This document shows positions 1 to 64,000 of a stretch of 64,000 nucleotides of DNA, piece after piece (the stretch's first letter is position 1; each line of letters begins with the position of its first letter). The stretch is from the NCBI RefSeq assembly GCF_002979755.1, contig NZ_PCPP01000006.1:50958-114957 (forward strand), given 5' to 3'. This DNA is from Chryseobacterium culicis. Its GTDB lineage: Bacteria > Bacteroidota > Bacteroidia > Flavobacteriales > Weeksellaceae. The notes beneath the pieces are model-generated. The model worked only from the letters and a program-made list of their open reading frames with translations, ran no database searches and was not told the origin of the DNA. The translations under genes and the position numbers were made by a program.

Positions 1-313
1 TAGTGCCGTCAATGGTCAATTTTTACTTCGTAAAGTCAATAGTGAATCGGTATACTTATAAAAATTCACAAGCGAAGCGAATTGACTATTCACCATTCAC
101 CATTAGTGACGTCAATGGTCAATTTTTACTTCGTAAAGTCAATGATAAATCGCTATACTCATAAAAATTCACAAGCGAAGCGAATTGACTATTCACCATT
201 CACCATTAGTGCCGTCAATGGTCAATTTTTACTTCGTAAAGTCAATAGTGAATCGGTATACTTATAAAAATTCACAAGCGAAGCGGATTGACTATTGACT
301 ATTCACCATTCAC
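1..313. repeat. Three tandem copies of a 103-bp intergenic repeat
   Basis: Copies begin at 1, 104 and 207 and differ by a few bases. Each holds an inner hairpin TTTAC-TTC-GTAAA (22-34 in copy 1) and the segments ATTGACTATTCACC and GTCAATGGTCAAT, which form an imperfect inverted repeat across copy junctions. Related single copies with other hairpin sequences occur at 39409-39660, 45155-45270 and 60857-61028. The array may continue to the left of the window. No coding content is supported: the short reading frame across it is just the repeat. Confidence 0.9.
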
Positions 314-415
314 TCTCGATCTTCAACTTTAACCCCATAACCTTAAATCAAAAACTATAATTTAAATAATACTTCCCTATAATTTATATTATTTTTATTA
401 TACAAACATCCGTTC

Positions 416-423
416 TAACTTTG
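416..423 (+). promoter_or_regulatory. Predicted -7 box of mdaB operon (TAACTTTG)
   Basis: Matches the Bacteroidota -7 consensus TAnnTTTG and lies 30 nt before the mdaB start. No clear TTG -33 box was seen at the expected distance. Confidence 0.5.
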
Positions 424-453
424 CAGAGTAAAATTTAAACAATCATAAAAAAA

Positions 454-1071
454 ATGAAAAAAGTACTAATCATCAACGGAGGACAGAATTTCGGACATTC
501 CGGAGGAAAATATAATCAGACTATTACAGAAAATACATTAGCAGTTCTTAAAGAATTGGGTAACGTAGAAGTAAAGATCACCAATGTAAGCGAAAATTAT
601 GATAAAAATGAAGAAGTAGAAAAGTTTGTGTGGGCAGATTACATCATTTACCATACTCCTATCTGGTGGTTTCAGCTTCCCAACGGATTGAAAAAATACA
701 TTGACGAAGTTTTCACTGCAGGTCATGCAAAAGGAATTTATATGAGTGACGGAAGAAATGCTGAAAATCCGGAGATCAATTACGGTACAGGAGGAATGCT
801 TGGTGGCAGAAAGTATATGCTGACTACAAGCTGGAATGCTCCTGCAACAGCCTTTACGCTTCCCGGAGAATTTTTCAGTGAAAAAAGTGTAGATGAAGGT
901 CCTTTATTTGGTTTCCATAGAATGAATGCTTTTGTATCTTTAGAAAAAATGGAAAGTTTCCACTTCCATGATGTAGAGAAAAATGCCAATGTAGAGCGTG
1001 ATATGAAACGCTACAGAGACCATGTGAAAACTGTTTTTGAAAAAGAATTAAAACCAGAATTAGTATCATGA
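454..1071 (+). CDS. mdaB: NAD(P)H:quinone oxidoreductase, MdaB family
   Basis: Flavodoxin-fold flavoprotein expected to reduce quinones by two electrons in the cytoplasm, protecting against redox cycling. The 205-residue length and the collinear motifs match E. coli MdaB: IINGGQNFGHSGGKYN at the N-terminus (FMN phosphate loop), WADYIIYHTPIWWFQLP, KKYIDEVF, then YGTGG and TTSWNAP in the second half. It heads a tightly packed run: the SDR gene start overlaps its stop by 4 nt (ATGA), then a YgiN-like monooxygenase and a DJ-1 protein follow with 2-nt gaps. In E. coli mdaB and ygiN are also neighbours and are thought to form a quinone redox cycle, so the context supports the call. Confidence 0.9.
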   Translation: MKKVLIINGGQNFGHSGGKYNQTITENTLAVLKELGNVEVKITNVSENYDKNEEVEKFVWADYIIYHTPIWWFQLPNGLKKYIDEVFTAGHAKGIYMSDGRNAENPEINYGTGGMLGGRKYMLTTSWNAPATAFTLPGEFFSEKSVDEGPLFGFHRMNAFVSLEKMESFHFHDVEKNANVERDMKRYRDHVKTVFEKELKPELVS

Positions 1072-1952
1072 AAAAAGTACTGATCACAGGAATTACCGGC
1101 TATATTGGCGGAACTATCGCAAAGAAACTGCTGGACAAAAATTATGAGGTAACAGGGCTGGTACGTAATGAAGCGCATGTACAGGAACTGAAATCGTTAG
1201 GAATCAAGGCTATTGTGGGAGATATTCATAATGAAGACCTTATAAAAACGGCTGTTGCTGATGTTGATGCGGTCATCCATAATGCCGATTCCGCAGATGA
1301 TGCCTATGCTGCAGACAATTTGATCAAGGCACTGGAAGGAAGTCATAAAACTTTTATATTCACTTCAGGTTCAGCTATTTTCGGAGGTAAAGAAAATGGT
1401 AAAAGAAGTAATTTCGTTTATACGGAAGACTTTCCATTAACTCCGAGGTTGGAAATGGCCTCAAGAGTACTGATCAACAATTATGTACTGCAATCTGTAC
1501 AAAAAGATATAAGAAGCATCGTTATTGTTCCTACAATGGTTTATGGTAAAGGCTTAGGCATTAAAAAAGACAGTATTCAGATCCCGGCTCTCGTTAATTT
1601 TTCTCAGGAAAAAGGACATGGAGTTTACTTTGAAGAAGGGGAAAATATCTGGTCTAATTTACATGTTGAAGATTTGGCAGATTTATATGTACTCGCATTG
1701 GAAAAAGCAAAAGGAGGTTCCATTTATTATGCTGAAAATGGTTCGTCATCCATAAAAAATATTGCTGAAAACATTAGTAAAAAATACAATCTTAAACCTG
1801 CAAAATCATTAAGCATACAGGATGCTGTTAATAAATTCGGTCCTGCAGGAGGTTATTTCGGCTTTGCATCTAACAGTATATGCAGCGCAGACAAAGCCAG
1901 AACAGAACTGGATTGGAACCCTATCTATAACTCAATTGAAAATTTTATTTAA
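1068..1952 (+). CDS. NAD-dependent epimerase/dehydratase (atypical extended SDR)
   Basis: Rossmann-fold protein of 294 residues. The N-terminal dinucleotide motif TGITGYIGG (residues 7-15) is intact and the core strands (VDAVIHNA, FIFTSGSAIFG, IVIVPTMVYGKG) follow the extended-SDR order. The canonical catalytic Tyr-x3-Lys is not visible where expected: the segment after the TSGS strand reads ASRVLINNYVLQ. It may therefore be an atypical SDR acting as a reductase or a redox sensor rather than an epimerase. Its start overlaps the mdaB stop, so translation is probably coupled, which places it in the quinone stress operon. The substrate is not predictable. Confidence 0.8.
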   Translation: MKKVLITGITGYIGGTIAKKLLDKNYEVTGLVRNEAHVQELKSLGIKAIVGDIHNEDLIKTAVADVDAVIHNADSADDAYAADNLIKALEGSHKTFIFTSGSAIFGGKENGKRSNFVYTEDFPLTPRLEMASRVLINNYVLQSVQKDIRSIVIVPTMVYGKGLGIKKDSIQIPALVNFSQEKGHGVYFEEGENIWSNLHVEDLADLYVLALEKAKGGSIYYAENGSSSIKNIAENISKKYNLKPAKSLSIQDAVNKFGPAGGYFGFASNSICSADKARTELDWNPIYNSIENFI

Positions 1953-1954
1953 TT

Positions 1955-2242
1955 ATGAAAATTCATCTTACCGCAATTATAAAAGCCAAAGAAGAACATC
2001 AGACAGAAGTATTGGAAGTTCTTCAGAACATGGTAAAAGAAACAAGAAAAGAAGAAGCTTGTGAACTTTACAGCTTACATCAGGGAATTGAAGACAAAAA
2101 TGAATTTGTTTTCTATGAAATCTGGAAAAATGAAGAAGGACTGGCTCAGCATAATCAGCAGCCCTACATCCAGGCTTTCGGAGCTTTGGTAGACGAAAAA
2201 CTTCAGGAGAAACCACAGATTTATCTTACAAATAGTATTTAA
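1955..2242 (+). CDS. Putative quinol monooxygenase (ABM domain, YgiN-like)
   Basis: A 95-residue single-domain protein of the antibiotic biosynthesis monooxygenase fold: a ferredoxin-like dimer that oxidises quinols without a cofactor in characterised members. Motifs seen are the first strand IHLTAIIKAK, the central CELYSLHQ segment, and FVFYEIWKNEEGLAQHNQQPYIQAF, which is typical of the family. It sits 2 nt after the SDR and 2 nt before the DJ-1 gene, and shares the operon with mdaB as in E. coli (mdaB-ygiN). The quinol substrate is inferred from that pairing. Confidence 0.85.
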   Translation: MKIHLTAIIKAKEEHQTEVLEVLQNMVKETRKEEACELYSLHQGIEDKNEFVFYEIWKNEEGLAQHNQQPYIQAFGALVDEKLQEKPQIYLTNSI

Positions 2243-2244
2243 CC

Positions 2245-3000
2245 ATGAAAAAATTAGCGTTGTTAGTACTGGCAATCTTTAGCATAGGATTCGTTCAGGC
2301 CCAAACCAAAAAATCAAAAAATATGAAAAAGAAAATTTTATTTGTCGTAACCAGCCACGATAAAAAAGGAAGTACCGGTGAAGATACAGGATATTATCTG
2401 GGGGAAGTTTCTCATCCATGGGAAGTTCTCCACAAAGCAGGATATGAAATTGATTTTGTAAGTCCAAAAGGAGGAACTCCTCCGGTAGACGGATTTGATT
2501 TGAAAGATCCTGTAAACAAGGAGTTCTGGGAAAACAAAGAATACAAAAACAAGATTGATCATTCTATGACTCCATCTCAGGTGAATCCAAAAGACTATTC
2601 AACGGTATTTTATGCAGGAGGACACGGAGCGATGTGGGATTTTGCAGACAATAAGGAACTGGCAGATATCGCTTCAAAAATTTATGAAAACGGAGGTATT
2701 GTAGCAGGGGTATGTCATGGTCCTGCAGGGCTTGTGAATATCAAACTGAATAACGGGAAATATCTTGTGGACGGAAAGAAAATCAATGCATTCACCAATG
2801 AAGAAGAATCTGAAGTAAAATTAACCAACGTTGTTCCTTTCTTACTGGAAGATAAACTGAAAGAAAGAGGAGCAAAATTTGAAAAATCAGGACTTTGGCA
2901 GAATCATGTAGTGGCAGATCAAAGAGTTATTACAGGACAGAATCCACAATCTGCAAAGAGCGTTGGAGAAGCTATCTTAAAAGAATTACATAACAAATAA
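2245..3000 (+). CDS. Secreted DJ-1/PfpI family protein (type 1 glutamine amidotransferase-like, Hsp31-like)
   Basis: The 251-residue protein has a signal peptide (KLALLVLAIFSIGFVQAQ, cleavage near residue 20) and then a full DJ-1/PfpI domain. The nucleophile elbow GVCHGPAG places Cys157 and His158. The YAGGHGAMWDF motif and the E-rich segment GEDTGYYLGEVSHP resemble the Hsp31/large DJ-1 branch (glyoxalase III or deglycase-like chaperones). An internal ATG at residue 27 (MKKKILFVV) could start a cytosolic form, but the signal peptide is convincing. It is last in the mdaB operon, which fits detoxification of reactive carbonyls. The enzymatic activity is not determined here. Confidence 0.85.
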   Translation: MKKLALLVLAIFSIGFVQAQTKKSKNMKKKILFVVTSHDKKGSTGEDTGYYLGEVSHPWEVLHKAGYEIDFVSPKGGTPPVDGFDLKDPVNKEFWENKEYKNKIDHSMTPSQVNPKDYSTVFYAGGHGAMWDFADNKELADIASKIYENGGIVAGVCHGPAGLVNIKLNNGKYLVDGKKINAFTNEEESEVKLTNVVPFLLEDKLKERGAKFEKSGLWQNHVVADQRVITGQNPQSAKSVGEAILKELHNK

Positions 3001-3004
3001 TTTT

Positions 3005-3184
3005 ACCACAAAAGTCGCAAAAGTTTTTTAACACTTAAGTAAATAAAGCTATCATACTGACTGTTATAAGAACACTTAAGTTTTTGAAAATCTACGATTT
3101 TCGCGAATACTATAATTGAAACGGCGAGAATTCCCCTTCTCTGGAGGGGTGGCGAAAATTCAAAGAATTTTTGACGGGGTGGTT
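3005..3184. repeat. Intergenic element E1 (ACCACAAAAG-type end), right end replaced by a second repeat
   Basis: Left end ACCACAAAAGTCGCAAAAG (3005-3023) starts 4 nt after the preceding stop codon. Inner hairpin GAAAATC-TAC-GATTTTC lies at 3086-3102. The matching right end is missing. Instead, 3131-3184 carries another repeat type with CCCCTTCTCTGGAGGGG and its own hairpin AAAATTC-AAA-GAATTTT (3155-3171). It looks like one element broken or joined with another. Confidence 0.75.
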
Positions 3185-3214
3185 TAATACAACAACAATT
3201 TTAAAACAAACAAA

Positions 3215-4198
3215 ATGGAATATAGAAAATTAGGAAATACCGATTTAGAATTATCAACCATCACACACGGTGCTTTTGCTATTGGCGGAAACATGTGGGG
3301 CGGTAATGAAAAGCAGGATTCTATCAATTCTATTCACGCATCATTGGATCATGGCGTAACTTCTATTGACACGGCACCTTTCTATGGTTTCGGGTTAAGC
3401 GAGGAAATGATTGGTGAAGCGATCAAAGGAAAAGACCGTTCAAAAATCCAGCTTTTAACAAAATTCGGATTGGTATGGGACGGAAGTAACAATGGAAAAG
3501 GAGAATTTTTCTTCGACGCGCAAGACGAAGGAAAAACAATTCCCGTTTATAAATTAGCTTCTAAAGAAAATATCATCAAAGAAGTTGAAGAGAGCTTACA
3601 AAGATTGGGAACAGATTATATTGATCTTTTGCAGCTTCACTGGCCGGATAGTACAACTCCTATCTCCGAAACCATGGAAGCCATGGAGCTTTTAATCCAG
3701 CAGGGAAAAATCCGTACTGCAGGAGTAAGCAACTATAGTGTGGCTCAAATGGAAGAAGCTAACAGAACTTTACAGCTTGCCAGCAACCAGGTTTCTTACA
3801 GCATGCTGAACCGTGCTATTGAAAACGATCTTGTTCCTTATTCTTTAGAAAACAATACAGGAATTATCGTGTACAGCCCAATGGAAAGAGGTCTTTTGAC
3901 CGGTAAATATTTCAAAGAAACTCAATTAAAGGATAACGACCATAGAAACGGATATTTCTCTCAGTTTGATTTGAGTAAAGTGAAAGCTTTCTTAGAAAAA
4001 ATTGAACCTATCGCTCAGGAAAAAGGAGCCAGCCTTTCTCAATTGGTATTAAGATGGACTACTCTGCAACCCGCTATTACAGTGGTACTGGCAGGCGCAA
4101 GAAATGCACAGCAAGCTATTGAGAATGCAAAAGCAATGTCGATTGACCTTTCACAGGAAGAATTGAATTTCATCAATTCAGCGTTGAGCGAAATTTAA
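3215..4198 (+). CDS. Aldo/keto reductase
   Basis: NADPH-dependent carbonyl reductase of the AKR superfamily (TIM barrel, cytoplasmic), 327 residues, the usual length. Visible catalytic parts are Asp52 in SIDTAPFYG, Tyr57, Lys83 in LLTKFGL and the histidine in LLQLHWPD. The cofactor region near the C-terminus contains VVLAGARNAQQAIENAKA. The N-terminus EYRKLGNTDLELSTITHGAFAIGG is like general-stress AKRs (YajO/Gsp69 type). It stands alone after element E1 and upstream of another repeat. Position beside the mdaB operon suggests a role in carbonyl stress, which is inference. Confidence 0.88.
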   Translation: MEYRKLGNTDLELSTITHGAFAIGGNMWGGNEKQDSINSIHASLDHGVTSIDTAPFYGFGLSEEMIGEAIKGKDRSKIQLLTKFGLVWDGSNNGKGEFFFDAQDEGKTIPVYKLASKENIIKEVEESLQRLGTDYIDLLQLHWPDSTTPISETMEAMELLIQQGKIRTAGVSNYSVAQMEEANRTLQLASNQVSYSMLNRAIENDLVPYSLENNTGIIVYSPMERGLLTGKYFKETQLKDNDHRNGYFSQFDLSKVKAFLEKIEPIAQEKGASLSQLVLRWTTLQPAITVVLAGARNAQQAIENAKAMSIDLSQEELNFINSALSEI

Positions 4199-4199
4199 T

Positions 4200-4410
4200 A
4201 GGGCTGGAAGCTGGAAGAAGGAGGCTGGAAGTTATTGATGTCGGATAATAAATAGATTGGTTTACAATTAACTTCAATTGTCATTCCGACGAAGGAGGAA
4301 TCTCTTTGTTATCTACAGAATAGTGCAATAGAAATCTACTTTTTATCAATATACTAATATAACTTCCCTCCCCCAGCTTCCCACTTCACTTCCCCAACCC
4401 CAAACCTTAC
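4200..4410. repeat. Intergenic element with GGAAG-rich inverted ends, containing a nested repeat fragment
   Basis: Left arm GGGCTGGAAGCTGGAAG and a following GGCTGGAAGTTAT (4200-4235) are complementary to a right arm at about 4369-4400 (AACTTCC, CCAGCTTCCC, CACTTCACTTCCC). Between them, GTCATTCCGACGAAGGAGG (from about 4280) is a known-looking Bacteroidota intergenic repeat. A second member of the GGAAG family is at 26657-26800. Confidence 0.65.
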
Positions 4411-4415
4411 AAAAA

Positions 4416-5384
4416 ATGAAAAATAATCTGATCAAAGTATTCGGGTTAGCAACTCTGTTGACTATTAGCAGCGTTACTTTAAAAGCTCAGACTCTTGTAA
4501 ACCCGGAAGACCAATCATGGTATCCGTCTGCTTATGGAGCAAAAGACGAAATCGGAGCCGCCAATCTACTGACTCCTGAAGTGGTAAAACAAGCCCTTGG
4601 TTTAGTAAAACAAGGTAAAACATTAGCCCTTGCCGTTCCTATTGATAAAAACCTTCCCGCTTTTAGACACAGAAGCTTTAATTTATACAATATTCAGCCC
4701 GGAGAACAGGCCGGAAAAAGCATAGGTCCCAATAAATTCACCTTCAATGACGAATTGGTCAACGGATGGACCGGAGTAGGAACACAACTAAACGGTATCG
4801 GACACATCGGGATTGATAACATGTACTACAATGGAAATAAAGCCACAGACTTTGTAACCGTAGAAGGAGTAAAAAAACTGGGTGTTGAAAAAGTACCTCC
4901 ATTCGTTACCCGCGGTGTAGTTCTTGACATGACCGCTCATTATGGAAAATCTATTGTGCCGGGAGGAACAGAATTTACCGTAGAAGATATCCAATCCGTT
5001 TTAAAGAAACAGAAACTTACCCTACGAAAAGGTGATATTGTCCTTTTCAATACAGGATGGCTTGAATTGATTGGTAAAAATAACCAGCAATTTCTTGAAA
5101 CAGAACCGGGAATCGGAATGGATGCCGCAAAATGGCTTGCCGACCAGGGAATTGTTGCTTTTGGCGGTGATACCTGGGCTTCCGAAGTATATCCCAACCC
5201 GAAAAGTAAAGAAGAATTCCCTATCAACCAGTTTATGCTGGCTAAAAAAGGAATCTATAACCTGGAACTGATTGACAGCCGTCCATTAGTTAAACAAAAA
5301 ATCTGGGAATTTTTATTCGTACTGGGACAGCCTTTATATGTAGGTTCTACTCAGGTGAATGTAAATCCTGTAGCGATTTATTAA
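4416..5384 (+). CDS. Secreted cyclase-family protein (kynurenine formamidase-like fold)
   Basis: 322 residues with a signal peptide (LIKVFGLATLLTISSVTLKAQ, cleavage near residue 25), so periplasmic or secreted. The rest fits the putative cyclase family (PF04199) of metal-dependent amide/lactone hydrolases. The segment GTQLNGIGHIGIDNMYY corresponds to the HxGTHxD-like metal region, though it is a degenerate form. The later VTRGVVLDMTAHYGK, KGDIVLFNTGW and GIVAFGGDTWASEV blocks follow the family order. The substrate is unknown: a formamidase on kynurenine is not implied, because no tryptophan catabolism genes are adjacent. Its probable terminator lies at 5769-5800, beyond element E2. Confidence 0.75.
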   Translation: MKNNLIKVFGLATLLTISSVTLKAQTLVNPEDQSWYPSAYGAKDEIGAANLLTPEVVKQALGLVKQGKTLALAVPIDKNLPAFRHRSFNLYNIQPGEQAGKSIGPNKFTFNDELVNGWTGVGTQLNGIGHIGIDNMYYNGNKATDFVTVEGVKKLGVEKVPPFVTRGVVLDMTAHYGKSIVPGGTEFTVEDIQSVLKKQKLTLRKGDIVLFNTGWLELIGKNNQQFLETEPGIGMDAAKWLADQGIVAFGGDTWASEVYPNPKSKEEFPINQFMLAKKGIYNLELIDSRPLVKQKIWEFLFVLGQPLYVGSTQVNVNPVAIY

Positions 5385-5435
5385 ATTAAATACTTACAGT
5401 ATGAGGTTGTTTAAACTTTTATATTCATTATTTTA

Positions 5436-5625
5436 ACCACAAAAGGCACAAAAGTTTTAAACACTTAAGTTTTTTCAGAACCAGGCCTTATGCGTAATAA
5501 GTACACCTAAGTTTTGTGAAAATCTTTAATTTTCATCTTGTGTGAACTTTTCTGCGGTATCATTTTAAACTTACTTAAGTGAACTCAAGTGTTTTAAAAT
5601 GAAACCTTTTGTGACTTTTGTGGTT
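5436..5625. repeat. Intergenic element E2 (ACCACAAAAG-type ends)
   Basis: Inverted ends ACCACAAAAGGCACAAAAG (5436-5454) and CTTTTGTGACTTTTGTGGT (5606-5624). Inside are the CACTTAAG motif and a GAAAATC-like hairpin near 5518-5535 (GAAAATCTTTAATTTTC). It sits between the stop of the cyclase gene and that gene's terminator. Confidence 0.85.
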
Positions 5626-5768
5626 GGGTAAAATTCAAACAACTTTTATATCCGAGAAGCGGAGAGACAATGTAATTCCGGTTTAAAAAATAAAATGAAT
5701 CAAAGAATTTATTTTTAGAATTAATACCTAAACTGTGTTACACTGCCACTTTGTATTTTGCATCAAAA

Positions 5769-5800
5769 CGGCCTTTCAAAATTTGAAAGGCCGTTTTTTT
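5769..5800 (+). terminator. Intrinsic terminator of the cyclase-family gene
   Basis: Perfect inverted repeat with arms CGGCCTTTCAAA (5769-5780) and TTTGAAAGGCCG (5782-5793), followed by seven T. It is 385 nt past the stop codon, with element E2 in between. Apart from E2 and this hairpin, the gap 5385-5877 shows nothing else. Confidence 0.8.
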
Positions 5801-5877
5801 AAATAAAGTAAACATCCGTAGATGATGCAGTCTTCATTAACATCCATCTCCCATCACCCATCTTCACTGTTTTCCAA

Positions 5878-6321
5878 TTATTTTGCAATCGGAAGATGAG
5901 TACTTACTGCAATTCTGTTCCATGCATTGATCGTTACGATAGCCATAATGATCTGAGCAATCTGATTATCATCAAAAAATGACTTTGCTTTTTGGAAAGT
6001 TTCCTCAGTAAGCCCTTGATGGCTGATTAAAGTAATTTCCTCAGTCATTGTTAAAAGTACCTGTTCTTCTTCTGTGAAAAATTCTCTGGCTTCCGTCCAT
6101 CCGTTCAGAATAAAAATTCTCTGAGGCGTTTCACCATATTTGATGGCATCCTTTGTATGCATATCAAGGCAGAAAGCACATTTATTGATCTGTGAAGCTC
6201 TGATTTTAATTAATTCCTTCTGAATATGGGTCAAAGAAGTAGTTTGTAAATATCCTTCTAATCCCATCATCGCTTTGTAAGCTGCTGAATCCACTGTTGC
6301 AATATTCAATCTTGCGCTCAT
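5878..6321 (-). CDS. Carboxymuconolactone decarboxylase family protein (AhpD-like)
   Basis: 147-residue all-helical protein. The AhpD-type redox motif is present: Cys48-x2-Cys51-x3-His55 in NKCAFCLDMHT. In characterised relatives this thiol pair reduces peroxides or peroxiredoxins, so a peroxidase-like role in the cytoplasm is more likely than a decarboxylase role. It follows the DoxX gene by 7 nt and is the last gene of a Crp/Fnr-DoxX-AhpD run on the minus strand. This arrangement is common in flavobacteria and points to a redox or thiol stress unit. Confidence 0.85.
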   Translation of the reverse strand: MSARLNIATVDSAAYKAMMGLEGYLQTTSLTHIQKELIKIRASQINKCAFCLDMHTKDAIKYGETPQRIFILNGWTEAREFFTEEEQVLLTMTEEITLISHQGLTEETFQKAKSFFDDNQIAQIIMAIVTINAWNRIAVSTHLPIAK

Positions 6322-6328
6322 AATATTA

Positions 6329-6760
6329 TTATTTTTTGGTTAATTGATCTATACTTAAAGAATAATGTTGTTGTACCGCCAGTAAAAGCGCGGCAGCACT
6401 TCCTACCCACACGGAATAGTTGAGTGGAGCTTTGGGTCCTGATGCAATGGTCATCGATATCGCAAAAATCAAGAGTAAAATACTGCTTCCGTACGCTGCT
6501 ATTTTTGTTTTAAACCCTAAAATCAGCATTAAAGGGAAAAGAATTTCTAATAACGTTGCAGCATATGCTGAGACTGTGCTCAAAGCTTCCGGAAGGAAAT
6601 AGGTTAGCTGTCTTGTATATTCTTTAAAACTCTCCATGTTTCCCCATGACGAATTTTCTTTGCTCCATAATCCGAATCGGTCTGCCACCGCAGAAAGCAT
6701 TGTAACGGCAAGAGCCAGCCTTAAAAAGAGTTGCGGAAATTGATTTTTTTTATCTGTCAT
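6329..6760 (-). CDS. DoxX family membrane protein
   Basis: Small integral membrane protein with four predicted hydrophobic helices (LFLRLALAVTMLSAVADRFG; ALSTVSAYAATLLEILFPLMLILGF; IAAYGSSILLLIFAISMTIAS; YSVWVGSAAALLLAVQQ), the DoxX layout. DoxX partners in other bacteria form membrane oxidoreductase complexes linked to thiosulfate or radical detoxification; the role here is not known. I chose the ATG at 6760 (MTDKKNQF) over the upstream ATG at 6781, which adds only seven residues (MLLKANA). The gene lies between a Crp/Fnr regulator and an AhpD-like gene. Confidence 0.8.
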   Translation of the reverse strand: MTDKKNQFPQLFLRLALAVTMLSAVADRFGLWSKENSSWGNMESFKEYTRQLTYFLPEALSTVSAYAATLLEILFPLMLILGFKTKIAAYGSSILLLIFAISMTIASGPKAPLNYSVWVGSAAALLLAVQQHYSLSIDQLTKK

Positions 6761-6823
6761 TGCATTAGCTTTTAATAACATGACAAATTTCCGACTTCTG
6801 ATTCGTAAAAAACTTAAACTGGT

Positions 6824-7396
6824 TTAAGATCGTAATTTTGCTCTGATTTCACTCAGATATTCCGGAGTAAGATTCAAAAAGGAAGCAATCAGGTATTGAG
6901 GAATTCTCTGGATAAACCACGGATATAAAGTACTGAAATGCATATAAAGTTCTTCTCTGGACATCTCATACAAATAACGGATTCTCCGTTCCGAAGCAGC
7001 ATATGCCCTTTGATAGACCATCCGGAAATACCTTTCCATCACAGGATGTTTTTTTAATAAATCTTCCTGACGCTCCAGATCAATCACCAAAATAGAAGAA
7101 TGCTCTACCGCCTGTATTGAAAAATCTGTCTGTATTTGTCTTTCGTAAGCAAATGTATCTGTAATCCACCAGTTTTCAATGGCAAATTCTGTAGTCTGCT
7201 CTACCCCTTTTTCATTGATGAAGAATTTTCTCAAACATCCTTTCAACACAAAATACATCGTTCGGCAGACCTCTCCTTCCAGCACCAGATTTTGTTTCTT
7301 TTTCACATCGAGAACCTGAAAAAAAGACATGATGGAAACAAATTCCTCATCGGTTATAGTAATAAATTTATTTAAATGCGATTTGAATGAGTCCAT
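6824..7396 (-). CDS. Crp/Fnr family transcriptional regulator
   Basis: 190 residues. The N-terminal cyclic-nucleotide-binding-like beta-roll holds the segments KKKQNLVLEGEVCRTMYFVLKGCLRKFFI and GVEQTTEFAIENWWITD. The C-terminal part (SREELYMHFSTLYPWFIQRIPQYLIASFLNLTPEYLSEIRAKL) holds a winged-helix HTH ending in a recognition helix typical of the Bacteroidota Crp/Fnr group. No Fe-S cysteine set is present, so direct oxygen sensing of the Fnr kind is unlikely. A -7 box TAAGTTTG lies at 7413-7420 on the minus strand. The gene heads the run with DoxX and AhpD, and diverges from a DUF1304 gene it may also control. Confidence 0.85.
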   Translation of the reverse strand: MDSFKSHLNKFITITDEEFVSIMSFFQVLDVKKKQNLVLEGEVCRTMYFVLKGCLRKFFINEKGVEQTTEFAIENWWITDTFAYERQIQTDFSIQAVEHSSILVIDLERQEDLLKKHPVMERYFRMVYQRAYAASERRIRYLYEMSREELYMHFSTLYPWFIQRIPQYLIASFLNLTPEYLSEIRAKLRS

Positions 7397-7459
7397 CTTA
7401 TAAATTAATACTCAAACTTAACTTTATTTTTTTAGTTTTACAATGAGAAAATATTTATT

Positions 7460-7825
7460 ATGGAAATCGTTGCTAAAATTCTGATCGCAATCGTTGCACT
7501 GGAACATATTTATATTCTTTGGATGGAAATGTTTGCCTGGGAAACCAAAGGAAAGGAAGTTTTCAAAGCAGCTTTACCTGCAGAGATGTTTAAACCTACC
7601 AAAGGATTAGCGGCCAATCAGGGACTTTACAATGGTTTTCTGGCAGCCGGACTGATCTGGTCATTTTTGATTAAAGATCCGCAATGGCAAACCAATGTTG
7701 CCCTATTCTTTTTAGGATGTGTAGCGGTAGCCGGAATCTATGGAGCCATCTCTGCAACTAAGAAGATATTTTTTGTACAGGCACTTCCAGCGATATTGGC
7801 AATAATTGCAGTTTTACTAAAATAA
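7460..7825 (+). CDS. DUF1304 membrane protein
   Basis: 121 residues with four hydrophobic segments (VAKILIAIVALEHIYILWMEMF; GLYNGFLAAGLIWSFLI; TNVALFFLGCVAVAGIYGAI; FFVQALPAILAIIAVLL). The conserved N-terminal EHIYILWMEMFAW and central AANQGLYNGFLAAGL motifs are those of DUF1304. The function of the family is unknown. It is transcribed divergently from the Crp/Fnr gene, 63 bp apart, which suggests shared control. Confidence 0.85.
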   Translation: MEIVAKILIAIVALEHIYILWMEMFAWETKGKEVFKAALPAEMFKPTKGLAANQGLYNGFLAAGLIWSFLIKDPQWQTNVALFFLGCVAVAGIYGAISATKKIFFVQALPAILAIIAVLLK

Positions 7826-7985
7826 TTTCATTCGTCATATCATAAAATTTCTGTAAACATATTTACAATTTCATTCTTCTCTTAACTTTAATGATAAGGG
7901 AAAAATTACCGTGAACTATCGCTTTTAAAATCATACTGAAAATCAACACATTACATCCTTAAAAATCCATTTAATATAAAATTCG

Positions 7986-7994
7986 TAAATTTGC
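7986..7994 (+). promoter_or_regulatory. Predicted -7 box (TAAATTTGC) for the proVWX leader transcript
   Basis: Perfect TAnnTTTG match 372 nt before the proV start codon, implying a long 5' leader starting at about 7998. Confidence 0.55.
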
Positions 7995-8026
7995 AGCGTC
8001 ATAAAAAATTGATATACAGTTTTTTG

Positions 8027-8107
8027 ATGCTGGCAAGCATTTTGATGAAATGTAGCCATTCAAGTTGTTCAGTACACATATCTGTAATTACCTCATCAGT
8101 AATTTAA
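8027..8107 (+). CDS. Candidate 26-residue leader peptide, serine-rich
   Basis: Short reading frame ATG (8027) to TAA (8105-8107), about 29 nt downstream of the predicted start of transcription. It encodes 26 residues of which eight are serine and two cysteine (it begins MLASILMKCSHSSCSV). It lies upstream of a terminator-like hairpin at about 8194-8230. The layout resembles a transcription-attenuation leader, but no homologue was recognised and chance is possible. Confidence 0.3.
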   Translation: MLASILMKCSHSSCSVHISVITSSVI

Positions 8108-8116
8108 TTGTAGAAT

Positions 8117-8230
8117 CTATGTAAAAGATTAACTTCTTTTTACATGATACACTCTTTTTCTAGAGTATAATCTATTGAAATATTTAAAATAAACATAAGG
8201 CCAGCAGGTCTTTATGCTGTTATTTTTTTG
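8117..8230 (+). promoter_or_regulatory. Structured leader with terminator-like hairpin before proV
   Basis: Consecutive potential hairpins: ATGTAAAA / TTTTTACAT (about 8119-8144), ACTCT / AGAGT (about 8150-8165), and ATAA..CAGCA / TGCTG..TTAT followed by seven T (about 8194-8229). The last could end transcription early. The remaining leader 8230-8365 is AT-rich, without a clear fold. No riboswitch class was recognised. The rest of the gap 7826-7985 shows nothing. Confidence 0.4.
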
Positions 8231-8365
8231 TTTAAAGCTTTTGTCACTAAAGGCTTAGCAAATTATTTTATCCTATCGTCATCAGCAGAACAACGAATGC
8301 TAAATGTATATAATGAATTGGTGTACAATATATTATATCAAATTATTAATTGAAAAATTCTGAAT

Positions 8366-9616
8366 ATGGAAAAAAATGAAAACACTCGAAAAGTAAAACT
8401 TAAAGTGGAAGACCTGACCATCATCTTTGGTAAAAACAAAGAAAAAGCACAGGAACTTCTGGACAAAGGTTTTTCCAAAAAGGAAATTCTTGAAAAAACA
8501 GGCTGTACCATTGGAATCAACAAAGCAAGTTTTGAAATCTATGAAGGAGAATTTTTTGTCATCATGGGACTTTCAGGAAGTGGAAAATCAACTTTATTAC
8601 GCTGCCTCAACAGACTGAACGAACCCACTTCCGGAAAAGTATACATCAATGACGACGATATTACCGGTAAAAACAATAAACAACTTCTGGAAGTAAGAAG
8701 AACAGAAATGAGTATGGTATTTCAGAAATTCGGGTTGCTGCCTCATCATACTATTTTGGACAATGCAGGTTTTGGACTGGAAATCAGAGGTGAAGACAAA
8801 GCATCCCGCGATAAAAAAGCACAGAAAGCACTGGATATTGTAGGATTAACCGGTTTCGAAAATCAATACCCATCCCAACTTTCAGGAGGAATGCAGCAGA
8901 GAGTAGGATTGGCAAGAGCTTTGGCGAATGACCCGGAAGTACTGCTTATGGATGAAGCCTTCTCCGCGCTGGATCCATTGATCAAATCTGAAATGCAGGA
9001 TCAGATGCTTGAACTGCAGAATACATTGCAAAAAACCATTGTCTTTATTACCCACGACCTTGATGAAGCCATTAAAATAGGAGACCGTATTGTCATCATG
9101 AAAGATGGTGTCATCGAACAGATAGGAACTGCTGAAGAGATTTTAACCAATCCTGCAAGTGATTATGTAAAAGCTTTTGTAGAGAAAGTAGACCGTAAAA
9201 CAATTATTACAGCCAGATCTTTAATGTTTGATAAAGCTACGGTGGTACGTTTCAGAAAAGACGGTCCTGAAGGAGCTTTAAGAAAAATGAGAGCTACAGG
9301 GATTGAAAACTTACCTGTAGTAGATTTTCAGAATAAATTTCTGGGGTTTGTAACGCTTAATGACGTTGTCCGAATTGCCAAAAAGAAAGAACCTACCGTG
9401 GAATCCATTATCAACAGCAACGTTCCTTCAGTCTATCCGGAAGTAACTGTAGAAGAAATGTTGCCACTGATCTCTGAAAATAAATCGTCCATTGCTGTAA
9501 TTGATGAAGACAATAAATTTTTAGGCCTTGTTACGCAGTTATCACTTGTTATAGAAGCGACCAAGTTTAACGAAGAGGAGATTATAGAATTAAAAGAAAT
9601 CGCAAACAATCAATAA
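8366..9616 (+). CDS. proV: Glycine betaine/proline ABC transporter ATP-binding protein
   Basis: Cytoplasmic ATPase that powers osmoprotectant uptake, 416 residues, the usual ProV/OpuAA length. Walker A GLSGSGKST spans residues 68-76, the signature LSGGMQQR lies near 172, and Walker B VLLMDEAFSALDP follows, then the switch histidine in FITHDLDEA. Two CBS domains fill the C-terminus from about residue 285 (VRFRKDGPEGALRKM and PSVYPEVTVEEML); in OpuA they sense ionic strength. The permease follows after 1 nt and the binding protein 1 nt later, so the three form one operon. The ATG at 8366 precedes MEKNENTRKVKLKVEDLTIIFG and is well placed. Confidence 0.92.
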   Translation: MEKNENTRKVKLKVEDLTIIFGKNKEKAQELLDKGFSKKEILEKTGCTIGINKASFEIYEGEFFVIMGLSGSGKSTLLRCLNRLNEPTSGKVYINDDDITGKNNKQLLEVRRTEMSMVFQKFGLLPHHTILDNAGFGLEIRGEDKASRDKKAQKALDIVGLTGFENQYPSQLSGGMQQRVGLARALANDPEVLLMDEAFSALDPLIKSEMQDQMLELQNTLQKTIVFITHDLDEAIKIGDRIVIMKDGVIEQIGTAEEILTNPASDYVKAFVEKVDRKTIITARSLMFDKATVVRFRKDGPEGALRKMRATGIENLPVVDFQNKFLGFVTLNDVVRIAKKKEPTVESIINSNVPSVYPEVTVEEMLPLISENKSSIAVIDEDNKFLGLVTQLSLVIEATKFNEEEIIELKEIANNQ

Positions 9617-9617
9617 G

Positions 9618-10445
9618 ATGAATAAAACTATAGATATAGGTCAATATGTAGAAACTGCTATCAATTGGCTCACAGAAAATGGAAAACCTGTATTTGATGT
9701 CATAAAACACTTAGGAAACGCCTCTATTATGGGGATTGAATGGGTTTTGGTACATACTCCCTTTTATGTTATCATTCTCTTCTTTACTCTGCTGGCATTA
9801 TGGAAAGCCGGAAAAGGCATTGCTGTAGTAACGGCCGCCGGATTAAGTTTAATATTTTTAATGGGTCTATGGAAAGAAACCATGGAAACGCTAGCACTTA
9901 TCTTTGTATCTACCATTACCGCCCTTATTCTTTCTATTCCACTTGGGATTTTAGCGGCTAAAAGCAAAATAGCCGACAAAATCATTCGTCCTTTACTGGA
10001 TTTGATGCAGACCATGCCCGCATTTGTCTACCTGATTCCTGCCGTTCTGTTTTTCAGTATCGGTAAAGTTCCGGGAGCTTTTGCAACCATCATTTTTGCC
10101 ATGCCACCTGCGGTTCGATTAACAACATTGGGAATTGAAGCCGTTCCAAAAGATATTGTAGAAGCGGCCAGAGCTTTTGGAGCTACCAACCGTCAGATCC
10201 TGTTCAAGGTAGAACTTCCTTTAGCCATGAAAACAATTTTAACCGGAATCAATCAAACCATATTGTTATCCTTATCCATGGTGGTTATTGCAGGAATGAT
10301 TGCCGCAGGAGGTTTAGGGGAGAAAGTATTGGAAGGAATTAATAATCTGGATATCGGACTAGGATTTGAAAGTGGATTATCCGTTGTGATTTTAGCCATT
10401 ATCCTCGACCGTATTACTCAGGGATTTGTAAAGAAAAAGCAATAA
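9618..10445 (+). CDS. proW: Glycine betaine/proline ABC transporter permease
   Basis: Inner-membrane channel subunit, 275 residues, with one BPD_transp_1 domain. At least five hydrophobic helices are visible from about residue 50 on. The cytoplasmic EAA loop reads AVPKDIVEAARAFGATNRQILFKVELPLAM, which docks to ProV. The DLMQTMPAFVYLIPAVLFF segment is typical of the ProW/OpuAB group. The N-terminal region of about 45 residues is a short extension common to ProW. It is directly flanked by proV and proX with 1-nt spacings. Confidence 0.92.
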   Translation: MNKTIDIGQYVETAINWLTENGKPVFDVIKHLGNASIMGIEWVLVHTPFYVIILFFTLLALWKAGKGIAVVTAAGLSLIFLMGLWKETMETLALIFVSTITALILSIPLGILAAKSKIADKIIRPLLDLMQTMPAFVYLIPAVLFFSIGKVPGAFATIIFAMPPAVRLTTLGIEAVPKDIVEAARAFGATNRQILFKVELPLAMKTILTGINQTILLSLSMVVIAGMIAAGGLGEKVLEGINNLDIGLGFESGLSVVILAIILDRITQGFVKKKQ

Positions 10446-10446
10446 G

Positions 10447-11301
10447 ATGAAACAATTAAAATATCTATTTTTTCCCGTTTTAATGTTAGTATTTGCAGCA
10501 TTAAATTCGTGTGAAAATATAAAAAACTCCAAATACATCACCATAGGAATGGTAGATGGCTGGGCAGAAGATGTTGCCATGACGCATGTTGCCAAAGCCA
10601 TTCTGGATAAACAGGGCTATCATGTCATAATTCAAAAAGCGTCTACCGATATGATTATGGCTTCAATGAATAATGAAGACACAGATCTTTTCATGGGAGT
10701 CTGGCTTCCTTACACTCACGCTAAAAAACTGGCAAAATTCCCGGGATTAACCCATATTGGCACCAATTACAACAACGGCCGTATAGGATTGGTCGTTCCG
10801 GAATACGTTCCTGTTAATTCCATTGGAGAACTCAATCAGCATCAGGAGCAATTCAGCCACAGAATCATAGGAATTGAAAAAGGAGCGGGATTAACCACCG
10901 GAACAGATAAAGCTATTATTGATTATAAGTTGGATTATCAACAGATCAACTCTTCTACCATTGCCATGATCACCGAATTGCAAAATGCCATACAACGTAA
11001 ACAATGGATTGTGGTAACGGGTTGGCAGCCTCACTGGATGTTCGGCAAAATGAAACTTAAATTTCTTGACGATCCTAAAAAGATATTTGGTGAAGCAGAA
11101 CAGATTAAAACCTATTCCAGAAAAAGTTTTGTAAAGGATCATCCGGAGCTGGCCAAGTTCTTTTCCAGACTTCATTTTGATGATGAAAATATGTCTGATC
11201 TTTTAATGAAAATGGAACAGAGTAAAAACAAAGAAGCTACTGCCAGAGAATGGGTGGAAGATCACTCTGAACTGGTAAATTTATGGTTAGATAAAAATTA
11301 A
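10447..11301 (+). CDS. proX: Glycine betaine ABC transporter substrate-binding lipoprotein (OpuAC-type)
   Basis: 284 residues. A lipoprotein signal (LMLVFAALNSCEN, Cys at about residue 22) anchors it to a membrane. The OpuAC fold is shown by IGMVDGWAEDVAMTHVAKAILDKQGYHV, LFMGVWLPYTH and VVTGWQPHWMF. The three tryptophan-containing motifs are the expected parts of an aromatic cage for a quaternary ammonium group, so betaine, choline or a similar compound is the likely ligand. It ends the proVWX operon; a terminator follows at 11322-11357. Confidence 0.88.
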   Translation: MKQLKYLFFPVLMLVFAALNSCENIKNSKYITIGMVDGWAEDVAMTHVAKAILDKQGYHVIIQKASTDMIMASMNNEDTDLFMGVWLPYTHAKKLAKFPGLTHIGTNYNNGRIGLVVPEYVPVNSIGELNQHQEQFSHRIIGIEKGAGLTTGTDKAIIDYKLDYQQINSSTIAMITELQNAIQRKQWIVVTGWQPHWMFGKMKLKFLDDPKKIFGEAEQIKTYSRKSFVKDHPELAKFFSRLHFDDENMSDLLMKMEQSKNKEATAREWVEDHSELVNLWLDKN

Positions 11302-11321
11302 TAAACAATTTGGTATCATTT

Positions 11322-11357
11322 AAAATCCTCAACTCTAAACGGGTCTGAGGATTTTTT
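11322..11357 (+). terminator. Intrinsic terminator of proVWX
   Basis: Arms AAAATCCTCA (11322-11331) and TGAGGATTTT (11346-11355) with a short T-run, 20 nt after the proX stop. Confidence 0.8.
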
Positions 11358-11426
11358 CATCAATGCGCCAGAAGAACTCACAGATTCTTTTTACTTTTTC
11401 TCTAGGAAGCAATATTTATTAGTAAT

Positions 11427-11591
11427 CGCAAAGGCGCAAAGAAATTTAATAACATACTGCTTTAAGGCGCAAGAAAATCAAAGATTTTCAGCAAGTTTAT
11501 TTCATCCAAAATTCAACAGAATTAAATTTTATCAAAGATAAAATCCTTGCGCCTTAAAACATAAGAAAAGAAAAAACTTTGCGTCTTTGCG
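11427..11591. repeat. Intergenic element E3 (CGCAAAGG-type ends)
   Basis: Inverted ends CGCAAAGGCGCAAAG (11427-11441) and CTTTGCGTCTTTGCG (11577-11591). Inner hairpin GAAAATC-AAA-GATTTTC at 11473-11489. The right half is almost identical to that of E4 (13730-13898). It lies between two convergent genes; nothing else was seen in 11358-11609. Confidence 0.9.
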
Positions 11592-11609
11592 TTTTCCAAT
11601 ATCTCACAA

Positions 11610-11987
11610 CTACCCCATTGATTCCTTGATCTTCTCCCGATGAAGAATCCCCCAGTTTACCAAAGTTTCTGTCACCGGAAAAACAGACTTTCCATATTCG
11701 GTTACGGCATACGTTACAGTGATAGGCTTCGTATCCTGAATGGTTCTGGTGATCAGAAGATTGGTTTCCAGCTCTTTCAATTCTTTGCTCAGCATTTTAG
11801 CAGAGATTCCTTCAATACTTCGTTCCAGCTTTTTAAAATGAATCATTTGATCCGGCCTGTTGGTCAGATACCGTAAAATCATCAGCTTCCATTTTCCTCC
11901 CAAAACGTCCAGACTGTCTCGCATCGCGAACAATTCTTCTGTGCAGCTGGCTTCTCTTTCGATACCATTTTCAATGATTTTTGCCAT
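11610..11987 (-). CDS. HxlR family transcriptional regulator
   Basis: MarR-like winged-helix regulator of the HxlR group, usually responding to electrophiles or redox signals. From the ATG at 11987 (MAKIIENGIEREASC) it has 125 residues. Motifs seen are MRDSLDVLGGKWKLMILRYLTNRP, MIHFKKLERSIEGISAKMLSKELKELE and the wing PITVTYAVTEYGKSV. The lone cysteine in ASCTEE matches the N-terminal sensing cysteine position of many relatives. An in-frame ATG at 12017 is rejected because it would fall in the operator region just after the predicted start of transcription. It diverges from an MDR oxidoreductase, its probable target. Confidence 0.87.
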   Translation of the reverse strand: MAKIIENGIEREASCTEELFAMRDSLDVLGGKWKLMILRYLTNRPDQMIHFKKLERSIEGISAKMLSKELKELETNLLITRTIQDTKPITVTYAVTEYGKSVFPVTETLVNWGILHREKIKESMG

Positions 11988-12002
11988 AATAGTTTCATGA
12001 AG

Positions 12003-12039
12003 GTAACTAGTTACCATTAGTTAACTAGTAGCAAATATA
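12003..12039. promoter_or_regulatory. Divergent promoter/operator for HxlR and MDR oxidoreductase
   Basis: A perfect palindrome GTAACTAGTTAC (12003-12014) and a second, TAGTTAACTA (12018-12027), give two direct copies of TAACTAGT 18 bp apart (12004 and 12022). The minus-strand -7 box TATATTTG lies at about 12032-12039, so the operator covers the start of the HxlR transcript, as in an autorepressor. The plus-strand -7 box TACATTTG is at 12054-12061. Confidence 0.55.
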
Positions 12040-12117
12040 AACTATTCCCTCTTTACATTTGTGTATCAAATCAGGAATATGAAATCGTCACGATTTCTCA
12101 AATACAAATACTTACTT

Positions 12118-13107
12118 ATGAAAGCAGTTATTTTAAATAAAAACGGAAAACTGGAAGACGGATTTACAGAACAGCCCAAACCCAAAAGCAATGAAGTTTT
12201 AATCCAGATTAAAGCAAGCGGTTTCAATCCCATCGATTATCAGATGCTGGAAAACGAACTGGAACGGAAACTGATCAGTTCCCCGATATTAGGAAGAGAG
12301 TTGTCCGGAATTGTAATAGATAAAGGCTCCGAAGTTACAGAATTCAATATTGGTGATGAAGTATATAGTGGAAGCGGCTCTATGGGAAGCAACGGTACTT
12401 ACGCTGAATATATTGCTGTTCCGGAAGCTATTGTTTCTTTGAAACCTAAGAATATTTCATTTGAACAGGCAGCTTCCATTCCCTCCGCAGGGCTTACTTC
12501 TTTACAGATCTTTAAGCGCTTACAATTAAATCCGGAAAACACCGTCTTTGTAACGGGTGCCGCCGGAGGTGTGGGTTCATTTCTGATCAAACTTTTGTTA
12601 TCCCATAGCATCCGGCAAATTACCACCACTGTGGGAAGTGAAGAAAACAGACAGATGCTGATCAATATAGGACTCAAAGAGCATCAGATTATCAATTACA
12701 GGGAAGAAAATCTTATTCAAAATATTTTAAAAGCCAATAACGATCAGCCTTTTGAATTTGGAATTGATCTGGTTGGAAACTCTATGTCTGAAGTGACGGC
12801 CGAAGTTTTAAAAATTAACGGAACTTATGTGGATGTGACCGCTTTAGTCACTAAAGATGCTCATGAAATGCTTTTTAACAAGGGAACTTTGATCATGAAT
12901 ATCTCCAATTATACGTATGGAATGGTAAAAAAATATGACTATTATAAAAACAGTTTACTAGAAATAAAAATACTTATTGAAAACGGAACGATTCTTCCTC
13001 CTCAGCATAAACTCGTAGGAAACCTTTCTCTGGATACCGTTCTGCAGGCACATTCTATATTGAAAAATAATCAGACCCAAGGGCATAAACTTATCATGAA
13101 ACATTAA
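12118..13107 (+). CDS. MDR-family NAD(P)H-dependent oxidoreductase (quinone oxidoreductase-like)
   Basis: Medium-chain dehydrogenase/reductase without the catalytic zinc ligands, so probably a quinone or enone reductase. I start it at the ATG at 12118 (MKAVILNKNGK), giving 329 residues; the longer frame starting with GTG at 12061 overlaps the predicted -7 box. The N-terminal GroES-like part has FNPIDYQML and LGRELSGIVIDKGS. The Rossmann part has the cofactor motif VTGAAGGVGS near residue 142. It diverges from HxlR, and a cupin gene follows 3 nt after its stop, forming an electrophile-response unit. Confidence 0.87.
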   Translation: MKAVILNKNGKLEDGFTEQPKPKSNEVLIQIKASGFNPIDYQMLENELERKLISSPILGRELSGIVIDKGSEVTEFNIGDEVYSGSGSMGSNGTYAEYIAVPEAIVSLKPKNISFEQAASIPSAGLTSLQIFKRLQLNPENTVFVTGAAGGVGSFLIKLLLSHSIRQITTTVGSEENRQMLINIGLKEHQIINYREENLIQNILKANNDQPFEFGIDLVGNSMSEVTAEVLKINGTYVDVTALVTKDAHEMLFNKGTLIMNISNYTYGMVKKYDYYKNSLLEIKILIENGTILPPQHKLVGNLSLDTVLQAHSILKNNQTQGHKLIMKH

Positions 13108-13110
13108 TCT

Positions 13111-13581
13111 ATGAACAAAATACCAAGACGAATCGTAACAGGAATTAAAGAAGGAAAATCGATTATTATTGAAGACCAACAGGTAGAAAACGCTGTGGAA
13201 CATCTTCCTGGACTTATTATTTCTGATGTATGGAATACCCAGAAAATGCCGACAAGCTTAGAACTTGAAACGAAAATTCCCAATACCGGATTTCCTCAAA
13301 CTCCTAAAAACGGCACTTATTTCCGATATGTAGTAATCCCTCCGGATAAAGATTTAGGAGTAGAATGGAAAAAGAATGAACCTCACCCCATGATGCATCA
13401 AACGCCAACACTGGATTACATCATCATCCTATCCGGTGAGCTCTATCTCATCATGGAAGAAGGAGAAACGCTTCTGAAACCGGGAGATATCGTCATACAA
13501 AGAGGTACCAATCATGCATGGAGCAATCGCTCTGATGAACCTTGCATTCAGCTTGCTGTTCTCATAGATGCAGAGGGATAA
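13111..13581 (+). CDS. Cupin domain protein
   Basis: 156 residues with one conserved cupin_2 barrel in the C-terminal two-thirds. Motif 1 is about HQTPTLDYIIILSGELYLIM and motif 2 is LLKPGDIVIQRGTNHAWSN. The metal-binding set is partly present (His of HQTP, His of NHAW). Relatives are annotated as cupins of unknown substrate, some linked to aromatic or quinone metabolism. It lies 3 nt after the MDR oxidoreductase and is probably cotranscribed under HxlR control. Confidence 0.8.
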   Translation: MNKIPRRIVTGIKEGKSIIIEDQQVENAVEHLPGLIISDVWNTQKMPTSLELETKIPNTGFPQTPKNGTYFRYVVIPPDKDLGVEWKKNEPHPMMHQTPTLDYIIILSGELYLIMEEGETLLKPGDIVIQRGTNHAWSNRSDEPCIQLAVLIDAEG

Positions 13582-13661
13582 AATAATTGAAAAATTTAAT
13601 TATTTAAAGATTTAAAAATTGGGATCACTCTCTCAAATTTTAAAAGTTCAGCAAACTAAAA

Positions 13662-13699
13662 AATCTGTGGGATCTGTGTAATCTGTGTAATCTGTGGGA
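13662..13699. repeat. Short tandem repeat, unit about ATCTGTGTA
   Basis: Four near copies of a 9-10 nt unit (ATCTGTGGG, ATCTGTGTA, ATCTGTGTA, ATCTGTGGG). It lies directly upstream of element E4 in the gap 13582-13920 between convergent genes; the only other content is AT-rich sequence. Confidence 0.75.
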
Positions 13700-13729
13700 A
13701 ATAAAAAAAATTTTGCAAGGTTAGAAAAA

Positions 13730-13898
13730 CGCAAAGGTGCAAAGAAAAATAAATAATGTGTTGTTTTTTAAGGCCCAAGAAAATCAAAGATTTTTAGCAA
13801 GAAATAATCTATAAAGTATTAGGAATATACAATTTTATTGCAGATAAAATCCTTATGCCTTAAAACATAAGAAAAGAAAAAAACTTTGCGCCTTTGCG
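13730..13898. repeat. Intergenic element E4 (CGCAAAGG-type ends)
   Basis: Inverted ends CGCAAAGGTGCAAAG (13730-13744) and CTTTGCGCCTTTGCG (13884-13898). Inner hairpin GAAAATC-AAA-GATTTTT at 13779-13795. Nearly identical to E3 in its right half. Confidence 0.9.
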
Positions 13899-13920
13899 TT
13901 TTCCAACAAAATATTCCACC

Positions 13921-14382
13921 TTACAACGCAGAAATCTCCAACAGTTTCTGCTTCATTTTTTCAGGTGTCATCTGCCCTTCCTGATAATACACTAAGTTCT
14001 GGTGCTTATCCAGAAATACCCATAAAGGATAAACAGGCTGGTTTTTATTCTTTGACAACGCCAGTGCCAATTCATGAATTCCAGAATTTCCATTTTGCAG
14101 ATATTCAAACTCCTGATTCTGAAAGTAGATTTTCTCCTTTGTCTTCTCCGCCTCAAAATTGACGAAATAAAAATGGTCATTGATCATATTAACCAACTCT
14201 TTATCTTTACTTAAACGGAAGGATTCAATTTTACAAACCGAACACCAGTCCGTATAAAGATGGATTACAACCGGTTTAGGATTTTCTTTCTGCTGAACCT
14301 CAAGATCAGAAAAAGTGCCTGTCTTCATCTGAGACAGATAAAAACAGGGCACTAACATTAAAAATAAAGCTAATTTTTTCAT
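13921..14382 (-). CDS. Secreted thioredoxin-like protein
   Basis: 153 residues with a signal peptide (MKKLALFLMLVPCFYLSQ) and a thioredoxin fold. The active site is Cys47-Ser-Val-Cys50 in HLYTDWCSVCKIES; the tryptophan before the first cysteine is typical. Later strands read FYFVNFEAEK and PVYPLWVFLDKHQNLVYYQEG, with the cis-proline region in NQPVYPLWVF. It should act as a periplasmic thiol oxidoreductase. Its start codon overlaps the stop of the upstream TonB receptor by 4 nt, so translation is probably coupled. The receptor plug also carries a CSVC motif, hinting at a shared thiol or metal chemistry. Confidence 0.85.
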   Translation of the reverse strand: MKKLALFLMLVPCFYLSQMKTGTFSDLEVQQKENPKPVVIHLYTDWCSVCKIESFRLSKDKELVNMINDHFYFVNFEAEKTKEKIYFQNQEFEYLQNGNSGIHELALALSKNKNQPVYPLWVFLDKHQNLVYYQEGQMTPEKMKQKLLEISAL

Positions 14383-16448
14383 TTTAAAGTATATTTTACT
14401 CCCAGAAAACCTCTGATCCCCTGCATAGGTGCATAGCCGTATGCCGTATCAAAAGTATAATGATTAGGATTGTTGATTGGATCATCAACATGCTTGTCAA
14501 ATGGATCAAAGGGTCTCATCAAAGGATCTTTAGGCCTGAAATTGAATAAATTTTTCATTCCACAGTACACTTCAAATCCTGATTTGAAACTCTTGGACAC
14601 CTGGATATTAGCCAAAGAATAAAATGGTGAATATTCAGGGCGGTAGTCATTCACTAAAACCGGAAGCCTCATAGGTCCGTAAAACTGTCCTGTAAAATCT
14701 ATAGTCAGATTACTTGGAAATTTATACGTCAGGTTATACGTACCACTCCATTTCGGAGCATGCAGCTGTTGTGTTTTTTGATTTTCGTTATCAAATTTCT
14801 GATAGACATCCAGATAAGTAACTCCTAGATTAACACTTAAAGGAAACTGAAAACTGAAATCCACATTCAGGGAAGCTCCTCTTGAAATTCCGTATCCGTG
14901 AAGGTTGTCATAAATAATTTTATTAGGATCGGAATCAAAATCTCCTACAATTTTATTACTGAAATAAGTATAAAATGCAGAAGCATCAAGATTCACCATT
15001 CTGTTGCCTACAGGGATTTTCCAGATATAGTTCAGATTTCCGTTAACAGATCTTTCCGGTTTCAGATCAGATTTTACCACAACTTCTCTTGAACCTGTTA
15101 AGGCTGCGTGATCTTCCGTAAATAAATTCACCACTCTGAACCCTGTTCCAAAATTAAAACGTAAAGTATGATATGGATTAGGATTGAATTTCCATGCAAA
15201 CCTTGGTGAATGTACAGAATGATGTACTTTATCGTAATCGTATCTGTAGCCAATCAACAAAGTATTTTTATCGTTGATTTCCCACTGATCCTGGATAAAA
15301 GCTCCCCAGATTGGAGATTTCATCGGAGCATTGGTAATTCCGTCTGAAGCTAAAGTTCCCGGAGTGTTGTCATCATAAAAAGTTCTTTTGAAGGTAAGCC
15401 CGGCAGTGATATCATGCTTTCCGAAGCTTCTGTCCCAATAGGTCTGTACGAAAGCTACTTTTTGTGTTGCATTGAAAGGATTTGATCCATAAAAAGAGTT
15501 CTGATCATGATAATTATAAGAAAACTGAGTCACAATATGCTCTTTCATTGGCCATTCATACAAACCAAAAACTTCTGCCCTGTTGGTGTAAATACTTTCT
15601 CCGTACACTTCATCACTTCCACGGAAAGATTTATTCCATTGCATTTCTCCCCCAAAACGGTCTTCATACAGATACCTCAAAGCAAAACTTGCCTGTCTGT
15701 TTTCTTTTCTCTTAAAGTTCCACTTGTTGAATACGGAAATTCTGCTTTGTAAAGTGGTATCCGTGAAATTATCTTTGTTTTGATCTATTCTTTCCTGAAA
15801 ACTGAAATAATTTAAACTTAATAATGAAGCGGCATTCTTCCCTACATTAAACTTGGTGGAAAGATCCAGATTATTTTCAAACCAGCTCGATGTCATCAGG
15901 TCAACACTTAATTTAGGAGCAGTCAAAGCATTTTTAGTGATAATATTGATCACTCCTCCCATTGCTTCAGAACCATAAATTGAAGAAGCTGGCCCTTTCA
16001 CTACTTCGATTCTGTCAACCAGACTATTGGGAATCCCACTCAAACCATACACCGTAGATAATGAACTTACAATGGGCATTCCGTCAATCAGAATCATGGT
16101 ATAAGGTCCTTCCAATCCGTTAATGTGAATATCTCCCGTATTACACACGGAACAGTTCAGCTGAGGTTTTACTCCGTTTACCATAGCAATCGCCTCAAAA
16201 ATGCTGGGAGTAGGATTTTTCTGAAAAAATTTCTGACTGTAAATCTCTACCGCTACAGGACTTTTAGACCTGCTCATCGGTTTTATGGTACCGGTAACCA
16301 CTACATCCTCAATGTTACTTGTCTTGAATTCCCTCTTCATAACTTTTGCAGAATCCGGAGTTTTAGTCTGTTGTAAGCTCAAACTGTCTGTTTCCTGCGC
16401 AAAACAATAGGTTGATAAAAAAGTAATAGAAAATAATATTCGCTTCAT
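14379..16448 (-). CDS. TonB-dependent outer-membrane receptor with CSVC motif in the plug
   Basis: Outer-membrane transporter of 689 residues from the ATG at 16448 (MKRILFSITFLSTYCFAQ is the signal peptide). A further in-frame ATG at 16478 falls inside a palindromic operator and is rejected. The TonB box region is EDVVVTGTI near residue 48. The plug (about 55-175) has PSIFEAIAMVNGV, then Cys99-Ser-Val-Cys102, then NGLEGPYTMILIDGMPI and VEVVKGPASSIYGSEAMGGVINI. The barrel ends in LGVKYTLK. Such plug cysteines occur in a Bacteroidota receptor group whose substrate I cannot name; a metal or metal chelate is likely. It is cotranscribed with the thioredoxin-like gene. Confidence 0.88.
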   Translation of the reverse strand: MKRILFSITFLSTYCFAQETDSLSLQQTKTPDSAKVMKREFKTSNIEDVVVTGTIKPMSRSKSPVAVEIYSQKFFQKNPTPSIFEAIAMVNGVKPQLNCSVCNTGDIHINGLEGPYTMILIDGMPIVSSLSTVYGLSGIPNSLVDRIEVVKGPASSIYGSEAMGGVINIITKNALTAPKLSVDLMTSSWFENNLDLSTKFNVGKNAASLLSLNYFSFQERIDQNKDNFTDTTLQSRISVFNKWNFKRKENRQASFALRYLYEDRFGGEMQWNKSFRGSDEVYGESIYTNRAEVFGLYEWPMKEHIVTQFSYNYHDQNSFYGSNPFNATQKVAFVQTYWDRSFGKHDITAGLTFKRTFYDDNTPGTLASDGITNAPMKSPIWGAFIQDQWEINDKNTLLIGYRYDYDKVHHSVHSPRFAWKFNPNPYHTLRFNFGTGFRVVNLFTEDHAALTGSREVVVKSDLKPERSVNGNLNYIWKIPVGNRMVNLDASAFYTYFSNKIVGDFDSDPNKIIYDNLHGYGISRGASLNVDFSFQFPLSVNLGVTYLDVYQKFDNENQKTQQLHAPKWSGTYNLTYKFPSNLTIDFTGQFYGPMRLPVLVNDYRPEYSPFYSLANIQVSKSFKSGFEVYCGMKNLFNFRPKDPLMRPFDPFDKHVDDPINNPNHYTFDTAYGYAPMQGIRGFLGVKYTLK

Positions 16449-16456
16449 GAAATTAA

Positions 16457-16500
16457 AATTGTTAGACAAATCTAACAATTATTTTTCAAATACAAAACTT
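16457..16500 (-). promoter_or_regulatory. Promoter and palindromic operator of the TonB receptor/thioredoxin operon
   Basis: Perfect 10-bp arms AATTGTTAGA (16457-16466) and TCTAACAATT (16471-16480) around CAAA. On the minus strand the -7 box TAGATTTG falls inside the palindrome, with TTG 18 nt upstream. A repressor bound here would cover the -7 box. The TTAGA/TCTAA half-sites resemble those of DtxR/MntR-type metalloregulators (inference). Confidence 0.55.
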
Positions 16501-16541
16501 AATCCCAAAAATATAGGTTAAGCCAATTCGTGAAAAATGAT

Positions 16542-16549
16542 TAAATTTG
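16542..16549 (+). promoter_or_regulatory. Predicted -7 box of hmgA (TAAATTTG)
   Basis: Perfect TAnnTTTG match 22 nt before the hmgA start codon. Confidence 0.5.
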
Positions 16550-16571
16550 AGAAACTACATATGAAAGTAAA

Positions 16572-17723
16572 ATGAGATATCATCAATTGGGAAATATCCC
16601 ACAAAAAAGGCATACGATCTTTAAGTCTCCGGAAGATAAATTTTACTATGAGCAGCTTTTCGGTACAGAAGGCTTCCATGGTATTTCTTCGCTGTTATAT
16701 CATATCCACCGCCCTACTCAGATTAAATCTATCGGTGAACCGAAAGATGTTACTCCCAAAATAGCAGTGGAAAAGAATGTTGCTCCGAGAATGTTTAAGG
16801 GAATGAATGTCACTCCTGAAGATGATTTCATGGACAGCCGAAAGATCCTTTTGATGAACAACGACCTGAAAATGGGATTGGCAAAGCCAAGAAAATCGAT
16901 GGATTATTTCTACAAAAATGCAGAATGTGATGAACTTTTGTATGTTCATAACGGAACCGGAATTTTAAAAACATTTGTAGGTGATCTTGAATTCGTAACC
17001 GGAGATTATCTTATTATTCCGAGAGGAACCATCTATCAGGTAGAGCTGAAATCTGATGATACTGTTTTCTTTGTATTAGAAAGTCACTCTCCTATTTACA
17101 CTCCGAAAAGATACAGAAATGAATTCGGGCAGCTTCTGGAACACTCTCCATTCTGCGAGAGAGATATGATTGCTCCTACTTATAAAGAACCCATTGATGA
17201 AAAAGGAGAATTCCTGATTAAAGTAAAAAAAGAAAACCAGATTACAGATTTTATCTACGCAACACACCCGTTTGATGTAGTTGGCTGGGACGGCTATTTT
17301 TATCCTTATAAATTTAATATTAAAAACTTTGAACCGATTACCGGAAGAATTCACCAACCGCCACCGGTTCACCAGAATTTTGAAGGACATAATTTCGTAG
17401 TATGCTCATTCTGCGCAAGAATGTATGACTATCATCCACTGGCAATTCCTGCTCCTTACAATCACTCCAATATAGATTCTGATGAGGTATTGTTCTATAC
17501 AGAAGGAGATTTCATGAGCCGTAACCATATTGATCTGATGGATTTCACCCTTCACCCGGGAGGAATTGTACACGGTCCTCACCCTGGTGCTATGGAAAGA
17601 AGTATCGGTAAAAAATTCACGGAAGAATATGCGGTAATGGTTGACCCTTTCCGTCCTTTAAAAATTACAGAAGAAGCTTTAAAAGTAGAAGATCCTTCTT
17701 ATAAAACTTCATGGTTGGAATAA
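16572..17723 (+). CDS. hmgA: Homogentisate 1,2-dioxygenase
   Basis: Fe(II) enzyme that opens the homogentisate ring to maleylacetoacetate in tyrosine breakdown. 383 residues, the short bacterial form. The cupin-like N-terminal domain has ECDELLYVHNGTG and LIIPRGTIYQVEL. The iron-site region lies in the C-terminal half (LHPGGIVHGPHPGA with the preceding LFYTEGDFMSRNH). HQPPPVHQNFEG and VVCSFCARMYDYHPLAIPAPYNHSN are strongly conserved in the family. The other pathway genes hppD and fahA are at 22326-25290. Its likely terminator is at 18021, beyond element E5. Confidence 0.94.
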   Translation: MRYHQLGNIPQKRHTIFKSPEDKFYYEQLFGTEGFHGISSLLYHIHRPTQIKSIGEPKDVTPKIAVEKNVAPRMFKGMNVTPEDDFMDSRKILLMNNDLKMGLAKPRKSMDYFYKNAECDELLYVHNGTGILKTFVGDLEFVTGDYLIIPRGTIYQVELKSDDTVFFVLESHSPIYTPKRYRNEFGQLLEHSPFCERDMIAPTYKEPIDEKGEFLIKVKKENQITDFIYATHPFDVVGWDGYFYPYKFNIKNFEPITGRIHQPPPVHQNFEGHNFVVCSFCARMYDYHPLAIPAPYNHSNIDSDEVLFYTEGDFMSRNHIDLMDFTLHPGGIVHGPHPGAMERSIGKKFTEEYAVMVDPFRPLKITEEALKVEDPSYKTSWLE

Positions 17724-17760
17724 AACAATAAAATTAAAACAACTTTAAATTTTGATATCA

Positions 17761-17942
17761 ACCACAAAAGTCACAAAAGATCTAAACACTAAAGGTTATA
17801 AGTGAATCTTTAGTGATTATAAAGAACACTAAAGTTTTGAAAATCGAAGATTTTCTTCTGATGTGTACTTTATGCAGCATTTTTATTAACTCTCTCAGTG
17901 GGCTAAAGTACTCAAAAATAAACTTTTGTGACTTTTGTGGTT
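17761..17942. repeat. Intergenic element E5 (ACCACAAAAG-type ends)
   Basis: Inverted ends ACCACAAAAGTCACAAAAG (17761-17779) and CTTTTGTGACTTTTGTGGT (17923-17941), a perfect 19-bp complement. Inner hairpin GAAAATC-GAA-GATTTTC at 17839-17855. It sits between the hmgA stop and its terminator. Confidence 0.92.
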
Positions 17943-18020
17943 AAAAATTCTAATAGATTTATTCAACAGTAAAAAAGTCTATCAGGTTCATATCAAAAAG
18001 TATTACTGAATACATACAAA

Positions 18021-18057
18021 AGACGCTTTAAATCCTTTATTTAAAGCGTCTTTTTTC
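18021..18057 (+). terminator. Intrinsic terminator, probably of hmgA
   Basis: Arms AGACGCTTTAAA (18021-18032) and TTTAAAGCGTCT (18040-18051) followed by T-rich sequence. It lies about 300 nt past the hmgA stop because element E5 intervenes. Confidence 0.8.
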
Positions 18058-18058
18058 G

Positions 18059-18093
18059 TAAATTTGTAAGGTATGGTTAACATATTTAACCAT
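18059..18093 (+). promoter_or_regulatory. Promoter with operator-like palindrome before the CoA transferase gene
   Basis: -7 box TAAATTTG (18059-18066). Immediately downstream is a perfect inverted repeat ATGGTTAA / TTAACCAT with a 5-nt spacer (18073-18093), placed at the expected transcription start, as for a repressor site. Confidence 0.5.
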
Positions 18094-18150
18094 CATTATT
18101 TTTCATAACGCATCCTAAGTAATGGTGGTTTAAAACAAAATCAATATTAC

Positions 18151-19662
18151 ATGTTAGAAAGAATCAGATTAGAAAGTTTACGCGAAAAAGTTACTACAGC
18201 GGAAAATGCTGTAAAAATCATTAAAGACGGTATGACTATCGGGTCCAGCGGCTTTACAAAAGCAGGTGACAGCAAGGCCATTTTGCCCGCACTCGCAGAA
18301 AGAGGAAAAACAGAAGACCTTAAAGTTACTTTGATGACCGGAGCCTCACTGGGTCACGGTACCGATGGAAAACTGGCAGAAGCTAATGTTCTGAAGAAAA
18401 GAATGCCGTTTCAGGTAGATCCCATCTTAAGAAACAAAATCAACAGCGGTGAGATTCTCTTCATCGATCAGCATTTGAGCGAAAGCGCCGAGCTTCTTCA
18501 CACCAAAAATCTTCAGAGCATTGATGTCGCCATTATTGAAGCAGCCTATATTGAAAGAGACGGAAGCATTGTTCCTACCACTTCTGTGGGTAATTCAGTA
18601 ACCTTCGCTGCTTTGGCTAAAAAAGTAATCATTGAAATCAATACAGAGGTTCCTGAAGAAGTATATGGCATCCATGATATCTACCAGGCAGAAGATTATC
18701 CGTACAGAAATGTTATTCCTATTGTTGCCCCATGGAACAAAATCGGGAGAAAAAGTATTCCTGTTGACCCTGAAAAAATTGAAGCCATTGTATTTACCAA
18801 TCGTAAAGACAGCCCGGCAGATATCGCAGAACCGGACGAAAAAACAACAGCCATCGCCAAACACCTTCTTGCCTTCTTTGAGAATGAAGTTCTTTTAGGA
18901 CGTCTTACAGACCGATTGCTTCCTCTTCAGGCAGGGATTGGTAAAGTAGCCAATGCTGTTCTGACAGGATTCAAAGACAGTAATTTTTATGATCTGACAA
19001 TGTTTTCCGAAGTACTTCAGGACAGTACATTTGATCTGATCGATTCCGGTAAACTGAGTTTCGCCTCCGCATCATCCATTACCGTATCTCAGGAATGCTA
19101 TGAAAGAGTCCTGGGAAATCTTTCAAAATATAAAGACAAATTTGTTCTAAGACCTCAGAATATTTCCAATACTCCGGGACTGATCCGAAGATTGGGAGTA
19201 ATAGCCATCAATACTGCTATTGAATTCGATATTTATGGAAATGTAAACTCTACCCATATCGGAGGTACAAAAATCATGAATGGAATCGGAGGTTCCGGAG
19301 ACTTCGCAAGGAATGCTTATTTAAGTATTTTTGTGACTCAGGCTGCTTCAAAAGGCAATAATATTTCTCACGTTCTCCCAATGGTATCTCATACCGATCA
19401 TACAGAACATGATGTGGATATTCTGGTAACAGATGTGGGATTGGCAGACTTAAGAGGTTTAGCACCGAGAGAAAGAGCACAAAAGATTATCGACAATTGT
19501 GTTCATCCGGACTATAAAGAAGAATTACAATCTTATTTCGACAGAGCCTGTGAAAAAGGAGGTCATACTCCTCATTTGCTGCAGGAAGCTTTCAGCTGGC
19601 ATCTTCGATTTGCAGAAACAGGAAGTATGAAGCAGAAAACAGCTGTTGAAACTGCCCTTTAA
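18151..19662 (+). CDS. Acetyl-CoA hydrolase/transferase family protein, succinate CoA-transferase-like
   Basis: 503-residue class I CoA-transferase that would exchange CoA between succinyl-CoA or acetyl-CoA and acids such as acetate. The N-terminal half has SSGFTKAGDSKAILPAL and LMTGASLGHGTDG. The C-terminal half holds the likely catalytic glutamate in LTMFSEVLQDS, then SASSITVS and the GGTKIMNGIGGSGDFARNA loop, which is typical of the succinate/acetate group. HVLPMVSHTDHTEHDVDILVTD and GLAPRERAQ follow. It may feed fumarate and acetoacetate products of tyrosine breakdown into acyl-CoA pools, but that link is only positional. Confidence 0.88.
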   Translation: MLERIRLESLREKVTTAENAVKIIKDGMTIGSSGFTKAGDSKAILPALAERGKTEDLKVTLMTGASLGHGTDGKLAEANVLKKRMPFQVDPILRNKINSGEILFIDQHLSESAELLHTKNLQSIDVAIIEAAYIERDGSIVPTTSVGNSVTFAALAKKVIIEINTEVPEEVYGIHDIYQAEDYPYRNVIPIVAPWNKIGRKSIPVDPEKIEAIVFTNRKDSPADIAEPDEKTTAIAKHLLAFFENEVLLGRLTDRLLPLQAGIGKVANAVLTGFKDSNFYDLTMFSEVLQDSTFDLIDSGKLSFASASSITVSQECYERVLGNLSKYKDKFVLRPQNISNTPGLIRRLGVIAINTAIEFDIYGNVNSTHIGGTKIMNGIGGSGDFARNAYLSIFVTQAASKGNNISHVLPMVSHTDHTEHDVDILVTDVGLADLRGLAPRERAQKIIDNCVHPDYKEELQSYFDRACEKGGHTPHLLQEAFSWHLRFAETGSMKQKTAVETAL

Positions 19663-19689
19663 GATTTTCAGCAAAATAATAAACAGAAT

Positions 19690-19730
19690 AAAAGGACTGA
19701 ATGCCAATGCATTTGGTCCTTTATCTTTTA
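19690..19730 (+). terminator. Probable intrinsic terminator of the CoA-transferase gene
   Basis: AAAGGAC arm (19691-19697) pairs with GTCCTTT (19716-19722), with an inner GAATG/CATTT continuation and a T-rich tail. Confidence 0.6.
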
Positions 19731-19882
19731 TACTGAATCTGGTTCATTTTGTATGACAAAAGTCTGTATAATATCCTAAAAATATTTATCTGAATATAAA
19801 ATTATAAGATTATCTTTGAAAGAATAGAAGTATTTTTTGAGGCAGAAAAATACTCTTAACACCCTTTTAAAAAAGATAAAAT

Positions 19883-21157
19883 ATGAATAATTACATCAGT
19901 GCAGAAGAAGCAATATATACGATAAAAAGCGGAAACCGTGTATTTTTCCACGGCAGTGCTTGTACTCCCAATTATCTGATTGATGAACTGGCAAGACAGG
20001 CTGGACGATTACAAAATGTGGAAATGGTTTCTATTACCCAGCAGGGAAATGTGGAAATTGCAAAACCTGAGTACAAAGACAGCTTTTTCATCAATTCTTT
20101 ATTTGTTTCCACTCCTGTACGTGATGCTGTAAATTCTGACAGAGGAGACTTTTTACCGGTATTTCTAAGTGAAATTCCTATTTTATTCAGAAAAAATATT
20201 TTACCTCTGGATGTAGCCATCGTCACAGTTTCTCCACCGGATAAACATGGTTTTTGTACACTGGGAACTTCTGTGGATATTGCAAGAGCAGCCGTGGATA
20301 CAGCCAAGATTATTGTTGCCATAGTCAATCCAAGAATGCCCAGAACCCATGGAGATGGAATGCTCCATATCAGCAGAATCCACAAACTCGTTTGGCATGA
20401 AGAAGAACTTCCAACTGTAGACTATGGCTCAAAAGTAGGTCCTGAAGAAATGCTGGTAGGAAAAAATGTAGCTGAGCTGATTGAAGACAGATCTACCCTT
20501 CAGATGGGTATTGGTACAATTCCAGATGCTGTTTTGAAATGCCTTACCAACCATAAAGACCTGGGAATCCACACAGAAATGCTGAGTGATGGTGTTATTG
20601 ACCTTATTCAGGATGATGTAATCAACAATAAATACAAAGGCTACAACGATAACAAAACCATAACAAGTTTCTGTTTCGGAACCCGAAAACTCTATGATTA
20701 TGTGGATGACAATACCGTATTTGCGTTCAGAGATGTAAGTGAAGTCAATTTCCCAATCAATATCATGAGAAACAAAAAAATGGTAGCCATCAATTCTGCC
20801 ATTGAAATAGACCTTACGGGACAGGTATGTGCAGATTCTATCGGAACCATGCAATACAGCGGAATCGGAGGACAAATGGACTTTATGCGTGGAGCCGCTC
20901 TAAGTGACGATGGAAAACCTATCATAGCCATTACCGCAAGAACGAAAAAAGGAATTTCCAGAATCGTTCCTTTTCTTAAACAGGGAGCTGGTGTAGTAAC
21001 AACCAGAGGTCATATCCACTATGTCGTTACTGAATACGGAACAGCTTACCTGTATGGAAAAAATCTCCGCCAGAGAGCACAGGAACTCATCAGTATAGCC
21101 CATCCGGATGACAGAGAAATGCTGGAGAGGGCTGCTTTTGAAAGATTTAAACACTGA
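19883..21157 (+). CDS. Acetyl-CoA hydrolase/transferase family protein, 4-hydroxybutyrate CoA-transferase-like
   Basis: 424 residues, the length of the 4-hydroxybutyrate or butyryl CoA-transferase branch rather than the succinate branch upstream. Motifs: RVFFHGSACTPNYLIDEL at the N-terminus, LDVAIVTVSPPDKHGFCTLGTSVD, then the catalytic glutamate region DLGIHTEMLSDG. The C-terminal CoA loop is YSGIGGQMDFMRGA, followed by GAGVVTTRGHIHYVVTEYGTAYLYG. A -7 box TATCTTTG lies at 19811-19818. It is the second CoA-transferase in tandem, separated by 220 bp with its own promoter. The acid substrate is not predictable. Confidence 0.87.
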   Translation: MNNYISAEEAIYTIKSGNRVFFHGSACTPNYLIDELARQAGRLQNVEMVSITQQGNVEIAKPEYKDSFFINSLFVSTPVRDAVNSDRGDFLPVFLSEIPILFRKNILPLDVAIVTVSPPDKHGFCTLGTSVDIARAAVDTAKIIVAIVNPRMPRTHGDGMLHISRIHKLVWHEEELPTVDYGSKVGPEEMLVGKNVAELIEDRSTLQMGIGTIPDAVLKCLTNHKDLGIHTEMLSDGVIDLIQDDVINNKYKGYNDNKTITSFCFGTRKLYDYVDDNTVFAFRDVSEVNFPINIMRNKKMVAINSAIEIDLTGQVCADSIGTMQYSGIGGQMDFMRGAALSDDGKPIIAITARTKKGISRIVPFLKQGAGVVTTRGHIHYVVTEYGTAYLYGKNLRQRAQELISIAHPDDREMLERAAFERFKH

Positions 21158-21262
21158 CAATCAATCATAAAAGATCTCAAAAAGGTTTTTTAACCAAGGA
21201 CTTAAAAATAAATTTTGAATTCATCATCATAGAATGATCAAAAAACATTAATAATTTGGCAG

Positions 21263-21270
21263 TATATTTG
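21263..21270 (+). promoter_or_regulatory. Predicted -7 box (TATATTTG) that fixes the TTG start at 21297
   Basis: Perfect TAnnTTTG match. Transcription would begin near 21275, leaving a leader of about 22 nt with AAGGAAA just before the TTG start codon. Confidence 0.5.
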
Positions 21271-21296
21271 ATAAAACTCTTTCAAAAACAAGGAAA

Positions 21297-22088
21297 TTGA
21301 AAACTATATATAATTCGATACGAGAAGAAGTTGTAAAGCATTCCAAAGTAAGGAATTCTGTTTTGGGGAATGTGAATGAATGGAAGAGAAGCCATTATAT
21401 TATTCTTTCTGAAATTATTAAGGATGAGCTTTCTGAAGCAGAGGAACTGAAAGGAGGAAAGAAATTTGAAATTGGAAATACGATTTCCCATGTTACGCTT
21501 CAGCGTTTTTTTGAAAATGATTACCAGGATAAAACCCATAGTGATCTTAGGTTTCTGAAAACACTGGATAAAATATGTATTTTCTTAGGACACAAAGACC
21601 TTAACGATTATATTCTTACGATAAGATACAAGAAACAGGGCAAGGAGGAAACTGATGACCAATCCTACCTTACCCAGATGGTGTACGACTACTGTGCAGC
21701 AGCTTTTGAGTTTTATAAACTGTTTCCCACCCATAATACGGAACTCTTAAAAGGTCTGGTATTTGATGATTCTCCTTTTTTGGAAAGGGCTTCACAATTC
21801 AGTAAAGAGCTGTGTGATAAAGATTTTCATCTAGTTACCAAAAACAACAGATCCAACTACGAAGTTTTTGATATACATGTTGTTACCGATGAGCCCGATA
21901 AGAAAATATTAGAATCCCAGGAATTCTGGAATCTTCTCTTCAAAGTGGGAGAAACAGGAGAGGAACATTTTGTGAATCAGCTGAGTACCCAAATCTATTT
22001 TATCCGAAAAGTAAATAACATCTGGAAAATATGGGATAATTATAATCCCGATGCAGGAATGCTCAACAGAAAAATTGAGACCATCTAA
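21297..22088 (+). CDS. Unrecognised two-part protein, possible DNA-binding N-terminus and NTF2-like C-terminus
   Basis: I do not recognise this 263-residue protein as a named family. It appears to start at TTG (21297), because no in-frame ATG occurs near the promoter and an AAGGAAA ribosome site precedes it. Residues 1-110 are charged and helical (HSKVRNSVLGNVNEWKRSHYIILSEIIKDEL; VTLQRFFENDYQDKTHSDLRFLKTLDKICIFLGHKDLNDYI) and look like a small DNA-binding or adaptor module. Residues 130-263 contain DYCAAAFEFYKLFPTHNTELLKGLVFDDS and IYFIRKVNNIWKIWDNYNPDAG, like a SnoaL/NTF2 cone. No signal peptide. A strong hairpin ends the gene. A regulator of the adjacent catabolic genes is possible. Confidence 0.7.
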   Translation: MKTIYNSIREEVVKHSKVRNSVLGNVNEWKRSHYIILSEIIKDELSEAEELKGGKKFEIGNTISHVTLQRFFENDYQDKTHSDLRFLKTLDKICIFLGHKDLNDYILTIRYKKQGKEETDDQSYLTQMVYDYCAAAFEFYKLFPTHNTELLKGLVFDDSPFLERASQFSKELCDKDFHLVTKNNRSNYEVFDIHVVTDEPDKKILESQEFWNLLFKVGETGEEHFVNQLSTQIYFIRKVNNIWKIWDNYNPDAGMLNRKIETI

Positions 22089-22093
22089 AATAA

Positions 22094-22122
22094 GAAAGCC
22101 GTAGAGAGTATCTACGGCTTTC
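22094..22122 (+). terminator. Hairpin after the 21297-22088 gene
   Basis: Perfect 12-bp arms GAAAGCCGTAGA and TCTACGGCTTTC with a 5-nt loop. The T-run is weak, with a longer T stretch only 15 nt later. Confidence 0.6.
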
Positions 22123-22184
22123 ATGTTTCGAAATATTTTTTTTCATTTGTCTTTTGTATAACAAATGTAGTCAGCCTATTTCAA

Positions 22185-22237
22185 ACTTAAGAAACTTAAA
22201 TATACTTAAGTAAACTCTTCTTTAACGTTATGTTAAA
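22185..22237. promoter_or_regulatory. Operator-like motif cluster upstream of hppD
   Basis: ACTTAAG occurs at 22185 and 22204 and ACTTAAA at 22194, spaced 9-10 bp so that all face one side of the helix. An inverted repeat TTTAAC / GTTAAA with a 5-nt spacer follows at 22221-22237. hppD starts at 22326. Confidence 0.35.
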
Positions 22238-22325
22238 TATATTCAATGAATCCGTGGTAATATTTTCGCGATATCTAAGAATTTTGTAATTTGCATACCA
22301 ATAAAATAAAAGTAAAAGAGAAAAT

Positions 22326-23456
22326 ATGTCAACACTTACATTTGCCGAGAAAATAGCTCAAGCAGAAAATTTCTTACCGATTAACGGTACAGATTATATT
22401 GAGTTTTATGTAGGAAATGCAAAACAGGCTGCCCATTATTACAAAACCGCTTTCGGTTTTCAGTCTGTAGCTTATGCCGGTCCTGAAACAGGAGTAAGAG
22501 ACCGCGCATCTTATGTACTTCAACAGGGGAAAATCAGATTGGTATTAACTACCGGACTAAAGTCTGACTCTCTTATCAGCGAGCACGTAAAAAAACATGG
22601 TGACGGAGTAAAAATTTTGGCACTTTGGGTAGATGACGCTTATGCAGCTTTCGAAGAAACAACTAAAAGAGGTGGAAAACCTTATTTAGAGCCTGTAACG
22701 TTAACTGATGAGCATGGTGAGGTAAGAATGTCCGGTATCTACACGTATGGAGAAACCGTTCACATGTTTGTGGAAAGAAAAAATTACAACGGAGCTTTCA
22801 TGCCTGGATATGAAAAGTGGGAAAGTGATTATAAGCCTGAAGAAGCAGGTTTATTATATGTAGACCACTGTGTAGGAAATGTTGACTGGAACAGAATGAT
22901 CCCAACTGTAGAATGGTACGAAAAAGTAATGGGGTTTGTAAACATCCTTTCTTTTGATGACAAGCAGATCAACACAGAATATTCTGCATTGATGTCTAAA
23001 GTAATGTCAAACGGAAACGGATATGCAAAATTCCCGATTAACGAACCTGCAGAAGGTAAAAAGAAATCTCAGGTAGAAGAATACCTTGATTTCTATGAAG
23101 GTGAAGGGGTACAGCACATTGCTGTAGCAACGAAAGATATTATCCACACCGTAACGGAATTGAAAAAACGTGGTGTTGAATTCCTTTCTGCTCCACCAGA
23201 GGCTTATTACGACATGGTTCCTGAAAGAGTAGGTCATATTGATGAAGATCTTAAAAAACTTCAGGATTTAGGTATACTTATTGATCATGATGAAGAAGGA
23301 TACTTGTTACAGATTTTTACAAAACCTGTAGAAGACCGTCCTACTCTATTCTTCGAAATTATTGAAAGACACGGTGCACAGAGTTTTGGTGCCGGAAACT
23401 TCAAAGCTTTGTTCGAAGCATTAGAGAGAGAACAGGAAAGAAGAGGTAATCTTTAA
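22326..23456 (+). CDS. hppD: 4-hydroxyphenylpyruvate dioxygenase
   Basis: Fe(II) dioxygenase turning 4-hydroxyphenylpyruvate into homogentisate, the substrate of hmgA. 376 residues, normal length. Two vicinal-oxygen-chelate domains: the N-terminal one begins DYIEFYVGNAKQAAHYYKTAFGF, the C-terminal one VDHCVGNVDWNRMIPTVEWYEKVMGF. Iron ligands are expected as His in YVDHCV, His in GVQHIAVAT and Glu in LFFEIIERHGAQSFGAGNFKALFEALEREQ, all present. The C-terminal GAGNFKALFEA helix is characteristic. A terminator follows at 23475. fahA lies one small gene downstream. Confidence 0.95.
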   Translation: MSTLTFAEKIAQAENFLPINGTDYIEFYVGNAKQAAHYYKTAFGFQSVAYAGPETGVRDRASYVLQQGKIRLVLTTGLKSDSLISEHVKKHGDGVKILALWVDDAYAAFEETTKRGGKPYLEPVTLTDEHGEVRMSGIYTYGETVHMFVERKNYNGAFMPGYEKWESDYKPEEAGLLYVDHCVGNVDWNRMIPTVEWYEKVMGFVNILSFDDKQINTEYSALMSKVMSNGNGYAKFPINEPAEGKKKSQVEEYLDFYEGEGVQHIAVATKDIIHTVTELKKRGVEFLSAPPEAYYDMVPERVGHIDEDLKKLQDLGILIDHDEEGYLLQIFTKPVEDRPTLFFEIIERHGAQSFGAGNFKALFEALEREQERRGNL

Positions 23457-23474
23457 TTTTACATTAAAAAATAT

Positions 23475-23514
23475 AAGTTTTGTCAGGATACAGTATTCTG
23501 GCAAAACTTTTTTA
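23475..23514 (+). terminator. Intrinsic terminator of hppD
   Basis: Arms AAGTTTTG..CAG (23475-23486) and CTG..CAAAACTT (23498-23509), then T-run. It separates hppD from the following secreted protein gene and overlaps a false N-terminal extension of that gene. Confidence 0.75.
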
Positions 23515-23527
23515 TAAAACACACTAT

Positions 23528-23989
23528 ATGAGAAAACTTTTAATAGGAACTTTCCTTCTGGGAACACTGGGACTTCAAGCTCAGTATGGAACCCTGAATG
23601 AAATCCTTAATCGACTTGAGCAAAGAAAAGGCATCAATCAGCATCTTGAAAATGTAAATATTGACAACAAAAAGTTTGTTTTCATTAAAGATGAAGCCGA
23701 TCATACAGAACGGGACTTTATTATAATCAAAGGAAATAATGCCACTTATGTAGAAGTTTTCGATGATAAAGCAACTGGAGAAACCAGCTCTAATGTTTTC
23801 AGCGGTGATATTATCAGAAAAAAAAATATTATTTCTTTACGGGCAGATATGCTTGAAAATAAAAAAATCCCAATGCCTGTCACCAAAACCTTATTGCTGA
23901 CACAACAGGATAATATTCTGTACCTCATCGATGTCAATACCAGAGACAGATGGATTGATGAAGCATCTTACTCAAAAAAGACAAAATAA
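23528..23989 (+). CDS. Secreted protein of unknown function
   Basis: From the ATG at 23528 the product has 153 residues with a signal peptide (MRKLLIGTFLLGTLGLQAQ). A longer frame from 23480 is rejected because it runs through the hppD terminator. The mature part reads YGTLNEILNRLEQRKGINQHLENVNIDNKKFVFIKDEADHTERDFIIIKGNNATYVEVFDD and is mainly charged beta-type sequence without cysteines. I do not recognise the family. It sits between hppD and fahA, 53 bp before the latter, so it may be carried in the tyrosine pathway transcript. Confidence 0.75.
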   Translation: MRKLLIGTFLLGTLGLQAQYGTLNEILNRLEQRKGINQHLENVNIDNKKFVFIKDEADHTERDFIIIKGNNATYVEVFDDKATGETSSNVFSGDIIRKKNIISLRADMLENKKIPMPVTKTLLLTQQDNILYLIDVNTRDRWIDEASYSKKTK

Positions 23990-24042
23990 ATGTTCCGGGG
24001 AATTCCTCTGGAGGATCATTAATCTAACTAAAATCTAAACTT

Positions 24043-25290
24043 ATGAAATCATTTGTAGACTATTCCTCAAATTCGGATTTTTCTATACACAATATTCCTT
24101 TCGGAGTCGCAGTTTTTAACAAAGAATATATCGGATGCTGTACAAGAATCGGAGATCAGGTAATTGATCTTGCTACGTTGTACGATCTTGGTTATTTTGA
24201 AGATATTGAAGGATTAGACGACAATGTTTTTGAAGCGTATACCATCAATGAATTTATCGAACTGGGTAAACCGGTTACCAATGCTGTTCGTACCAAAATT
24301 CAAACATTATTACAGGAAGGGTCTACTTTATCAAAAGATCAGAAAACCATTGAAGAAGCTTTCTATGACCTGGATAAAGTAAAAATGATGATGCCTGTTC
24401 ACATCCCGAACTACACCGATTTCTACAGCAGCATTGAACATGCTACCAACGTAGGAAAAATGTTCCGTGATCCTGCAAATGCTCTATTGCCAAACTGGAA
24501 ACATTTACCGGTAGGCTACCATGGAAGAGCCTCTTCTATCGTAGTTTCCGGAACTGAGATCAACCGTCCGAAAGGTCAGATGAAACCTGCAGATGTGGAG
24601 AAACCTGTTTTCGGGCCTTGTAAACAGCTTGACTTTGAACTGGAAATGGCCTTCATCATCAACAGAAATACAGAGATGGGAGAAAGTATCTCTACCAAAG
24701 ATGCTGAAGATGCCATCTTCGGAATGGTAGTTTTCAACGACTGGTCTGCAAGAGATATCCAATCATGGGAATATGTTCCACTAGGGCCATTCCTTGCCAA
24801 AAACTTCGGTTCATCTATTTCTCCATGGGTAGTAACCCTTGAAGCTTTGGAGCCATTCAGAACAGCTTCTCCAGATCAGGATCCTGAAGTATTAGATTAT
24901 TTAAAATTCGAAGGTGATAAAAACTACGATATCAACCTTGAAGTATATATTCAGCCTGAAAACGGAGATCACAACCTCATCAGCGAAAGCAACTACAAAC
25001 ACATGTACTGGAATATGACCCAGCAGCTGGCACACCACACCGTAAACGGATGTAATGTAGAAGTGGGTGACCTATATGCCAGCGGTACTATTTCGGGAAG
25101 TGATCCAAAATCTTTCGGATCTATGCTTGAACTGACATGGAGAGGACAGAATCCTTTATCATTAAGCAACGGAGAAGAGAGAAAATTCATCGAAGATAAT
25201 GATACCATTACCATGAAAGCATGGGCTGAAAAAGATGGTGTAAGAGTAGGTTTCGGGGAAGTTTCCGGTAAAATTATTCCAACACTTTAA
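24043..25290 (+). CDS. fahA: Fumarylacetoacetase
   Basis: Last enzyme of tyrosine breakdown, splitting fumarylacetoacetate into fumarate and acetoacetate. 415 residues, as expected. The N-terminal FAA_hydrolase_N domain has FGVAVFNKEYIGCCTRIGDQVIDLA. The catalytic domain carries MPVHIPNYTDFYSSIEHATNVGKMFRD (Asp of the metal site and the catalytic His), LPVGYHGRASSIVVSGT, LDFELEMAFI and VVFNDWSARDIQSWEYVPLGPFLAKNF, all family hallmarks. The maleylacetoacetate isomerase is not in this window. Eight nt after its stop begins the GxxExxY element. Confidence 0.95.
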   Translation: MKSFVDYSSNSDFSIHNIPFGVAVFNKEYIGCCTRIGDQVIDLATLYDLGYFEDIEGLDDNVFEAYTINEFIELGKPVTNAVRTKIQTLLQEGSTLSKDQKTIEEAFYDLDKVKMMMPVHIPNYTDFYSSIEHATNVGKMFRDPANALLPNWKHLPVGYHGRASSIVVSGTEINRPKGQMKPADVEKPVFGPCKQLDFELEMAFIINRNTEMGESISTKDAEDAIFGMVVFNDWSARDIQSWEYVPLGPFLAKNFGSSISPWVVTLEALEPFRTASPDQDPEVLDYLKFEGDKNYDINLEVYIQPENGDHNLISESNYKHMYWNMTQQLAHHTVNGCNVEVGDLYASGTISGSDPKSFGSMLELTWRGQNPLSLSNGEERKFIEDNDTITMKAWAEKDGVRVGFGEVSGKIIPTL

Positions 25291-25298
25291 TTTTTTTT

Positions 25299-25780
25299 AC
25301 CGCAAAAGTCACAAAAGGATTTATGATTACGCAGTCATATTTAACAGATCTTACCTATAACATAAATGGTGCTTGTATAGAAGTCCACAAAGTTTTAGGG
25401 CCTGGTTTATTGGAAAGCGTATATCATAAATGTCTGGAAGAAGAATTTAGATTAAGAAATATTAATTTTAAATCTGAGTTTAAAGTTCCGGTACATTATA
25501 AAGGAAAAGAAATTAACTGTGATTTCTTTTGTGATTTTTTAATTGAAGACTTAATTGTGGTAGAATTAAAGTCAGTTGCAAAGCTTAATGATATTCATAG
25601 AGCTCAACTTCTTAACTATATTAATTTAATGAAGAAACCCAAAGGTATTTTAGTCAATTTTAATGTCAAAAATCTATACCACGAAGGACAGGAAACCTTT
25701 GTGAATCAATATTATGATATGCTTTTTTAAACTTTAAAGATTAAAGCTATTTTACTTAAAACTTTTGTGCCTTTTGTGGT
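25299..25780. mobile_element. GxxExxY-carrying element with ACCACAAAAG-type inverted ends
   Basis: Left end ACCGCAAAAGTCACAAAAG (25299-25317) and right end CTTTTGTGCCTTTTGTGGT (25762-25780) are complementary at 17 of 19 positions and match the ends of elements E1, E2 and E5. Between them is a single gene. The unit lies inside an otherwise compact fahA/flavin reductase arrangement, with 8 and 10 nt to the flanking genes. No transposase is present and no target duplication is obvious. Confidence 0.7.
25323..25730 (+). CDS. GxxExxY protein, PD-(D/E)XK nuclease-fold family
   Basis: 135-residue protein with the name-giving motif Gly28-LL-Glu31-SV-Tyr34 in LGPGLLESVYHKCLEEE. A nuclease-like core follows: Asp71 in CDFFCDFLI and Glu81-Leu-Lys83 in VVELKSV, the D-(x)n-ExK pattern of PD-(D/E)XK enzymes, then the helix HRAQLLNYINLMKKPKGILVNFN. 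The family function is not established; a DNA nuclease is expected from the fold. The gene begins 5 nt inside the left inverted end of its element and its base composition is richer in A and T than the neighbouring pathway genes. Four gene-less elements with related ends or hairpins lie elsewhere in the window. Confidence 0.88.
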   Translation: MITQSYLTDLTYNINGACIEVHKVLGPGLLESVYHKCLEEEFRLRNINFKSEFKVPVHYKGKEINCDFFCDFLIEDLIVVELKSVAKLNDIHRAQLLNYINLMKKPKGILVNFNVKNLYHEGQETFVNQYYDMLF

Positions 25781-25790
25781 TAAATAAAAT

Positions 25791-26615
25791 ATGAAAACAG
25801 TAATCCCTTCCGAGATAACCTCCGTACAACTACAGACGATCATGCAGACTGCCGTTTCACCACGTCCGATTGCACTGGCTTCTACTGTAGATAAAGACGG
25901 CAATAATAACTTATCTCCGTTCAGTTTTTTCAATATGTTCAGTACTGTTCCACCTATCCTTATCTTTTCACCATCAAGGAGAGTCCGTGACAATACGACT
26001 AAACATACACTGGAAAATGTTCTTGAAGTACCTGAAGTAGTCATTGGAACAGTGAATTTTCCAATTGTACAGCAGATATCTTTAGCTTCTACAGAATATG
26101 AAACCGGAGTCAATGAATTTATCAAATCCGGACTTACCATGAAGGATGCAGATCTTGTACAGCCTAAACTGATTGAAGAATGTCCTGTCAACTTTGAATG
26201 TAAAGTTTTAGAGGTAAAACCATTGGGAGATCAGGGTGGTGCCGGAAATCTGGTGATCTGCGAAGTTCAGAAAATCCACATCAGAGAAGAATATCTGAAT
26301 GAAGCAGGAAATCTGGATCAGAAAAAACTGGATATGGTAGCCCGTTTAGGCAGCAACTGGTATTCCAGAAGCAATGAAAACAATCTCTTTGAAGTACCGA
26401 AACCTTTGGTCACAAAAGGAATTGGTTTTGATCTGTTACCTGATTCTATCAAATACAGCAAAGTATTTACAGGAAACGATCTTGGGATGCTAGCCAATAC
26501 AGAGGTATTACCTGCAGGTGACTTCCATGCTGATGAAAACATTCACATAGAGGTTCAGAAACTGCTTCTGGACAGCAAAGTTGAAGAAGCGTGGGTTTTA
26601 CTCACAATACAATAA
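25791..26615 (+). CDS. Flavin reductase family protein
   Basis: 274 residues with the FMN-binding split-barrel domain in the first two-thirds: TAVSPRPIALASTVDKDGNNNLSPFSFFNMFSTVPPILIFSPSRR, then NFPIVQQISLASTEYETGVNEFIKSGL. It probably binds FMN and reduces it or acts directly as an oxidoreductase. In flavobacteria such a gene commonly accompanies fahA and hppD, suggesting a part in aromatic amino-acid breakdown (from general knowledge, not proven here). Its upstream region is supplied by the right end of the GxxExxY element, 10 nt before the ATG. A strong palindromic terminator follows. Confidence 0.85.
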   Translation: MKTVIPSEITSVQLQTIMQTAVSPRPIALASTVDKDGNNNLSPFSFFNMFSTVPPILIFSPSRRVRDNTTKHTLENVLEVPEVVIGTVNFPIVQQISLASTEYETGVNEFIKSGLTMKDADLVQPKLIEECPVNFECKVLEVKPLGDQGGAGNLVICEVQKIHIREEYLNEAGNLDQKKLDMVARLGSNWYSRSNENNLFEVPKPLVTKGIGFDLLPDSIKYSKVFTGNDLGMLANTEVLPAGDFHADENIHIEVQKLLLDSKVEEAWVLLTIQ

Positions 26616-26647
26616 AAAGGCGGCCTGAAATTTCAGGCCGCCTTTTT
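26614..26647. terminator. Bidirectional intrinsic terminator
   Basis: Perfect palindrome with arms AAAAAGGCGGCCTGAAA and TTTCAGGCCGCCTTTTT, starting at the stop of the flavin reductase gene. It can also end the convergent lipoprotein transcript, from which it is separated by the repeat at 26657-26800. Confidence 0.85.
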
Positions 26648-26656
26648 ATTGTATGC

Positions 26657-26800
26657 GGGAAGCCAGAAGTGGAAGGCTGGAAGTTCATAAAGTCTTCTGA
26701 ATAACTTTTCTCCAAATTAATGACCTTTTGGAAAACAGTTCTATTTTGATTTCAATAGATAGGAAACACCGTTAATGACTTCCAGCTTCTATCTTCCCAA
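26657..26800. repeat. Intergenic element with GGAAG-rich inverted ends
   Basis: Left arm GGGAAGCCAGAAGTGGAAGG with GGCTGGAAGTTCAT is complementary to right arm AATGACTTCCAGCTTC and ATCTTCCC (about 26774-26800). It is related to the element at 4200-4410. Confidence 0.65.
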
Positions 26801-26806
26801 CTTATA

Positions 26807-27313
26807 TTATTTCGCTTTCAATGCTTCTGAAACAACAATTTTTCCTTTTTCAGCAAAGTCTGTTATCTTACCATTTTTATCAATGGAAACATTCAGATTA
26901 TCATTTTTAGCATCATAGTAAATGTTGGTAGCATATCCCGGACAGTCGTGCTGCTTACATCCTGTCAGTTTATAAATTCCATTTTCCGAAGCCACAGGAC
27001 TTTCTACATTGAAATTTTTTACCATTTCATCATATTGAGTTCCTACCAACTTTTTCAGTCTTTCTGTAATACTTTTATCTTCAAAAAATTTAATATCATG
27101 AGGATATTTCCCTACATTTTTAGTAATAATCCGAGCAGATGTAGCAGAAGGTGGTGGTGGTGCAACAGAGTCATTTTTTGGAGTGGACACAGAATCTTTA
27201 GGCATTACTGTAGCCAAAGTATCTGTGCTTGTTGAAGATTCTGTTTTAGTTTCTTTTTTACAGGAAACAACACATAATGACAGTGCGAATGCGCCCGCAA
27301 TAACTTTTTTCAT
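26807..27313 (-). CDS. Lipoprotein with Ivy-like (lysozyme inhibitor) domain
   Basis: 168 residues. The signal peptide ends in a lipobox VVSC (Cys18), followed by a low-complexity linker rich in Thr, Ser and Pro (to about residue 60, with PPPP). The C-terminal domain contains FFEDKSITERLKKLVGTQYDEMVKNF and Cys119-Lys-Gln-His-Asp-Cys124 in TGCKQHDCPGY. The CKxHDC loop is the inhibitory loop of Ivy, the vertebrate-type lysozyme inhibitor, and following NIYYDAKNDNLNVSI fits the next strands. So it may protect peptidoglycan from lysozyme at the outer membrane. Assigned by eye from one motif and order, hence moderate confidence. Confidence 0.6.
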   Translation of the reverse strand: MKKVIAGAFALSLCVVSCKKETKTESSTSTDTLATVMPKDSVSTPKNDSVAPPPPSATSARIITKNVGKYPHDIKFFEDKSITERLKKLVGTQYDEMVKNFNVESPVASENGIYKLTGCKQHDCPGYATNIYYDAKNDNLNVSIDKNGKITDFAEKGKIVVSEALKAK

Positions 27314-27362
27314 AATTATACTGATATGGTGGTTAATTTATAATAACGGATTTTCATCTGTT

Positions 27363-28205
27363 TTATTTCAATTTTTCCTTGATAAAATCAATACATTTTT
27401 CGGTTACAGTATGCAGATCCTTTGGTAGATCCTTTTCTGCCCATGGTTCTTTTGCTCCGAAGGTATGATTGGCATTTTCAATCAGAAACAGTTCAGAATT
27501 CGGATGAAGAATATGAAGGTGTTCCGCCTGTTTCACCTCTACCGCTTCATCGTCTGTTCCATGAATAATAAGCATATGAGCTTTAGCCATTTCTGTAGCC
27601 CGCTCTACATCAAAACGGTGAATATTGTTCTCATAATCTTCATAAAATTGATAATAATGAGGCATTTCCTGCTTCGTACGTCCGTTCAGAGCATAATACA
27701 CCCCCGTATTCTTCCAGTTTTCGAACGCCGCTTCTTTGGGAAAACGTTCTAATGTGTCTACACTGGCCAATGTAACCAATCCGTTGATTCTTTCGTCTTC
27801 AAAGGTTTTAATAATAGAAATCCCTCCTCCTCTGCTATGTCCTATCAAAACAATCTTTTCCCCATCCACATGAGGATTTCCACTAAAATGATCAATGACC
27901 ACACCAAGGTCGGAAAGCTCTTTAGAATAATTGTTATGACCAAAGGCTTCAAGATCTGCAAAGTGTAACGGATCAGCAGCCGTAGTTCCATTATGTGAAA
28001 AATTAAACTTAACAAAGAAAAAACCTGCTTCAGCAAATTTTTCAGCCATCAGATTCCAGGCTCCCCAATCTTTATACCCTTTATATCCGTGAACAAATAT
28101 GATCAGGGGAAGTTTTTCTGTGGTGTCTTTATAAAAAACATCAGCAAGAAAACCTTTTGTTTCTTTATTTTCTAAGTATATATTCTTTTCAACAATCAAA
28201 TTCAT
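27363..28205 (-). CDS. Alpha/beta hydrolase
   Basis: 280-residue cytoplasmic serine hydrolase with no signal peptide. The oxyanion segment is FVHGYKGYKDWGAW, the nucleophile elbow Gly122-His-Ser124-Arg-Gly126. The acid is probably the Asp in IIHGTDDEAV and the histidine that in NANHTFGAKEPW. The fold and lengths resemble dienelactone-hydrolase or prolyl-oligopeptidase-like esterases. The substrate is unknown. It precedes the Ivy-like lipoprotein gene by 49 bp on the same strand and could share its transcript. Confidence 0.85.
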   Translation of the reverse strand: MNLIVEKNIYLENKETKGFLADVFYKDTTEKLPLIIFVHGYKGYKDWGAWNLMAEKFAEAGFFFVKFNFSHNGTTAADPLHFADLEAFGHNNYSKELSDLGVVIDHFSGNPHVDGEKIVLIGHSRGGGISIIKTFEDERINGLVTLASVDTLERFPKEAAFENWKNTGVYYALNGRTKQEMPHYYQFYEDYENNIHRFDVERATEMAKAHMLIIHGTDDEAVEVKQAEHLHILHPNSELFLIENANHTFGAKEPWAEKDLPKDLHTVTEKCIDFIKEKLK

Positions 28206-28266
28206 AATATAATTAAATTTTGTTTAATAATATTTATATTTATAACGTTAATTTAAACTGAAATTT

Positions 28267-29523
28267 ATGAAAAAAACTCTACTTTTTTTATTTTTAATTA
28301 CTTTTTCTTTACTCCTCAGTCAGACCACCAAAAGGGTCTTCTTTATTGGAAACAGTTATACTTACGTTAATGATTTGCCTAACCTCATCCAAAGTATTGC
28401 GGCTTCTAACGGAGATGTACTGGAACACCATAGCCAGACTCCGGGAGGAGCTACCCTACAGAACCATGCCAATAATCCCAATGTTGCTTCAGACATGAAT
28501 CAGGGAAACTGGGATTACGTGGTATTGCAGGAACAGAGCCAGCTGCCATCCTTTCCTTATTCTCAGGTTCAAAATGAGGTATATCCTTTTGCTCTTCAAC
28601 TTTCAAATCTTTTTAAAAATGCAAATGCATGTGGAAATGTAATCTTTTACATGACCTGGGGCCGTAAAAATGGGGATGGAACAATCTGCCCGGGCTGGCC
28701 ATCAGTCTGTACATATCAGGGAATGGATGATTTGATCTATGCACGCTACATGGAAATGGCCATGAATAATGAAGGGATTATCTCTCCCGTAGGCAAGGTT
28801 TGGAGAACGATCCGAGAACAGAATCCGGCTATTGAATTGTATGATCAGGACGAATCACATCCGAGTTACATTGGTTCTATGGCTGCTGCATATACATTTT
28901 ACACCATTATATTTAAAAAAGATCCCACACAGATTCCTTTTAACGGGAATCTTAGTCAGGCAAAGGCTCAATTGATTAAAGATATTGTTAAAACAGAGGT
29001 GTATAATCAGCCTGGTAAATGGTATATAACGAACAATGATGTTCACAGCAGATTCACCTATCAGATAAATGGAGCAGGAACCGTTCAATTTACCAATACC
29101 ACACAGAATGCAACCAACTATTCATGGGATTTTGGTGACGGAACGACTTCTACTCTGGAAAATCCAGCACACACCTATCCTACAGGCGGAAATTATAACG
29201 TAAAACTTACAACAGATGCATGTGGAGCTACTACGACCAAAACGAAACTGGTGGTTGTAAGTACATTAAATACCGCAGAAACACTTCTGGAGAACGGGAT
29301 TCAAATTTATCCCAATCCGGCGCTGGACCATATTAACATTGTTTCTAAAAAGAAATTTGAAGTAATTTCACTTACTGAAGCCTCAGGAAAAATCATGCCT
29401 TATCGTTTGAATAAGACAGAGACTGGCTACCGTATTTCACTTCAGCATTTAACGAGTGGAGTTTATTTCCTGCAATATAAAACAGATGAAAAGGAGTTCA
29501 CTAAAAAAATTATTAAAAAATAA
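28267..29523 (+). CDS. Secreted SGNH-like protein with PKD and T9SS type A sorting domains
   Basis: 418 residues in three parts. After a signal peptide (LLFLFLITFSLLLSQ) comes an SGNH/DUF4886-like hydrolase: block I FFIGNSYTYVNDLP with Ser30, and block V DESH (Asp195, His198), suggesting an esterase on a polysaccharide or glycan. Residues about 265-330 form a PKD domain (YSWDFGDGTTSTLENPAHTYPTGGNYNVKLT). From about residue 345 is a type A C-terminal sorting domain (IQIYPNPALDHINIVS to KKIIKK), so the protein should cross the outer membrane by the type IX secretion system. Cysteines in the catalytic domain may form a disulfide. Confidence 0.88.
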   Translation: MKKTLLFLFLITFSLLLSQTTKRVFFIGNSYTYVNDLPNLIQSIAASNGDVLEHHSQTPGGATLQNHANNPNVASDMNQGNWDYVVLQEQSQLPSFPYSQVQNEVYPFALQLSNLFKNANACGNVIFYMTWGRKNGDGTICPGWPSVCTYQGMDDLIYARYMEMAMNNEGIISPVGKVWRTIREQNPAIELYDQDESHPSYIGSMAAAYTFYTIIFKKDPTQIPFNGNLSQAKAQLIKDIVKTEVYNQPGKWYITNNDVHSRFTYQINGAGTVQFTNTTQNATNYSWDFGDGTTSTLENPAHTYPTGGNYNVKLTTDACGATTTKTKLVVVSTLNTAETLLENGIQIYPNPALDHINIVSKKKFEVISLTEASGKIMPYRLNKTETGYRISLQHLTSGVYFLQYKTDEKEFTKKIIKK

Positions 29524-29538
29524 CCTTATTTTTGCTTC

Positions 29539-30312
29539 ATGCAGAATTTAAGAACTGTAACCGTAATGCGTTACATTCTGCCATTGAGAGAGGGAGGGTC
29601 TCTTCCCGCTCTGGCAGAAGCTGATGATGATTTCAAGTATGTGTTAAAATTCCGTGGTGCAGGCCATGGAGTAAAAATGCTGATCTCCGAACTTATAGGC
29701 GGAAAGATTACGGAAGCTTTAGGACTTAAAATTCCTGAACTTGTTTTTGTGAATCTGGATGCTGATTTTGGGAGAACGGAAGCCGATGAAGAAATACAGG
29801 ATCTTCTGAAACATTCTGAAGGCCTGAATCTTGGGCTGCATTATCTTTCCGGTTCTATTACCTATGACCCGGGAGTAAGTGTAGATCCGCTTCTGGCTTC
29901 GAAAATTGTATGGCTGGATGCATTCATTACCAACATCGACCGTACTTTTAAAAATACCAATATGCTGATGTGGCATAAAGAACTTTGGATCATTGATAAT
30001 GGTGCTTCGTTCTATTTCCACCACTCATGGCAGAATTTTGATACAGCAGCAAAAACACCTTTCAAATATGTGAAAGACCATGTGCTTCTTCCTAAGGCAA
30101 AAATGCTTGATGAAGCAGATGCATTTGCTCATGAAATCCTGAATGATACTCTTTTCAGAGAAATTGTCAATATGATTCCTGAAGACTGGTTACATTGGAA
30201 TGATGCCGATGAAACACCCGATGAAATCCGTGAGATCTATTTTCAGTTTATGAAAACCAGATTAGAAAATTCTCAAATCTTTGTAAACGAAGCGAAAAAT
30301 GCAAGAGGATAA
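29539..30312 (+). CDS. HipA-family kinase (HipA_2 type)
   Basis: 257 residues of the short HipA-like kinase family, lacking the N-terminal HipA couple domain. Visible parts are LREGGSLPALAEADDDFKYVLKFRGAGHGVKMLISELIGG (ATP-binding region with the lysine of VLKF), KIVWLDAFITNIDRTFKNTNMLMWHKELWIIDNGASF (catalytic Asp-x-x-Arg-x-x-x-Asn and DNG metal motif). Kinases of this fold modify tRNA synthetases in HipA toxins; the target here is unknown. It overlaps the DUF3037 gene by 14 nt, so the two are translated together. No HipB-type antitoxin is adjacent. Confidence 0.85.
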   Translation: MQNLRTVTVMRYILPLREGGSLPALAEADDDFKYVLKFRGAGHGVKMLISELIGGKITEALGLKIPELVFVNLDADFGRTEADEEIQDLLKHSEGLNLGLHYLSGSITYDPGVSVDPLLASKIVWLDAFITNIDRTFKNTNMLMWHKELWIIDNGASFYFHHSWQNFDTAAKTPFKYVKDHVLLPKAKMLDEADAFAHEILNDTLFREIVNMIPEDWLHWNDADETPDEIREIYFQFMKTRLENSQIFVNEAKNARG

Positions 30313-30682
30313 AATATATGAATACGCGGTAATACGCCTGGTGCCCAAAGTTGAAAGAGAAGAGTTTTTCAATATCGGACTGGTGATGTTTTCTAAGAAG
30401 GAAAAATTCATCAAAGCAGAATTCTATTTGTGTCCGGACAAATTCAAACTGATGCACAGCAAACTGGATTATGATGACATTATCCAAAATCTGGAAAGTT
30501 TTCAGAAAATTGCGAATGGAGATAAAGATGGTGGACCTATTTCTTTTCTGGATATTCCGGAACGCTTCCGCTGGCTTACGGCTGTAAGAAGTTCTGTGGT
30601 ACAGACCTCAAGACCTCATCCTGGAAAATCCAAAGATCTGGATACTACTTTTGGTAAGCTTTTTGAGGAGTTAGTAAAATAA
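30299..30682 (+). CDS. DUF3037 protein
   Basis: 127 residues, cytoplasmic, matching DUF3037: YEYAVIRLVPKVEREEFFNIGLVMFSKKEKFIKAEF at the N-terminus and GGPISFLDIPERFRWLTAVRSSVVQTSRPHPG in the middle. The function is unknown. Its start lies inside the end of the HipA-family kinase gene and this pairing recurs widely in Bacteroidota (general knowledge). It could be an antitoxin, substrate adaptor or regulator of the kinase; none of these is shown by the sequence. Confidence 0.85.
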   Translation: MQEDKIYEYAVIRLVPKVEREEFFNIGLVMFSKKEKFIKAEFYLCPDKFKLMHSKLDYDDIIQNLESFQKIANGDKDGGPISFLDIPERFRWLTAVRSSVVQTSRPHPGKSKDLDTTFGKLFEELVK

Positions 30683-30702
30683 CACATCCTTAAAAATTTA
30701 TT

Positions 30703-31737
30703 ATGAATTCATCGATAAACAACATATCAATCTACAGGTTTTTTACAAACCTGTTTTTTGTTTTATTCTTAGGTTTTTCTAATTTATTTTTTGCCCAGAA
30801 CTTTTCACAGGTACAGGTTAAAACTCCTCCTGTAAAAAGCACCTTACTTCCTGAAATAGCCAATCTGTCTGAGGATATCGTATATAAAACCAATAAAAAA
30901 GGGAATCCTCTTGCCCTGGATTTATATATTCCTAAAAATGTTGCCGCTGAAAAAATACCTGTACTGATCTATGTTCATGGAGGCGGATGGATTGAAGGTG
31001 ATAAAGTAGTTCATGCAGACAATTATCTGGAAACCACTGTTGAAAAATTATTGGCAAAGCAATATGCCGTGATCAGTATTAATTATACGCTGCTGAATGA
31101 CAGTACTCATTTTCCACTGCCTCTGGAAGATACCAAAGATGCTATCAGATGGGTAAGAAAAAATGCAGATAAATATCATTTCGATACCAATAATATAGGT
31201 CTTTTCGGAGCTTCAGCCGGAGCTCACCTTTCCCTGATGGCGGCTTATACTCCCGACAATACTTATCTTGGAAGTCCGGAGCTTTCGTCTTATTCTGCCA
31301 AAGTAAATTATGTAATTGATCATTATGGTCCTGCTGATCTCAACAAACTTTTCCACACAAAACTAGGAACAATCCCTGTAGCACTGATCGGATTAATGTC
31401 AAAAAAGATTGTCGGTTTACAGGAAAATCTGGTAAAAGGAATTTCCGGGTATGATATCAGAAAAGATCAGGACAGAGCCATCGATTATCTGAATACCTTA
31501 TCTCCAGTTAATTTTGTTTCGGAAGGAGTTCCAACTTTAATTGTTCAGGGCAATAATGACAAAATTGTTCCTTTAAACCAATCTAAAAAACTTCACAGAA
31601 AATTAAACAGAGCCAAAATACAAAACGCTCTCATCATTGTTGATGGCGGAGTACATGGTTTTGGAACAACTGATAAAGCTTATCTGGATAAACTCACGGA
31701 TGAAATGGTAGATTTTGTTCTTTCACAAAAGAAGTAA
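30703..31737 (+). CDS. Secreted alpha/beta hydrolase (BD-FAE/carboxylesterase-like)
   Basis: 344 residues with a signal peptide (YRFFTNLFFVLFLGFSNLFFAQ). The hormone-sensitive-lipase-like layout is clear: oxyanion motif IYVHGGGWIEGDK, nucleophile elbow GLFGASAGAHLSLMAAY, acid in LIVQGNNDKIVPL and histidine in DGGVHGFG. Such enzymes act on short acyl esters, including those on plant polysaccharides. It follows DUF3037 by 20 bp and might be read from the same transcript, though function suggests otherwise. No sorting domain is present, so it is probably periplasmic. Confidence 0.85.
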   Translation: MNSSINNISIYRFFTNLFFVLFLGFSNLFFAQNFSQVQVKTPPVKSTLLPEIANLSEDIVYKTNKKGNPLALDLYIPKNVAAEKIPVLIYVHGGGWIEGDKVVHADNYLETTVEKLLAKQYAVISINYTLLNDSTHFPLPLEDTKDAIRWVRKNADKYHFDTNNIGLFGASAGAHLSLMAAYTPDNTYLGSPELSSYSAKVNYVIDHYGPADLNKLFHTKLGTIPVALIGLMSKKIVGLQENLVKGISGYDIRKDQDRAIDYLNTLSPVNFVSEGVPTLIVQGNNDKIVPLNQSKKLHRKLNRAKIQNALIIVDGGVHGFGTTDKAYLDKLTDEMVDFVLSQKK

Positions 31738-31931
31738 TATACATTTACCTATCCATTTTAAATTCAAATAACTATAAATCAATATAATAAAATACATTTC
31801 AACAACAAATTTGCTAGATTGATATACATATTGATATTTTTTCATTGAGAATTAATTACCTTGGCTATTGTTTAAATTATTAACAACAAAAACACCAATC
31901 AATTAATTATTTATCAATAAAAATAAGCAAT

Positions 31932-33773
31932 ATGGAATCTTTAAACAATATCAATGCGCTTACTCTCATATTTGTATCTGTTCTTATTTTTGCAATAGCT
32001 TACCGTTTCTATGGTATTTTTATTGCCAATAAAGTCCTCCGGCTCAACGACCAGAATACCACCCCTGCCGTGGAATTTGCAGATGGTAAAGATTATGTGG
32101 CAACCAATAAAAATGTACTTTTCGGACATCACTTTGCTGCTATTGCTGCTGCCGGACCTTTGGTAGGGCCTGTTCTTGCAGCACAGTTCGGATATCTTCC
32201 CGGTGCTTTATGGATACTGATAGGATGCGTACTGGGTGGCGGAGTACATGATATGATCGTACTTTTTGCTTCAGTAAGACATAAAGGACAGAGTCTTGCC
32301 ACTATCGCCTCTAAAGAAATAGGAAAAACAACAGGAACTGTAGCAGGTTTTGCCATCCTTTTTATTTTGATTCTCACATTGGCAGGATTGTCTCTGGCTT
32401 GTATCAATGCTATGCATGAAGCTTCATGGTCTCTTTTTACCGTTGTAATTACCATGCCCATTGCCATCATTATGGGACTGATTATGCGCTATAAAAAGAA
32501 CAGTGTTCTGTTTGCCAGTATCCTTGGAGGAATCCTCCTGATTGCCGGAATTATTGGGGGACATACGCTCATGCAGAATCCTACGATGAATGGTTTATTT
32601 TCATGGGATATTAAAACAATTTCTATTGCAATTCCTTTGTATGGTTTTATTGCGTCTGTATTACCGGTTTGGCTTCTTTTAGTTCCTAGAGATTATCTTT
32701 CAACCTATTTAAAGATCGGAACTATTATTATGCTGGCTATCGGGGTAATTGTTATTCATCCTACGATACAGATGCCTGCCATTACAGCTTTTGTAAATGG
32801 TGGTGGCCCTATTATTGGCGGCCCCGTACTTCCTTTTATCTTTATTGTGATTGCCTGTGGAGCCATTTCCGGATTTCATGCTGTGATTGCAACAGGAACC
32901 ACTCCGAAAATGCTTAACAAAGAGAGAGAAATTCTTTTCGTGGGATATGGAGCCATGCTTGTGGAAGGTTTTGTAGCTTTAATGGCACTTATTGCTGCCT
33001 GTACGCTAATGCCTGGTGATTATTTTGCCATCAATACTCCAAAAGAAGCTTATGATTCATTTCTTGCAGCCCATCCATCACTACACGGAGTAGATATTGA
33101 TTATTACTCACAGAAAATTGGTATTGATCTTTATGGAAGAACCGGAGGTGCTGTATCTCTGGCTGTAGGAATGGCTCATATTTTCAATAAAATCCCGTAC
33201 ATGGATCAGCTGACAGCTTATTGGTATAATTTTGCCATTATGTTTGAAGCAGTATTTATTCTTACCGCTATTGACGCGGGAACAAGGGTGGGACGTTTCT
33301 TTTTACAGGAAATGCTGGGGTCAGTAGTTCCAAAATTCAATGATAAAAACTGGATTCCGGGAATTATTATCAGCAGTATTCTTTTCACTTTTGCCTGGGG
33401 ATATCTGGTGTATACCGGAAATGTAAACAGTATCTGGCCATTATTTGGAATCAGTAATCAGCTATTGGCAGCCTGCGGACTCATTGTCTGCACAACAATG
33501 CTGATCAGGATGAACAGAGGAAAATATGCTTTATGCTCGGCTATTCCCGGCGTTTTTATGGCTGGAATTACATTCTGGGCGGGCTATATTCAGGTAACAG
33601 CTATTTATATTCCAAAAGGACAGTATTTACTGGCAGTTTTAGCAGCCACAGCAATGGCTCTTATGCTTATTGTATTTATAGGAGCTTTCATCAAGTGGTA
33701 TCAGCTGCTTAAAATCAACACCACTGAAATTGATCATTATGGTGAACCCGTGAAGGAGCTGGTAGAAAGGTAA
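31932..33773 (+). CDS. cstA: Carbon starvation protein A, peptide/pyruvate transporter
   Basis: 613-residue inner-membrane transporter with about 15 hydrophobic helices. Hallmarks of the CstA family are present: FGHHFAAIAAAGPLVGPVLAAQFGYLPGALWI near the N-terminus, GGVHDMIVLFASVRHKGQSLA, SGFHAVIATGTTPKMLNKE and FEAVFILTAIDAGTRVGRF. E. coli homologues take up peptides or pyruvate under starvation. It stands alone with a 194-bp AT-rich upstream region in which I see no perfect -7 box. Its terminator at 33938 lies beyond element E6. Confidence 0.92.
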   Translation: MESLNNINALTLIFVSVLIFAIAYRFYGIFIANKVLRLNDQNTTPAVEFADGKDYVATNKNVLFGHHFAAIAAAGPLVGPVLAAQFGYLPGALWILIGCVLGGGVHDMIVLFASVRHKGQSLATIASKEIGKTTGTVAGFAILFILILTLAGLSLACINAMHEASWSLFTVVITMPIAIIMGLIMRYKKNSVLFASILGGILLIAGIIGGHTLMQNPTMNGLFSWDIKTISIAIPLYGFIASVLPVWLLLVPRDYLSTYLKIGTIIMLAIGVIVIHPTIQMPAITAFVNGGGPIIGGPVLPFIFIVIACGAISGFHAVIATGTTPKMLNKEREILFVGYGAMLVEGFVALMALIAACTLMPGDYFAINTPKEAYDSFLAAHPSLHGVDIDYYSQKIGIDLYGRTGGAVSLAVGMAHIFNKIPYMDQLTAYWYNFAIMFEAVFILTAIDAGTRVGRFFLQEMLGSVVPKFNDKNWIPGIIISSILFTFAWGYLVYTGNVNSIWPLFGISNQLLAACGLIVCTTMLIRMNRGKYALCSAIPGVFMAGITFWAGYIQVTAIYIPKGQYLLAVLAATAMALMLIVFIGAFIKWYQLLKINTTEIDHYGEPVKELVER

Positions 33774-33794
33774 AATTCAAATTTTATAAAGAAA

Positions 33795-33908
33795 AACCAT
33801 TAAGGAGGATTGAAGAAATAAGTATAGTTAAGATGAATCTTTCTGATTCTTAAGCTAAAAGCGAAGCTTATCTTAATACTCTTAAGCTCTTATTATATCT
33901 TAATGGTT
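33795..33908. repeat. Intergenic element E6 (ACCATTAAG-type ends)
   Basis: Inverted ends AACCATTAAG (33795-33804) and CTTAATGGTT (33899-33908). Inner hairpin GAATC-5 nt-GATTC at 33835-33849. It sits between cstA and its terminator and resembles the other elements in layout but not in sequence. Confidence 0.75.
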
Positions 33909-33937
33909 CAAAAATAAAAGTTTAATTCATATTACAT

Positions 33938-33973
33938 AAAAAAACAGTTCAGGATTTCTGAACTGTTTTTTTT
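33938..33973. terminator. Bidirectional terminator between cstA and TonB receptor
   Basis: Arms AAAAAACAGTTCAG and CTGAACTGTTTTTT with a 5-nt loop, T-runs on both strands. Confidence 0.85.
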
Positions 33974-33995
33974 AAGCATTATCTTTTGTTTTTAT

Positions 33996-36764
33996 TTAAA
34001 AATTGAAATTAAGTCTTGCGAAAACATACCTTCCATTCTGTCCAAACTGTGAAGTGGAACGTGAATAGATGAATTGGTCGTTATTGGTAGAAGCGGTAAG
34101 GTTTTTTGTCGGATAAATATCAAACAAATTATTTACCCCTAAAGTTAATCCTACATTTTTAGTAAACTGATAGGCAGCAGATAAATCAGTGATGATCTTA
34201 TCTCCGATCGGTTGGTGTTCATTAAAATCAATGATTCCATCTCCATTCACATCAATAATATCAGCGCCTGTTACTTTTCCGAAATAGGTATTTCTCAGGT
34301 AGAAAGTTGCATTCTTCCATGACAGCGTGTGCGAAAGACTGGCTTTCACTCTCGGTACAGCTTCTTCCAGATACACTCTTGATTTTTCAGAAAAGTATAC
34401 TTTCTCAAGCTGTGGCGACTGCAAAAGTCCTGCAGAATGGATATCTCCTACCTGCTTGGTTTTATTAAGGTTAATCGCAAAATTATTATCCAGTTTAAAT
34501 CCTGAGAATCTTGCATTATGTGAAATTACCACATCTAAACCTTTTGTTTCAGTATCAATGGCGTTGGTAAAGAACTGTGCGGCATTGATTCCCAACTGAT
34601 CATAAGCTTCCTGTGCTTTCTGAGGAACGCTTGCTCTCAGGAACTGGTCAGTAAGAATAATACGGTTATCAATTCTCGTGAAATATCCGTCTGCAGTAAA
34701 GCTAAGTCCAACAGCAGGGATTCTGTAAGTAAATCCTACACTTGCCGATTTTGAGGTCTCCTGCTTCAGTTTTGGCATATCTAATAGCCCTGCCAGCTGC
34801 GAATCATTACTGAAAGTTCCTACTTCCAGAAGTTGATTATTCGTAAACAATGTAGACGTTACGTTATAATAAATCTGGTGAATAGATGGTGCTCTGAACC
34901 CTGTAGAACCTGCAAATCTCACATTGAAATTAGGGGCTACCTTGATTCTTGAAGCCAGTTTATAATTGAAAGTCGATCCGAAATCCGAATAGTTTTCATA
35001 TCTCGCTGCCGCATCTACCAGTAACCAGTTGGTAAAATTAAATTCAACATCTGCATAGGCTGCCACCGACTGTCTGTTTTTATCCACGGCATTTCCAGGT
35101 TTAAATCCGTTAAAGACCTGTGATCCCCCGGGAAGCGCTGCTCCGAAGAAGTCTGTAGGTCTCACAGAATTTCCGTTCCATACATTTCCGGAAACATCAT
35201 ATGTGGCATAAGAAGCTTCCTCACCCTGAGTAATTTTAAAATTCTCATAACGGTGTTCAGCTCCAAATGCTACGTTGATTCCTTCCCATACATCATATTT
35301 TTTAGAAAAATCTAAATTGATGGTATTTTGAGAAAATCGCAGTCCACCCGCATTAAACTCTCTTGGTGAAGCAAAACGCAAAGAGGTATTTCCTGTATTC
35401 TGAATGTTATAGGTAAAGGAATTCTGTCCGTAAGTATTACTGAAATCAATATTCCAGCCGTCCCATTTTCCTTTGATTCCGGCTGCTAATGAAATATCCT
35501 GAATATCTGTTCCGATCTGTGGTAGATAACCACTAGAATATAATCCTGTAAAGGTTCTGCTTTCGCTTGGCCTTCTGTAAAACCCTCCGGAAGTTCCGTG
35601 TCTTAAGCTATATCCTCCAAAAGTATACACTTTCCAGTTGTCACTTACAGGAATTTCAGCATTTACAAAAAGCTGGTGATTATTAAGCTTAGACTGCCCT
35701 ACCTGCATATTAAAATCCTTTCTCGTCTGTCCTCTGTAAGCCAGCTCCTGATCTGTGATATAATTAAGCTGATCTCTGGTGAAATTTGCAGATTTCAAAA
35801 CATTTTGTAACGCAGAAATGGTATTGGCTCCCTGGATTGAATTTTGCAGATCCGGAGAGAAATAGCTTACATTTTGCGCATACTGATGTACATAATTTAC
35901 AATCTGCTGTGAATTGGGAGTATTGTTGATATTTGTAAAAAGAGAAGAAAGATTCACTCCGTCATTCAAAGCACGTTGTTCAATGGCGTTATAAGCATTA
36001 TAAATAGGACCACTTTCAGTTCCGGCTCTGTATGTTGGGTTTCTGAACTGTGAAGACCAGGTAATATTAAAGAAACCTCCTTTAGTACCGATTTTATTAC
36101 CATAGTTTAAATCCAGCTGAATATTCTGTCCGTCAAAATCTCCGGTATGGTCATTAGCTGTTGGCGTTAAATTTCCTCCATAACTGATCTGTCCTGCCAG
36201 TTTTCCGGTGTCTCTTTTCAGATCAAGATTGATTACTCCGGCAATAGCATCAGATCCATATTGGGCAGAAGCACCGTCCCTTAATACTTCAATTCTGTTT
36301 AAAGCAAAAGATGGAATAGCATTCAAATCGGTTCCTACAGTACCTCTTCCGGGTGTTCCGTTTACATTCACTAATGCTGAAGTATGTCTTCTTTTCCCAT
36401 TCACCAAAACCAAAACCTGATCCGGACCTAATCCTCTCAGCTGTGCAGGATCCAAATGGTCTGTTCCATCGGAATTAGTCTGAATAGTAGAAGTAAACGA
36501 AGGCGCTACCGCATTCAGAATCTGTCCGATATTGGTTTGCGGAAGGATGATTGAAGATTCTTTCACATTGAATACGTCTACAGGAACCGGGCTGTCTACT
36601 TTAGATCTGGCTCCGGCTCTTGAACCCAATACAACTACTTCTTCAACCGTATTGGTTTTTATGGTGTCTTTATTTGCTTTTATGCTGTCTTTTTCCTGTC
36701 CGTAAGTAAATACGCCTAGGAAAAATAAAACAGAGGCCGAAAGAATAGTTTTCTTATTTTTCAT
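33996..36764 (-). CDS. TonB-dependent outer-membrane receptor
   Basis: 922 residues with a signal peptide (ILSASVLFFLGVFTYGQ). The TonB box region is VEEVVVLGSRAGARS near residue 41. The plug holds NIGQILNAVAPSF, DPAQLRGLGPDQVLVLVNGKRRHTSALVN, GTVGTDLNAIPSFALNRIEVLRDGASAQYGSDAIAGVINL. The large barrel ends YVFARLNFNF. There is no SusC-type carboxypeptidase-like domain and no SusD neighbour, so polysaccharide uptake of the Sus type is unlikely. The VNVNGTPGRGTVGTDLN plug motif is common in receptors annotated for iron or vitamin uptake; the substrate cannot be named. It is monocistronic with a strong promoter. Confidence 0.88.
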   Translation of the reverse strand: MKNKKTILSASVLFFLGVFTYGQEKDSIKANKDTIKTNTVEEVVVLGSRAGARSKVDSPVPVDVFNVKESSIILPQTNIGQILNAVAPSFTSTIQTNSDGTDHLDPAQLRGLGPDQVLVLVNGKRRHTSALVNVNGTPGRGTVGTDLNAIPSFALNRIEVLRDGASAQYGSDAIAGVINLDLKRDTGKLAGQISYGGNLTPTANDHTGDFDGQNIQLDLNYGNKIGTKGGFFNITWSSQFRNPTYRAGTESGPIYNAYNAIEQRALNDGVNLSSLFTNINNTPNSQQIVNYVHQYAQNVSYFSPDLQNSIQGANTISALQNVLKSANFTRDQLNYITDQELAYRGQTRKDFNMQVGQSKLNNHQLFVNAEIPVSDNWKVYTFGGYSLRHGTSGGFYRRPSESRTFTGLYSSGYLPQIGTDIQDISLAAGIKGKWDGWNIDFSNTYGQNSFTYNIQNTGNTSLRFASPREFNAGGLRFSQNTINLDFSKKYDVWEGINVAFGAEHRYENFKITQGEEASYATYDVSGNVWNGNSVRPTDFFGAALPGGSQVFNGFKPGNAVDKNRQSVAAYADVEFNFTNWLLVDAAARYENYSDFGSTFNYKLASRIKVAPNFNVRFAGSTGFRAPSIHQIYYNVTSTLFTNNQLLEVGTFSNDSQLAGLLDMPKLKQETSKSASVGFTYRIPAVGLSFTADGYFTRIDNRIILTDQFLRASVPQKAQEAYDQLGINAAQFFTNAIDTETKGLDVVISHNARFSGFKLDNNFAINLNKTKQVGDIHSAGLLQSPQLEKVYFSEKSRVYLEEAVPRVKASLSHTLSWKNATFYLRNTYFGKVTGADIIDVNGDGIIDFNEHQPIGDKIITDLSAAYQFTKNVGLTLGVNNLFDIYPTKNLTASTNNDQFIYSRSTSQFGQNGRYVFARLNFNF

Positions 36765-36803
36765 AGTTTAGAATTTGATAACATTTATGTTTTTTACAAG
36801 GTG

Positions 36804-36845
36804 CAAATGTAGAACATATTTATTAGTCTACAAAAATAATAGACT
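36804..36845 (-). promoter_or_regulatory. Promoter and inverted-repeat operator of the second TonB receptor
   Basis: On the minus strand, TTG (36831-36833), 19 nt, TACATTTG (36804-36811): a textbook Bacteroidota promoter. An inverted repeat AGTCTA / TAGACT (36825-36830 and 36840-36845, 9-nt spacer) straddles the -33 box. Confidence 0.65.
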
Positions 36846-36926
36846 TTGTTTTTGTAAAAAACGGTTATTGTTTCTTTCTATCCCTCACTTAAAGTTAAGA
36901 TAATTTAAGGAAACATCCATAAAAAA

Positions 36927-36951
36927 ACGGATCCAAAAATTGAATCCGTTC
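36927..36951 (-). terminator. Intrinsic terminator of the helicase gene
   Basis: Arms AACGGAT-CA and TG-ATCCGTT, with a T-run on the minus strand, 25 nt past the helicase stop. Confidence 0.7.
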
Positions 36952-36975
36952 GTTTTATATTGTTTTGTTCTGAAA

Positions 36976-39306
36976 TTAAATCTTAGTCAGTTTCGCATAT
37001 TTCAGGATCAGGTTTTTCTCTCCTTCATGAATGAAAATAACTTTTGCTTTGATATTCTGAGGATCTGTTCCATCCAGAAAACTAACTTCACCTATCCCAA
37101 AACGGTCATGTCTCACTTTATCTCCTACTTCAATATCCTGAGAAGAAGCACCGCTTGGATTGATAATTTTAGCCGTGCTTACGGGTTTCAGCTTTCTGAC
37201 TTCCGGTGCCGGTTTCGAGGTATCTCCTCTGTCAATTGACTTTTTCTCGACCTTTTTGAATGATTTCATTTCGGAAGGATGCTCATCAAAGATATTGGAT
37301 CTTACTCCTGAATTATTGATAAACCTTTTTTCCAAAGCAGGGTTAAGGAATTCAATATATTCATCATCAATTTCACTTAAGAATCTTGAAGGCTCTGCAT
37401 CGGTAATTTTTCCCCATTGAAAACGGGAAACAGCATATGAAAAGAATACTTGCTTTTCAGCTCTTGTCAATGCTACATAAAATAATCTTCTCTCTTCTTC
37501 CAGATCTTCTCTGGTGGCAGAACTCATAAAACTAGGAAACAGGTTTTCTTCAAGCCCAACCAAATGTACAACCGGGAATTCCAGTCCTTTTGAAAGGTGA
37601 ATAGTCATCAAAGAAACCATATCATCTTCCAGGTTTTTATCCTGAGTATCTGCGGAAAGAGCAATATTTTCAAGGAAATTAGAAAGACTAGGATCTCCAT
37701 CCTCAAGCTGCATCTGTTCTTCAATGAATCCCTGCATAGAGTTCATCAATTCCTGTACGTTTTCTACTCTGGAAATTCCTTCAGGAGTCTGATCATCTTT
37801 TAAAAATTTAATTAAACCGCTTCGTTTTGCCACTTCCATCGCAACGCTGTAAGCCGTTTCTGTTTTCAGCAATACCTGAAAAGCCTTGATCATAGACCAA
37901 AAGTCATTCAGTTTGTTTAAAACTCCATTGTTCAGACCTAGCTGAGGTGCGTACATCGGAAGATTATCCAATACCTTTGAAACCGCAATATTGTGAGCAT
38001 CTGCAAAAACGATCAGCTTATTCTGAGTCGTTTCCCCAATTCCTCTTGCAGGATAATTGATAATCCTCATTAAAGCTTCAGAATCATTTTCATTGATCAG
38101 AAGACGAAGATAGCCAATAAGATCTTTTACTTCTTTCCTTTGGTAGAAAGAAAGTCCTCCATACACTTTATATGGGATATTTTTACGTCTCAGTGCATCT
38201 TCAAAAGCACGGGTCTGAGAGTTGGTTCTGTATAAAATGGCAAAATCGCTGTACTTTCTCTGGTCACGGTTACGAAGTTCCCAGATATTTCCTGCTACGA
38301 AATTGGCTTCATCAGCATCGGAAAGAGATCGGTAGATTTTAATCTTATCTCCTTCTTCATTATCACTGAATACATTTTTTTTAAACTGCTGTAAGTTTTT
38401 CGCAATGACTACATTAGCCGCATTTACAATATTCTGTGTAGAGCGGTAATTCTGTTCCAATGATACCGTTTTGGCATCAGTATAATCTTTTTTAAAGTTT
38501 AAGATATTATAGATATTCGCTCCACGGAAAGAATAAATAGACTGTGCATCATCTCCTACCACACAGATATTCTCAAATTTTGAAGCTAAAGCTTTTACGA
38601 TAAGATACTGAGAGTGGTTGGTATCCTGGTACTCATCTACCATGATGTATCGGAATCTATCCTGATATTTTGCCAGCACTTCCGGAAAACGGGTAAGCAA
38701 CTCATTGGTTTTCAGTAGCAGGTCATCAAAGTCCATAGATCCGTTTCTGAAACACTGATCTACATATTTCTGATAAATCTGTCCAATGAATTTCATATTC
38801 GCTTTTTCATCAGCTTCCATCAGCTCTGGATTGTTGAAATAAGCTTTTACGGTGATCAGATTATTCTTATACGTTGAAATTCTTGCCTGAACTTTTTTAG
38901 GTTTATAAAGATCCGCATCAATGTTCATATCCTTCAATACTTTTTTGATCACATTCAGGGCATCCTGCTGATCATAAATGGTAAAGTTGGAAGGATATCC
39001 CAGGTAGTGGGCTTCAATTCTTAAAATTCTGGCAAAAACGGAGTGAAAAGTTCCCATCCAAAGACTTCTTGCATTGCTGTCTCCTACTACTTTTGCGATA
39101 CGGTCTTTCATTTCACGTGCCGCTTTATTGGTAAAGGTAAGCGCCAGGATATTGAAAGGGTCTATTCTATTGTGAATTAAATGGGCAATACGCATGGTCA
39201 ATACACGCGTTTTCCCGGAACCTGCTCCGGCAAGTACCATCAAAGGTCCTTGTAAAGAGGTAACGGCTTCATATTGTGATTCGTTGAGTCCTTTCAAATA
39301 GTCCAT
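36976..39306 (-). CDS. uvrD: UvrD/PcrA-type ATP-dependent DNA helicase
   Basis: Superfamily 1A 3'-5' helicase for nucleotide-excision and mismatch repair. From the ATG at 39306 (MDYLKGLNESQYEAV) it has 776 residues; the ATG at 39330 adds eight unlikely residues. Motif I is LAGAGSGKTRV (26-36), Ia TFTNKAAREMKDRI, II IMVDEYQDTN, III VVGDDAQSIYSFRGA, IV LEQNYRS, V MTIHLSKGLEFPVVHLVGLEENLFPS and VI EERRLFYVALTRAEKQ. The C-terminal VGDKVRHDRFGIGEV segment is the PcrA-type RNA-polymerase-binding Tudor-like domain. A -7 box TAATTTTG lies at about 39330-39337 on the minus strand. Confidence 0.93.
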   Translation of the reverse strand: MDYLKGLNESQYEAVTSLQGPLMVLAGAGSGKTRVLTMRIAHLIHNRIDPFNILALTFTNKAAREMKDRIAKVVGDSNARSLWMGTFHSVFARILRIEAHYLGYPSNFTIYDQQDALNVIKKVLKDMNIDADLYKPKKVQARISTYKNNLITVKAYFNNPELMEADEKANMKFIGQIYQKYVDQCFRNGSMDFDDLLLKTNELLTRFPEVLAKYQDRFRYIMVDEYQDTNHSQYLIVKALASKFENICVVGDDAQSIYSFRGANIYNILNFKKDYTDAKTVSLEQNYRSTQNIVNAANVVIAKNLQQFKKNVFSDNEEGDKIKIYRSLSDADEANFVAGNIWELRNRDQRKYSDFAILYRTNSQTRAFEDALRRKNIPYKVYGGLSFYQRKEVKDLIGYLRLLINENDSEALMRIINYPARGIGETTQNKLIVFADAHNIAVSKVLDNLPMYAPQLGLNNGVLNKLNDFWSMIKAFQVLLKTETAYSVAMEVAKRSGLIKFLKDDQTPEGISRVENVQELMNSMQGFIEEQMQLEDGDPSLSNFLENIALSADTQDKNLEDDMVSLMTIHLSKGLEFPVVHLVGLEENLFPSFMSSATREDLEEERRLFYVALTRAEKQVFFSYAVSRFQWGKITDAEPSRFLSEIDDEYIEFLNPALEKRFINNSGVRSNIFDEHPSEMKSFKKVEKKSIDRGDTSKPAPEVRKLKPVSTAKIINPSGASSQDIEVGDKVRHDRFGIGEVSFLDGTDPQNIKAKVIFIHEGEKNLILKYAKLTKI

Positions 39307-39408
39307 ACAGCAAAAAAATTTTGGGAACACAAAATTAAGGTATTCAGAGCAGAATTCAAACTTTCATAGAGAAGTTCGAAATTTTGAGTACCAGGATTGG
39401 ATCGTGGG

Positions 39409-39660
39409 ATTATTTGTCAATGGTCAATTTTGCTTCGCAAGTGAATTGTGAATGATTACCCATCGATTAGAAAATTTCTCTATAATGATTATTGGTAACC
39501 TTAAATCTCACAACCCAAATCACGTAAATAAACAAACACAGCGAATTACCATCAATTAGAAAATTTCTTCCTATTGATTATTCATAAACTTAAATCACGC
39601 AACCCGAATCCCGAAACAAAAAATTCACAAGCAAAGCGAACTCACCATTCACCACTCACG
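39409..39660. repeat. Long copy of the 103-bp-repeat family with an internal duplication
   Basis: Ends contain GTCAATGGTCAATTT (left) and CACCATTCACCACTCACG (right). Inner hairpin TTGC-TTC-GCAA lies at 39430-39440. The middle has two tandem copies of an about 85-nt segment (from about 39453 and about 39541), each with GATTAGAAAATTTCT-type and AAATCACG-type parts. Its reverse complement shares CGGGTTGCG and TTTTCTAAT blocks with 60857-61028. It occupies most of the gap 39331-39737. Confidence 0.75.
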
Positions 39661-39737
39661 TTTACCTAACTATTTCTATACATTTTGTAACATTTAATTC
39701 ACTTTTTATACTAATTGGTAAACAATTTCTAAATTTT

Positions 39738-41051
39738 ATGAAAAAGCGATTTCTTTCTGCTGCTGCCGTAGCTTTCTTCGGGCTAATGCTGAATGCACAG
39801 CAAATCAAATTCGAAGAGTATGACCTTCCTAATGGTCTTCACGTAATTCTTCATCAGGATAACTCGGCACCGGTTGTAACGACAGGTGTAATGTACCATG
39901 TAGGTGCAAAAGATGAGGTAAAAGGCAGAACAGGTTTTGCTCACTTCTTTGAACACCTTTTATTCGAAGGAACTCCTAACATCAAGAGAGGAGAATGGTT
40001 CAAAATCGTTTCTTCAAACGGAGGGCAAAACAACGCCAATACGACTAATGACAGAACGTATTATTATGAAACATTCCCTTCCAACAATGAGCAACTTGGA
40101 CTTTGGATGGAGGCTGAAAGAATGCGTCAAGCTGTAATCAACCAGATTGGGGTGGATACACAGAGAGAAGTTGTAAAAGAAGAGAAAAGATTGAGAATGG
40201 ATAACCAGCCTTATGGAAATCTTTTCACAACGATTCAGAAAAATTTATTTACCAATCACCCATACAACTGGCCAACAATTGGTTCTATGGAAGATTTAAA
40301 CTCAGCGAAACTGGAGGAATTCCAGGCCTTCTACAAAAAGTATTACGTTCCGAATAACGCAACTTTAGTAGTAGCAGGAGACATCAAACCTGAACAGACT
40401 AAAAAATGGATTGAAACGTATTACGGAGGAATTCCAAAAGGAACACTTTATCCAAAAGATTACCCGAAAGAAGCTCCTATCACACAGGAAAAAGAGATTA
40501 CTGCTACGGACCCGAATATCCAGCTTCCGGCTTATGTTTTCGCATACAGAACTCCGGCTAACAAAGAAAAAGATGCGTATGTTTTAGATATGCTTTCTTC
40601 TTATTTAAGCAGTGGTAAGTCTTCTGTTTTATACAAAAAATTAGTAGACCAGGATAAAAAAGCGCTTCAGGTAGCTGCTTTCAATCAGGGCCTTGAAGAT
40701 TACAGTATTTTTGCCTTCTTCGCGATTCCAATGGGACAAACTACGAAACAGGCTTTACAGACTGATATTGATGCTGAAATCAAAAAGCTTCAGACTACTT
40801 TAATTTCTGAAGAAGATTACCAAAAACTTCAAAACCAATACGAGAACCAATTTGTAAATGCGAACTCAAGCATTCAGGGAATTGCTGCTTCATTGGCAAC
40901 CAACCACGTATTGATGGGTGACACGAATTTGATCAACAAAGAAATCGACATTTACAGATCTATCACAAAACAGGATCTGCAAAATGCAGCTAAAAAGTAT
41001 CTTAATTCCAACCAAAGAATAATCATTAATTACGTACCTGAGAAAAAGTAA
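39738..41051 (+). CDS. M16 family zinc metallopeptidase (catalytic partner)
   Basis: 437 residues with a signal peptide (SAAAVAFFGLMLNAQ). The inverted zinc motif HxxEH is intact: His69, Glu72, His73 in FAHFFEHLLFEGTP, with the distal glutamate expected in QREVVKEEKRLRMDNQPYG. The second M16 domain follows from about residue 195 (YYVPNNATLVVAGDIKPEQTKKW). It should degrade peptides in the periplasm. The next gene, 53 bp downstream, is an M16 protein without HxxEH, a usual heterodimer arrangement in bacteria. Confidence 0.92.
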   Translation: MKKRFLSAAAVAFFGLMLNAQQIKFEEYDLPNGLHVILHQDNSAPVVTTGVMYHVGAKDEVKGRTGFAHFFEHLLFEGTPNIKRGEWFKIVSSNGGQNNANTTNDRTYYYETFPSNNEQLGLWMEAERMRQAVINQIGVDTQREVVKEEKRLRMDNQPYGNLFTTIQKNLFTNHPYNWPTIGSMEDLNSAKLEEFQAFYKKYYVPNNATLVVAGDIKPEQTKKWIETYYGGIPKGTLYPKDYPKEAPITQEKEITATDPNIQLPAYVFAYRTPANKEKDAYVLDMLSSYLSSGKSSVLYKKLVDQDKKALQVAAFNQGLEDYSIFAFFAIPMGQTTKQALQTDIDAEIKKLQTTLISEEDYQKLQNQYENQFVNANSSIQGIAASLATNHVLMGDTNLINKEIDIYRSITKQDLQNAAKKYLNSNQRIIINYVPEKK

Positions 41052-41104
41052 TCATTTCAACTTTTTAGGTTACCATATGATTATTAAAAATTAAATTTTT
41101 ACAA

Positions 41105-43150
41105 ATGAAAAAGCAATTAACATATATAGCTGCAGCGTTTTTCTTTACAGGAATGGTTTCAGCACAAAAAATAGATCTTAATGCCATGCCAAAACCAGGG
41201 CCTACTCCTGCGATTAACATAGCGAAGCCAAAAACTTTCCAGCTAAGCAACGGTCTTACGGTAATGGTAGTAGAGAACAACAAACTGCCAAGAGTAAGTG
41301 CAAGCCTTTCTATGGACAGACCTCCATACCATGAGGGAGCTGTAACCGGAGTAAGCGAAATTATGGCTGAACAGTTCGAAAACGGAACCACCAACATCAG
41401 CAAAGATGATTTCAACAAAAAAGTAGACTACCTTGGAGCAAATCTTAATTTTTCTTCGGGAGGAGCTTCTGCCAATTCTCTTTCAAAATATTTCCCTGAA
41501 ATTTTGAATTTGATGGCTGATGCGATCATTAATCCTAAATTCTCTGCTGAAGAAATCCAAAACTCTAAAGAAAGAGCTGTTGAAGGATTAAAATCTGAAG
41601 AAAAAAATGCTTCTTCTATCGCACAAAAAGTTTCTAAAGCTTTAATGTACGGAAAAAATACTTCAAGAGGTGAGTTTGAAACCGTTGAATCAATCAACAA
41701 AATTCAGTTAGCTGACGTTCAAAATATCTATAAAAAATACTACGCTCCGGATAATGCTTACTTAGTAATCGTTGGAGATGTAAAATTTGACCAGGTAAAA
41801 CCTTTGATCGAAAAAGCTTTCAGCGGCTGGAAAAAAGCAAACACTCCTATCGCTCAATTAGAGCCGGCTTCGAATGTTGCTAAAACAGAGATCAATGTAG
41901 TGGACGTTCCTTCAGCCGTACAGTCTGTTGTTTCATTAAACAACCTGAACACCCTGAAAATGAAAGATGCCAACTACTTCCCGGCTACCATTGCCAACTA
42001 TATCCTTGGTGGAGGTGGTGAAGCAAGACTTTTCATGAACCTTCGTGAGAAAAACGGATTTACGTATGGGGCTTACTCCAATATGGTTGCCAGCAAATAC
42101 TCTCCGGAATTCTCTGCCAGCGCAAGTGTAAGAAATGAAGTTACCGACAAAGCGGTTAAAGAATTCATGAATGAGCTTAATGCTATTTCTACAGTAAAAC
42201 CTGAAGAGCTGGCTAATGCGAAGGCTAAACTGAAAGGATCTTTCATCATGTCTTTAGAGCAGCCAGCAACGATCGCAAGATTTGCTTTAAATCAAAAAGT
42301 TCAGGATCTGCCTGCTGATTTCTATACCAATTACTTAAAATCTATTGATAAAGTAACTGCAGCAGATGTTTCCAATGCAGTAAAAGCTACTATTTTACCG
42401 AACCAAAGCAGAATTTTCATCGCTGGTAAAGCATCTGATATTTCTGAAGGTCTTGAAAAACTAGGTTATCCTGTAAAATATTTCGATAAAGAAGCTAACC
42501 CAGCAGCAAAGCCAACGGTACAAAAAGTAGATGCGAACGTAACAGTAGCTTCTGTAGTTGACAAATACATCAATGCTATCGGAGGAAAAGCTAATCTGGC
42601 AAAAATCACTTCTTATACAACAAATGCGTCCATGTCTATGCAAGGACAAAGCATCGATTTTAAAATCGTTAGGGCACAAGGTGGAAAGGAGCTTACTACA
42701 GTAACAGCAATGGGACAGGTTGTTCAGAAGCAGGTATTCGACGGAAAGACGGGCTACTCAATGCAAATGGGCCAAAAAGTGGACATTACACCGGAAGAAG
42801 TTGCTGAAAAACAAAAGAATCCTGAACTCTTCGAAGAATTAGGTTTCGCCAAATCTGCTGATTATAAATTAGGCGGAATTGAAAAAATCGGCGGTGAAGA
42901 TTCTTATGCAATTAAAGGCGGAGATACTACCTATTACTACAGTGTTGCAACTGGATTAAAAACCGGAGAAACCAAAAAGGTAAAGGCTAAAGGTCAGGAA
43001 ATGACTATTCCAACAACATTTTCTAATTACAAAGAGGTAAACGGGGTGAAAATGCCTTACACCATCTCTGTAAGCCAAATGGGAATGGATATGACTATGG
43101 CCGTGAAGTCTTATGAGATCAATAAGGCTACTGATGCTGATTTTAAATAA
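41105..43150 (+). CDS. M16 family protein, non-catalytic partner with extra C-terminal domain
   Basis: 681 residues with a signal peptide (LTYIAAAFFFTGMVSAQ). Two M16 domains cover about residues 40-460. The position of the zinc motif reads GAVTGVSEIMAEQFENGT, lacking HxxEH, so this is a non-catalytic subunit that pairs with the preceding protease; the substrate loop GGGGEARLFMNLREKNGFTYGAYS is intact. Residues about 480-681 form an added beta-rich domain (VDKYINAIGGKANLAKITSYTTNASMSMQGQ to TISVSQMGMDMTMAVKSYEIN) similar to outer-membrane lipoprotein carrier-like folds. A terminator follows at 43171. Confidence 0.9.
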   Translation: MKKQLTYIAAAFFFTGMVSAQKIDLNAMPKPGPTPAINIAKPKTFQLSNGLTVMVVENNKLPRVSASLSMDRPPYHEGAVTGVSEIMAEQFENGTTNISKDDFNKKVDYLGANLNFSSGGASANSLSKYFPEILNLMADAIINPKFSAEEIQNSKERAVEGLKSEEKNASSIAQKVSKALMYGKNTSRGEFETVESINKIQLADVQNIYKKYYAPDNAYLVIVGDVKFDQVKPLIEKAFSGWKKANTPIAQLEPASNVAKTEINVVDVPSAVQSVVSLNNLNTLKMKDANYFPATIANYILGGGGEARLFMNLREKNGFTYGAYSNMVASKYSPEFSASASVRNEVTDKAVKEFMNELNAISTVKPEELANAKAKLKGSFIMSLEQPATIARFALNQKVQDLPADFYTNYLKSIDKVTAADVSNAVKATILPNQSRIFIAGKASDISEGLEKLGYPVKYFDKEANPAAKPTVQKVDANVTVASVVDKYINAIGGKANLAKITSYTTNASMSMQGQSIDFKIVRAQGGKELTTVTAMGQVVQKQVFDGKTGYSMQMGQKVDITPEEVAEKQKNPELFEELGFAKSADYKLGGIEKIGGEDSYAIKGGDTTYYYSVATGLKTGETKKVKAKGQEMTIPTTFSNYKEVNGVKMPYTISVSQMGMDMTMAVKSYEINKATDADFK

Positions 43151-43170
43151 TAACATCCTATTTTTATAGA

Positions 43171-43198
43171 AAAAACGGCAACAATTGTTGCCGTTTTT
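43171..43198 (+). terminator. Intrinsic terminator of the M16 pair
   Basis: Arms AAAAACGGCAACAA and TTGTTGCCGTTTTT, perfect palindrome with T-run, 20 nt past the stop. Confidence 0.85.
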
Positions 43199-43228
43199 AT
43201 TTTTATCAACATTTGGCGACATCTTTTT

Positions 43229-43258
43229 TTGTCATTCAGTAAAAAAAGATTAAATTTG
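43229..43258 (+). promoter_or_regulatory. Promoter of secG
   Basis: TTG (43229-43231), 19-nt spacer, TAAATTTG (43251-43258); an exact match to the Bacteroidota consensus, giving a leader of about 22 nt. Confidence 0.7.
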
Positions 43259-43283
43259 CCCATTCAAAAAGATATCAGAATTA

Positions 43284-43634
43284 ATGGATACTATATTTAC
43301 ACTATTGATGGTTCTTGTTATGGTTGCCAGCGTTTTATTGGTAATTATCGTTATGGCACAAAATCCAAAAGGAGGAGGCCTTTCCAGTACATTCGGAGGT
43401 GCATCATCAGCACAGTTCGGGGTACAAAGAACCAATGATTTCATGGAAAAAGCAACATGGACTTTAGGCGGAACTATCATCGTTCTTATCCTTTTAAGCG
43501 TTGTTATTACAGGTAAGCCATCTCAGGCACTTCCTACACAACAGCCAGCAAAGAAAGAAGCTCCGGCAAAACAGTCAGCACCTGCTTCTTCTACAACAAC
43601 TCCGGCACAGACTCCTGCTGCTCCGGCAAAATAA
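43284..43634 (+). CDS. secG: Preprotein translocase subunit SecG
   Basis: Inner-membrane component of SecYEG. 116 residues, with two membrane helices (IFTLLMVLVMVASVLLVIIVMAQ and ATWTLGGTIIVLILLSVVI) and the conserved cytoplasmic loop NPKGGGLSSTFGG between them. The last about 37 residues form a low-complexity tail rich in Ala, Pro, Lys, Thr and Gln, beyond the E. coli core and common in Bacteroidota SecG. A bidirectional terminator follows. Confidence 0.92.
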   Translation: MDTIFTLLMVLVMVASVLLVIIVMAQNPKGGGLSSTFGGASSAQFGVQRTNDFMEKATWTLGGTIIVLILLSVVITGKPSQALPTQQPAKKEAPAKQSAPASSTTTPAQTPAAPAK

Positions 43635-43656
43635 AAAGAACATTATCTTACATACA

Positions 43657-43687
43657 AAAAAAGCAACTCAAATTGAGTTGCTTTTTT
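43657..43687. terminator. Bidirectional terminator between secG and the glycosyltransferase gene
   Basis: Arms AAAAAAGCAACTCAA and TTGAGTTGCTTTTTT around a minimal loop; it overlaps the end of the convergent gene by 2 nt. Confidence 0.8.
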
Positions 43688-44519
43688 ATTTTAACTTGAT
43701 CTTTTCAATCTGATGGCGGAGCTTCAACCCTGCCTTTAAAAATGAATACTGCACAGGTTTTGATTCTTTATAATATTTATCAATAAAGATCTGCATGGCT
43801 CCATAAAATCTATTGAGGTATACCTCATCTTTAACCGTGCTTTCACCCTTGTGATGAAGAATAGAAACTTTCCCGTAATAGAAGTTCTTATATCCGTTTC
43901 TTAAAAACGTATAACAGAGATCAATATCTTCACCATACATGAAGTAAGCTTCATCAAGCCCTCCTATTCTCTCATAAACTTCTTTTTTAGCCAATAAAAA
44001 TGCTCCGGTAATCACTTCCACTTCTGCAACAGCATCTTCTTCTATATCGTCTCTGTAATAGGATTTGGAGCTGTTTTTTTTAAAATTGGTAAACAGCTTT
44101 TCAAAAGAATTGAACATATCCGGAACCGAACGCTTACTTTCAGGAAGAAAATTCCTTTGTGTATCATGCATTCTCACTCCAAGACATCCGAAAGAAGGCT
44201 GTAAGTCTGCAAAATCCAGAAGTTCTTTCATATAAAACCCTTCAAATTCAGTATCAGGATTCAAAAGCAATACATATTCTCCTTTTGCCTTTTTTATAGC
44301 CTGGTTATTAGCTTTTGAAAAACCGCCATTCGTTTCAGAAGAGATAAAATGTACATTGGAAAATTCCGGAATAAGATCTCCCCAAGAACTATCCGTAGAA
44401 GCATTATCAATGACAATAACTTCATATTCTATCTCCTGTACGTATTTCTGAAGAGATACGAGACAGCTTCTGAGCAATTGGGTCACATTATAATTAACGA
44501 TGATAACAGACAGCTTCAT
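43686..44519 (-). CDS. Family 2 glycosyltransferase
   Basis: 277 residues, GT-A fold, inverting. N-terminal LSVIIVNYNVTQLLRSCLVSL and VIVIDNASTDSS form the nucleotide-sugar site, GGFSKANNQAIKKAKGEYVLLLNPDTEF carries the metal-binding DxD equivalent (PDTE), and EAYFMYGEDIDLCYTFLRNGYKNFYYGKVSILHHKGEST the acceptor side with the catalytic Asp. This is the rhamnosyl/O-antigen-type subgroup. The product is probably cell-surface polysaccharide. It follows recR after 1 nt, probably as a second cistron. Confidence 0.88.
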   Translation of the reverse strand: MKLSVIIVNYNVTQLLRSCLVSLQKYVQEIEYEVIVIDNASTDSSWGDLIPEFSNVHFISSETNGGFSKANNQAIKKAKGEYVLLLNPDTEFEGFYMKELLDFADLQPSFGCLGVRMHDTQRNFLPESKRSVPDMFNSFEKLFTNFKKNSSKSYYRDDIEEDAVAEVEVITGAFLLAKKEVYERIGGLDEAYFMYGEDIDLCYTFLRNGYKNFYYGKVSILHHKGESTVKDEVYLNRFYGAMQIFIDKYYKESKPVQYSFLKAGLKLRHQIEKIKLK

Positions 44520-44520
44520 A

Positions 44521-45132
44521 TTAGTCTTTTTCGTTGTATGGCAACCTGTTGATAATAGATCTTCCTAAAGAAATTTCATCAGCATATTCCAATTCATCCC
44601 CTACTGAAATTCCTCTTGCAATGCTTGAAAAATTTACATTGAAATTTTTAAATTTCTTATAAATATAATACGCGGTGGTATCTCCTTCCATGGTGGCGCT
44701 CAATGCAAAAATAAATTCCTTCACCTTTCCATCATTCAGCTTCTTCTCAATACTTGGGATATTTAACTGTCCAGGCCCTATTCCTTCCATCGGAGAGATT
44801 TTTCCGCCAAGAATCAGATATTTCCCTGTGTACTTCCCTGTATTTTCAATAGCAATTACATCACGCACATCTTCAACGATACAGATCAGTTCACCATTTC
44901 TTTTTTCATTGCTGCATATTTCACAGATTTCAAAATCTGAGAAATTATGACATTCTTTACAGTACTTTATTTCGTTGACAAGATTAATCAGGGAGTTTCC
45001 AAGACTTACAGCTCTGGAATTGGGTTGCTTCAATAAATGTAATGCTAACCTCAAGGCCGTTTTCCTACCAATTCCGGGCAATCCTGAAATCTCATCGACT
45101 GCCTTTGCCAACACTTTACTAGGGTAATCCAT
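44521..45132 (-). CDS. recR: Recombination mediator RecR
   Basis: 203 residues; loads RecA with RecF/RecO at gaps. The helix-hairpin-helix GLPGIGRKTALRLALHLL is at 17-34, the zinc finger Cys58, Cys61, Cys70, Cys73 in CKECHNFSDFEICEIC, then the Toprim domain ICIVEDVRDVIAIENTGKYTGKYLILGGKISPMEGIGP and the Walker B-like region ALSATMEGDTTAYYI. The C-terminus ARGISVGDELEYADEISLGRSI is typical. The predicted -7 box TATTTTTG at 45138-45145 on the minus strand ends only 5 nt before the start codon, implying a leaderless or nearly leaderless mRNA. Confidence 0.95.
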   Translation of the reverse strand: MDYPSKVLAKAVDEISGLPGIGRKTALRLALHLLKQPNSRAVSLGNSLINLVNEIKYCKECHNFSDFEICEICSNEKRNGELICIVEDVRDVIAIENTGKYTGKYLILGGKISPMEGIGPGQLNIPSIEKKLNDGKVKEFIFALSATMEGDTTAYYIYKKFKNFNVNFSSIARGISVGDELEYADEISLGRSIINRLPYNEKD

Positions 45133-45154
45133 AGATACAAAAATAAGGATTAAA

Positions 45155-45270
45155 GTTGATAATTAATAGTGAATCGTGAATGGTCAATTCACTTCGTTTG
45201 TGAATTTGTATAAAGTGATTATTGACTATTGACTTTGCGCAGCAAAAATTGACAATTGACCATGAGACTA
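45155..45270. repeat. Copy of the 103-bp-repeat family between recR and the LURP-one gene
   Basis: Contains GAATGGTCAATTCACTTCG, ATTGACTATTGAC and AATTGACAATTGACC with an inner hairpin TTTGC-GCA-GCAAA (45234-45246). It separates two divergent promoters. Confidence 0.8.
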
Positions 45271-45370
45271 ATGTCCCATTATGATATTTTAAATTTCTCC
45301 CATCGCCGAGAACTCTGGAAAAAACCTTTATATTTGCGGCTTAAATTAAATATGAAAAAAATAAACTAAC

Positions 45371-45977
45371 ATGGTACTTAACAATCTTAATTATCCTCTG
45401 GATTTCAAATTCAAAATCACTACTTTAGCAAGTGACTTTAACATTACTGACAAAAACGGTAATTATGTAGCGTATGTTCGTCAGAAAATGTTCAAGTTAA
45501 AAGAAGATGTTGTCGTTTTCAATGATGAAAGCAAGTCTAAAGAACTTTTCAGAATCAGAGCAAATAAATGGATTGATTTCAATGCTTCGTATTCTTTGAA
45601 TGATCTTATTGACAATAAAAACTTCGGCAGATTAGCCAGAAAAGGAATGCGTTCTATCTGGAAAGCGAGTTATGATATTCTGGATGCTCATGATCAGCCT
45701 AAGTTTAAGGTTCAGGAAGACAGTGCATGGGTAAGATTCTGGGGACAGCTTTGTAGGAGAACTTCCTATCATCGGAATGTTCACAGGATATTTTCTGAAT
45801 CCATCATATACGGTAACAGGTATTGACGGAAAGGCTTACTTCAAGCTGAAAAAAATGCCTTCATTCTTTGGAAGAAGATTCCAGCTGGACAGGCTGATCG
45901 ACATTGATGACGAAGAAGAAAGCCTGGTAATCCTTTCTTTATTAATGATGACACTTCTTGAAAGAGCAAGAGGATAA
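45371..45977 (+). pseudogene. LURP-one-related protein gene interrupted by a +1 frameshift
   Basis: Reading continues in one frame to about residue 123 (DSAWVRFWG) and then leaves the family sequence, ending at 45826. The right continuation (from the Ser/Phe-Val-Gly-Glu-Leu-Pro segment through IIGMFTGYFLNPSYTVTGIDGKAYFKLKKMPSF to LLERARG) lies in another frame and stops at 45975-45977. Removing one G from GGGG at 45741-45744 joins the two into one protein of about 201 residues (WDSFVGELPIIGMFTGYF). The N-terminus DFNITDKNGNYVAYVRQKMFKLKEDVVVFND and WIDFNASYSL fit the LURP-one/tubby-like fold. Either a sequencing error in the G-run or a recent inactivation. A -7 box TATATTTG is at 45329-45336. 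Confidence 0.8.
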
Positions 45978-46000
45978 ACAAATAATAAAACCACAAACAC

Positions 46001-46492
46001 ATGAAATATTTAATCATTTTATTTTCCGCATTTCTATTGGTAGCGTGTAAAAAGGAAAAAGATACGGCTTCAGGCTCTGCTCCTGCCGATTCTTTACATG
46101 TTACAAAAGATACTGCTTCTATTGGTCCTTCTTCAGGAAATATCCTGGTGGGAACCATTCCGTTTCCTAAAGAAATCAAAGAATGTTCCTGCTATTTTGC
46201 AGTAAGCAAAACTGATTTTGAAAACGAAAGATACATCTATGCTGATGACGCAGGAAAAACAGCTTATATGATGCTGGATGGCAAAAGACTGGCTCTGAAT
46301 CTTATTTCATCAAGTGACATGGAAGTAGATGAATTGCTTACCAAAGAAATAGAAAATGATAATTATAAGATTTCTGTAAAAGGTAAAAAAATAAAAGGTG
46401 AAGAAGCTCTATTATTCGAGGGTACTCTGACGATTGAAAAACCGGATGGTACCATTTTCACAACTCCGATCTATGGAGAATGCGGATGTTAA
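46001..46492 (+). CDS. Lipoprotein of unknown function
   Basis: 163 residues with a lipoprotein signal (LIILFSAFLLVACKK, Cys16), then a Ser/Thr/Asp-rich linker to about residue 45. The mature domain has four cysteines in two pairs (ECSCYFAVSK near residue 63 and GECGC at the very end), which may make disulfides in the periplasm. Central sequence is RYIYADDAGKTAYMMLDGKRLALNLISSSDMEVDELLTKEI. I do not recognise the family. It follows the LURP-one gene by 23 bp and has its own terminator. Confidence 0.75.
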   Translation: MKYLIILFSAFLLVACKKEKDTASGSAPADSLHVTKDTASIGPSSGNILVGTIPFPKEIKECSCYFAVSKTDFENERYIYADDAGKTAYMMLDGKRLALNLISSSDMEVDELLTKEIENDNYKISVKGKKIKGEEALLFEGTLTIEKPDGTIFTTPIYGECGC

Positions 46493-46510
46493 TAAAAGCG
46501 AAATCACACA

Positions 46511-46547
46511 AAAATGCTTCTGTATCTCACAGAAGCATTTTTTATTT
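46511..46547 (+). terminator. Intrinsic terminator of the lipoprotein gene
   Basis: Arms AAAATGCTTCTGT and ACAGAAGCATTTT with a 5-nt loop and a T-run. Confidence 0.85.
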
Positions 46548-46573
46548 TGTAAATTTGAGAAAAATAAATTTCA

Positions 46574-48016
46574 ATGGAATTATCTAATATAGAACCGCAG
46601 ATTATCTGGAAAAATTTCTCCAAATTAAATGCTGTTCCAAGACCTTCAAAAAAAGAAGAGAAAGTAATCGCTTTTATCAAAGGATTTGGTGAAAATTTAG
46701 GACTGGAAACTACGGTAGATGAAGTAGGAAACGTTATTATTAAGAAACCTGCCACAGCAGGAATGGAAAACCGTAAATCGATTGTGCTTCAATCGCACCT
46801 TGATATGGTTTGTCAGAAAAACAATGACGTTAATTTCGATTTTGAAACGGAAGGAATTAAAATGGAAATTGATGGTGACTGGGTAAAGGCAAAAGGAACT
46901 ACTTTAGGTGCTGATAACGGTTTAGGAGTAGCAACAATCATGTCTATTCTTGAAAGCTCGGATATTCCACACCCTGCACTGGAAGCTCTTTTTACCATTG
47001 ATGAAGAGACAGGAATGACTGGTGCTTTAGGATTAAAACCAGGACAACTGACAGGACAAATTCTATTGAACCTTGACACTGAAGAAGATGATGAAATTGA
47101 TATCGGCTGTGCAGGAGGTGTAGATGTAACCATCACTCGAACTTATGCCACAGAAGCTTCAAAAGGACAAATTGTAAGAATTGAAGTAAAAGGACTTCAG
47201 GGTGGACACTCCGGAATGGATATTCATAAAGGTTTCGGAAACGCCAATATTATTTTAGGAAGACTTCTTTACAGAGGTTTAGAAAATCAGAATATTGAAT
47301 TGGTTTCTATTGATAGCGGAGGTTTGAGAAATGCAATTCCAAGAGAAGGTGCTGCTCTAATTTCTGTGAGAAACGCTCAGGAATTTATTGAGAATGTAAC
47401 TGCTCTTAAAAAAGATATCTTAGAAGAATTTGCTACGGTAGAACCGGGACTTCAAATCAATATTGAGAATTCTACCTCTTCTGACAAAGCGATTTCAGAA
47501 GGAGATTCTAAAAAAGTGATCCTTACTTTAAAAGCTCTTCATAACGGAGTATACAGAATGAGCCCGGATGTGGCTGATCTTGTAGAAGCTTCCAACAACG
47601 TAGCCAGAGTAGAACTGAAAGGTGGAGAACTTAAGATTTTAAACCTTACAAGATCTTCTGTAGATTCTTCTAAATATTCAGTGGCAGAGCAATTGAAATC
47701 TGTAGCGGAATTAGCTGGAATGAATGTTGAATTCAGCGGATCATATCCGGGATGGAAACCCAAACCAGGTTCAGAAATTGTACAGTTGATGGAGAAGCTT
47801 TATACAGACAAGTTCAATGAAAAACCTCATGTGGTAGCTTGCCACGCAGGTCTTGAATGTGGAATCATTGGTGCCAACTATCCAGAAATGGAAATGGTAA
47901 GCTTTGGACCAACCATTAGGGGTGCACATTCACCTGATGAGAGAGCCAACATCCCTTCAGCACAAAAATTCTGGAGCTTCCTGAAAGATATTTTAGCGAA
48001 TATTCCTCAGAAATAA
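46574..48016 (+). CDS. pepD: Aminoacyl-histidine dipeptidase (M20C, PepD)
   Basis: 480-residue di-zinc dipeptidase of broad specificity, cytoplasmic. Metal ligands are visible in SHLDMVCQ (His, Asp), LGADNGLGVA (Asp), TIDEETGMTGALGL (two Glu), LNLDTEEDDEIDIGCAGG and AHSPDERANIPS (His). The lid domain (about residues 190-380) carries LQGGHSGMDIHKGFGNANIILGRLL. A -7 box TAAATTTG at 46550-46557 lies 16 nt before the start. The next small gene follows after 14 bp. Confidence 0.94.
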   Translation: MELSNIEPQIIWKNFSKLNAVPRPSKKEEKVIAFIKGFGENLGLETTVDEVGNVIIKKPATAGMENRKSIVLQSHLDMVCQKNNDVNFDFETEGIKMEIDGDWVKAKGTTLGADNGLGVATIMSILESSDIPHPALEALFTIDEETGMTGALGLKPGQLTGQILLNLDTEEDDEIDIGCAGGVDVTITRTYATEASKGQIVRIEVKGLQGGHSGMDIHKGFGNANIILGRLLYRGLENQNIELVSIDSGGLRNAIPREGAALISVRNAQEFIENVTALKKDILEEFATVEPGLQINIENSTSSDKAISEGDSKKVILTLKALHNGVYRMSPDVADLVEASNNVARVELKGGELKILNLTRSSVDSSKYSVAEQLKSVAELAGMNVEFSGSYPGWKPKPGSEIVQLMEKLYTDKFNEKPHVVACHAGLECGIIGANYPEMEMVSFGPTIRGAHSPDERANIPSAQKFWSFLKDILANIPQK

Positions 48017-48030
48017 ACAGATTAAAAGTT

Positions 48031-48450
48031 ATGATTGGAACCTGGAAAGGAAAATATAAATATAGTGTTAGACGAAACTCTGAGTTATATGATAAGGAAA
48101 TTGAATTCTTATTAAAAATAACAGAGTTTGATGGTGAAAATTTTATAGGAACAGTACAGGATGATGATCACGATTATGGAACCAGAGGTGTAGGAACTAT
48201 TACAGGAAAGATTAATGATAAAAACATAGAATTCATTAAACAAATGCCTATAAAAACAACAGTGTCTATGAATGGGAAAAGGATAGAAAATGAATACGAG
48301 AAACATAAACCCATTTATTATACTGGCATTTCAAACCTTAAAAATTCTTATTCCGGACATTGGAAATTTAAAGGAGCTGATTTCATCAACAGATTATTTC
48401 ATCTTCTTTTTGCAGTGAAAGGCACCTGGGAAATAACCAAAATAGAATAA
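48031..48450 (+). CDS. Small hypothetical protein, beta-rich
   Basis: 139 residues without signal peptide or membrane helix. The start MIGTWKGKYKYSVRR and the regularly spaced strands (EIEFLLKITEFDGENFIGTVQDDD, GVGTITGKINDKNIEFIKQMP, YSGHWKFKGADF, GTWEITKIE) suggest a small beta-barrel like a lipocalin-type fold. No family is recognised. It lies 14 bp after pepD and is probably cotranscribed; a hairpin terminator follows. Confidence 0.65.
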   Translation: MIGTWKGKYKYSVRRNSELYDKEIEFLLKITEFDGENFIGTVQDDDHDYGTRGVGTITGKINDKNIEFIKQMPIKTTVSMNGKRIENEYEKHKPIYYTGISNLKNSYSGHWKFKGADFINRLFHLLFAVKGTWEITKIE

Positions 48451-48459
48451 ACTAATATT

Positions 48460-48496
48460 AAATATCCAAAGTCTTATGATTTTGGATATTTTTAGT
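48460..48496 (+). terminator. Intrinsic terminator after the small beta-rich protein gene
   Basis: Arms AAATATCCAAA and TTTGGATATTT with a T-rich tail. Confidence 0.75.
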
Positions 48497-48527
48497 TTTA
48501 ATCTAAATATTTTTATTTAATGATAAA

Positions 48528-48622
48528 GATGCTTCGACAGGCTCAGCATGACATCTCTAATACTAATGCTTTTTTTTAGAGATGAATTTTTAGCTGTGTC
48601 ATGCTGAGCCTGTCAAAGCATC
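48528..48622. repeat. Intergenic inverted-repeat element with 26-bp arms
   Basis: Arms at 48528-48553 and 48597-48622 (core GACAGGCTCAGCATGACA) pair with a single mismatch. A second inner stem ATCTCTAA / TTAGAGAT continues the fold. It forms a false N-terminal extension of the following LOG gene. Confidence 0.9.
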
Positions 48623-48645
48623 CAAACCATAAAAAACCTTATACA

Positions 48646-49227
48646 ATGAAAAGCATAACCGTATTCTGTGGCTCAAGTTTCGGAACAGATAAAATTTATG
48701 AAGAGCAGGCATTTTTGCTTGGACAGACCTTAGCAAAACAAAATATACAACTCATTTATGGGGGTGCCAATGTCGGCCTGATGGGAACTATAGCAGATGG
48801 TTCATTAACAGAGGGAGGTAAGGTCATTGGAGTCCTTCCCCACTTTTTACAAACCAAAGAAATTGCCCATAAAAACCTGACCGACCTTATCATTGTGGAA
48901 ACCATGCACGAAAGAAAAACCAAAATGAATGAACTTTGTGATGGGGTTATCGTTCTTCCCGGTGGCTACGGAACATTGGAAGAATTCTTTGAAATGATCA
49001 CATGGGCACAGCTTGGACTTCATAAAAAACCGATCGGAATTTTGAATATTGACGGATTTTATGACGATCTGATCAAGCTGGTTCAAACCATGGTGGATAA
49101 AGGATTCTTAAAGCAGGTGAACAGAGACATGCTGTTGATCAGTGATACTATCGATGAGCTTTTAGAAAAAATGAGAAATTATCAGGCTCCTACGGTTGGA
49201 AAGTGGATTTCTAAGGAGGAGATATAA
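48646..49227 (+). CDS. LOG family protein (cytokinin riboside 5'-monophosphate phosphoribohydrolase-like)
   Basis: 193 residues from the ATG at 48646 (MKSITVFCGSSFG); the earlier ATG at 48601 lies inside a repeat and is rejected. The Rossmann-like fold carries the LOG signature: VETMHERKTKM and LPGGYGTLEEFFEMITWAQ, with IYGGANVGLMGTIADG at the nucleotide site. Members cleave AMP-type nucleotides to base and ribose phosphate. In bacteria the role is nucleotide clean-up or unknown. It stands alone, with a bidirectional terminator after it. Confidence 0.88.
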   Translation: MKSITVFCGSSFGTDKIYEEQAFLLGQTLAKQNIQLIYGGANVGLMGTIADGSLTEGGKVIGVLPHFLQTKEIAHKNLTDLIIVETMHERKTKMNELCDGVIVLPGGYGTLEEFFEMITWAQLGLHKKPIGILNIDGFYDDLIKLVQTMVDKGFLKQVNRDMLLISDTIDELLEKMRNYQAPTVGKWISKEEI

Positions 49228-49250
49228 ATGGTAAAACTTTATAAAAAACA

Positions 49251-49281
49251 AAACCCGTCCGAAAAATTCGGACGGGTTTCT
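49251..49281. terminator. Bidirectional terminator between the LOG and ferredoxin genes
   Basis: Arms AAACCCGTCCGAA and TTCGGACGGGTTT with a 3-nt loop; T/A-rich on both sides. Confidence 0.8.
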
Positions 49282-49303
49282 TATTAAGATTAAAAAATAT
49301 TTT

Positions 49304-49633
49304 CTAAGGATAAGGAGCAATTTCCACTTCGAGCCCTTCCATGGCATCAGCAATATGCAACTGGCATCCTAATCTGCTGTTGTCTTTCACGTGGAAAGCT
49401 TCAGCAAGCATAGCATCTTCTTCATCTCCCATCGGTTCCAAACCGGGATCATTAATTACATATACCTGGCATGAAGCACACATCGCCATTCCTCCGCATA
49501 CACCAATAGTACCTTCTTCTGCCAATTCATAGGAACGGATAATTTCCATTAGGTTCATGGACATATCCGTAGGAGCTACGACATCGTGGATTACACCTTC
49601 TCTGTCGGTGATTTTAATATTAACATCTGACAT
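49304..49633 (-). CDS. 2Fe-2S ferredoxin (adrenodoxin type)
   Basis: 109 residues; small electron carrier. Cluster ligands are Cys46, Cys52, Cys55 and Cys90 in GVCGGMAMCASC and LGCQLH, the C-x5-C-x2-C...C pattern of vertebrate/ISC-type ferredoxins. The surrounding acidic surface (LEPMGDEEDAML) is typical for reductase binding. It follows a ferredoxin-NADP reductase-like gene by 12 bp, making a matched electron-transfer pair. The final acceptor is unknown; heme-degrading or P450-type enzymes are possible. Confidence 0.92.
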   Translation of the reverse strand: MSDVNIKITDREGVIHDVVAPTDMSMNLMEIIRSYELAEEGTIGVCGGMAMCASCQVYVINDPGLEPMGDEEDAMLAEAFHVKDNSRLGCQLHIADAMEGLEVEIAPYP

Positions 49634-49645
49634 AATTCTGCAAAA

Positions 49646-50701
49646 TTAGTCAATTTTTTTCACAACTGCCTTCTCTGCTTCTTTACGGCTTCCATCAAAT
49701 CCGTCAACACCACTTACGGTTGTATATTTTAATACGAATTTTTTACCAGGATTGAGTCTGTTATACACACTCTGACACATCAAAGTAGCCTCGTGGAAAC
49801 CACAAAGGATCAACTTCAGTTTTCCAGGATAAGTATTGATATCTCCAATTGCGTAGATTCCGTCAATGTTAGTTTGATAATCCAAAGCGTTATTTACAAC
49901 GATTGCATTTTTCTCGATATTTAATCCCCAGTTTCCGATCTCACCCAATTTTGGAGTCAATCCGAATAAAGGAATGAAATAGTCTGTCTCAATATCATAA
50001 GCTTCCTGCCCTTCCACTTCTACAGTGATAGCTTCTACTTTTCCGTCACCTTTAATACCGGTAACTTCAGCAGGCGTAATTAATTTAATTTTCCCCTGGT
50101 TTTTCAGATCCTGAACTTTTTCTACAGAATCCAAAGCTCCTCTGAACTCATTTCTTCTGTGAATCAAAGTCACTTCACTTGCAACATTAGAAAGGAAAAC
50201 ACTCCAGTCCAGTGCAGAATCTCCTCCTCCGGCGATTACTACTTTTTTGTTTCTGAAATGCTCAGGCTCTTTCACAAAATATTCAAGCCCTTTTTCTTCA
50301 TAATCAGCAAGATTATCAAAAGTAGGTTTTCTAGGTTCAAAAGTTCCCAATCCCCCTGCAATAGCAATCGCTTTACATCTGTGAACCGTTCCTTTGTTAG
50401 TAATCACCTCAAACCATTCATCATCAACCTTTGTATAAGAAACTGCGGTTTCCCCTAAAGTAAATCCAGGCTGAAACTGTTTGATCTGCTCCATCAAATT
50501 ATCCACCAATTCTCCAGCATTCACTGAAGGATAACCTGGGATATCGAAGATAGGTTTTTTAGGATAAAGTTCTGCCAGCTGCCCTCCCGGCTGTGGAAGT
50601 GCGTCAATAATATGACACTTCATTTTTAATAAACCAGCTTCAAAAACTGCAAAAAGTCCTGTAGGTCCCGCACCTATGATCAATATATCAGTGGTTATCA
50701 T
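49646..50701 (-). CDS. Ferredoxin-NADP(+) reductase, thioredoxin-reductase-like (YumC type)
   Basis: 351-residue flavoprotein with two dinucleotide folds: FAD at IIGAGPTGLFAVFEAGL (residues 7-23) and NADPH at KVVIAGGGDSALDWSVFL. PQPGGQLAELYPKKPIFDIPGYP and YAIGDINTYPGKLKLILCGFHEATLM are hallmarks. No redox-active CxxC follows the NADPH domain, so it is not a thioredoxin reductase. Together with the downstream ferredoxin it should reduce that protein using NADPH. Confidence 0.92.
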   Translation of the reverse strand: MITTDILIIGAGPTGLFAVFEAGLLKMKCHIIDALPQPGGQLAELYPKKPIFDIPGYPSVNAGELVDNLMEQIKQFQPGFTLGETAVSYTKVDDEWFEVITNKGTVHRCKAIAIAGGLGTFEPRKPTFDNLADYEEKGLEYFVKEPEHFRNKKVVIAGGGDSALDWSVFLSNVASEVTLIHRRNEFRGALDSVEKVQDLKNQGKIKLITPAEVTGIKGDGKVEAITVEVEGQEAYDIETDYFIPLFGLTPKLGEIGNWGLNIEKNAIVVNNALDYQTNIDGIYAIGDINTYPGKLKLILCGFHEATLMCQSVYNRLNPGKKFVLKYTTVSGVDGFDGSRKEAEKAVVKKID

Positions 50702-50854
50702 AATCTTTAAGATAATTTAATTATACATGTAACTGCAAATTTACTAATTTTAATGCGAAGCATATTTAATTGATTCTAAATAAAAACCTGAGATTTGTCA
50801 AATATCTATCATTTAAGATTTTAAATTTGGCAATGTTTTTGTAAATGTCTTGTT

Positions 50855-51625
50855 ATGAAGAAAATTTTAAACCTTTTTGCAGTATTTATATTCTTTTTAG
50901 GTTCAGCCCAGATTGATAATATCGCGGACGGCGAATCCATCACTCTCAGGATCCACTACGGCTTCCTTAATGCAGGAACAGCGAATCTTACTACAAAACA
51001 GACCACTTACAAAGGAGCACCCCATCTCTATGTAAAAGGAACCGGAGAAACGACAGGTGCCGTAAAAGCATTCTTCAAAGTGGAAGATTTATATGAAAGC
51101 TTCATCAATACGCAGACAGGGTTACCAAGCTTCTATGTCAGAAATGTACGTGAAGGAAGCTACCGCCAGCATTTTGAAACCGTTTTCAATCATGATAATA
51201 ACACGTTGATTTTAACAGATAAAAAAACTCCGGCCAATGGTTCTAAAGTTTTAAAATCTGTGAAAGGCGTTCAGGATATGCTTTCATGCTTTTATTATTT
51301 GAGAAGTAAAAGCCCGGACGAATTGAAGGTGGGAACCATCATCAATATGAATGTATGGATTGATGATGAAATGTTTCCTTTCCAGCTTAAAGTAGTGGGG
51401 ACAGAAAATTTAAAAACAAAATTCGGTACGATTAATTGTTTGAAGATTATTCCATCTGTGAAGAGCGGAAGAGTATTTAAAGAAAAAGAAGGAGTAACGA
51501 TGTGGGTTTCCAATGATGCGAACCATGTTCCTATGCTATTGAAGGCGGAACTGGCAGTAGGCGCATTGAAAGCAAGCATTGATGATTACAAGAATGTAAA
51601 ATATCCTTTAAAGTTCAGTAAATAA
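50855..51625 (+). CDS. DUF3108 secreted protein
   Basis: 256 residues with a signal peptide (KILNLFAVFIFFLGSAQ). The body fits DUF3108: ESITLRIHYGFLNAGTANL, TTGAVKAFFKVEDLYESFINTQTGLPSFYVRNVREGSYRQH, DMLSCFYYLRS and VWIDDEMFPFQLKVVG, ending GVTMWVSNDANHVPMLLKAELAVGALKA. These beta-rich periplasmic proteins have no assigned activity. A -7 box TAAATTTG is at 50822-50829, giving a leader of about 22 nt. A terminator follows. Confidence 0.85.
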   Translation: MKKILNLFAVFIFFLGSAQIDNIADGESITLRIHYGFLNAGTANLTTKQTTYKGAPHLYVKGTGETTGAVKAFFKVEDLYESFINTQTGLPSFYVRNVREGSYRQHFETVFNHDNNTLILTDKKTPANGSKVLKSVKGVQDMLSCFYYLRSKSPDELKVGTIINMNVWIDDEMFPFQLKVVGTENLKTKFGTINCLKIIPSVKSGRVFKEKEGVTMWVSNDANHVPMLLKAELAVGALKASIDDYKNVKYPLKFSK

Positions 51626-51650
51626 CAATCATCCGTTTTTTTAAAGATAC

Positions 51651-51680
51651 AAGCCTGTAACATTTACAGGCTTTTTTTAT
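51651..51680 (+). terminator. Intrinsic terminator of the DUF3108 gene
   Basis: Arms AAGCCTGTAA and TTTACAGGCTT with a T-run. The stretch 51681-51860 shows nothing I can support; an ATG-to-TAA frame of 25 codons at 51736-51813 has no clear signals. Confidence 0.8.
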
Positions 51681-51863
51681 TTCTAAATGTAATAAATCCT
51701 TAACACCCGTTGTCTTTATTATAGAGGCAGCAATAATGAAGCTGCAGCATGTCAATACTTCAATTTTGCCGAAGTATGGGCATAAGAAACAGACACGTGT
51801 AAATTTTCAATAAGATCAGTTTTTAGTTACGTTTTGTTTCTTAGGTCAGTAATTAAAAACAAA

Positions 51864-51887
51864 AAACCTCCGGAGCTCCGGAGGTTT
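51864..51887 (-). terminator. Terminator of pheS
   Basis: Perfect 24-bp palindrome with arms AAACCTCCGGAG / CTCCGGAGGTTT, 6 nt past the pheS stop. Confidence 0.75.
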
Positions 51888-51893
51888 GATTTT

Positions 51894-52904
51894 TTATAAT
51901 GTTTTGAACTGTTCCAGTGTTCTGATATCATTTTCAAAGAACATTCTGATGTCACTCATCTGGTAAAGAAGCATCGTAATTCTTTCAATTCCCATTCCGA
52001 ATGCATATCCTGAATATTTCTCAGAATCGATATTCACATTTTTCAGTACAGCAGGATCTACCATTCCACATCCCATGATTTCCAACCATCCTGTTCCTTT
52101 TGTGATTCTGTAATCCGTTTCAGAGTTTAATCCCCAATACACATCAATTTCAGCACTTGGCTCTGTGAACGGGAAGAAAGAAGGTCTCATTCTGATTTTA
52201 GATTTTCCGAAAAGCTCTGTCGTAAAGAACTGAATCGTTTGCTTTAAGTCTGCAAAGCTTACATTCTCATCAATATATAATCCTTCAATCTGATGGAAAA
52301 TACAGTGAGAACGTGAAGAGATTGCCTCATTTCTGAACACTCTTCCCGGAGATAAAATTCTGATTGGCGGTTGATTTTCTTCCATATAACGGGTTTGTAC
52401 AGAAGAAGTATGTGTTCTTAAAAGAATATCTGGATTCTGCTCAATGAAGAACGTATCCTGCATATCTCTTGCCGGGTGGTATTCCGGAAGGTTAAGCGCC
52501 GTAAAGTTATGCCAGTCATCTTCAATCTCAGGACCATCTGCTACGGCAAAGCCAATCGATTTAAAGATTTCAATAATTCTGTTTTTTACCAGATTGATTG
52601 GATGTCTGGATCCCAATTCCAATGGAAAAGCAGGTCTTGTAAGATCTTCTTTTTCTAGTACCACAGAAGATGTTGAAGCATTTTTCAAATCCTCCAGTTT
52701 TACAGCCACTGCCTGTTTCAAAGTATTGATCTTTTGTCCGAATTCTTTCTTTTGGTCGTTAGGAACTTCTTTAAATTTTTCAAAAAAATCATTCAGAACC
52801 CCTTTTTTACCGTTGTACTTGATTCGGAAGTTTTCGATATCTTCCTTAGAGGTAGCATTGAAGCCGTTTACTTCGACCAGTAGTTCTTCTATCTTTTCTA
52901 TCAT
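51894..52904 (-). CDS. pheS: Phenylalanyl-tRNA synthetase alpha subunit
   Basis: Class II aminoacyl-tRNA synthetase subunit, 336 residues. The N-terminal coiled-coil (about 1-90, with [27 protein letters not shown]) binds tRNA. Motif 1 lies around [19 protein letters not shown], motif 2 at [13 protein letters not shown] and [29 protein letters not shown], motif 3 at [32 protein letters not shown]. The phenylalanine-pocket segments are intact. pheT is not adjacent, as is usual in Bacteroidota. Confidence 0.96.
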
Positions 52905-52973
52905 TATTTTACCCTTTCAAAATGTTTTGCAAAAATACGACTTTTAAGTTGAATATTAAGTCCGTCATAAAAA

Positions 52974-53004
52974 AATCTGCCTCTTTTTCGGGAGGCAGAC
53001 TTCA
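52974..53004 (-). terminator. Intrinsic terminator of the YceI-type gene
   Basis: On the minus strand AAGTCTGCCTC pairs with GAGGCAGATTT and is followed by a T-run. Confidence 0.75.
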
Positions 53005-53031
53005 ATCACTTATTTCACTTAAATAAAAAAA

Positions 53032-53691
53032 TTATTTCTTTTCTAAAGCTTTAACGCTGATCTGAAGAGTCACCTCGTCTTTAATCACGCCGTTTTCAGC
53101 AGGAGCCTGGAACTTTACCCCAAACTCTTCTCTCTTGATATCTTTCGGCTCAGTAGCTACACTTACCTCTCCATCTTTTACAGAAACATTAGCTTTAAAC
53201 TGAACAGGTTTTGTAATTCCTTTAATGGTTAAATTACCATCCAAAAGAGTATTATAATCACCTTCTGTAGCTGGAGTAACCTTTGTAATCTCATAAGAAG
53301 CTGTTGGGAATTTTTCAACTTCAAAGAAATCACCGCTCTTCAGGTGGCCATTTAATTTTCCTAAATCTTCCGGGCTGTCTTTCAAATCCACAGAAGTTAA
53401 AGAGTTCATATCAGCAACGAATTTTCCGCTTTCCAGTTTTCCGTCTTTCACCGTCACATCTCCACTTTCAAACCTGATAGTTCCAAAATGGCTCGTATTT
53501 TCAGATTTAAATACTTTATATCCCTTCCATTCAACCTTACTGTTTAGCGTATCCAAAGTGAACTGGCTACCTTCTTTAGTAGTCGTCACCTCATTACTCT
53601 CACTGGTCAGCGGTTTATCTTTTTTACAAGAAACCATTACAGCAGCAACAAATAATGCAGGAATAGCTATCGAAAACAGTTTTTTTCTCAT
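53032..53691 (-). CDS. YceI-family lipoprotein
   Basis: 219 residues; lipoprotein signal with lipobox VMVSCKK (Cys22), then a short Ser/Thr/Glu-rich linker. From about residue 45 is the YceI domain: FTLDTLNSKVEWKGYKVFKSENTSHFGTIRF, LESGKFVADMNSLTSVDL, LNGHLKSGDFFEVEKFPTASYEIT and GNLTIKGITKPVQFKANV. The fold is a lipocalin-like barrel that binds isoprenoid or polyprenyl lipids in known members. It has its own terminator and probably its own promoter. Confidence 0.92.
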   Translation of the reverse strand: MRKKLFSIAIPALFVAAVMVSCKKDKPLTSESNEVTTTKEGSQFTLDTLNSKVEWKGYKVFKSENTSHFGTIRFESGDVTVKDGKLESGKFVADMNSLTSVDLKDSPEDLGKLNGHLKSGDFFEVEKFPTASYEITKVTPATEGDYNTLLDGNLTIKGITKPVQFKANVSVKDGEVSVATEPKDIKREEFGVKFQAPAENGVIKDEVTLQISVKALEKK

Positions 53692-53734
53692 TTTTGATTT
53701 ATTTTTATTAGTTCCGCTAATATAATAAAAAAAA

Positions 53735-53762
53735 TTGTGTTTTCATAAAAACCTTACATTTG
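53735..53762 (+). promoter_or_regulatory. Promoter placing the 53767 ABC gene as leaderless
   Basis: TTG (53735-53737), 17-nt spacer, TACATTTG (53755-53762). The ATG follows only 4 nt after the box, so the transcript should start at or next to the start codon. Confidence 0.5.
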
Positions 53763-53766
53763 TAAT

Positions 53767-54696
53767 ATGCTATTAGAAATAAACAATTTATTTTTCTCTC
53801 ACAACAAAGAAAATCCCCTGTTTCAGAACCTTAACCTAAGGTTTGAAGAAAACAGAATTATAGCTCTTGCCGGAGAAAGTGGATGTGGAAAATCTACTCT
53901 TCTCAACCTGATTTATGGTCTTCTGGATTGGGAAAGCGGAGAAATTATTTTTAACGGTACAAAGCTTTTAGGCCCCAAAGGAAATCTTGTTCCCGGAGAG
54001 CCCGAAATGAAATTCGTAGCCCAGAATTTTGATCTTATGCCTTATGCTACAGTTGCTGAAAACGTAGGGAAATTTATTTCAAATATCAATTTAAAACAAA
54101 AAAAAGAAACGGTAACAGAACTTCTTGAGGTGGTAGGACTTCAGGAATTTGCGCATGTACTTCCTAAATATTTAAGTGGCGGACAACAGCAGCGGGTAGC
54201 TATTGCCAGAGCCCTGTCTGTGCTTCCAAAGCTCCTGATTTTAGATGAACCTTTCAGTAATCTGGATTTTCCGAGAAAAATTGAGCTCAGAGAAAGACTT
54301 TTCAGATATGTGAAGCAGCATGGAGTTTCTTTAATTATTTCCACTCATGAACTTCAGGATATCATGCCATGGCTGGATCAGATTGTCATTTTGCAGGATG
54401 GAAGACTGATTCAGAATGACAGTCCGGAGGAGACCTACAGAAATCCTTATAATTCTTATGTGGCAAAATTATTTGGAGAAGTGAATATTTTCAGTGAAGC
54501 TGAAGATTTCCAGCTTTCCAAATTTTCCTACTATCCCAAAGAAATAAAAATCACCGAAACGGGTCTTGAAGCCGAAGTTCTGGAAAGCAGATTTGCAGGA
54601 AATTATTATTGGAATAAATTGAGCGTAAAAGGAAAGGAACTTTTAATGTATACTGATGAGAAAATATCAGGATTTGTAAACATTTCGTTTACCTAA
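53767..54696 (+). CDS. Orphan ABC transporter ATP-binding protein
   Basis: 309 residues. Walker A GESGCGKST (36-44), Q-loop FVAQNFDLMPYATVAENV, signature YLSGGQQQR, Walker B LLILDEPFSNLDFP and switch histidine STHELQDI are all intact, so it should hydrolyse ATP. The C-terminal about 70 residues (ITETGLEAEVLESRFAGNYYWNKLSVKGKELLMYTDEKI) resemble a TOBE-type regulatory domain, as in PotA/CysA-type importers of polyamines, sulfate or iron. No permease or binding protein is nearby, and the probable partner is elsewhere. Confidence 0.88.
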   Translation: MLLEINNLFFSHNKENPLFQNLNLRFEENRIIALAGESGCGKSTLLNLIYGLLDWESGEIIFNGTKLLGPKGNLVPGEPEMKFVAQNFDLMPYATVAENVGKFISNINLKQKKETVTELLEVVGLQEFAHVLPKYLSGGQQQRVAIARALSVLPKLLILDEPFSNLDFPRKIELRERLFRYVKQHGVSLIISTHELQDIMPWLDQIVILQDGRLIQNDSPEETYRNPYNSYVAKLFGEVNIFSEAEDFQLSKFSYYPKEIKITETGLEAEVLESRFAGNYYWNKLSVKGKELLMYTDEKISGFVNISFT

Positions 54697-54847
54697 AAAC
54701 TAGAGTACAAAAGGGTAAAACACCAAGGTAAATCATCATCAATTTCACCATTATACCTTTTCGTTATTCTACACATAACGTATACATTCACTTATACTTA
54801 TCAACAAAAAAAATACAAACATAAGAATCTGTTATAAAACTTTTTCT

Positions 54848-54855
54848 TACATTTG
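54848..54855 (+). promoter_or_regulatory. Predicted -7 box (TACATTTG) of a non-coding transcript
   Basis: Perfect TAnnTTTG match with no gene downstream on the plus strand for 950 nt; it precedes a structured segment. Confidence 0.45.
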
Positions 54856-54861
54856 TACTTC

Positions 54862-54980
54862 CAAAGTATAAGGAAATTTTTGGTTATTTCTCTTTCTGCC
54901 TTCCAGACGGACATTAGCAATCTTGCAATTAAGTCTTATGAAAGATTACACTGTCCAATTTTTTCCTTTTCTTATTTTTA
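54862..54980 (+). ncRNA. Candidate small structured RNA, possibly 6S-like
   Basis: Starting from the -7 box at 54848, a segment of about 115 nt can fold as a long closed rod: outer stem AAGGAAA (54870-54876) with TTTCCTT (54962-54968), middle stem GGACA (54909-54913) with TGTCC (54952-54956), inner stem AATCTT (54919-54924) with AAGATT (54942-54947). A T-rich stretch (54959-54979) follows the outer stem as a terminator would. The rod with a central one-sided bubble recalls 6S RNA, but I cannot assign a family. The rest of the gap 54697-55003 shows nothing. Confidence 0.4.
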
Positions 54981-55003
54981 GGCCATAAAAAAACACAGTT
55001 TTC

Positions 55004-55348
55004 TTACGCTTTCTTTACAAACTCTGACTTAAGAGCCATTGCCCCGAAACCATCAATTTTACAGTCAATATTATGATCGCTTCCTGGTCTAAGACGGATA
55101 TTTTTCACTTTAGTCCCCGCTTTTACCGGTTTTGGAGCTCCTTTTACAGGAAGATCTTTTACTACCACTACAGAATCCCCATCCTGAAGTTCATTTCCAT
55201 TCGAATCCAATATCTTTCCTTCGTTTGCCGCTTCAGAAGCAACCTCTGCAGGATCCCATTCGTAGAAACACTGGGAACATACCATCAAATTATCGCTTGG
55301 GTAGGTAAACTCAGAACTGCATTTTGGACAAAGTACTGTATCACTCAT
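55004..55348 (-). CDS. yjdM: YjdM/PhnA family zinc-ribbon protein
   Basis: 114 residues. The N-terminal zinc ribbon uses Cys7, Cys10, Cys24 and Cys27 in [26 protein letters not shown]. The C-terminal domain reads [61 protein letters not shown], the full PhnA signature. The family was named for alkylphosphonate use, but it is not a phosphonoacetate hydrolase and its function is not settled. A promoter (TTG, 21 nt, TACCTTTG at 55363-55370, minus strand) lies just upstream. Confidence 0.92.
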
Positions 55349-55804
55349 ATTTTTATTTTTTGCAAAGGTAGAGCTTTTTAGAGGTTGAAGTCAAGAGATA
55401 AAGTTCAGTATAGTAGATAATAAGCACACGTCAACATTACACAATATAGTGAATTAATACAAATTAAATAAACTTGCCGCAAAGAAAATAAAGGATAATA
55501 ATGAACAGTGTATATTTTGTTAGCAAAAATTTTTCATTAAGCAAAAACATAGGTTTATTCGTTTTAAAGTGAAAGGCTATTGTCAACAAATAAAAAATAT
55601 AAATATTCGGAAAATCTTTATAAATTCAGCATTAAAATTTATTTCGACCCCTAAAAAAATCAATAAACAGGTTGACCTTGGATCAATACCATCAGATCAC
55701 ATTACTCCTTACTCAAAACGGCTCCAATTCCCAAACTACGAACTCAATCTTCAACTCTCAATTAAAAGTCGTATTTTTGCAGATTCAAACAGCGAAGCAA
55801 ATTT
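55349..55804. other. Divergent intergenic region between yjdM and the methyltransferase gene
   Basis: Holds the minus-strand yjdM promoter (55363-55394) and a plus-strand -7 box TATTTTTG (55772-55779) 26 nt before the methyltransferase start. The intervening about 370 bp are AT-rich and show no element ends or clear hairpins. Confidence 0.6.
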
Positions 55805-57010
55805 ATGGAACTTATTCACAGAAACTTGGCAATCGGGATTCACGATGCCTTACACGAAACATTTTTTGAGAAAAACAAATATGCAGATAAAGTTATTGAA
55901 AGACTTTTGAAGGCAAACAGAAAATGGGGAAGCCAGGACAGAGCCGTTGTTTCTGAAATTTTTTACAATATTATCCGTTGGAAAAAACGCCTTGAATACT
56001 ATATGGGTGAAGGGGTAAAACCCAACAATATTTACAAATTGATTATTGCGTATTTACTTTGGAGTAAAACCAATTATAAAAAATTTGAAGAATTTGACGG
56101 AATCAAGATTGCCGACATTCTTACCAAACTTAAAAAAAATACTGTTCCTACAAAAGCAATAGAACATTCTATTCCTGAGTGGCTGGCTGAAACTCTTGAA
56201 AAAGAGCTGGGTGCCAAATGGGAAAGAGAAATGCTTGCTTTAAATGAGCAGGCTCCAACAGTTTTAAGAGCCAATTCTTTAAGAACCACCACCAAAGAAC
56301 TTATTTCTGATCTTTCGGATGAAGGGGTTGTTTCTTTTCCTATTAAAAATTATCCTGATGCTGTTCAGCTGGAAGAAAAGAAAAATGTTTTCCTTACGAC
56401 CGCTTTTAAAGAAGGATTATTTGAAGTTCAGGATGCCTCTTCTCAGAAGATTGGATATTTCCTTGATGTTAAAGAAGGACAAAGGGTTGTAGATGCATGT
56501 GCGGGTGCGGGAGGAAAAACCCTTCACTTAGCAGCCATCATGAAAAACAAAGGTCAGATTATAGCACTGGATATCTTTGAATGGAAATTAGCTGAATTAA
56601 AGCGCCGCGCAAAGAGAGCCGGAGCGCACAATATTGAAACCCGTATGATTGCTGATAACAAGGTGATCAAACGTCTTCATGAAAAAGCGGACAGACTTTT
56701 GATTGATGCTCCATGTTCAGGTCTGGGAGTTTTAAAAAGAAACCCGGACAGTAAATGGAAAATCGATCAGGATTTTATTGACAGAATTAAAAAGGAACAG
56801 CAACAAATCCTTCAGGACTATTCTAAAATGCTTAAAAAAGGAGGAAAAATGGTATATGCTACATGTTCTATCCTTCCTTCTGAAAACAACCTTCAGGTAG
56901 ATGAATTCATCAAAAACAATCCTGGATTCAAAATGATTAAAGATGAAAAAGTAATGCCTAGTGAAGGCTATGACGGATTCTATATGGCTTTGATTGAGAG
57001 AATTTCTTAA
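55805..57010 (+). CDS. RsmB/NOP-family rRNA m5C methyltransferase
   Basis: 401 residues. An N-terminal NusB-like helical region (about 1-140, e.g. NRKWGSQDRAVVSEIFYNIIRWKKRLEY) precedes the SAM-dependent methyltransferase domain with motif I VVDACAGAGGKTLHLA. The catalytic cysteine pair is Cys304 in DAPCSGLGVLKRNPDSKW and Cys354 in MVYATCSILPSEN. This layout fits RsmB or a relative acting on 16S rRNA; the target base is not certain. A hairpin terminator follows. Confidence 0.9.
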   Translation: MELIHRNLAIGIHDALHETFFEKNKYADKVIERLLKANRKWGSQDRAVVSEIFYNIIRWKKRLEYYMGEGVKPNNIYKLIIAYLLWSKTNYKKFEEFDGIKIADILTKLKKNTVPTKAIEHSIPEWLAETLEKELGAKWEREMLALNEQAPTVLRANSLRTTTKELISDLSDEGVVSFPIKNYPDAVQLEEKKNVFLTTAFKEGLFEVQDASSQKIGYFLDVKEGQRVVDACAGAGGKTLHLAAIMKNKGQIIALDIFEWKLAELKRRAKRAGAHNIETRMIADNKVIKRLHEKADRLLIDAPCSGLGVLKRNPDSKWKIDQDFIDRIKKEQQQILQDYSKMLKKGGKMVYATCSILPSENNLQVDEFIKNNPGFKMIKDEKVMPSEGYDGFYMALIERIS

Positions 57011-57033
57011 TCCAAACCCAACAAACAATACAT

Positions 57034-57068
57034 AAAACTACTCTATTCTTTGGAGTAGTTTTTTTGTT
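57034..57068 (+). terminator. Intrinsic terminator of the methyltransferase gene
   Basis: Arms AAAACTACTC and GAGTAGTTTT with a T-run. Confidence 0.85.
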
Positions 57069-57197
57069 TAAAACCCTTTTCAAAAAAATGTAACAATTTT
57101 TGTAACATTTCACCCCAATTGTCTACTAACTGTATAGATTAAAACTGTTTGATGCTGTAGAAAGTTTAAAATAACTTTGCAGTAAACTCACTTATTT

Positions 57198-58865
57198 ATG
57201 CATATAAAAACTGCACTCAATTTTCTGGCTGTTTTCTTATACTGTCTGTTTTCTGCACAGACATATGAAATTCAGTACACAAGTTCATACAACGGAAAAA
57301 CAACAGCTGATCAACCCTCAACAATAGTTTGGGTCAATGAAAAAGAAAATTTCATTCTCAACAGTGCGATCAAAGAACAAAAAAGCAGCTATCCCTACGA
57401 GATCACTAAGGTAGAAAAACCATCAAACACCATTGTTTCTTATGCTTTTTTAAAACCCGGATCGATTATCTCAACATCAGATGCTGAATCAGTAGGAAAA
57501 CAGGATTTTGAACTCACCAATGAAACCAAAAAAATACTGGGCTATACCTGTAAGAAAGCAGTTACAAAGGTCAATTCAAACACGATTGAAGTCTGGTACA
57601 CTCATGATCTCAAATTGAAAGGCGGACCTTCTGTTTTGGGGCAAAATTTGGGATTGGTTCTGGAAGTGGAGAGAAATAAAAACTCTTTAATTACCGCAGG
57701 CTCCATCAAAAAAATCAAGAATACCGGCATTGAAAATATTTTAAAAGGAAATATACAGACAACAGATCAGTTAGGATATAAAGACTTGCTTTGGAAAAGC
57801 AGATTTACCATACTGACTGTTTTTGAAAATGAAACCATCAACTTCTCTGATGCTTCAAAATCAGATGACCAGATAAAAAGATATGCCAACGGAACGATCA
57901 TTCTGAAAAAAATAAAATTTCCTGCCATTACAGAAGGAGAAAATATTTTTGTAGAACTGAAACAGCAATCCAATGGAGATGCCTATGATAGAACCGGAAC
58001 CGTATTCTTCATTCCACAGGATAAAGAAAAATCTTTTTTTGATGGATTGGAAAAAGGAGCAAAAACACTTCCTGTCTACGAAAATGGAAACGGAAAACAA
58101 TATTACGGAGTAACTTCCACTGATCACTATAGCCCTGCTATGGAAATGATGCGATTCTTTACTGCATTTGGAATTCAGAAGTTCAATCATATTCAGCTTA
58201 AAGGAAAAACCTGGCAAACAATCAGTCCTTACCGACAGGATATTACAGAATTGAAACCTTCTTTATCAGGAAAAGAACTTTGGGTGGGAATATTTATTGG
58301 CAACTATGATAAAGGCGGCCATAAAGTAAGCCTGGATATCACCATTCATAAAAGCGATCAGACCGTTCATAAAAACAATATAGCAATTCCTTTGTTCAAT
58401 ACTTTAAATATTATGGAAATGGCCGGACAGGACTACTCCACGATGTTCAATAAGGACAAAGGACTTATGGTTAATTTCACTTTAAATAAAGATCTCAAAA
58501 ACGCACAGCTAAAATATACCACAACAGGACATGGCGGCTGGGAAAACGGAGATGAATTTGTTCCTAAGACCAATTTTATTGTTGTGGATGGAAATCCGGT
58601 GTTTTCATTTGTGCCCTGGAGAACAGACTGTGGTTCTTACCGTCTATACAACCCTGCTTCAGGAAATTTCCAGGACGGGCTTTCATCATCTGACCTCAGC
58701 AGATCAAACTGGTGTCCGGGAACGGTAACCAATCCTAACTTTATCCCTCTTGGAGATTTGAAGGCAGGAAAGCATACCATACAGATAAAAATTCCACAAG
58801 GCCCTACAGAAGGAACAAGTTTCAGTTCATGGAATGTTTCGGGAGCATTACTTGGAGTTCAATAA
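57198..58865 (+). CDS. GLPGLI-family domain fused to a PNGase F-like domain, secreted
   Basis: 555 residues with a signal peptide (LNFLAVFLYCLFSAQ, cleavage near residue 21). Residues about 22-185 are a GLPGLI-type domain (TKKILGYTCKKAVTKVNSNTIEVWYTHDL; LGQNLGLVLEVERNKN). Residues about 200-555 resemble peptide-N-glycosidase F: GDAYDRTGTVFF holds Asp264 matching PNGase F Asp60; TTTGHGGWENGDEFVPKTNF holds Glu453 matching Glu206; RSNWCPGTV and GSFSSW-like FSSWNVSG segments match the C-terminal domain. No Glu is seen at the place of Glu118 (around residues 362-368). It may cleave N-glycans or peptides carrying them. A -7 box TAACTTTG lies at 57172-57179. Confidence 0.75.
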   Translation: MHIKTALNFLAVFLYCLFSAQTYEIQYTSSYNGKTTADQPSTIVWVNEKENFILNSAIKEQKSSYPYEITKVEKPSNTIVSYAFLKPGSIISTSDAESVGKQDFELTNETKKILGYTCKKAVTKVNSNTIEVWYTHDLKLKGGPSVLGQNLGLVLEVERNKNSLITAGSIKKIKNTGIENILKGNIQTTDQLGYKDLLWKSRFTILTVFENETINFSDASKSDDQIKRYANGTIILKKIKFPAITEGENIFVELKQQSNGDAYDRTGTVFFIPQDKEKSFFDGLEKGAKTLPVYENGNGKQYYGVTSTDHYSPAMEMMRFFTAFGIQKFNHIQLKGKTWQTISPYRQDITELKPSLSGKELWVGIFIGNYDKGGHKVSLDITIHKSDQTVHKNNIAIPLFNTLNIMEMAGQDYSTMFNKDKGLMVNFTLNKDLKNAQLKYTTTGHGGWENGDEFVPKTNFIVVDGNPVFSFVPWRTDCGSYRLYNPASGNFQDGLSSSDLSRSNWCPGTVTNPNFIPLGDLKAGKHTIQIKIPQGPTEGTSFSSWNVSGALLGVQ

Positions 58866-58873
58866 AAACAAAA

Positions 58874-58900
58874 CCTTCTTGCATGAGAATTGCAAGAAGG
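58874..58900 (+). terminator. Hairpin after the PNGase F-like gene
   Basis: Arms CCTTCTTGCA and TGCAAGAAGG. No T-run follows on the plus strand, so it is a weak terminator candidate. The rest of the gap 58901-59150 is AT-rich without visible features. Confidence 0.5.
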
Positions 58901-59134
58901 TAAAAACACAAATGATGAAAAAAAATTATTTCGAGCCACAAAGTAAGGAGTAAAATTCATATAATTAATTACCATAGATTAATAAATATGTCATTTTTAT
59001 TTCGTATGTAAATTTCATCAATTCCGGCTCAACGAAAAAAATTAATCAAAAACATGTCAATCTCCACAAATAGTTAAAATCTTTAACTTTAAAATACAAA
59101 TTGATTAAAAATTTTCGTTTTTAAATATTTTTTA

Positions 59135-59165
59135 TTGTTATTTATAAACATCCCTTCTACTTTTG
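59135..59165 (+). promoter_or_regulatory. Promoter of asnB
   Basis: TTG (59135-59137), 20-nt spacer, TACTTTTG (59158-59165), 20 nt before the start codon. Confidence 0.6.
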
Positions 59166-59185
59166 TTCCATAAATAATAAAAATC

Positions 59186-60853
59186 ATGTGTGGAATTGTA
59201 TGTTTATTCGACGCCAAGCAAAAAACTGAAGTATTAAGACCTCAGGTATTGGAAATGTCAAAAAAAATCCGTCACAGAGGACCGGATTGGAGTGGAGTTT
59301 TTCAGGATGAGAAAGTAATTTTTTCTCACGAAAGACTTGCCATCGTAGATCCTACCTCTGGAAAACAACCTCTATTTACAAAAGACGGAAAAGTAGTATT
59401 AGCGGTAAACGGTGAAATCTATAACCATAGAGAACTCAAAGAAGAATTTCCGGATTATGAGTTTCAGACTCAGTCTGACTGTGAAGTCATCCTTGCCCTT
59501 TACAGAAAATACGGAAAAGATTTTGTTGAGAAACTGAATGGAATTTTTGCATTCGCATTATACGACACTGAAAACGACATTTATCTTATCGCCCGCGATC
59601 ATATGGGAATCTGCCCACTTTACCAGGGTTGGGATAAAAACGGAAACTACTATGTTGCTTCTGAACTGAAAGCTTTGGAAGGCATCTGCAAAAAAATAGA
59701 AACATTCCTGCCTGGACATTTTCTATACAGCCCTGACGGAACCGAGCTTCAGCAATGGTATACAAGAGAATGGGACAGTTTTGATCACGTAAAAGAAAAC
59801 GAAACTGATATCTCAAAACTGAGAAAAGGTCTTGAAGATGCCGTACACAGACAATTGATGAGTGATGTTCCTTATGGAGTGCTCCTTTCCGGAGGTTTAG
59901 ATTCATCGGTCATTTCAGCGATTACTGCAAAGTTTGCCCGTCAGAGAATTGAAAGCGGCGACACACAGGAAGCATGGTATCCGAGACTTCATAGTTTTGC
60001 TGTAGGACTTGTGGGTTCTCCGGATCTTGCAGCTGCTCAAAAAGCAGCAGAACACATCGGATCTGTTCATCATGAAGTTAACTTTACCGTTCAGGAAGGT
60101 CTGGATGCAGTACGTGATGTGATTTACCATCTGGAAACCTATGATGTAACGACTATCAGAGCATCCACCCCAATGTATCTTCTGGCACGGGTGATCAAGT
60201 CTATGGGAATTAAAATGGTACTTTCCGGAGAAGGTTCTGATGAATTGTTCGGTGGCTATTTATACTTCCACAAAGCTCCCAATGCAAAAGAATTCCACGA
60301 TGAAACGGTAAGAAAACTGGGTAAACTCCATCTTTATGACTGCTTAAGAGCCAACAAAGCGTTGATGAGCTGGGGTATCGAAGGCAGAGTACCTTTCCTT
60401 GATAAAGAATTTATGGATATTGCCATGACTCTTAATCCGCAAGATAAAATGATCAATGCTGCTGAAGGGAAAATTGAAAAGTGGGTTTTAAGAAAAGCTT
60501 TTGAAGATCTCCTTCCGGATTCTATTGTATGGAGACAGAAAGAACAGTTCTCGGATGGTGTAGGATATTCATGGATTGACACCTTAAAAGAGGTTGCCGA
60601 AAAAGAAGTAACGGATGAGATGATGACAAACGCCAGATTCAGATTCCCGCTAAATACGCCTCAGAACAAAGAAGAATACCGATACAGAACTATTTTTGAA
60701 GAGCATTTCCCAAGTGAAACAGCAGCTGCTACCGTTCCATCTGTTCCGTCCGTAGCCTGTTCCACTCCTATTGCCTTAGAATGGGATGAAGCCTTCAAAA
60801 AAATGAATGATCCAAGCGGAAGAGCGGTGAAAGTGCATGAAACTTCGTACTAG
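59186..60853 (+). CDS. asnB: Asparagine synthase B (glutamine-hydrolysing)
   Basis: 555 residues. The glutaminase domain begins with the nucleophile Cys2 (MCGIVCLFDA) and holds RHRGPDWSG, RLAIVDPTSGKQPL and NGEIYNH. The synthetase domain carries the PP-loop SGGLDSS (residues 235-241), then GEGSDELFGGYLYFHKAP and EGRVPFLDKEF. The product is asparagine from aspartate, ATP and glutamine. Its terminator (61072) is beyond an intergenic repeat. Confidence 0.95.
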   Translation: MCGIVCLFDAKQKTEVLRPQVLEMSKKIRHRGPDWSGVFQDEKVIFSHERLAIVDPTSGKQPLFTKDGKVVLAVNGEIYNHRELKEEFPDYEFQTQSDCEVILALYRKYGKDFVEKLNGIFAFALYDTENDIYLIARDHMGICPLYQGWDKNGNYYVASELKALEGICKKIETFLPGHFLYSPDGTELQQWYTREWDSFDHVKENETDISKLRKGLEDAVHRQLMSDVPYGVLLSGGLDSSVISAITAKFARQRIESGDTQEAWYPRLHSFAVGLVGSPDLAAAQKAAEHIGSVHHEVNFTVQEGLDAVRDVIYHLETYDVTTIRASTPMYLLARVIKSMGIKMVLSGEGSDELFGGYLYFHKAPNAKEFHDETVRKLGKLHLYDCLRANKALMSWGIEGRVPFLDKEFMDIAMTLNPQDKMINAAEGKIEKWVLRKAFEDLLPDSIVWRQKEQFSDGVGYSWIDTLKEVAEKEVTDEMMTNARFRFPLNTPQNKEEYRYRTIFEEHFPSETAAATVPSVPSVACSTPIALEWDEAFKKMNDPSGRAVKVHETSY

Positions 60854-60856
60854 AGG

Positions 60857-61028
60857 GGTTGATTAGTGAATAGTCAATCGTCAATCCGCTGCGCTTGTGA
60901 ATTTGTTGCGTGATTTTCGGGTTGCGAGATTTGAGAGTAAAAGCAATCAATATGGAAGTATTTTCTAATATGTGGCTAAATCATTCACCATTCACTTTGC
61001 GAAGCAAAAATTCACCATTGATATTTAG
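60857..61028. repeat. Long copy of the 103-bp-repeat family between asnB and its terminator
   Basis: Contains GTGAATAGTCAATCGTCAAT, GCGCTTGTGAATTT, a middle block with CGGGTTGCGAGATTTGAG and TATTTTCTAATATG, then ATTCACCATTCAC and an inner hairpin TTTGC-GAA-GCAAA (60996-61008). The middle block matches the reverse complement of 39541-39640. Confidence 0.8.
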
Positions 61029-61071
61029 TTTTATCGTATCAAACATCTAACTCCCTCAGTTATAATTTATC

Positions 61072-61099
61072 AATCCTGTAGCAATACAGGATTTTTTCT
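61072..61099 (+). terminator. Intrinsic terminator, probably of asnB
   Basis: Arms AATCCTGTA (61072-61080) and TACAGGATT (61085-61093) with a T-run; 219 nt past the asnB stop because of the repeat. Confidence 0.8.
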
Positions 61100-61163
61100 T
61101 GAATTAACAATAACAATATGGCATAATTTAACTGACAATCCAAAATAATATCTAATAAATAAT

Positions 61164-61171
61164 TATATTTG
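61164..61171 (+). promoter_or_regulatory. Predicted -7 box (TATATTTG) setting the start at 61199
   Basis: It overlaps a TTG at 61169 that could otherwise be taken as a start codon, so the ATG at 61199 is preferred. Confidence 0.5.
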
Positions 61172-61198
61172 GAAAACGAAAATATCAATTATAAAAAA

Positions 61199-62011
61199 AT
61201 GAGAAGAAACCTTACTGTTTTATTTGTCTTATTATCCATAAGTTTTGCTTTTGGACAAGGAAAATACGGCAAATATCTGAATTCAAAGAAGCTTGCTTTG
61301 ACTTATAAGAGTGTGAAAGATCAGGATAAAGATGACTACTACCAACAATACTATTGGCTTGTAAAAGCAGAGCAGCTGAAAACTTATCCTCACCTAAAGG
61401 ATATCAAACCTATCGTTTTATATGAATTTGTAAAGTACGTAAACCCTCAGAATCCGACAAAAAAACTGGATGCCAGAGGTAAGGAGCTTAGAGCAACTGC
61501 AGAATTATCTTTGAATCAATATTTTAAAAACAAGAATTTTGAAAACAATTCTGTTTTAATGTACAACCTTGAAACCTATGTAGATCCTTCTAAAGGGTTA
61601 TACTACACAAAGGTAGATCCTGAAAAGATTAAAGAACTGGTACCGAAAGAATTGTTTGCTTTCAACTCATTCAACAGAAATATGGGAGAAGAAAAAACAT
61701 ATTATCTTTGGGTAGATAAGAAAAAAGATGATCTGAACATTGTAGATATCATCCCTAGTGAAAAAGAAGACAAAGCTTTCTACACAAGACTAAAACAATA
61801 TCTTCCAAGTTATAAGTTTTCGAAATATGTTCCTTCTGTAAAAAAAGGAAACAAATCTGATAAAACAGATATCGAATATTATTACATCATGCCATTTGAG
61901 CAGAACACCGATAACATCGAATACAAAACAAAGGATTTTAAAACTTTCATTTTAAGCCAGTACAGAAAAGCTGGTGATGAATGGAAAGGAGTAGAAAAAC
62001 CTAGAAAATAA
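61199..62011 (+). CDS. Secreted hypothetical protein
   Basis: 270 residues from the ATG at 61199 (MRRNLTVLFVLLSISFAFGQ is the signal peptide). The mature part is charged and helix/strand mixed: LNSKKLALTYKSVKDQDKDDYYQQYYWLVKAEQL, RATAELSLNQYFKNKNFENNSVLMYNLETYVDPSK, and VPSVKKGNKSDKTDIEYYYIMPFEQNTDNI near the end. It has no cysteines and no membrane anchor. I do not recognise the family; it has its own promoter and terminator. Confidence 0.75.
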   Translation: MRRNLTVLFVLLSISFAFGQGKYGKYLNSKKLALTYKSVKDQDKDDYYQQYYWLVKAEQLKTYPHLKDIKPIVLYEFVKYVNPQNPTKKLDARGKELRATAELSLNQYFKNKNFENNSVLMYNLETYVDPSKGLYYTKVDPEKIKELVPKELFAFNSFNRNMGEEKTYYLWVDKKKDDLNIVDIIPSEKEDKAFYTRLKQYLPSYKFSKYVPSVKKGNKSDKTDIEYYYIMPFEQNTDNIEYKTKDFKTFILSQYRKAGDEWKGVEKPRK

Positions 62012-62014
62012 ATC

Positions 62015-62049
62015 AAAAAGTCCTGTGAAATCTCACAGGACTTTTTTAA
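62015..62049 (+). terminator. Intrinsic terminator of the secreted hypothetical gene
   Basis: Arms AAAAAGTCCTGTGA and TCACAGGACTTTTT, perfect, T-run. Confidence 0.85.
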
Positions 62050-62150
62050 TTTTATATGGATTTCTTTATCTAAAGATAGATCCCGCTTAAAGCAGGCAGG
62101 TTCTTCAAATAAAAATAAGTCTGGAAGTTCTTCTATCCAGCCTATACAAA

Positions 62151-63554
62151 ATGACAGAAGCAAGCACACAACAGACATCCATAAAAAAAATACTACCACT
62201 TATTCTGGCTACCGCTATTTTTATGCAGATGCTGGATTCTACCATTCTGAATACTTCCCTGCCCTCTATTGCAAAAGATCTGAAAGAGTCTCCGCTTAAT
62301 ATGCAGAACGCCATCATCAGTTATGTTTTGACATTAGCCGTTTTTATGCCCGCCAGTGGATTTCTGGCAGACCGGTTCGGGACAAAAAAAATATTTATTT
62401 TTTCATTGGTACTGTTCAGCTTAGGTTCACTGTTTTGTTCCCTGTCTCAAAATCTTACTCATCTCGTTATTTCAAGAGTTATTCAGGGAGTTGGAGGAAG
62501 TTTGATGACTCCCGTCGGAAAATTGGCACTCATTAAAACTTTTGATAAGAATGAACTGCTTAAAGCGATGAACTTTGCCATTATTCCGGCACTTATCGGG
62601 CCCGTACTGGGACCATTAGTCGGAGGGTATATGGTAGACTACCTTTCATGGCACTGGATATTTCTGATCAATATTCCAATCGGTGTTCTGGGAATACTTT
62701 TAGGATTAAAATTCATGCCCAATTATAAATCCGATGATGTTGATTTTGATTTAAAAGGTTTCTTAATCTTTGCCGCCGCCTCTCTCCTGCTTTCTGTTTC
62801 ATTGGAACTTTTTGGAGATATGCAGAATATTACTCCAGTTCTTGTCGTGTTTATCCTTGGTTTCTTATTCCTTTATTATTACTACAAACATGCTAAAAAG
62901 GGAGGACATCCTATTTTTCCTTTAAATCTGTTTCAGGTAAGAACTTTTCGCGTAGGTATTGTAGGTAATCTGGCTACAAGACTAGGAATCAGTTCCGTTC
63001 CGTTATTGCTGCCGCTGATGATTCAGATTGCCTACAAACAGTCTGCAGTAACTTCGGGCTGGATTATTGCTCCTATGGCACTAACAGCAATCTTCGGGAA
63101 ATCATCCGTTATTAAAATCCTGGATAAATATGGCTATCGGCAGACTTTAATGGTCAATACATTCATCATCGGAACCTTGATATGCCTGCTTGCCATCCCT
63201 GATATACACACTTCCCTGTATTGGTTCGTTCCGATTATTGCAGTGTTAGGTTTTTTCAACTCGATACAGTTCACCTCCATGAACACCATTTCTATTGCCG
63301 ATCTTCGAAATTTTCAGACCAGCAGCGGAAATTCTTTAATCTCCGTGAATCAACAGCTGGCTATCGGTTTTGGAATTGCATTTGGGCTGATTGTTTTAAA
63401 ACTTTTTGAAAACACAGATCTTATCAAAGGAGAAATCCACAATGCATTCCGATATACTTTTCTTACCGTAGGTATATTGACAATTCTCTCAGGATTCGTC
63501 TTCAGAAGACTGCATATCTCAGATGGTAAAAACATGAAATCGAAGGAAGAATAG
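62151..63554 (+). CDS. MFS drug transporter, DHA2 (EmrB/QacA) family
   Basis: 467-residue inner-membrane proton-coupled exporter with about 13-14 helices. Family motifs: ILATAIFMQMLDSTILNTSLPSIAKDL in helix 1 (motif D1 with LDSTI), GFLADRFGTKKIFIFSL (motif A), RVIQGVGGSLMTPVGKLAL (motif B) and GPVLGPLVGGYMVDYLSWHWIFLINIPIG (motif C, antiporter). The substrate is unknown; such pumps expel drugs, dyes or bile-like compounds. No EmrA-type adaptor or TetR gene is adjacent here. Confidence 0.92.
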   Translation: MTEASTQQTSIKKILPLILATAIFMQMLDSTILNTSLPSIAKDLKESPLNMQNAIISYVLTLAVFMPASGFLADRFGTKKIFIFSLVLFSLGSLFCSLSQNLTHLVISRVIQGVGGSLMTPVGKLALIKTFDKNELLKAMNFAIIPALIGPVLGPLVGGYMVDYLSWHWIFLINIPIGVLGILLGLKFMPNYKSDDVDFDLKGFLIFAAASLLLSVSLELFGDMQNITPVLVVFILGFLFLYYYYKHAKKGGHPIFPLNLFQVRTFRVGIVGNLATRLGISSVPLLLPLMIQIAYKQSAVTSGWIIAPMALTAIFGKSSVIKILDKYGYRQTLMVNTFIIGTLICLLAIPDIHTSLYWFVPIIAVLGFFNSIQFTSMNTISIADLRNFQTSSGNSLISVNQQLAIGFGIAFGLIVLKLFENTDLIKGEIHNAFRYTFLTVGILTILSGFVFRRLHISDGKNMKSKEE

Positions 63555-63656
63555 TTAAGGACAAAGGCAAAACTGCTATTTTGTCCGTTTAATTTTCCAT
63601 TCATCACTCATACTACGAACTTAACACAGATCAATGCTTATCGTATATAAGTATGG

Positions 63657-63664
63657 TAATTTTG
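63657..63664 (+). promoter_or_regulatory. Predicted -7 box of the pirin gene (TAATTTTG)
   Basis: Perfect TAnnTTTG match 21 nt before the pirin start codon. Confidence 0.45.
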
Positions 63665-63685
63665 TTTACATAAATCAACAATGTG

Positions 63686-64000
63686 ATGGCAACTAAAAAA
63701 ATAGAAATCGTAGTATCTCCAAGACCTGCGCACTTTGTAGGCGATGGATTCAGGGTTCACAATTTTATTCCGGGAGTACCTGGATTGGATATGAAAAGAA
63801 TGGATCCGTTCATTATGCTGGATTACAATTCGAAATTTCATTTCAATGGATCAGAAAGACCAAGAGGTGTGGGAGTTCATCCACACAGAGGTTTCGAAAC
63901 AGTAACCATAGCCTATAGCGGAAAAGTAGAGCATCATGACAGTGCCGGCGGCGGTGGCGTGATTGGAGAAGGTGATGTTCAGTGGATGACTGCTGCCAAA
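63686..64000 (+). CDS. Pirin family protein (5' part, cut by the window edge)
   Basis: The first 105 codons of a bicupin pirin: MATKKIEIVVSPRPAHFVGDGFRVHNFIPGVPG, then DPFIMLDYNSKFHF, GVGVHPHRGFETVTIAYSGKVEHHDS and GVIGEGDVQWMTA. Metal ligands are expected from the two histidines of HPHRGFETV, a later His in EHHDSAGG and a Glu past the edge. Bacterial pirins can act as quercetinases or redox sensors; the activity cannot be named from the part seen. The ATG at 63681 is rejected because it is followed at once by a stop. Confidence 0.9.
   Translation, partial: MATKKIEIVVSPRPAHFVGDGFRVHNFIPGVPGLDMKRMDPFIMLDYNSKFHFNGSERPRGVGVHPHRGFETVTIAYSGKVEHHDSAGGGGVIGEGDVQWMTAAK

Follow-up and report, generated by a model that had tools for sequence, protein, structure and literature searches.

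The intergenic repeats described here have several counterparts among known systems. In REPIN-RAYT systems, as in the present case, a selected nuclease gene is accompanied by many short intergenic palindromic elements that share its flanks; here, however, the enzyme is of the PD-(D/E)XK and not of the Y1 HUH type, and the element encloses its gene, which has inverted iterated arms on either side. The genome of Chryseobacterium culicis harbours two Y1 genes (PF01797), and within ~1.5 kb of them neither an ACCAC, CGCAAAG or 103-bp-family end nor an element hairpin was found (at up to two substitutions); only 9-mers one or two changes away from ACCATTAAG occur nearby, as by chance. Since neither Y1 gene carries these ends, the palindromes beside them being different ones or none, RAYT was rejected as the partner, and the cassettes described below are not members of REPIN-RAYT systems. 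The Y1 transposase gene of locus L278 (C1:2050608-2050949), which has GGGCTTTAGCCC palindromes of its own, likely forms an ordinary RAYT-REP pair.

The repeats also have the properties of MITEs, being short, non-coding, intergenic, dispersed, present in several copies, bounded by terminal inverted repeats and patchy among relatives. Their ends set them apart from typical MITEs, being built of iterated units of 7 or 8-9 nt, in many cases with a hairpin further inside. Among the elements viewed, none with such ends encodes a transposase; the ends are common to cassettes carrying a GxxExxY gene, whose product is no known transposase. The IVSs of 23S rRNA, for which mobility has been proposed (PMC4990558), likewise have inverted ends around a four-helix-bundle ORF (S23p/PF05635) and a patchy distribution. 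The loci considered here, in contrast, lie mostly between protein-coding frames and have 7-nt iterated arms, while the GxxExxY cassettes carry another protein and another period. Finally, solo and MGE-Cas4 proteins (PMC5704561) share the fold and the D-ExK-QxxxY residues with the GxxExxY protein, although the latter is 135 aa long, stands alone in an inverted-end cassette and its Cas4 match covers model residues 24-129. As to structured RNA families, no Rfam match at the gathering score was obtained in the window (the whole analysed stretch of 64,000 nt), and the 103-bp repeat family displayed no covariation beyond chance. The features of the window are as follows, with the strand given where one is assigned.

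1-310, plus strand: three 103-bp units in tandem, with 7-nt iterated ends GTCAATG; hairpins at 22-34, 125-137 and 228-240, GNA cores at 70-79, 173-182 and 276-285
3005-3102: ACCACAAAAG-family element without a right arm; hairpin at 3086-3102
4207-4387: inverted-end element with 7-nt iterated units (GGAAGCT..); by eye, its ends resemble those of the four-helix-bundle locus L068
5436-5624: short ACCACAAAAG-family element; arms 5436-5454 and 5606-5624, imperfect hairpin 5518-5534
11426-11592: short CGCAAAGG-family element; two hairpins, 11473-11489 and 11526-11544
13729-13899: short CGCAAAGG-family element; hairpin 13780-13794
17761-17941: short gene-less element of the ACCACAAAAG family; arms 17761-17779 and 17923-17941, inner hairpin GAAAATC-GAA-GATTTTC at 17839-17855
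25299-25780, plus strand: gene-bearing ACCACAAAAG cassette; arms 25299-25317 and 25762-25780 around the GxxExxY gene
25323-25730, plus strand: GxxExxY protein, PD-(D/E)XK nuclease family (PF13366, E=1.9e-39; TIGR04256; Cas4-like fold)
33795-33908: short ACCATTAAG-family element; hairpin with a 5-nt loop at 33835-33849
39423-39440, plus strand: end of the 103-bp family; TTTGC-TTC-GCAA hairpin at 39429-39440
45167-45264: 103-bp-family element (L273); hairpin 45234-45246, outer limits by eye
60864-61015: 103-bp-family element (L274); outer limits approximate

An earlier note on this DNA had described several repeat families with one layout, namely inverted ends and an inner hairpin mostly with a 3-nt spacer. 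This layout is real, and the different families do follow one common design, hairpin included. On re-reading, the elements at 17761, 5436, 11427, 13730 and 33795 and the 103-bp units at 1-310 were found where they had been placed, with small corrections: the element at 3005 is present without a right arm that matches, the closing pair of the 5436 hairpin is mismatched, and the second hairpin of 13730 is imperfect. The arms of element 17761, together with one flanking base, amount to 20 nt with 100% complementarity. Among the ACCAC elements having both arms, nine of 12 contain the hairpin at up to three substitutions; it is absent from L014 at the same tolerance and, by eye, from L011 and L023. 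Two further repeats were encountered in the window. A family with TGCTTCGAC..GCTCAGCATGACA ends is found at 48516-48634 (arms 80% complementary), and a module GGAGGGGTGGC..AAAATTCAAAGAATTTTTGACGGGGTGGTT recurs beside truncated ACCAC elements, at ~3130-3185 of the window and at L010, L028 and L029.

When the 5.01-Mb genome was searched for family ends, the families with ACCAC ends, with CGCAAAG ends and with the 103-bp core all proved to be multi-copy. ACCAC ends numbered 57 versus 26 reversed-pattern controls at up to three mismatches and 30 versus 0 at up to one, CGCAAAG ends 84 versus 23 controls, and the 103-bp core 27 versus 0. The prevalence of the 3-nt spacer, part of the layout described earlier, was borne out mainly in the element loci. 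In the own-genome loci fetched for their ends or genes, 56 palindromes with a stem of at least 7 have a spacer of 3, versus 14-31 for spacers 0-2 and 4-8, the commonest being TTTTATC-N3-GATAAAA (20) and GAAAATC-N3-GATTTTC (14). The window alone contains 15 spacer-3 palindromes where five Markov resamplings average 4.6, a mild distinction, because spacers 7 and 8 also reach 15 each (Markov means 6.0 and 8.8). Spacer 3 was not enriched in 16 stretches from congeners, picked irrespective of elements (38 vs 25-49), nor were such hairpins in excess at 80 named GxxExxY genes (the best 80 of 556 matches, nearly all from other genera), where they make up two of 44 palindromes, one of the two being the Chryseobacterium locus L094.

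The ACCAC ends at 25299-25780 enclose a single reading frame of 135 aa, the product of which shares 93 and 88% identity with Chryseobacterium records. The genome encodes five GxxExxY genes (PF13366), all five of which lie among inverted ends, and three of them, one inside the window, carry the ends of window repeat families. The window gene (L062) has ACCACAAAAG ends; L064 has the ACCATTAAG ends of element 33795 and is its gene-bearing relative; L065 has a CGCAAAGG short element in full on one side and a right terminus on the other. The ends of L063 are AACACAAATG-like and those of L061 CCCGCAGATTTC-like, with similar pieces noticed by eye beside L006 and L008. Of the repeat families, ACCAC and ACCATTAAG have gene-bearing relatives that are complete, CGCAAAGG and 103-bp partial ones. 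The automatic IR score, in which the upstream flank is compared with the reverse-complemented downstream flank and arms are scored within 250 nt of the gene, was 19-21 for four of the five loci and 10 for L065.

The window GxxExxY protein matches PF13366 with 135 bits against a cut-off of 22. Residues E31, Y34, D71, K83, N112 and F113 are present in all 81 sequences compared, E81 and Y99 in 80 and Q95 in 77, and both the profile match and the catalytic residues D71, E81 and K83 agree with membership of the PD-(D/E)XK, Cas4/RecB-like group. The best structural match to the AlphaFold2 model (pLDDT 96.8) was SSO0001 (Z 9.1, rmsd 4.4 over 101 residues), which we take to be a Cas4, followed at Z 7.6 by the restriction enzyme BpuSI and a Wolbachia CinA-CinB chain; the Cas4-titled chain 4r5q scored Z 6.4. 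The Cas4 likeness rests on the Z of 9.1 and on the motifs, because Foldseek returned nothing at E<=0.001 (best 5e-3). PADLOC gave only weak Cas4 matches (E 1e-4 to 0.02), and the results of a PDB sequence search stayed at E 0.4 or above. Judging from the model, GxxExxY resembles a stand-alone Cas4/RecB-like PD-(D/E)XK putative nuclease. COG4804 is presumably a nuclease family different from it. The gene is under purifying selection, with dN/dS of 0.02-0.12 in six site groups among congeners, which, together with the retention of one cassette in five genomes, is also compatible with a host function.

The association of gene and ends extends well beyond this genome. One genome per species was scanned, and the best 80 of 556 matches were taken, which therefore lean to relatives of the query; even so, they span Bacteroidota, Verrucomicrobiota, Chloroflexota, Planctomycetes, Acidobacteria, Proteobacteria, Methanothrix and others. 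An IR score of at least 15 was reached by 67 of the 77 named loci that remained after three with short flanks were set aside, versus 10 of 586 control positions displaced by 700-1000 bases and scored in the same way (p~1e-34, a value which, like those of the PF05635 and end-number tests below, overstates independence because the species are related). Against 200 shuffles, 69 of 79 named loci (one dropped) had p<=0.05, 60 of them at the floor, and 10 of the 79, all among the best 80 of 556, showed no inverted repeat. Arms are exemplified by ACCACATAG-GCACATAG-GACACATAG, ACCACGGAG-ACACGGAG and ACCATTAAGG-CATTAAG, and the motif ACC[AG][CT]N2-3AG occurs on both sides of 47 of 77 named loci versus two of 293 controls. 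Besides bacteria of many phyla, one archaeal genome has a cassette of this design: L145 shows arms, whereas the other archaeal locus among the best 80 of 556, L132, has none.

Closer to home, 30 loci were fetched from eight congeners, and after eight gene fragments had been left out, 14 of the 22 intact GxxExxY loci scored at least 15, the other eight being without clear inverted arms. Sixty congeneric genomes contain 1146 ACCAC ends (up to one mismatch) versus six reversed-pattern matches, and the number of ends correlates with that of GxxExxY matches (rho 0.51, p=3e-5). Five genomes lack a GxxExxY match and have 0, 0, 1, 3 and 7 such ends, against a median of 19 in the others; genomes with 'close' homologues, a class set by hand, have a median of 21.5 versus 14 (p=0.005). 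There are outliers in both directions, since G017 has the most ACCAC ends (72) and no close P0001 homologue (best E 5e-18), while G003 has five GxxExxY matches and no ACCAC ends. Overall, we regard it as very probable that the GxxExxY gene and the inverted ends are associated. Among open papers in PMC, with subscription papers and preprints outside this scope, no link of GxxExxY/PF13366 genes to inverted-end elements was found.

A second gene family shows the same arrangement. PF05635, the four-helix bundle of the 23S rRNA IVS protein, has 14 matches in the genome, some of them pieces of one gene, and is present in 116 of 148 Bacteroidota genomes drawn. Six of nine own loci (the remaining matches being fragments) and 18 of 29 further loci had an IR score of at least 15, versus two of 304 controls. 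The two families differ in the period of their arms. In loci scoring at least 15, the 136 GxxExxY arms have a peak at lag 9 (8.95 vs 6.75 shuffled) and the 48 PF05635 arms peaks at lags 7 and 14 (11.1 and 10.9 vs 6.5), corresponding to units of 8-9 nt and 7 nt, respectively; shuffled arms have no peak. In the 103-bp family GTCAATG/GTGAATG is iterated every 7 nt, and upstream of the PF05635 gene of L069, whose downstream arm is poor (score 12), there is a 103-bp-like end that includes the family's hairpin. On the basis of this one locus and the period, the 103-bp family likely belongs to the four-helix-bundle class, as the GGAAGCT family probably does. One four-helix-bundle cassette (L067) seems to lie between carA and carB, the neighbours being named by eye. 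The TAACTGA 7-mer direct repeats of Beggiatoaceae (PMC4679880) resemble the 7-nt arrays of the four-helix-bundle cassettes.

What the inner hairpin marks is indicated by the cassettes of other species. At the 25299 site of G023, the order is terminus, GAAAATC-TAC-GATTTTC, gene, GAAAATC-GTA-GATTTTC and mirror terminus; G036 has the same arrangement with an imperfect left hairpin, and in L094 of C. endalhagicum the GxxExxY gene is likewise bracketed by inverted GAAAATC-N3-GATTTTC hairpins. Since the gene is bracketed by the hairpin in three genomes, the short elements look like two termini joined at the place of the gene. The G023 terminus after the gene aligns with window 3025-3102 (minus strand) at 78% over 83 columns (E=1.5e-9, small database), and the inner part of the other G023-type terminus matches five further short elements of the own genome. 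With the hairpin excluded, the right parts of all 10 testable short elements match the right terminus (p<=0.033), and the left parts match the left terminus in only five of 10 (p<=0.05); these p-values are a little too low, because the better-fitting orientation was chosen each time from the two and no correction applied. L011 and L023 were left out of this test, and an eleventh element has no recognisable hairpin. At the level of sequence it is well supported that the ACCAC short element would represent two termini meeting at the hairpin; for the other families this reading would be an extension. The short elements in general are probably gene-less cassettes. The idea that the hairpin is universal in GxxExxY cassettes was dropped: the window's own cassette (25299-25780) has no inner hairpin in this copy, and the named loci show no excess.

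Comparison with the eight congeners, as the earlier note had proposed, revealed that elements come and go at orthologous sites. The element at 17761 is present in the own genome and in G002 and absent at the site in seven congeners; that at 33795 is shared with G023, G030 and G020 and absent in five of the eight; 5436 is lacking at the site in G044, G037, G023 and G020, and 11427 in G044 and G036. The apparent target duplication, which in MITEs has a fixed length, differs between the three sites (~21 nt at 33795, ~15 nt at 11427 by eye, none at 5436). The 25299 site holds the ACCAC-type gene in the own genome, G002, G037, G020 and G030 (apparently frameshifted), another GxxExxY cassette in G023 and G036, and a gene-less element in G044 and G016. 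The L064 site, read in all of the eight but G036, contains the gene in the own genome and G037, an internally deleted form in G016 and, in five other congeners, a different element beside a leftover right end. The TGCTTCGAC..GCTCAGCATGACA-end family is met again at the 25299 site of G044 and G016, and a related-looking element at the L064 site of the five congeners, so that its sites are those of GxxExxY cassettes in other species. A further short-element family occupies the 36926 site as units of 136-203 bp or tandem arrays of 710-805 bp in G002, G016, G020, G037, G023 and G030, with none in the own genome or G044. At the 19640-19880 site, G044 (L160) and G016 (L174) bear an insertion of ~610-660 bases with a small reading frame, whose KNLKKMKRNELKNVKGG start looks by eye like a leader of bacteriocin/secreted-peptide style.

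The earlier note had argued from compensatory changes in the stem that a conserved shape is recognised, as DNA or RNA. A TTTGC/GCAAA to TTTAC/GTAAA change does exist, yet it is confined to one local tandem array and does not exceed chance: in the 103-bp family 116 of 500 shuffles were as good, which leaves covariation unsupported there as evidence of a recognised shape. In the stem of that family (27 copies, nine distinct) four of five pairs never vary and there is one double change; the stems of other families are, by eye, nearly invariant. The shared design, hairpin included, stands; a selected shape finds no support from covariation in the 103-bp family, and gene-bearing cassettes of one design explain the layout better. 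The variable part of the hairpins is the loop. In the 103-bp family, 25 of 28 left loops read T-N-C, with T, G or A as N, and 20 of 21 right loops read G-N-A, with any of the four bases as N; one probably spurious match, ATT, is kept among the 21, and the copies in tandem arrays are non-independent. GNA loops on two or more GC pairs, the d(GCGNAGC) type, form extraordinarily stable DNA mini-hairpins according to PMC4686876. A GNA loop with GC closing pairs being of this type, the 103-bp hairpin would be favoured to act as single-stranded DNA rather than RNA. The rule is only partial, because AAA is the commonest single loop in GxxExxY-type families, where GNA accounts for four of 14 (ACCAC) and 20 of 37 (CGCAAAG). 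ViennaRNA, run for all 64 loops in four contexts, gave equal energies for all 3-nt loops within one context.

Among the other explanations, it may be supposed that GxxExxY and the four-helix bundle are host or passenger genes, that their arms are RNA-level elements serving mRNA excision, processing or autoregulation, and that the short repeats are decayed leftovers moved by ordinary recombination. Such a role has a precedent in 23S IVSs with inverted ends and an S23 ORF, which are cut by RNase III (PMC4990558), and the dN/dS of 0.02-0.12 fits it as well. Both neighbours lie on the strand of the gene in 44 of 80 GxxExxY loci and both opposite in three (29 and one of 38 for PF05635), although genes generally tend to co-orient and the bias may reflect later selection. 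That different cassettes with unrelated ends occupy one site (25299), and that dispersed gene-less copies up to 84% alike lie at different sites, is hard to reconcile with this scheme, which we consider unlikely.

Two further proposals appear less probable still. If the short elements were MITEs of a conventional DDE or Y1 transposase encoded elsewhere, with GxxExxY as a hitchhiker, their size, ends and dispersal would be as observed; the gene family, however, accompanies the ends and their period across phyla, the scored arms lie within 250 nt of the gene and so leave no room for a transposase, and the two Y1 genes of the genome, which bear on Y1 and not on DDE enzymes, lack these ends and hairpins nearby. 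This makes such an origin improbable. The spacer-3 enrichment in element loci and the TNC/GNA loops of the 103-bp family would suit a convergence in which unrelated elements arrive at a hairpin that some host factor recognises, be it as DNA or as RNA. The lack of covariation beyond chance in the 103-bp family speaks against it, as do the complete gene-bearing relatives of the ACCAC and ACCATTAAG families and the partial ones of the CGCAAAGG and 103-bp families, and we hold it to be very improbable.

In the explanation we prefer, with a probability of about 0.58, minimal cassettes with inverted ends carry the nuclease or the four-helix-bundle gene, and the repeat families are their gene-less copies. 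A full cassette would consist of a terminus, one small gene and a mirror-image terminus, the terminus being built of iterated 8-9-nt units followed, in some cassettes of the genus, by the 3-nt-loop hairpin. The GxxExxY gene would belong to the families ACCACAAAAG and ACCATTAAG and, less completely, CGCAAAGG, and the four-helix-bundle gene of the 23S-rRNA-IVS family to 7-nt units; in a short element the termini would be joined, with the hairpin at the place of the gene. The nuclease may recognise its own termini, through the iterated units and/or the extruded hairpin, and break the DNA there, and copies may then spread into intergenic gaps of operons, the gene-less ones being served in trans in a RAYT/REPIN-like manner. 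Whether the nuclease moves its own element and the gene-less copies is a question on which the odds seem even to us. More tentatively, and at somewhat below even odds, GxxExxY genes could be the hallmark of a new and very small kind of mobile element, spread over many bacterial phyla and also archaea (one locus with arms, L145), in which a lone Cas4-like nuclease moves itself and its gene-less copies, perhaps by acting on single-stranded hairpins at the termini. The four-helix-bundle/IVS cassettes could then form a parallel 7-nt class, the period alone could predict the gene, and both classes could account for much unexplained intergenic inverted-repeat content.

For GxxExxY, a gene family with almost no literature, its name occurring in two of 5.39 million papers searched, and for the four-helix-bundle family, both widespread, the finding offers a testable role, and for several intergenic repeat families a single origin. 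It predicts that an inverted array of 8-9-nt units will have a GxxExxY gene nearby or will have lost it, and that a 7-nt array points to a four-helix-bundle gene. Should the nuclease be the driver, a Cas4-like enzyme in place of a transposase would power a mobile element, and were movement by GxxExxY shown, such elements would constitute a class of their own.
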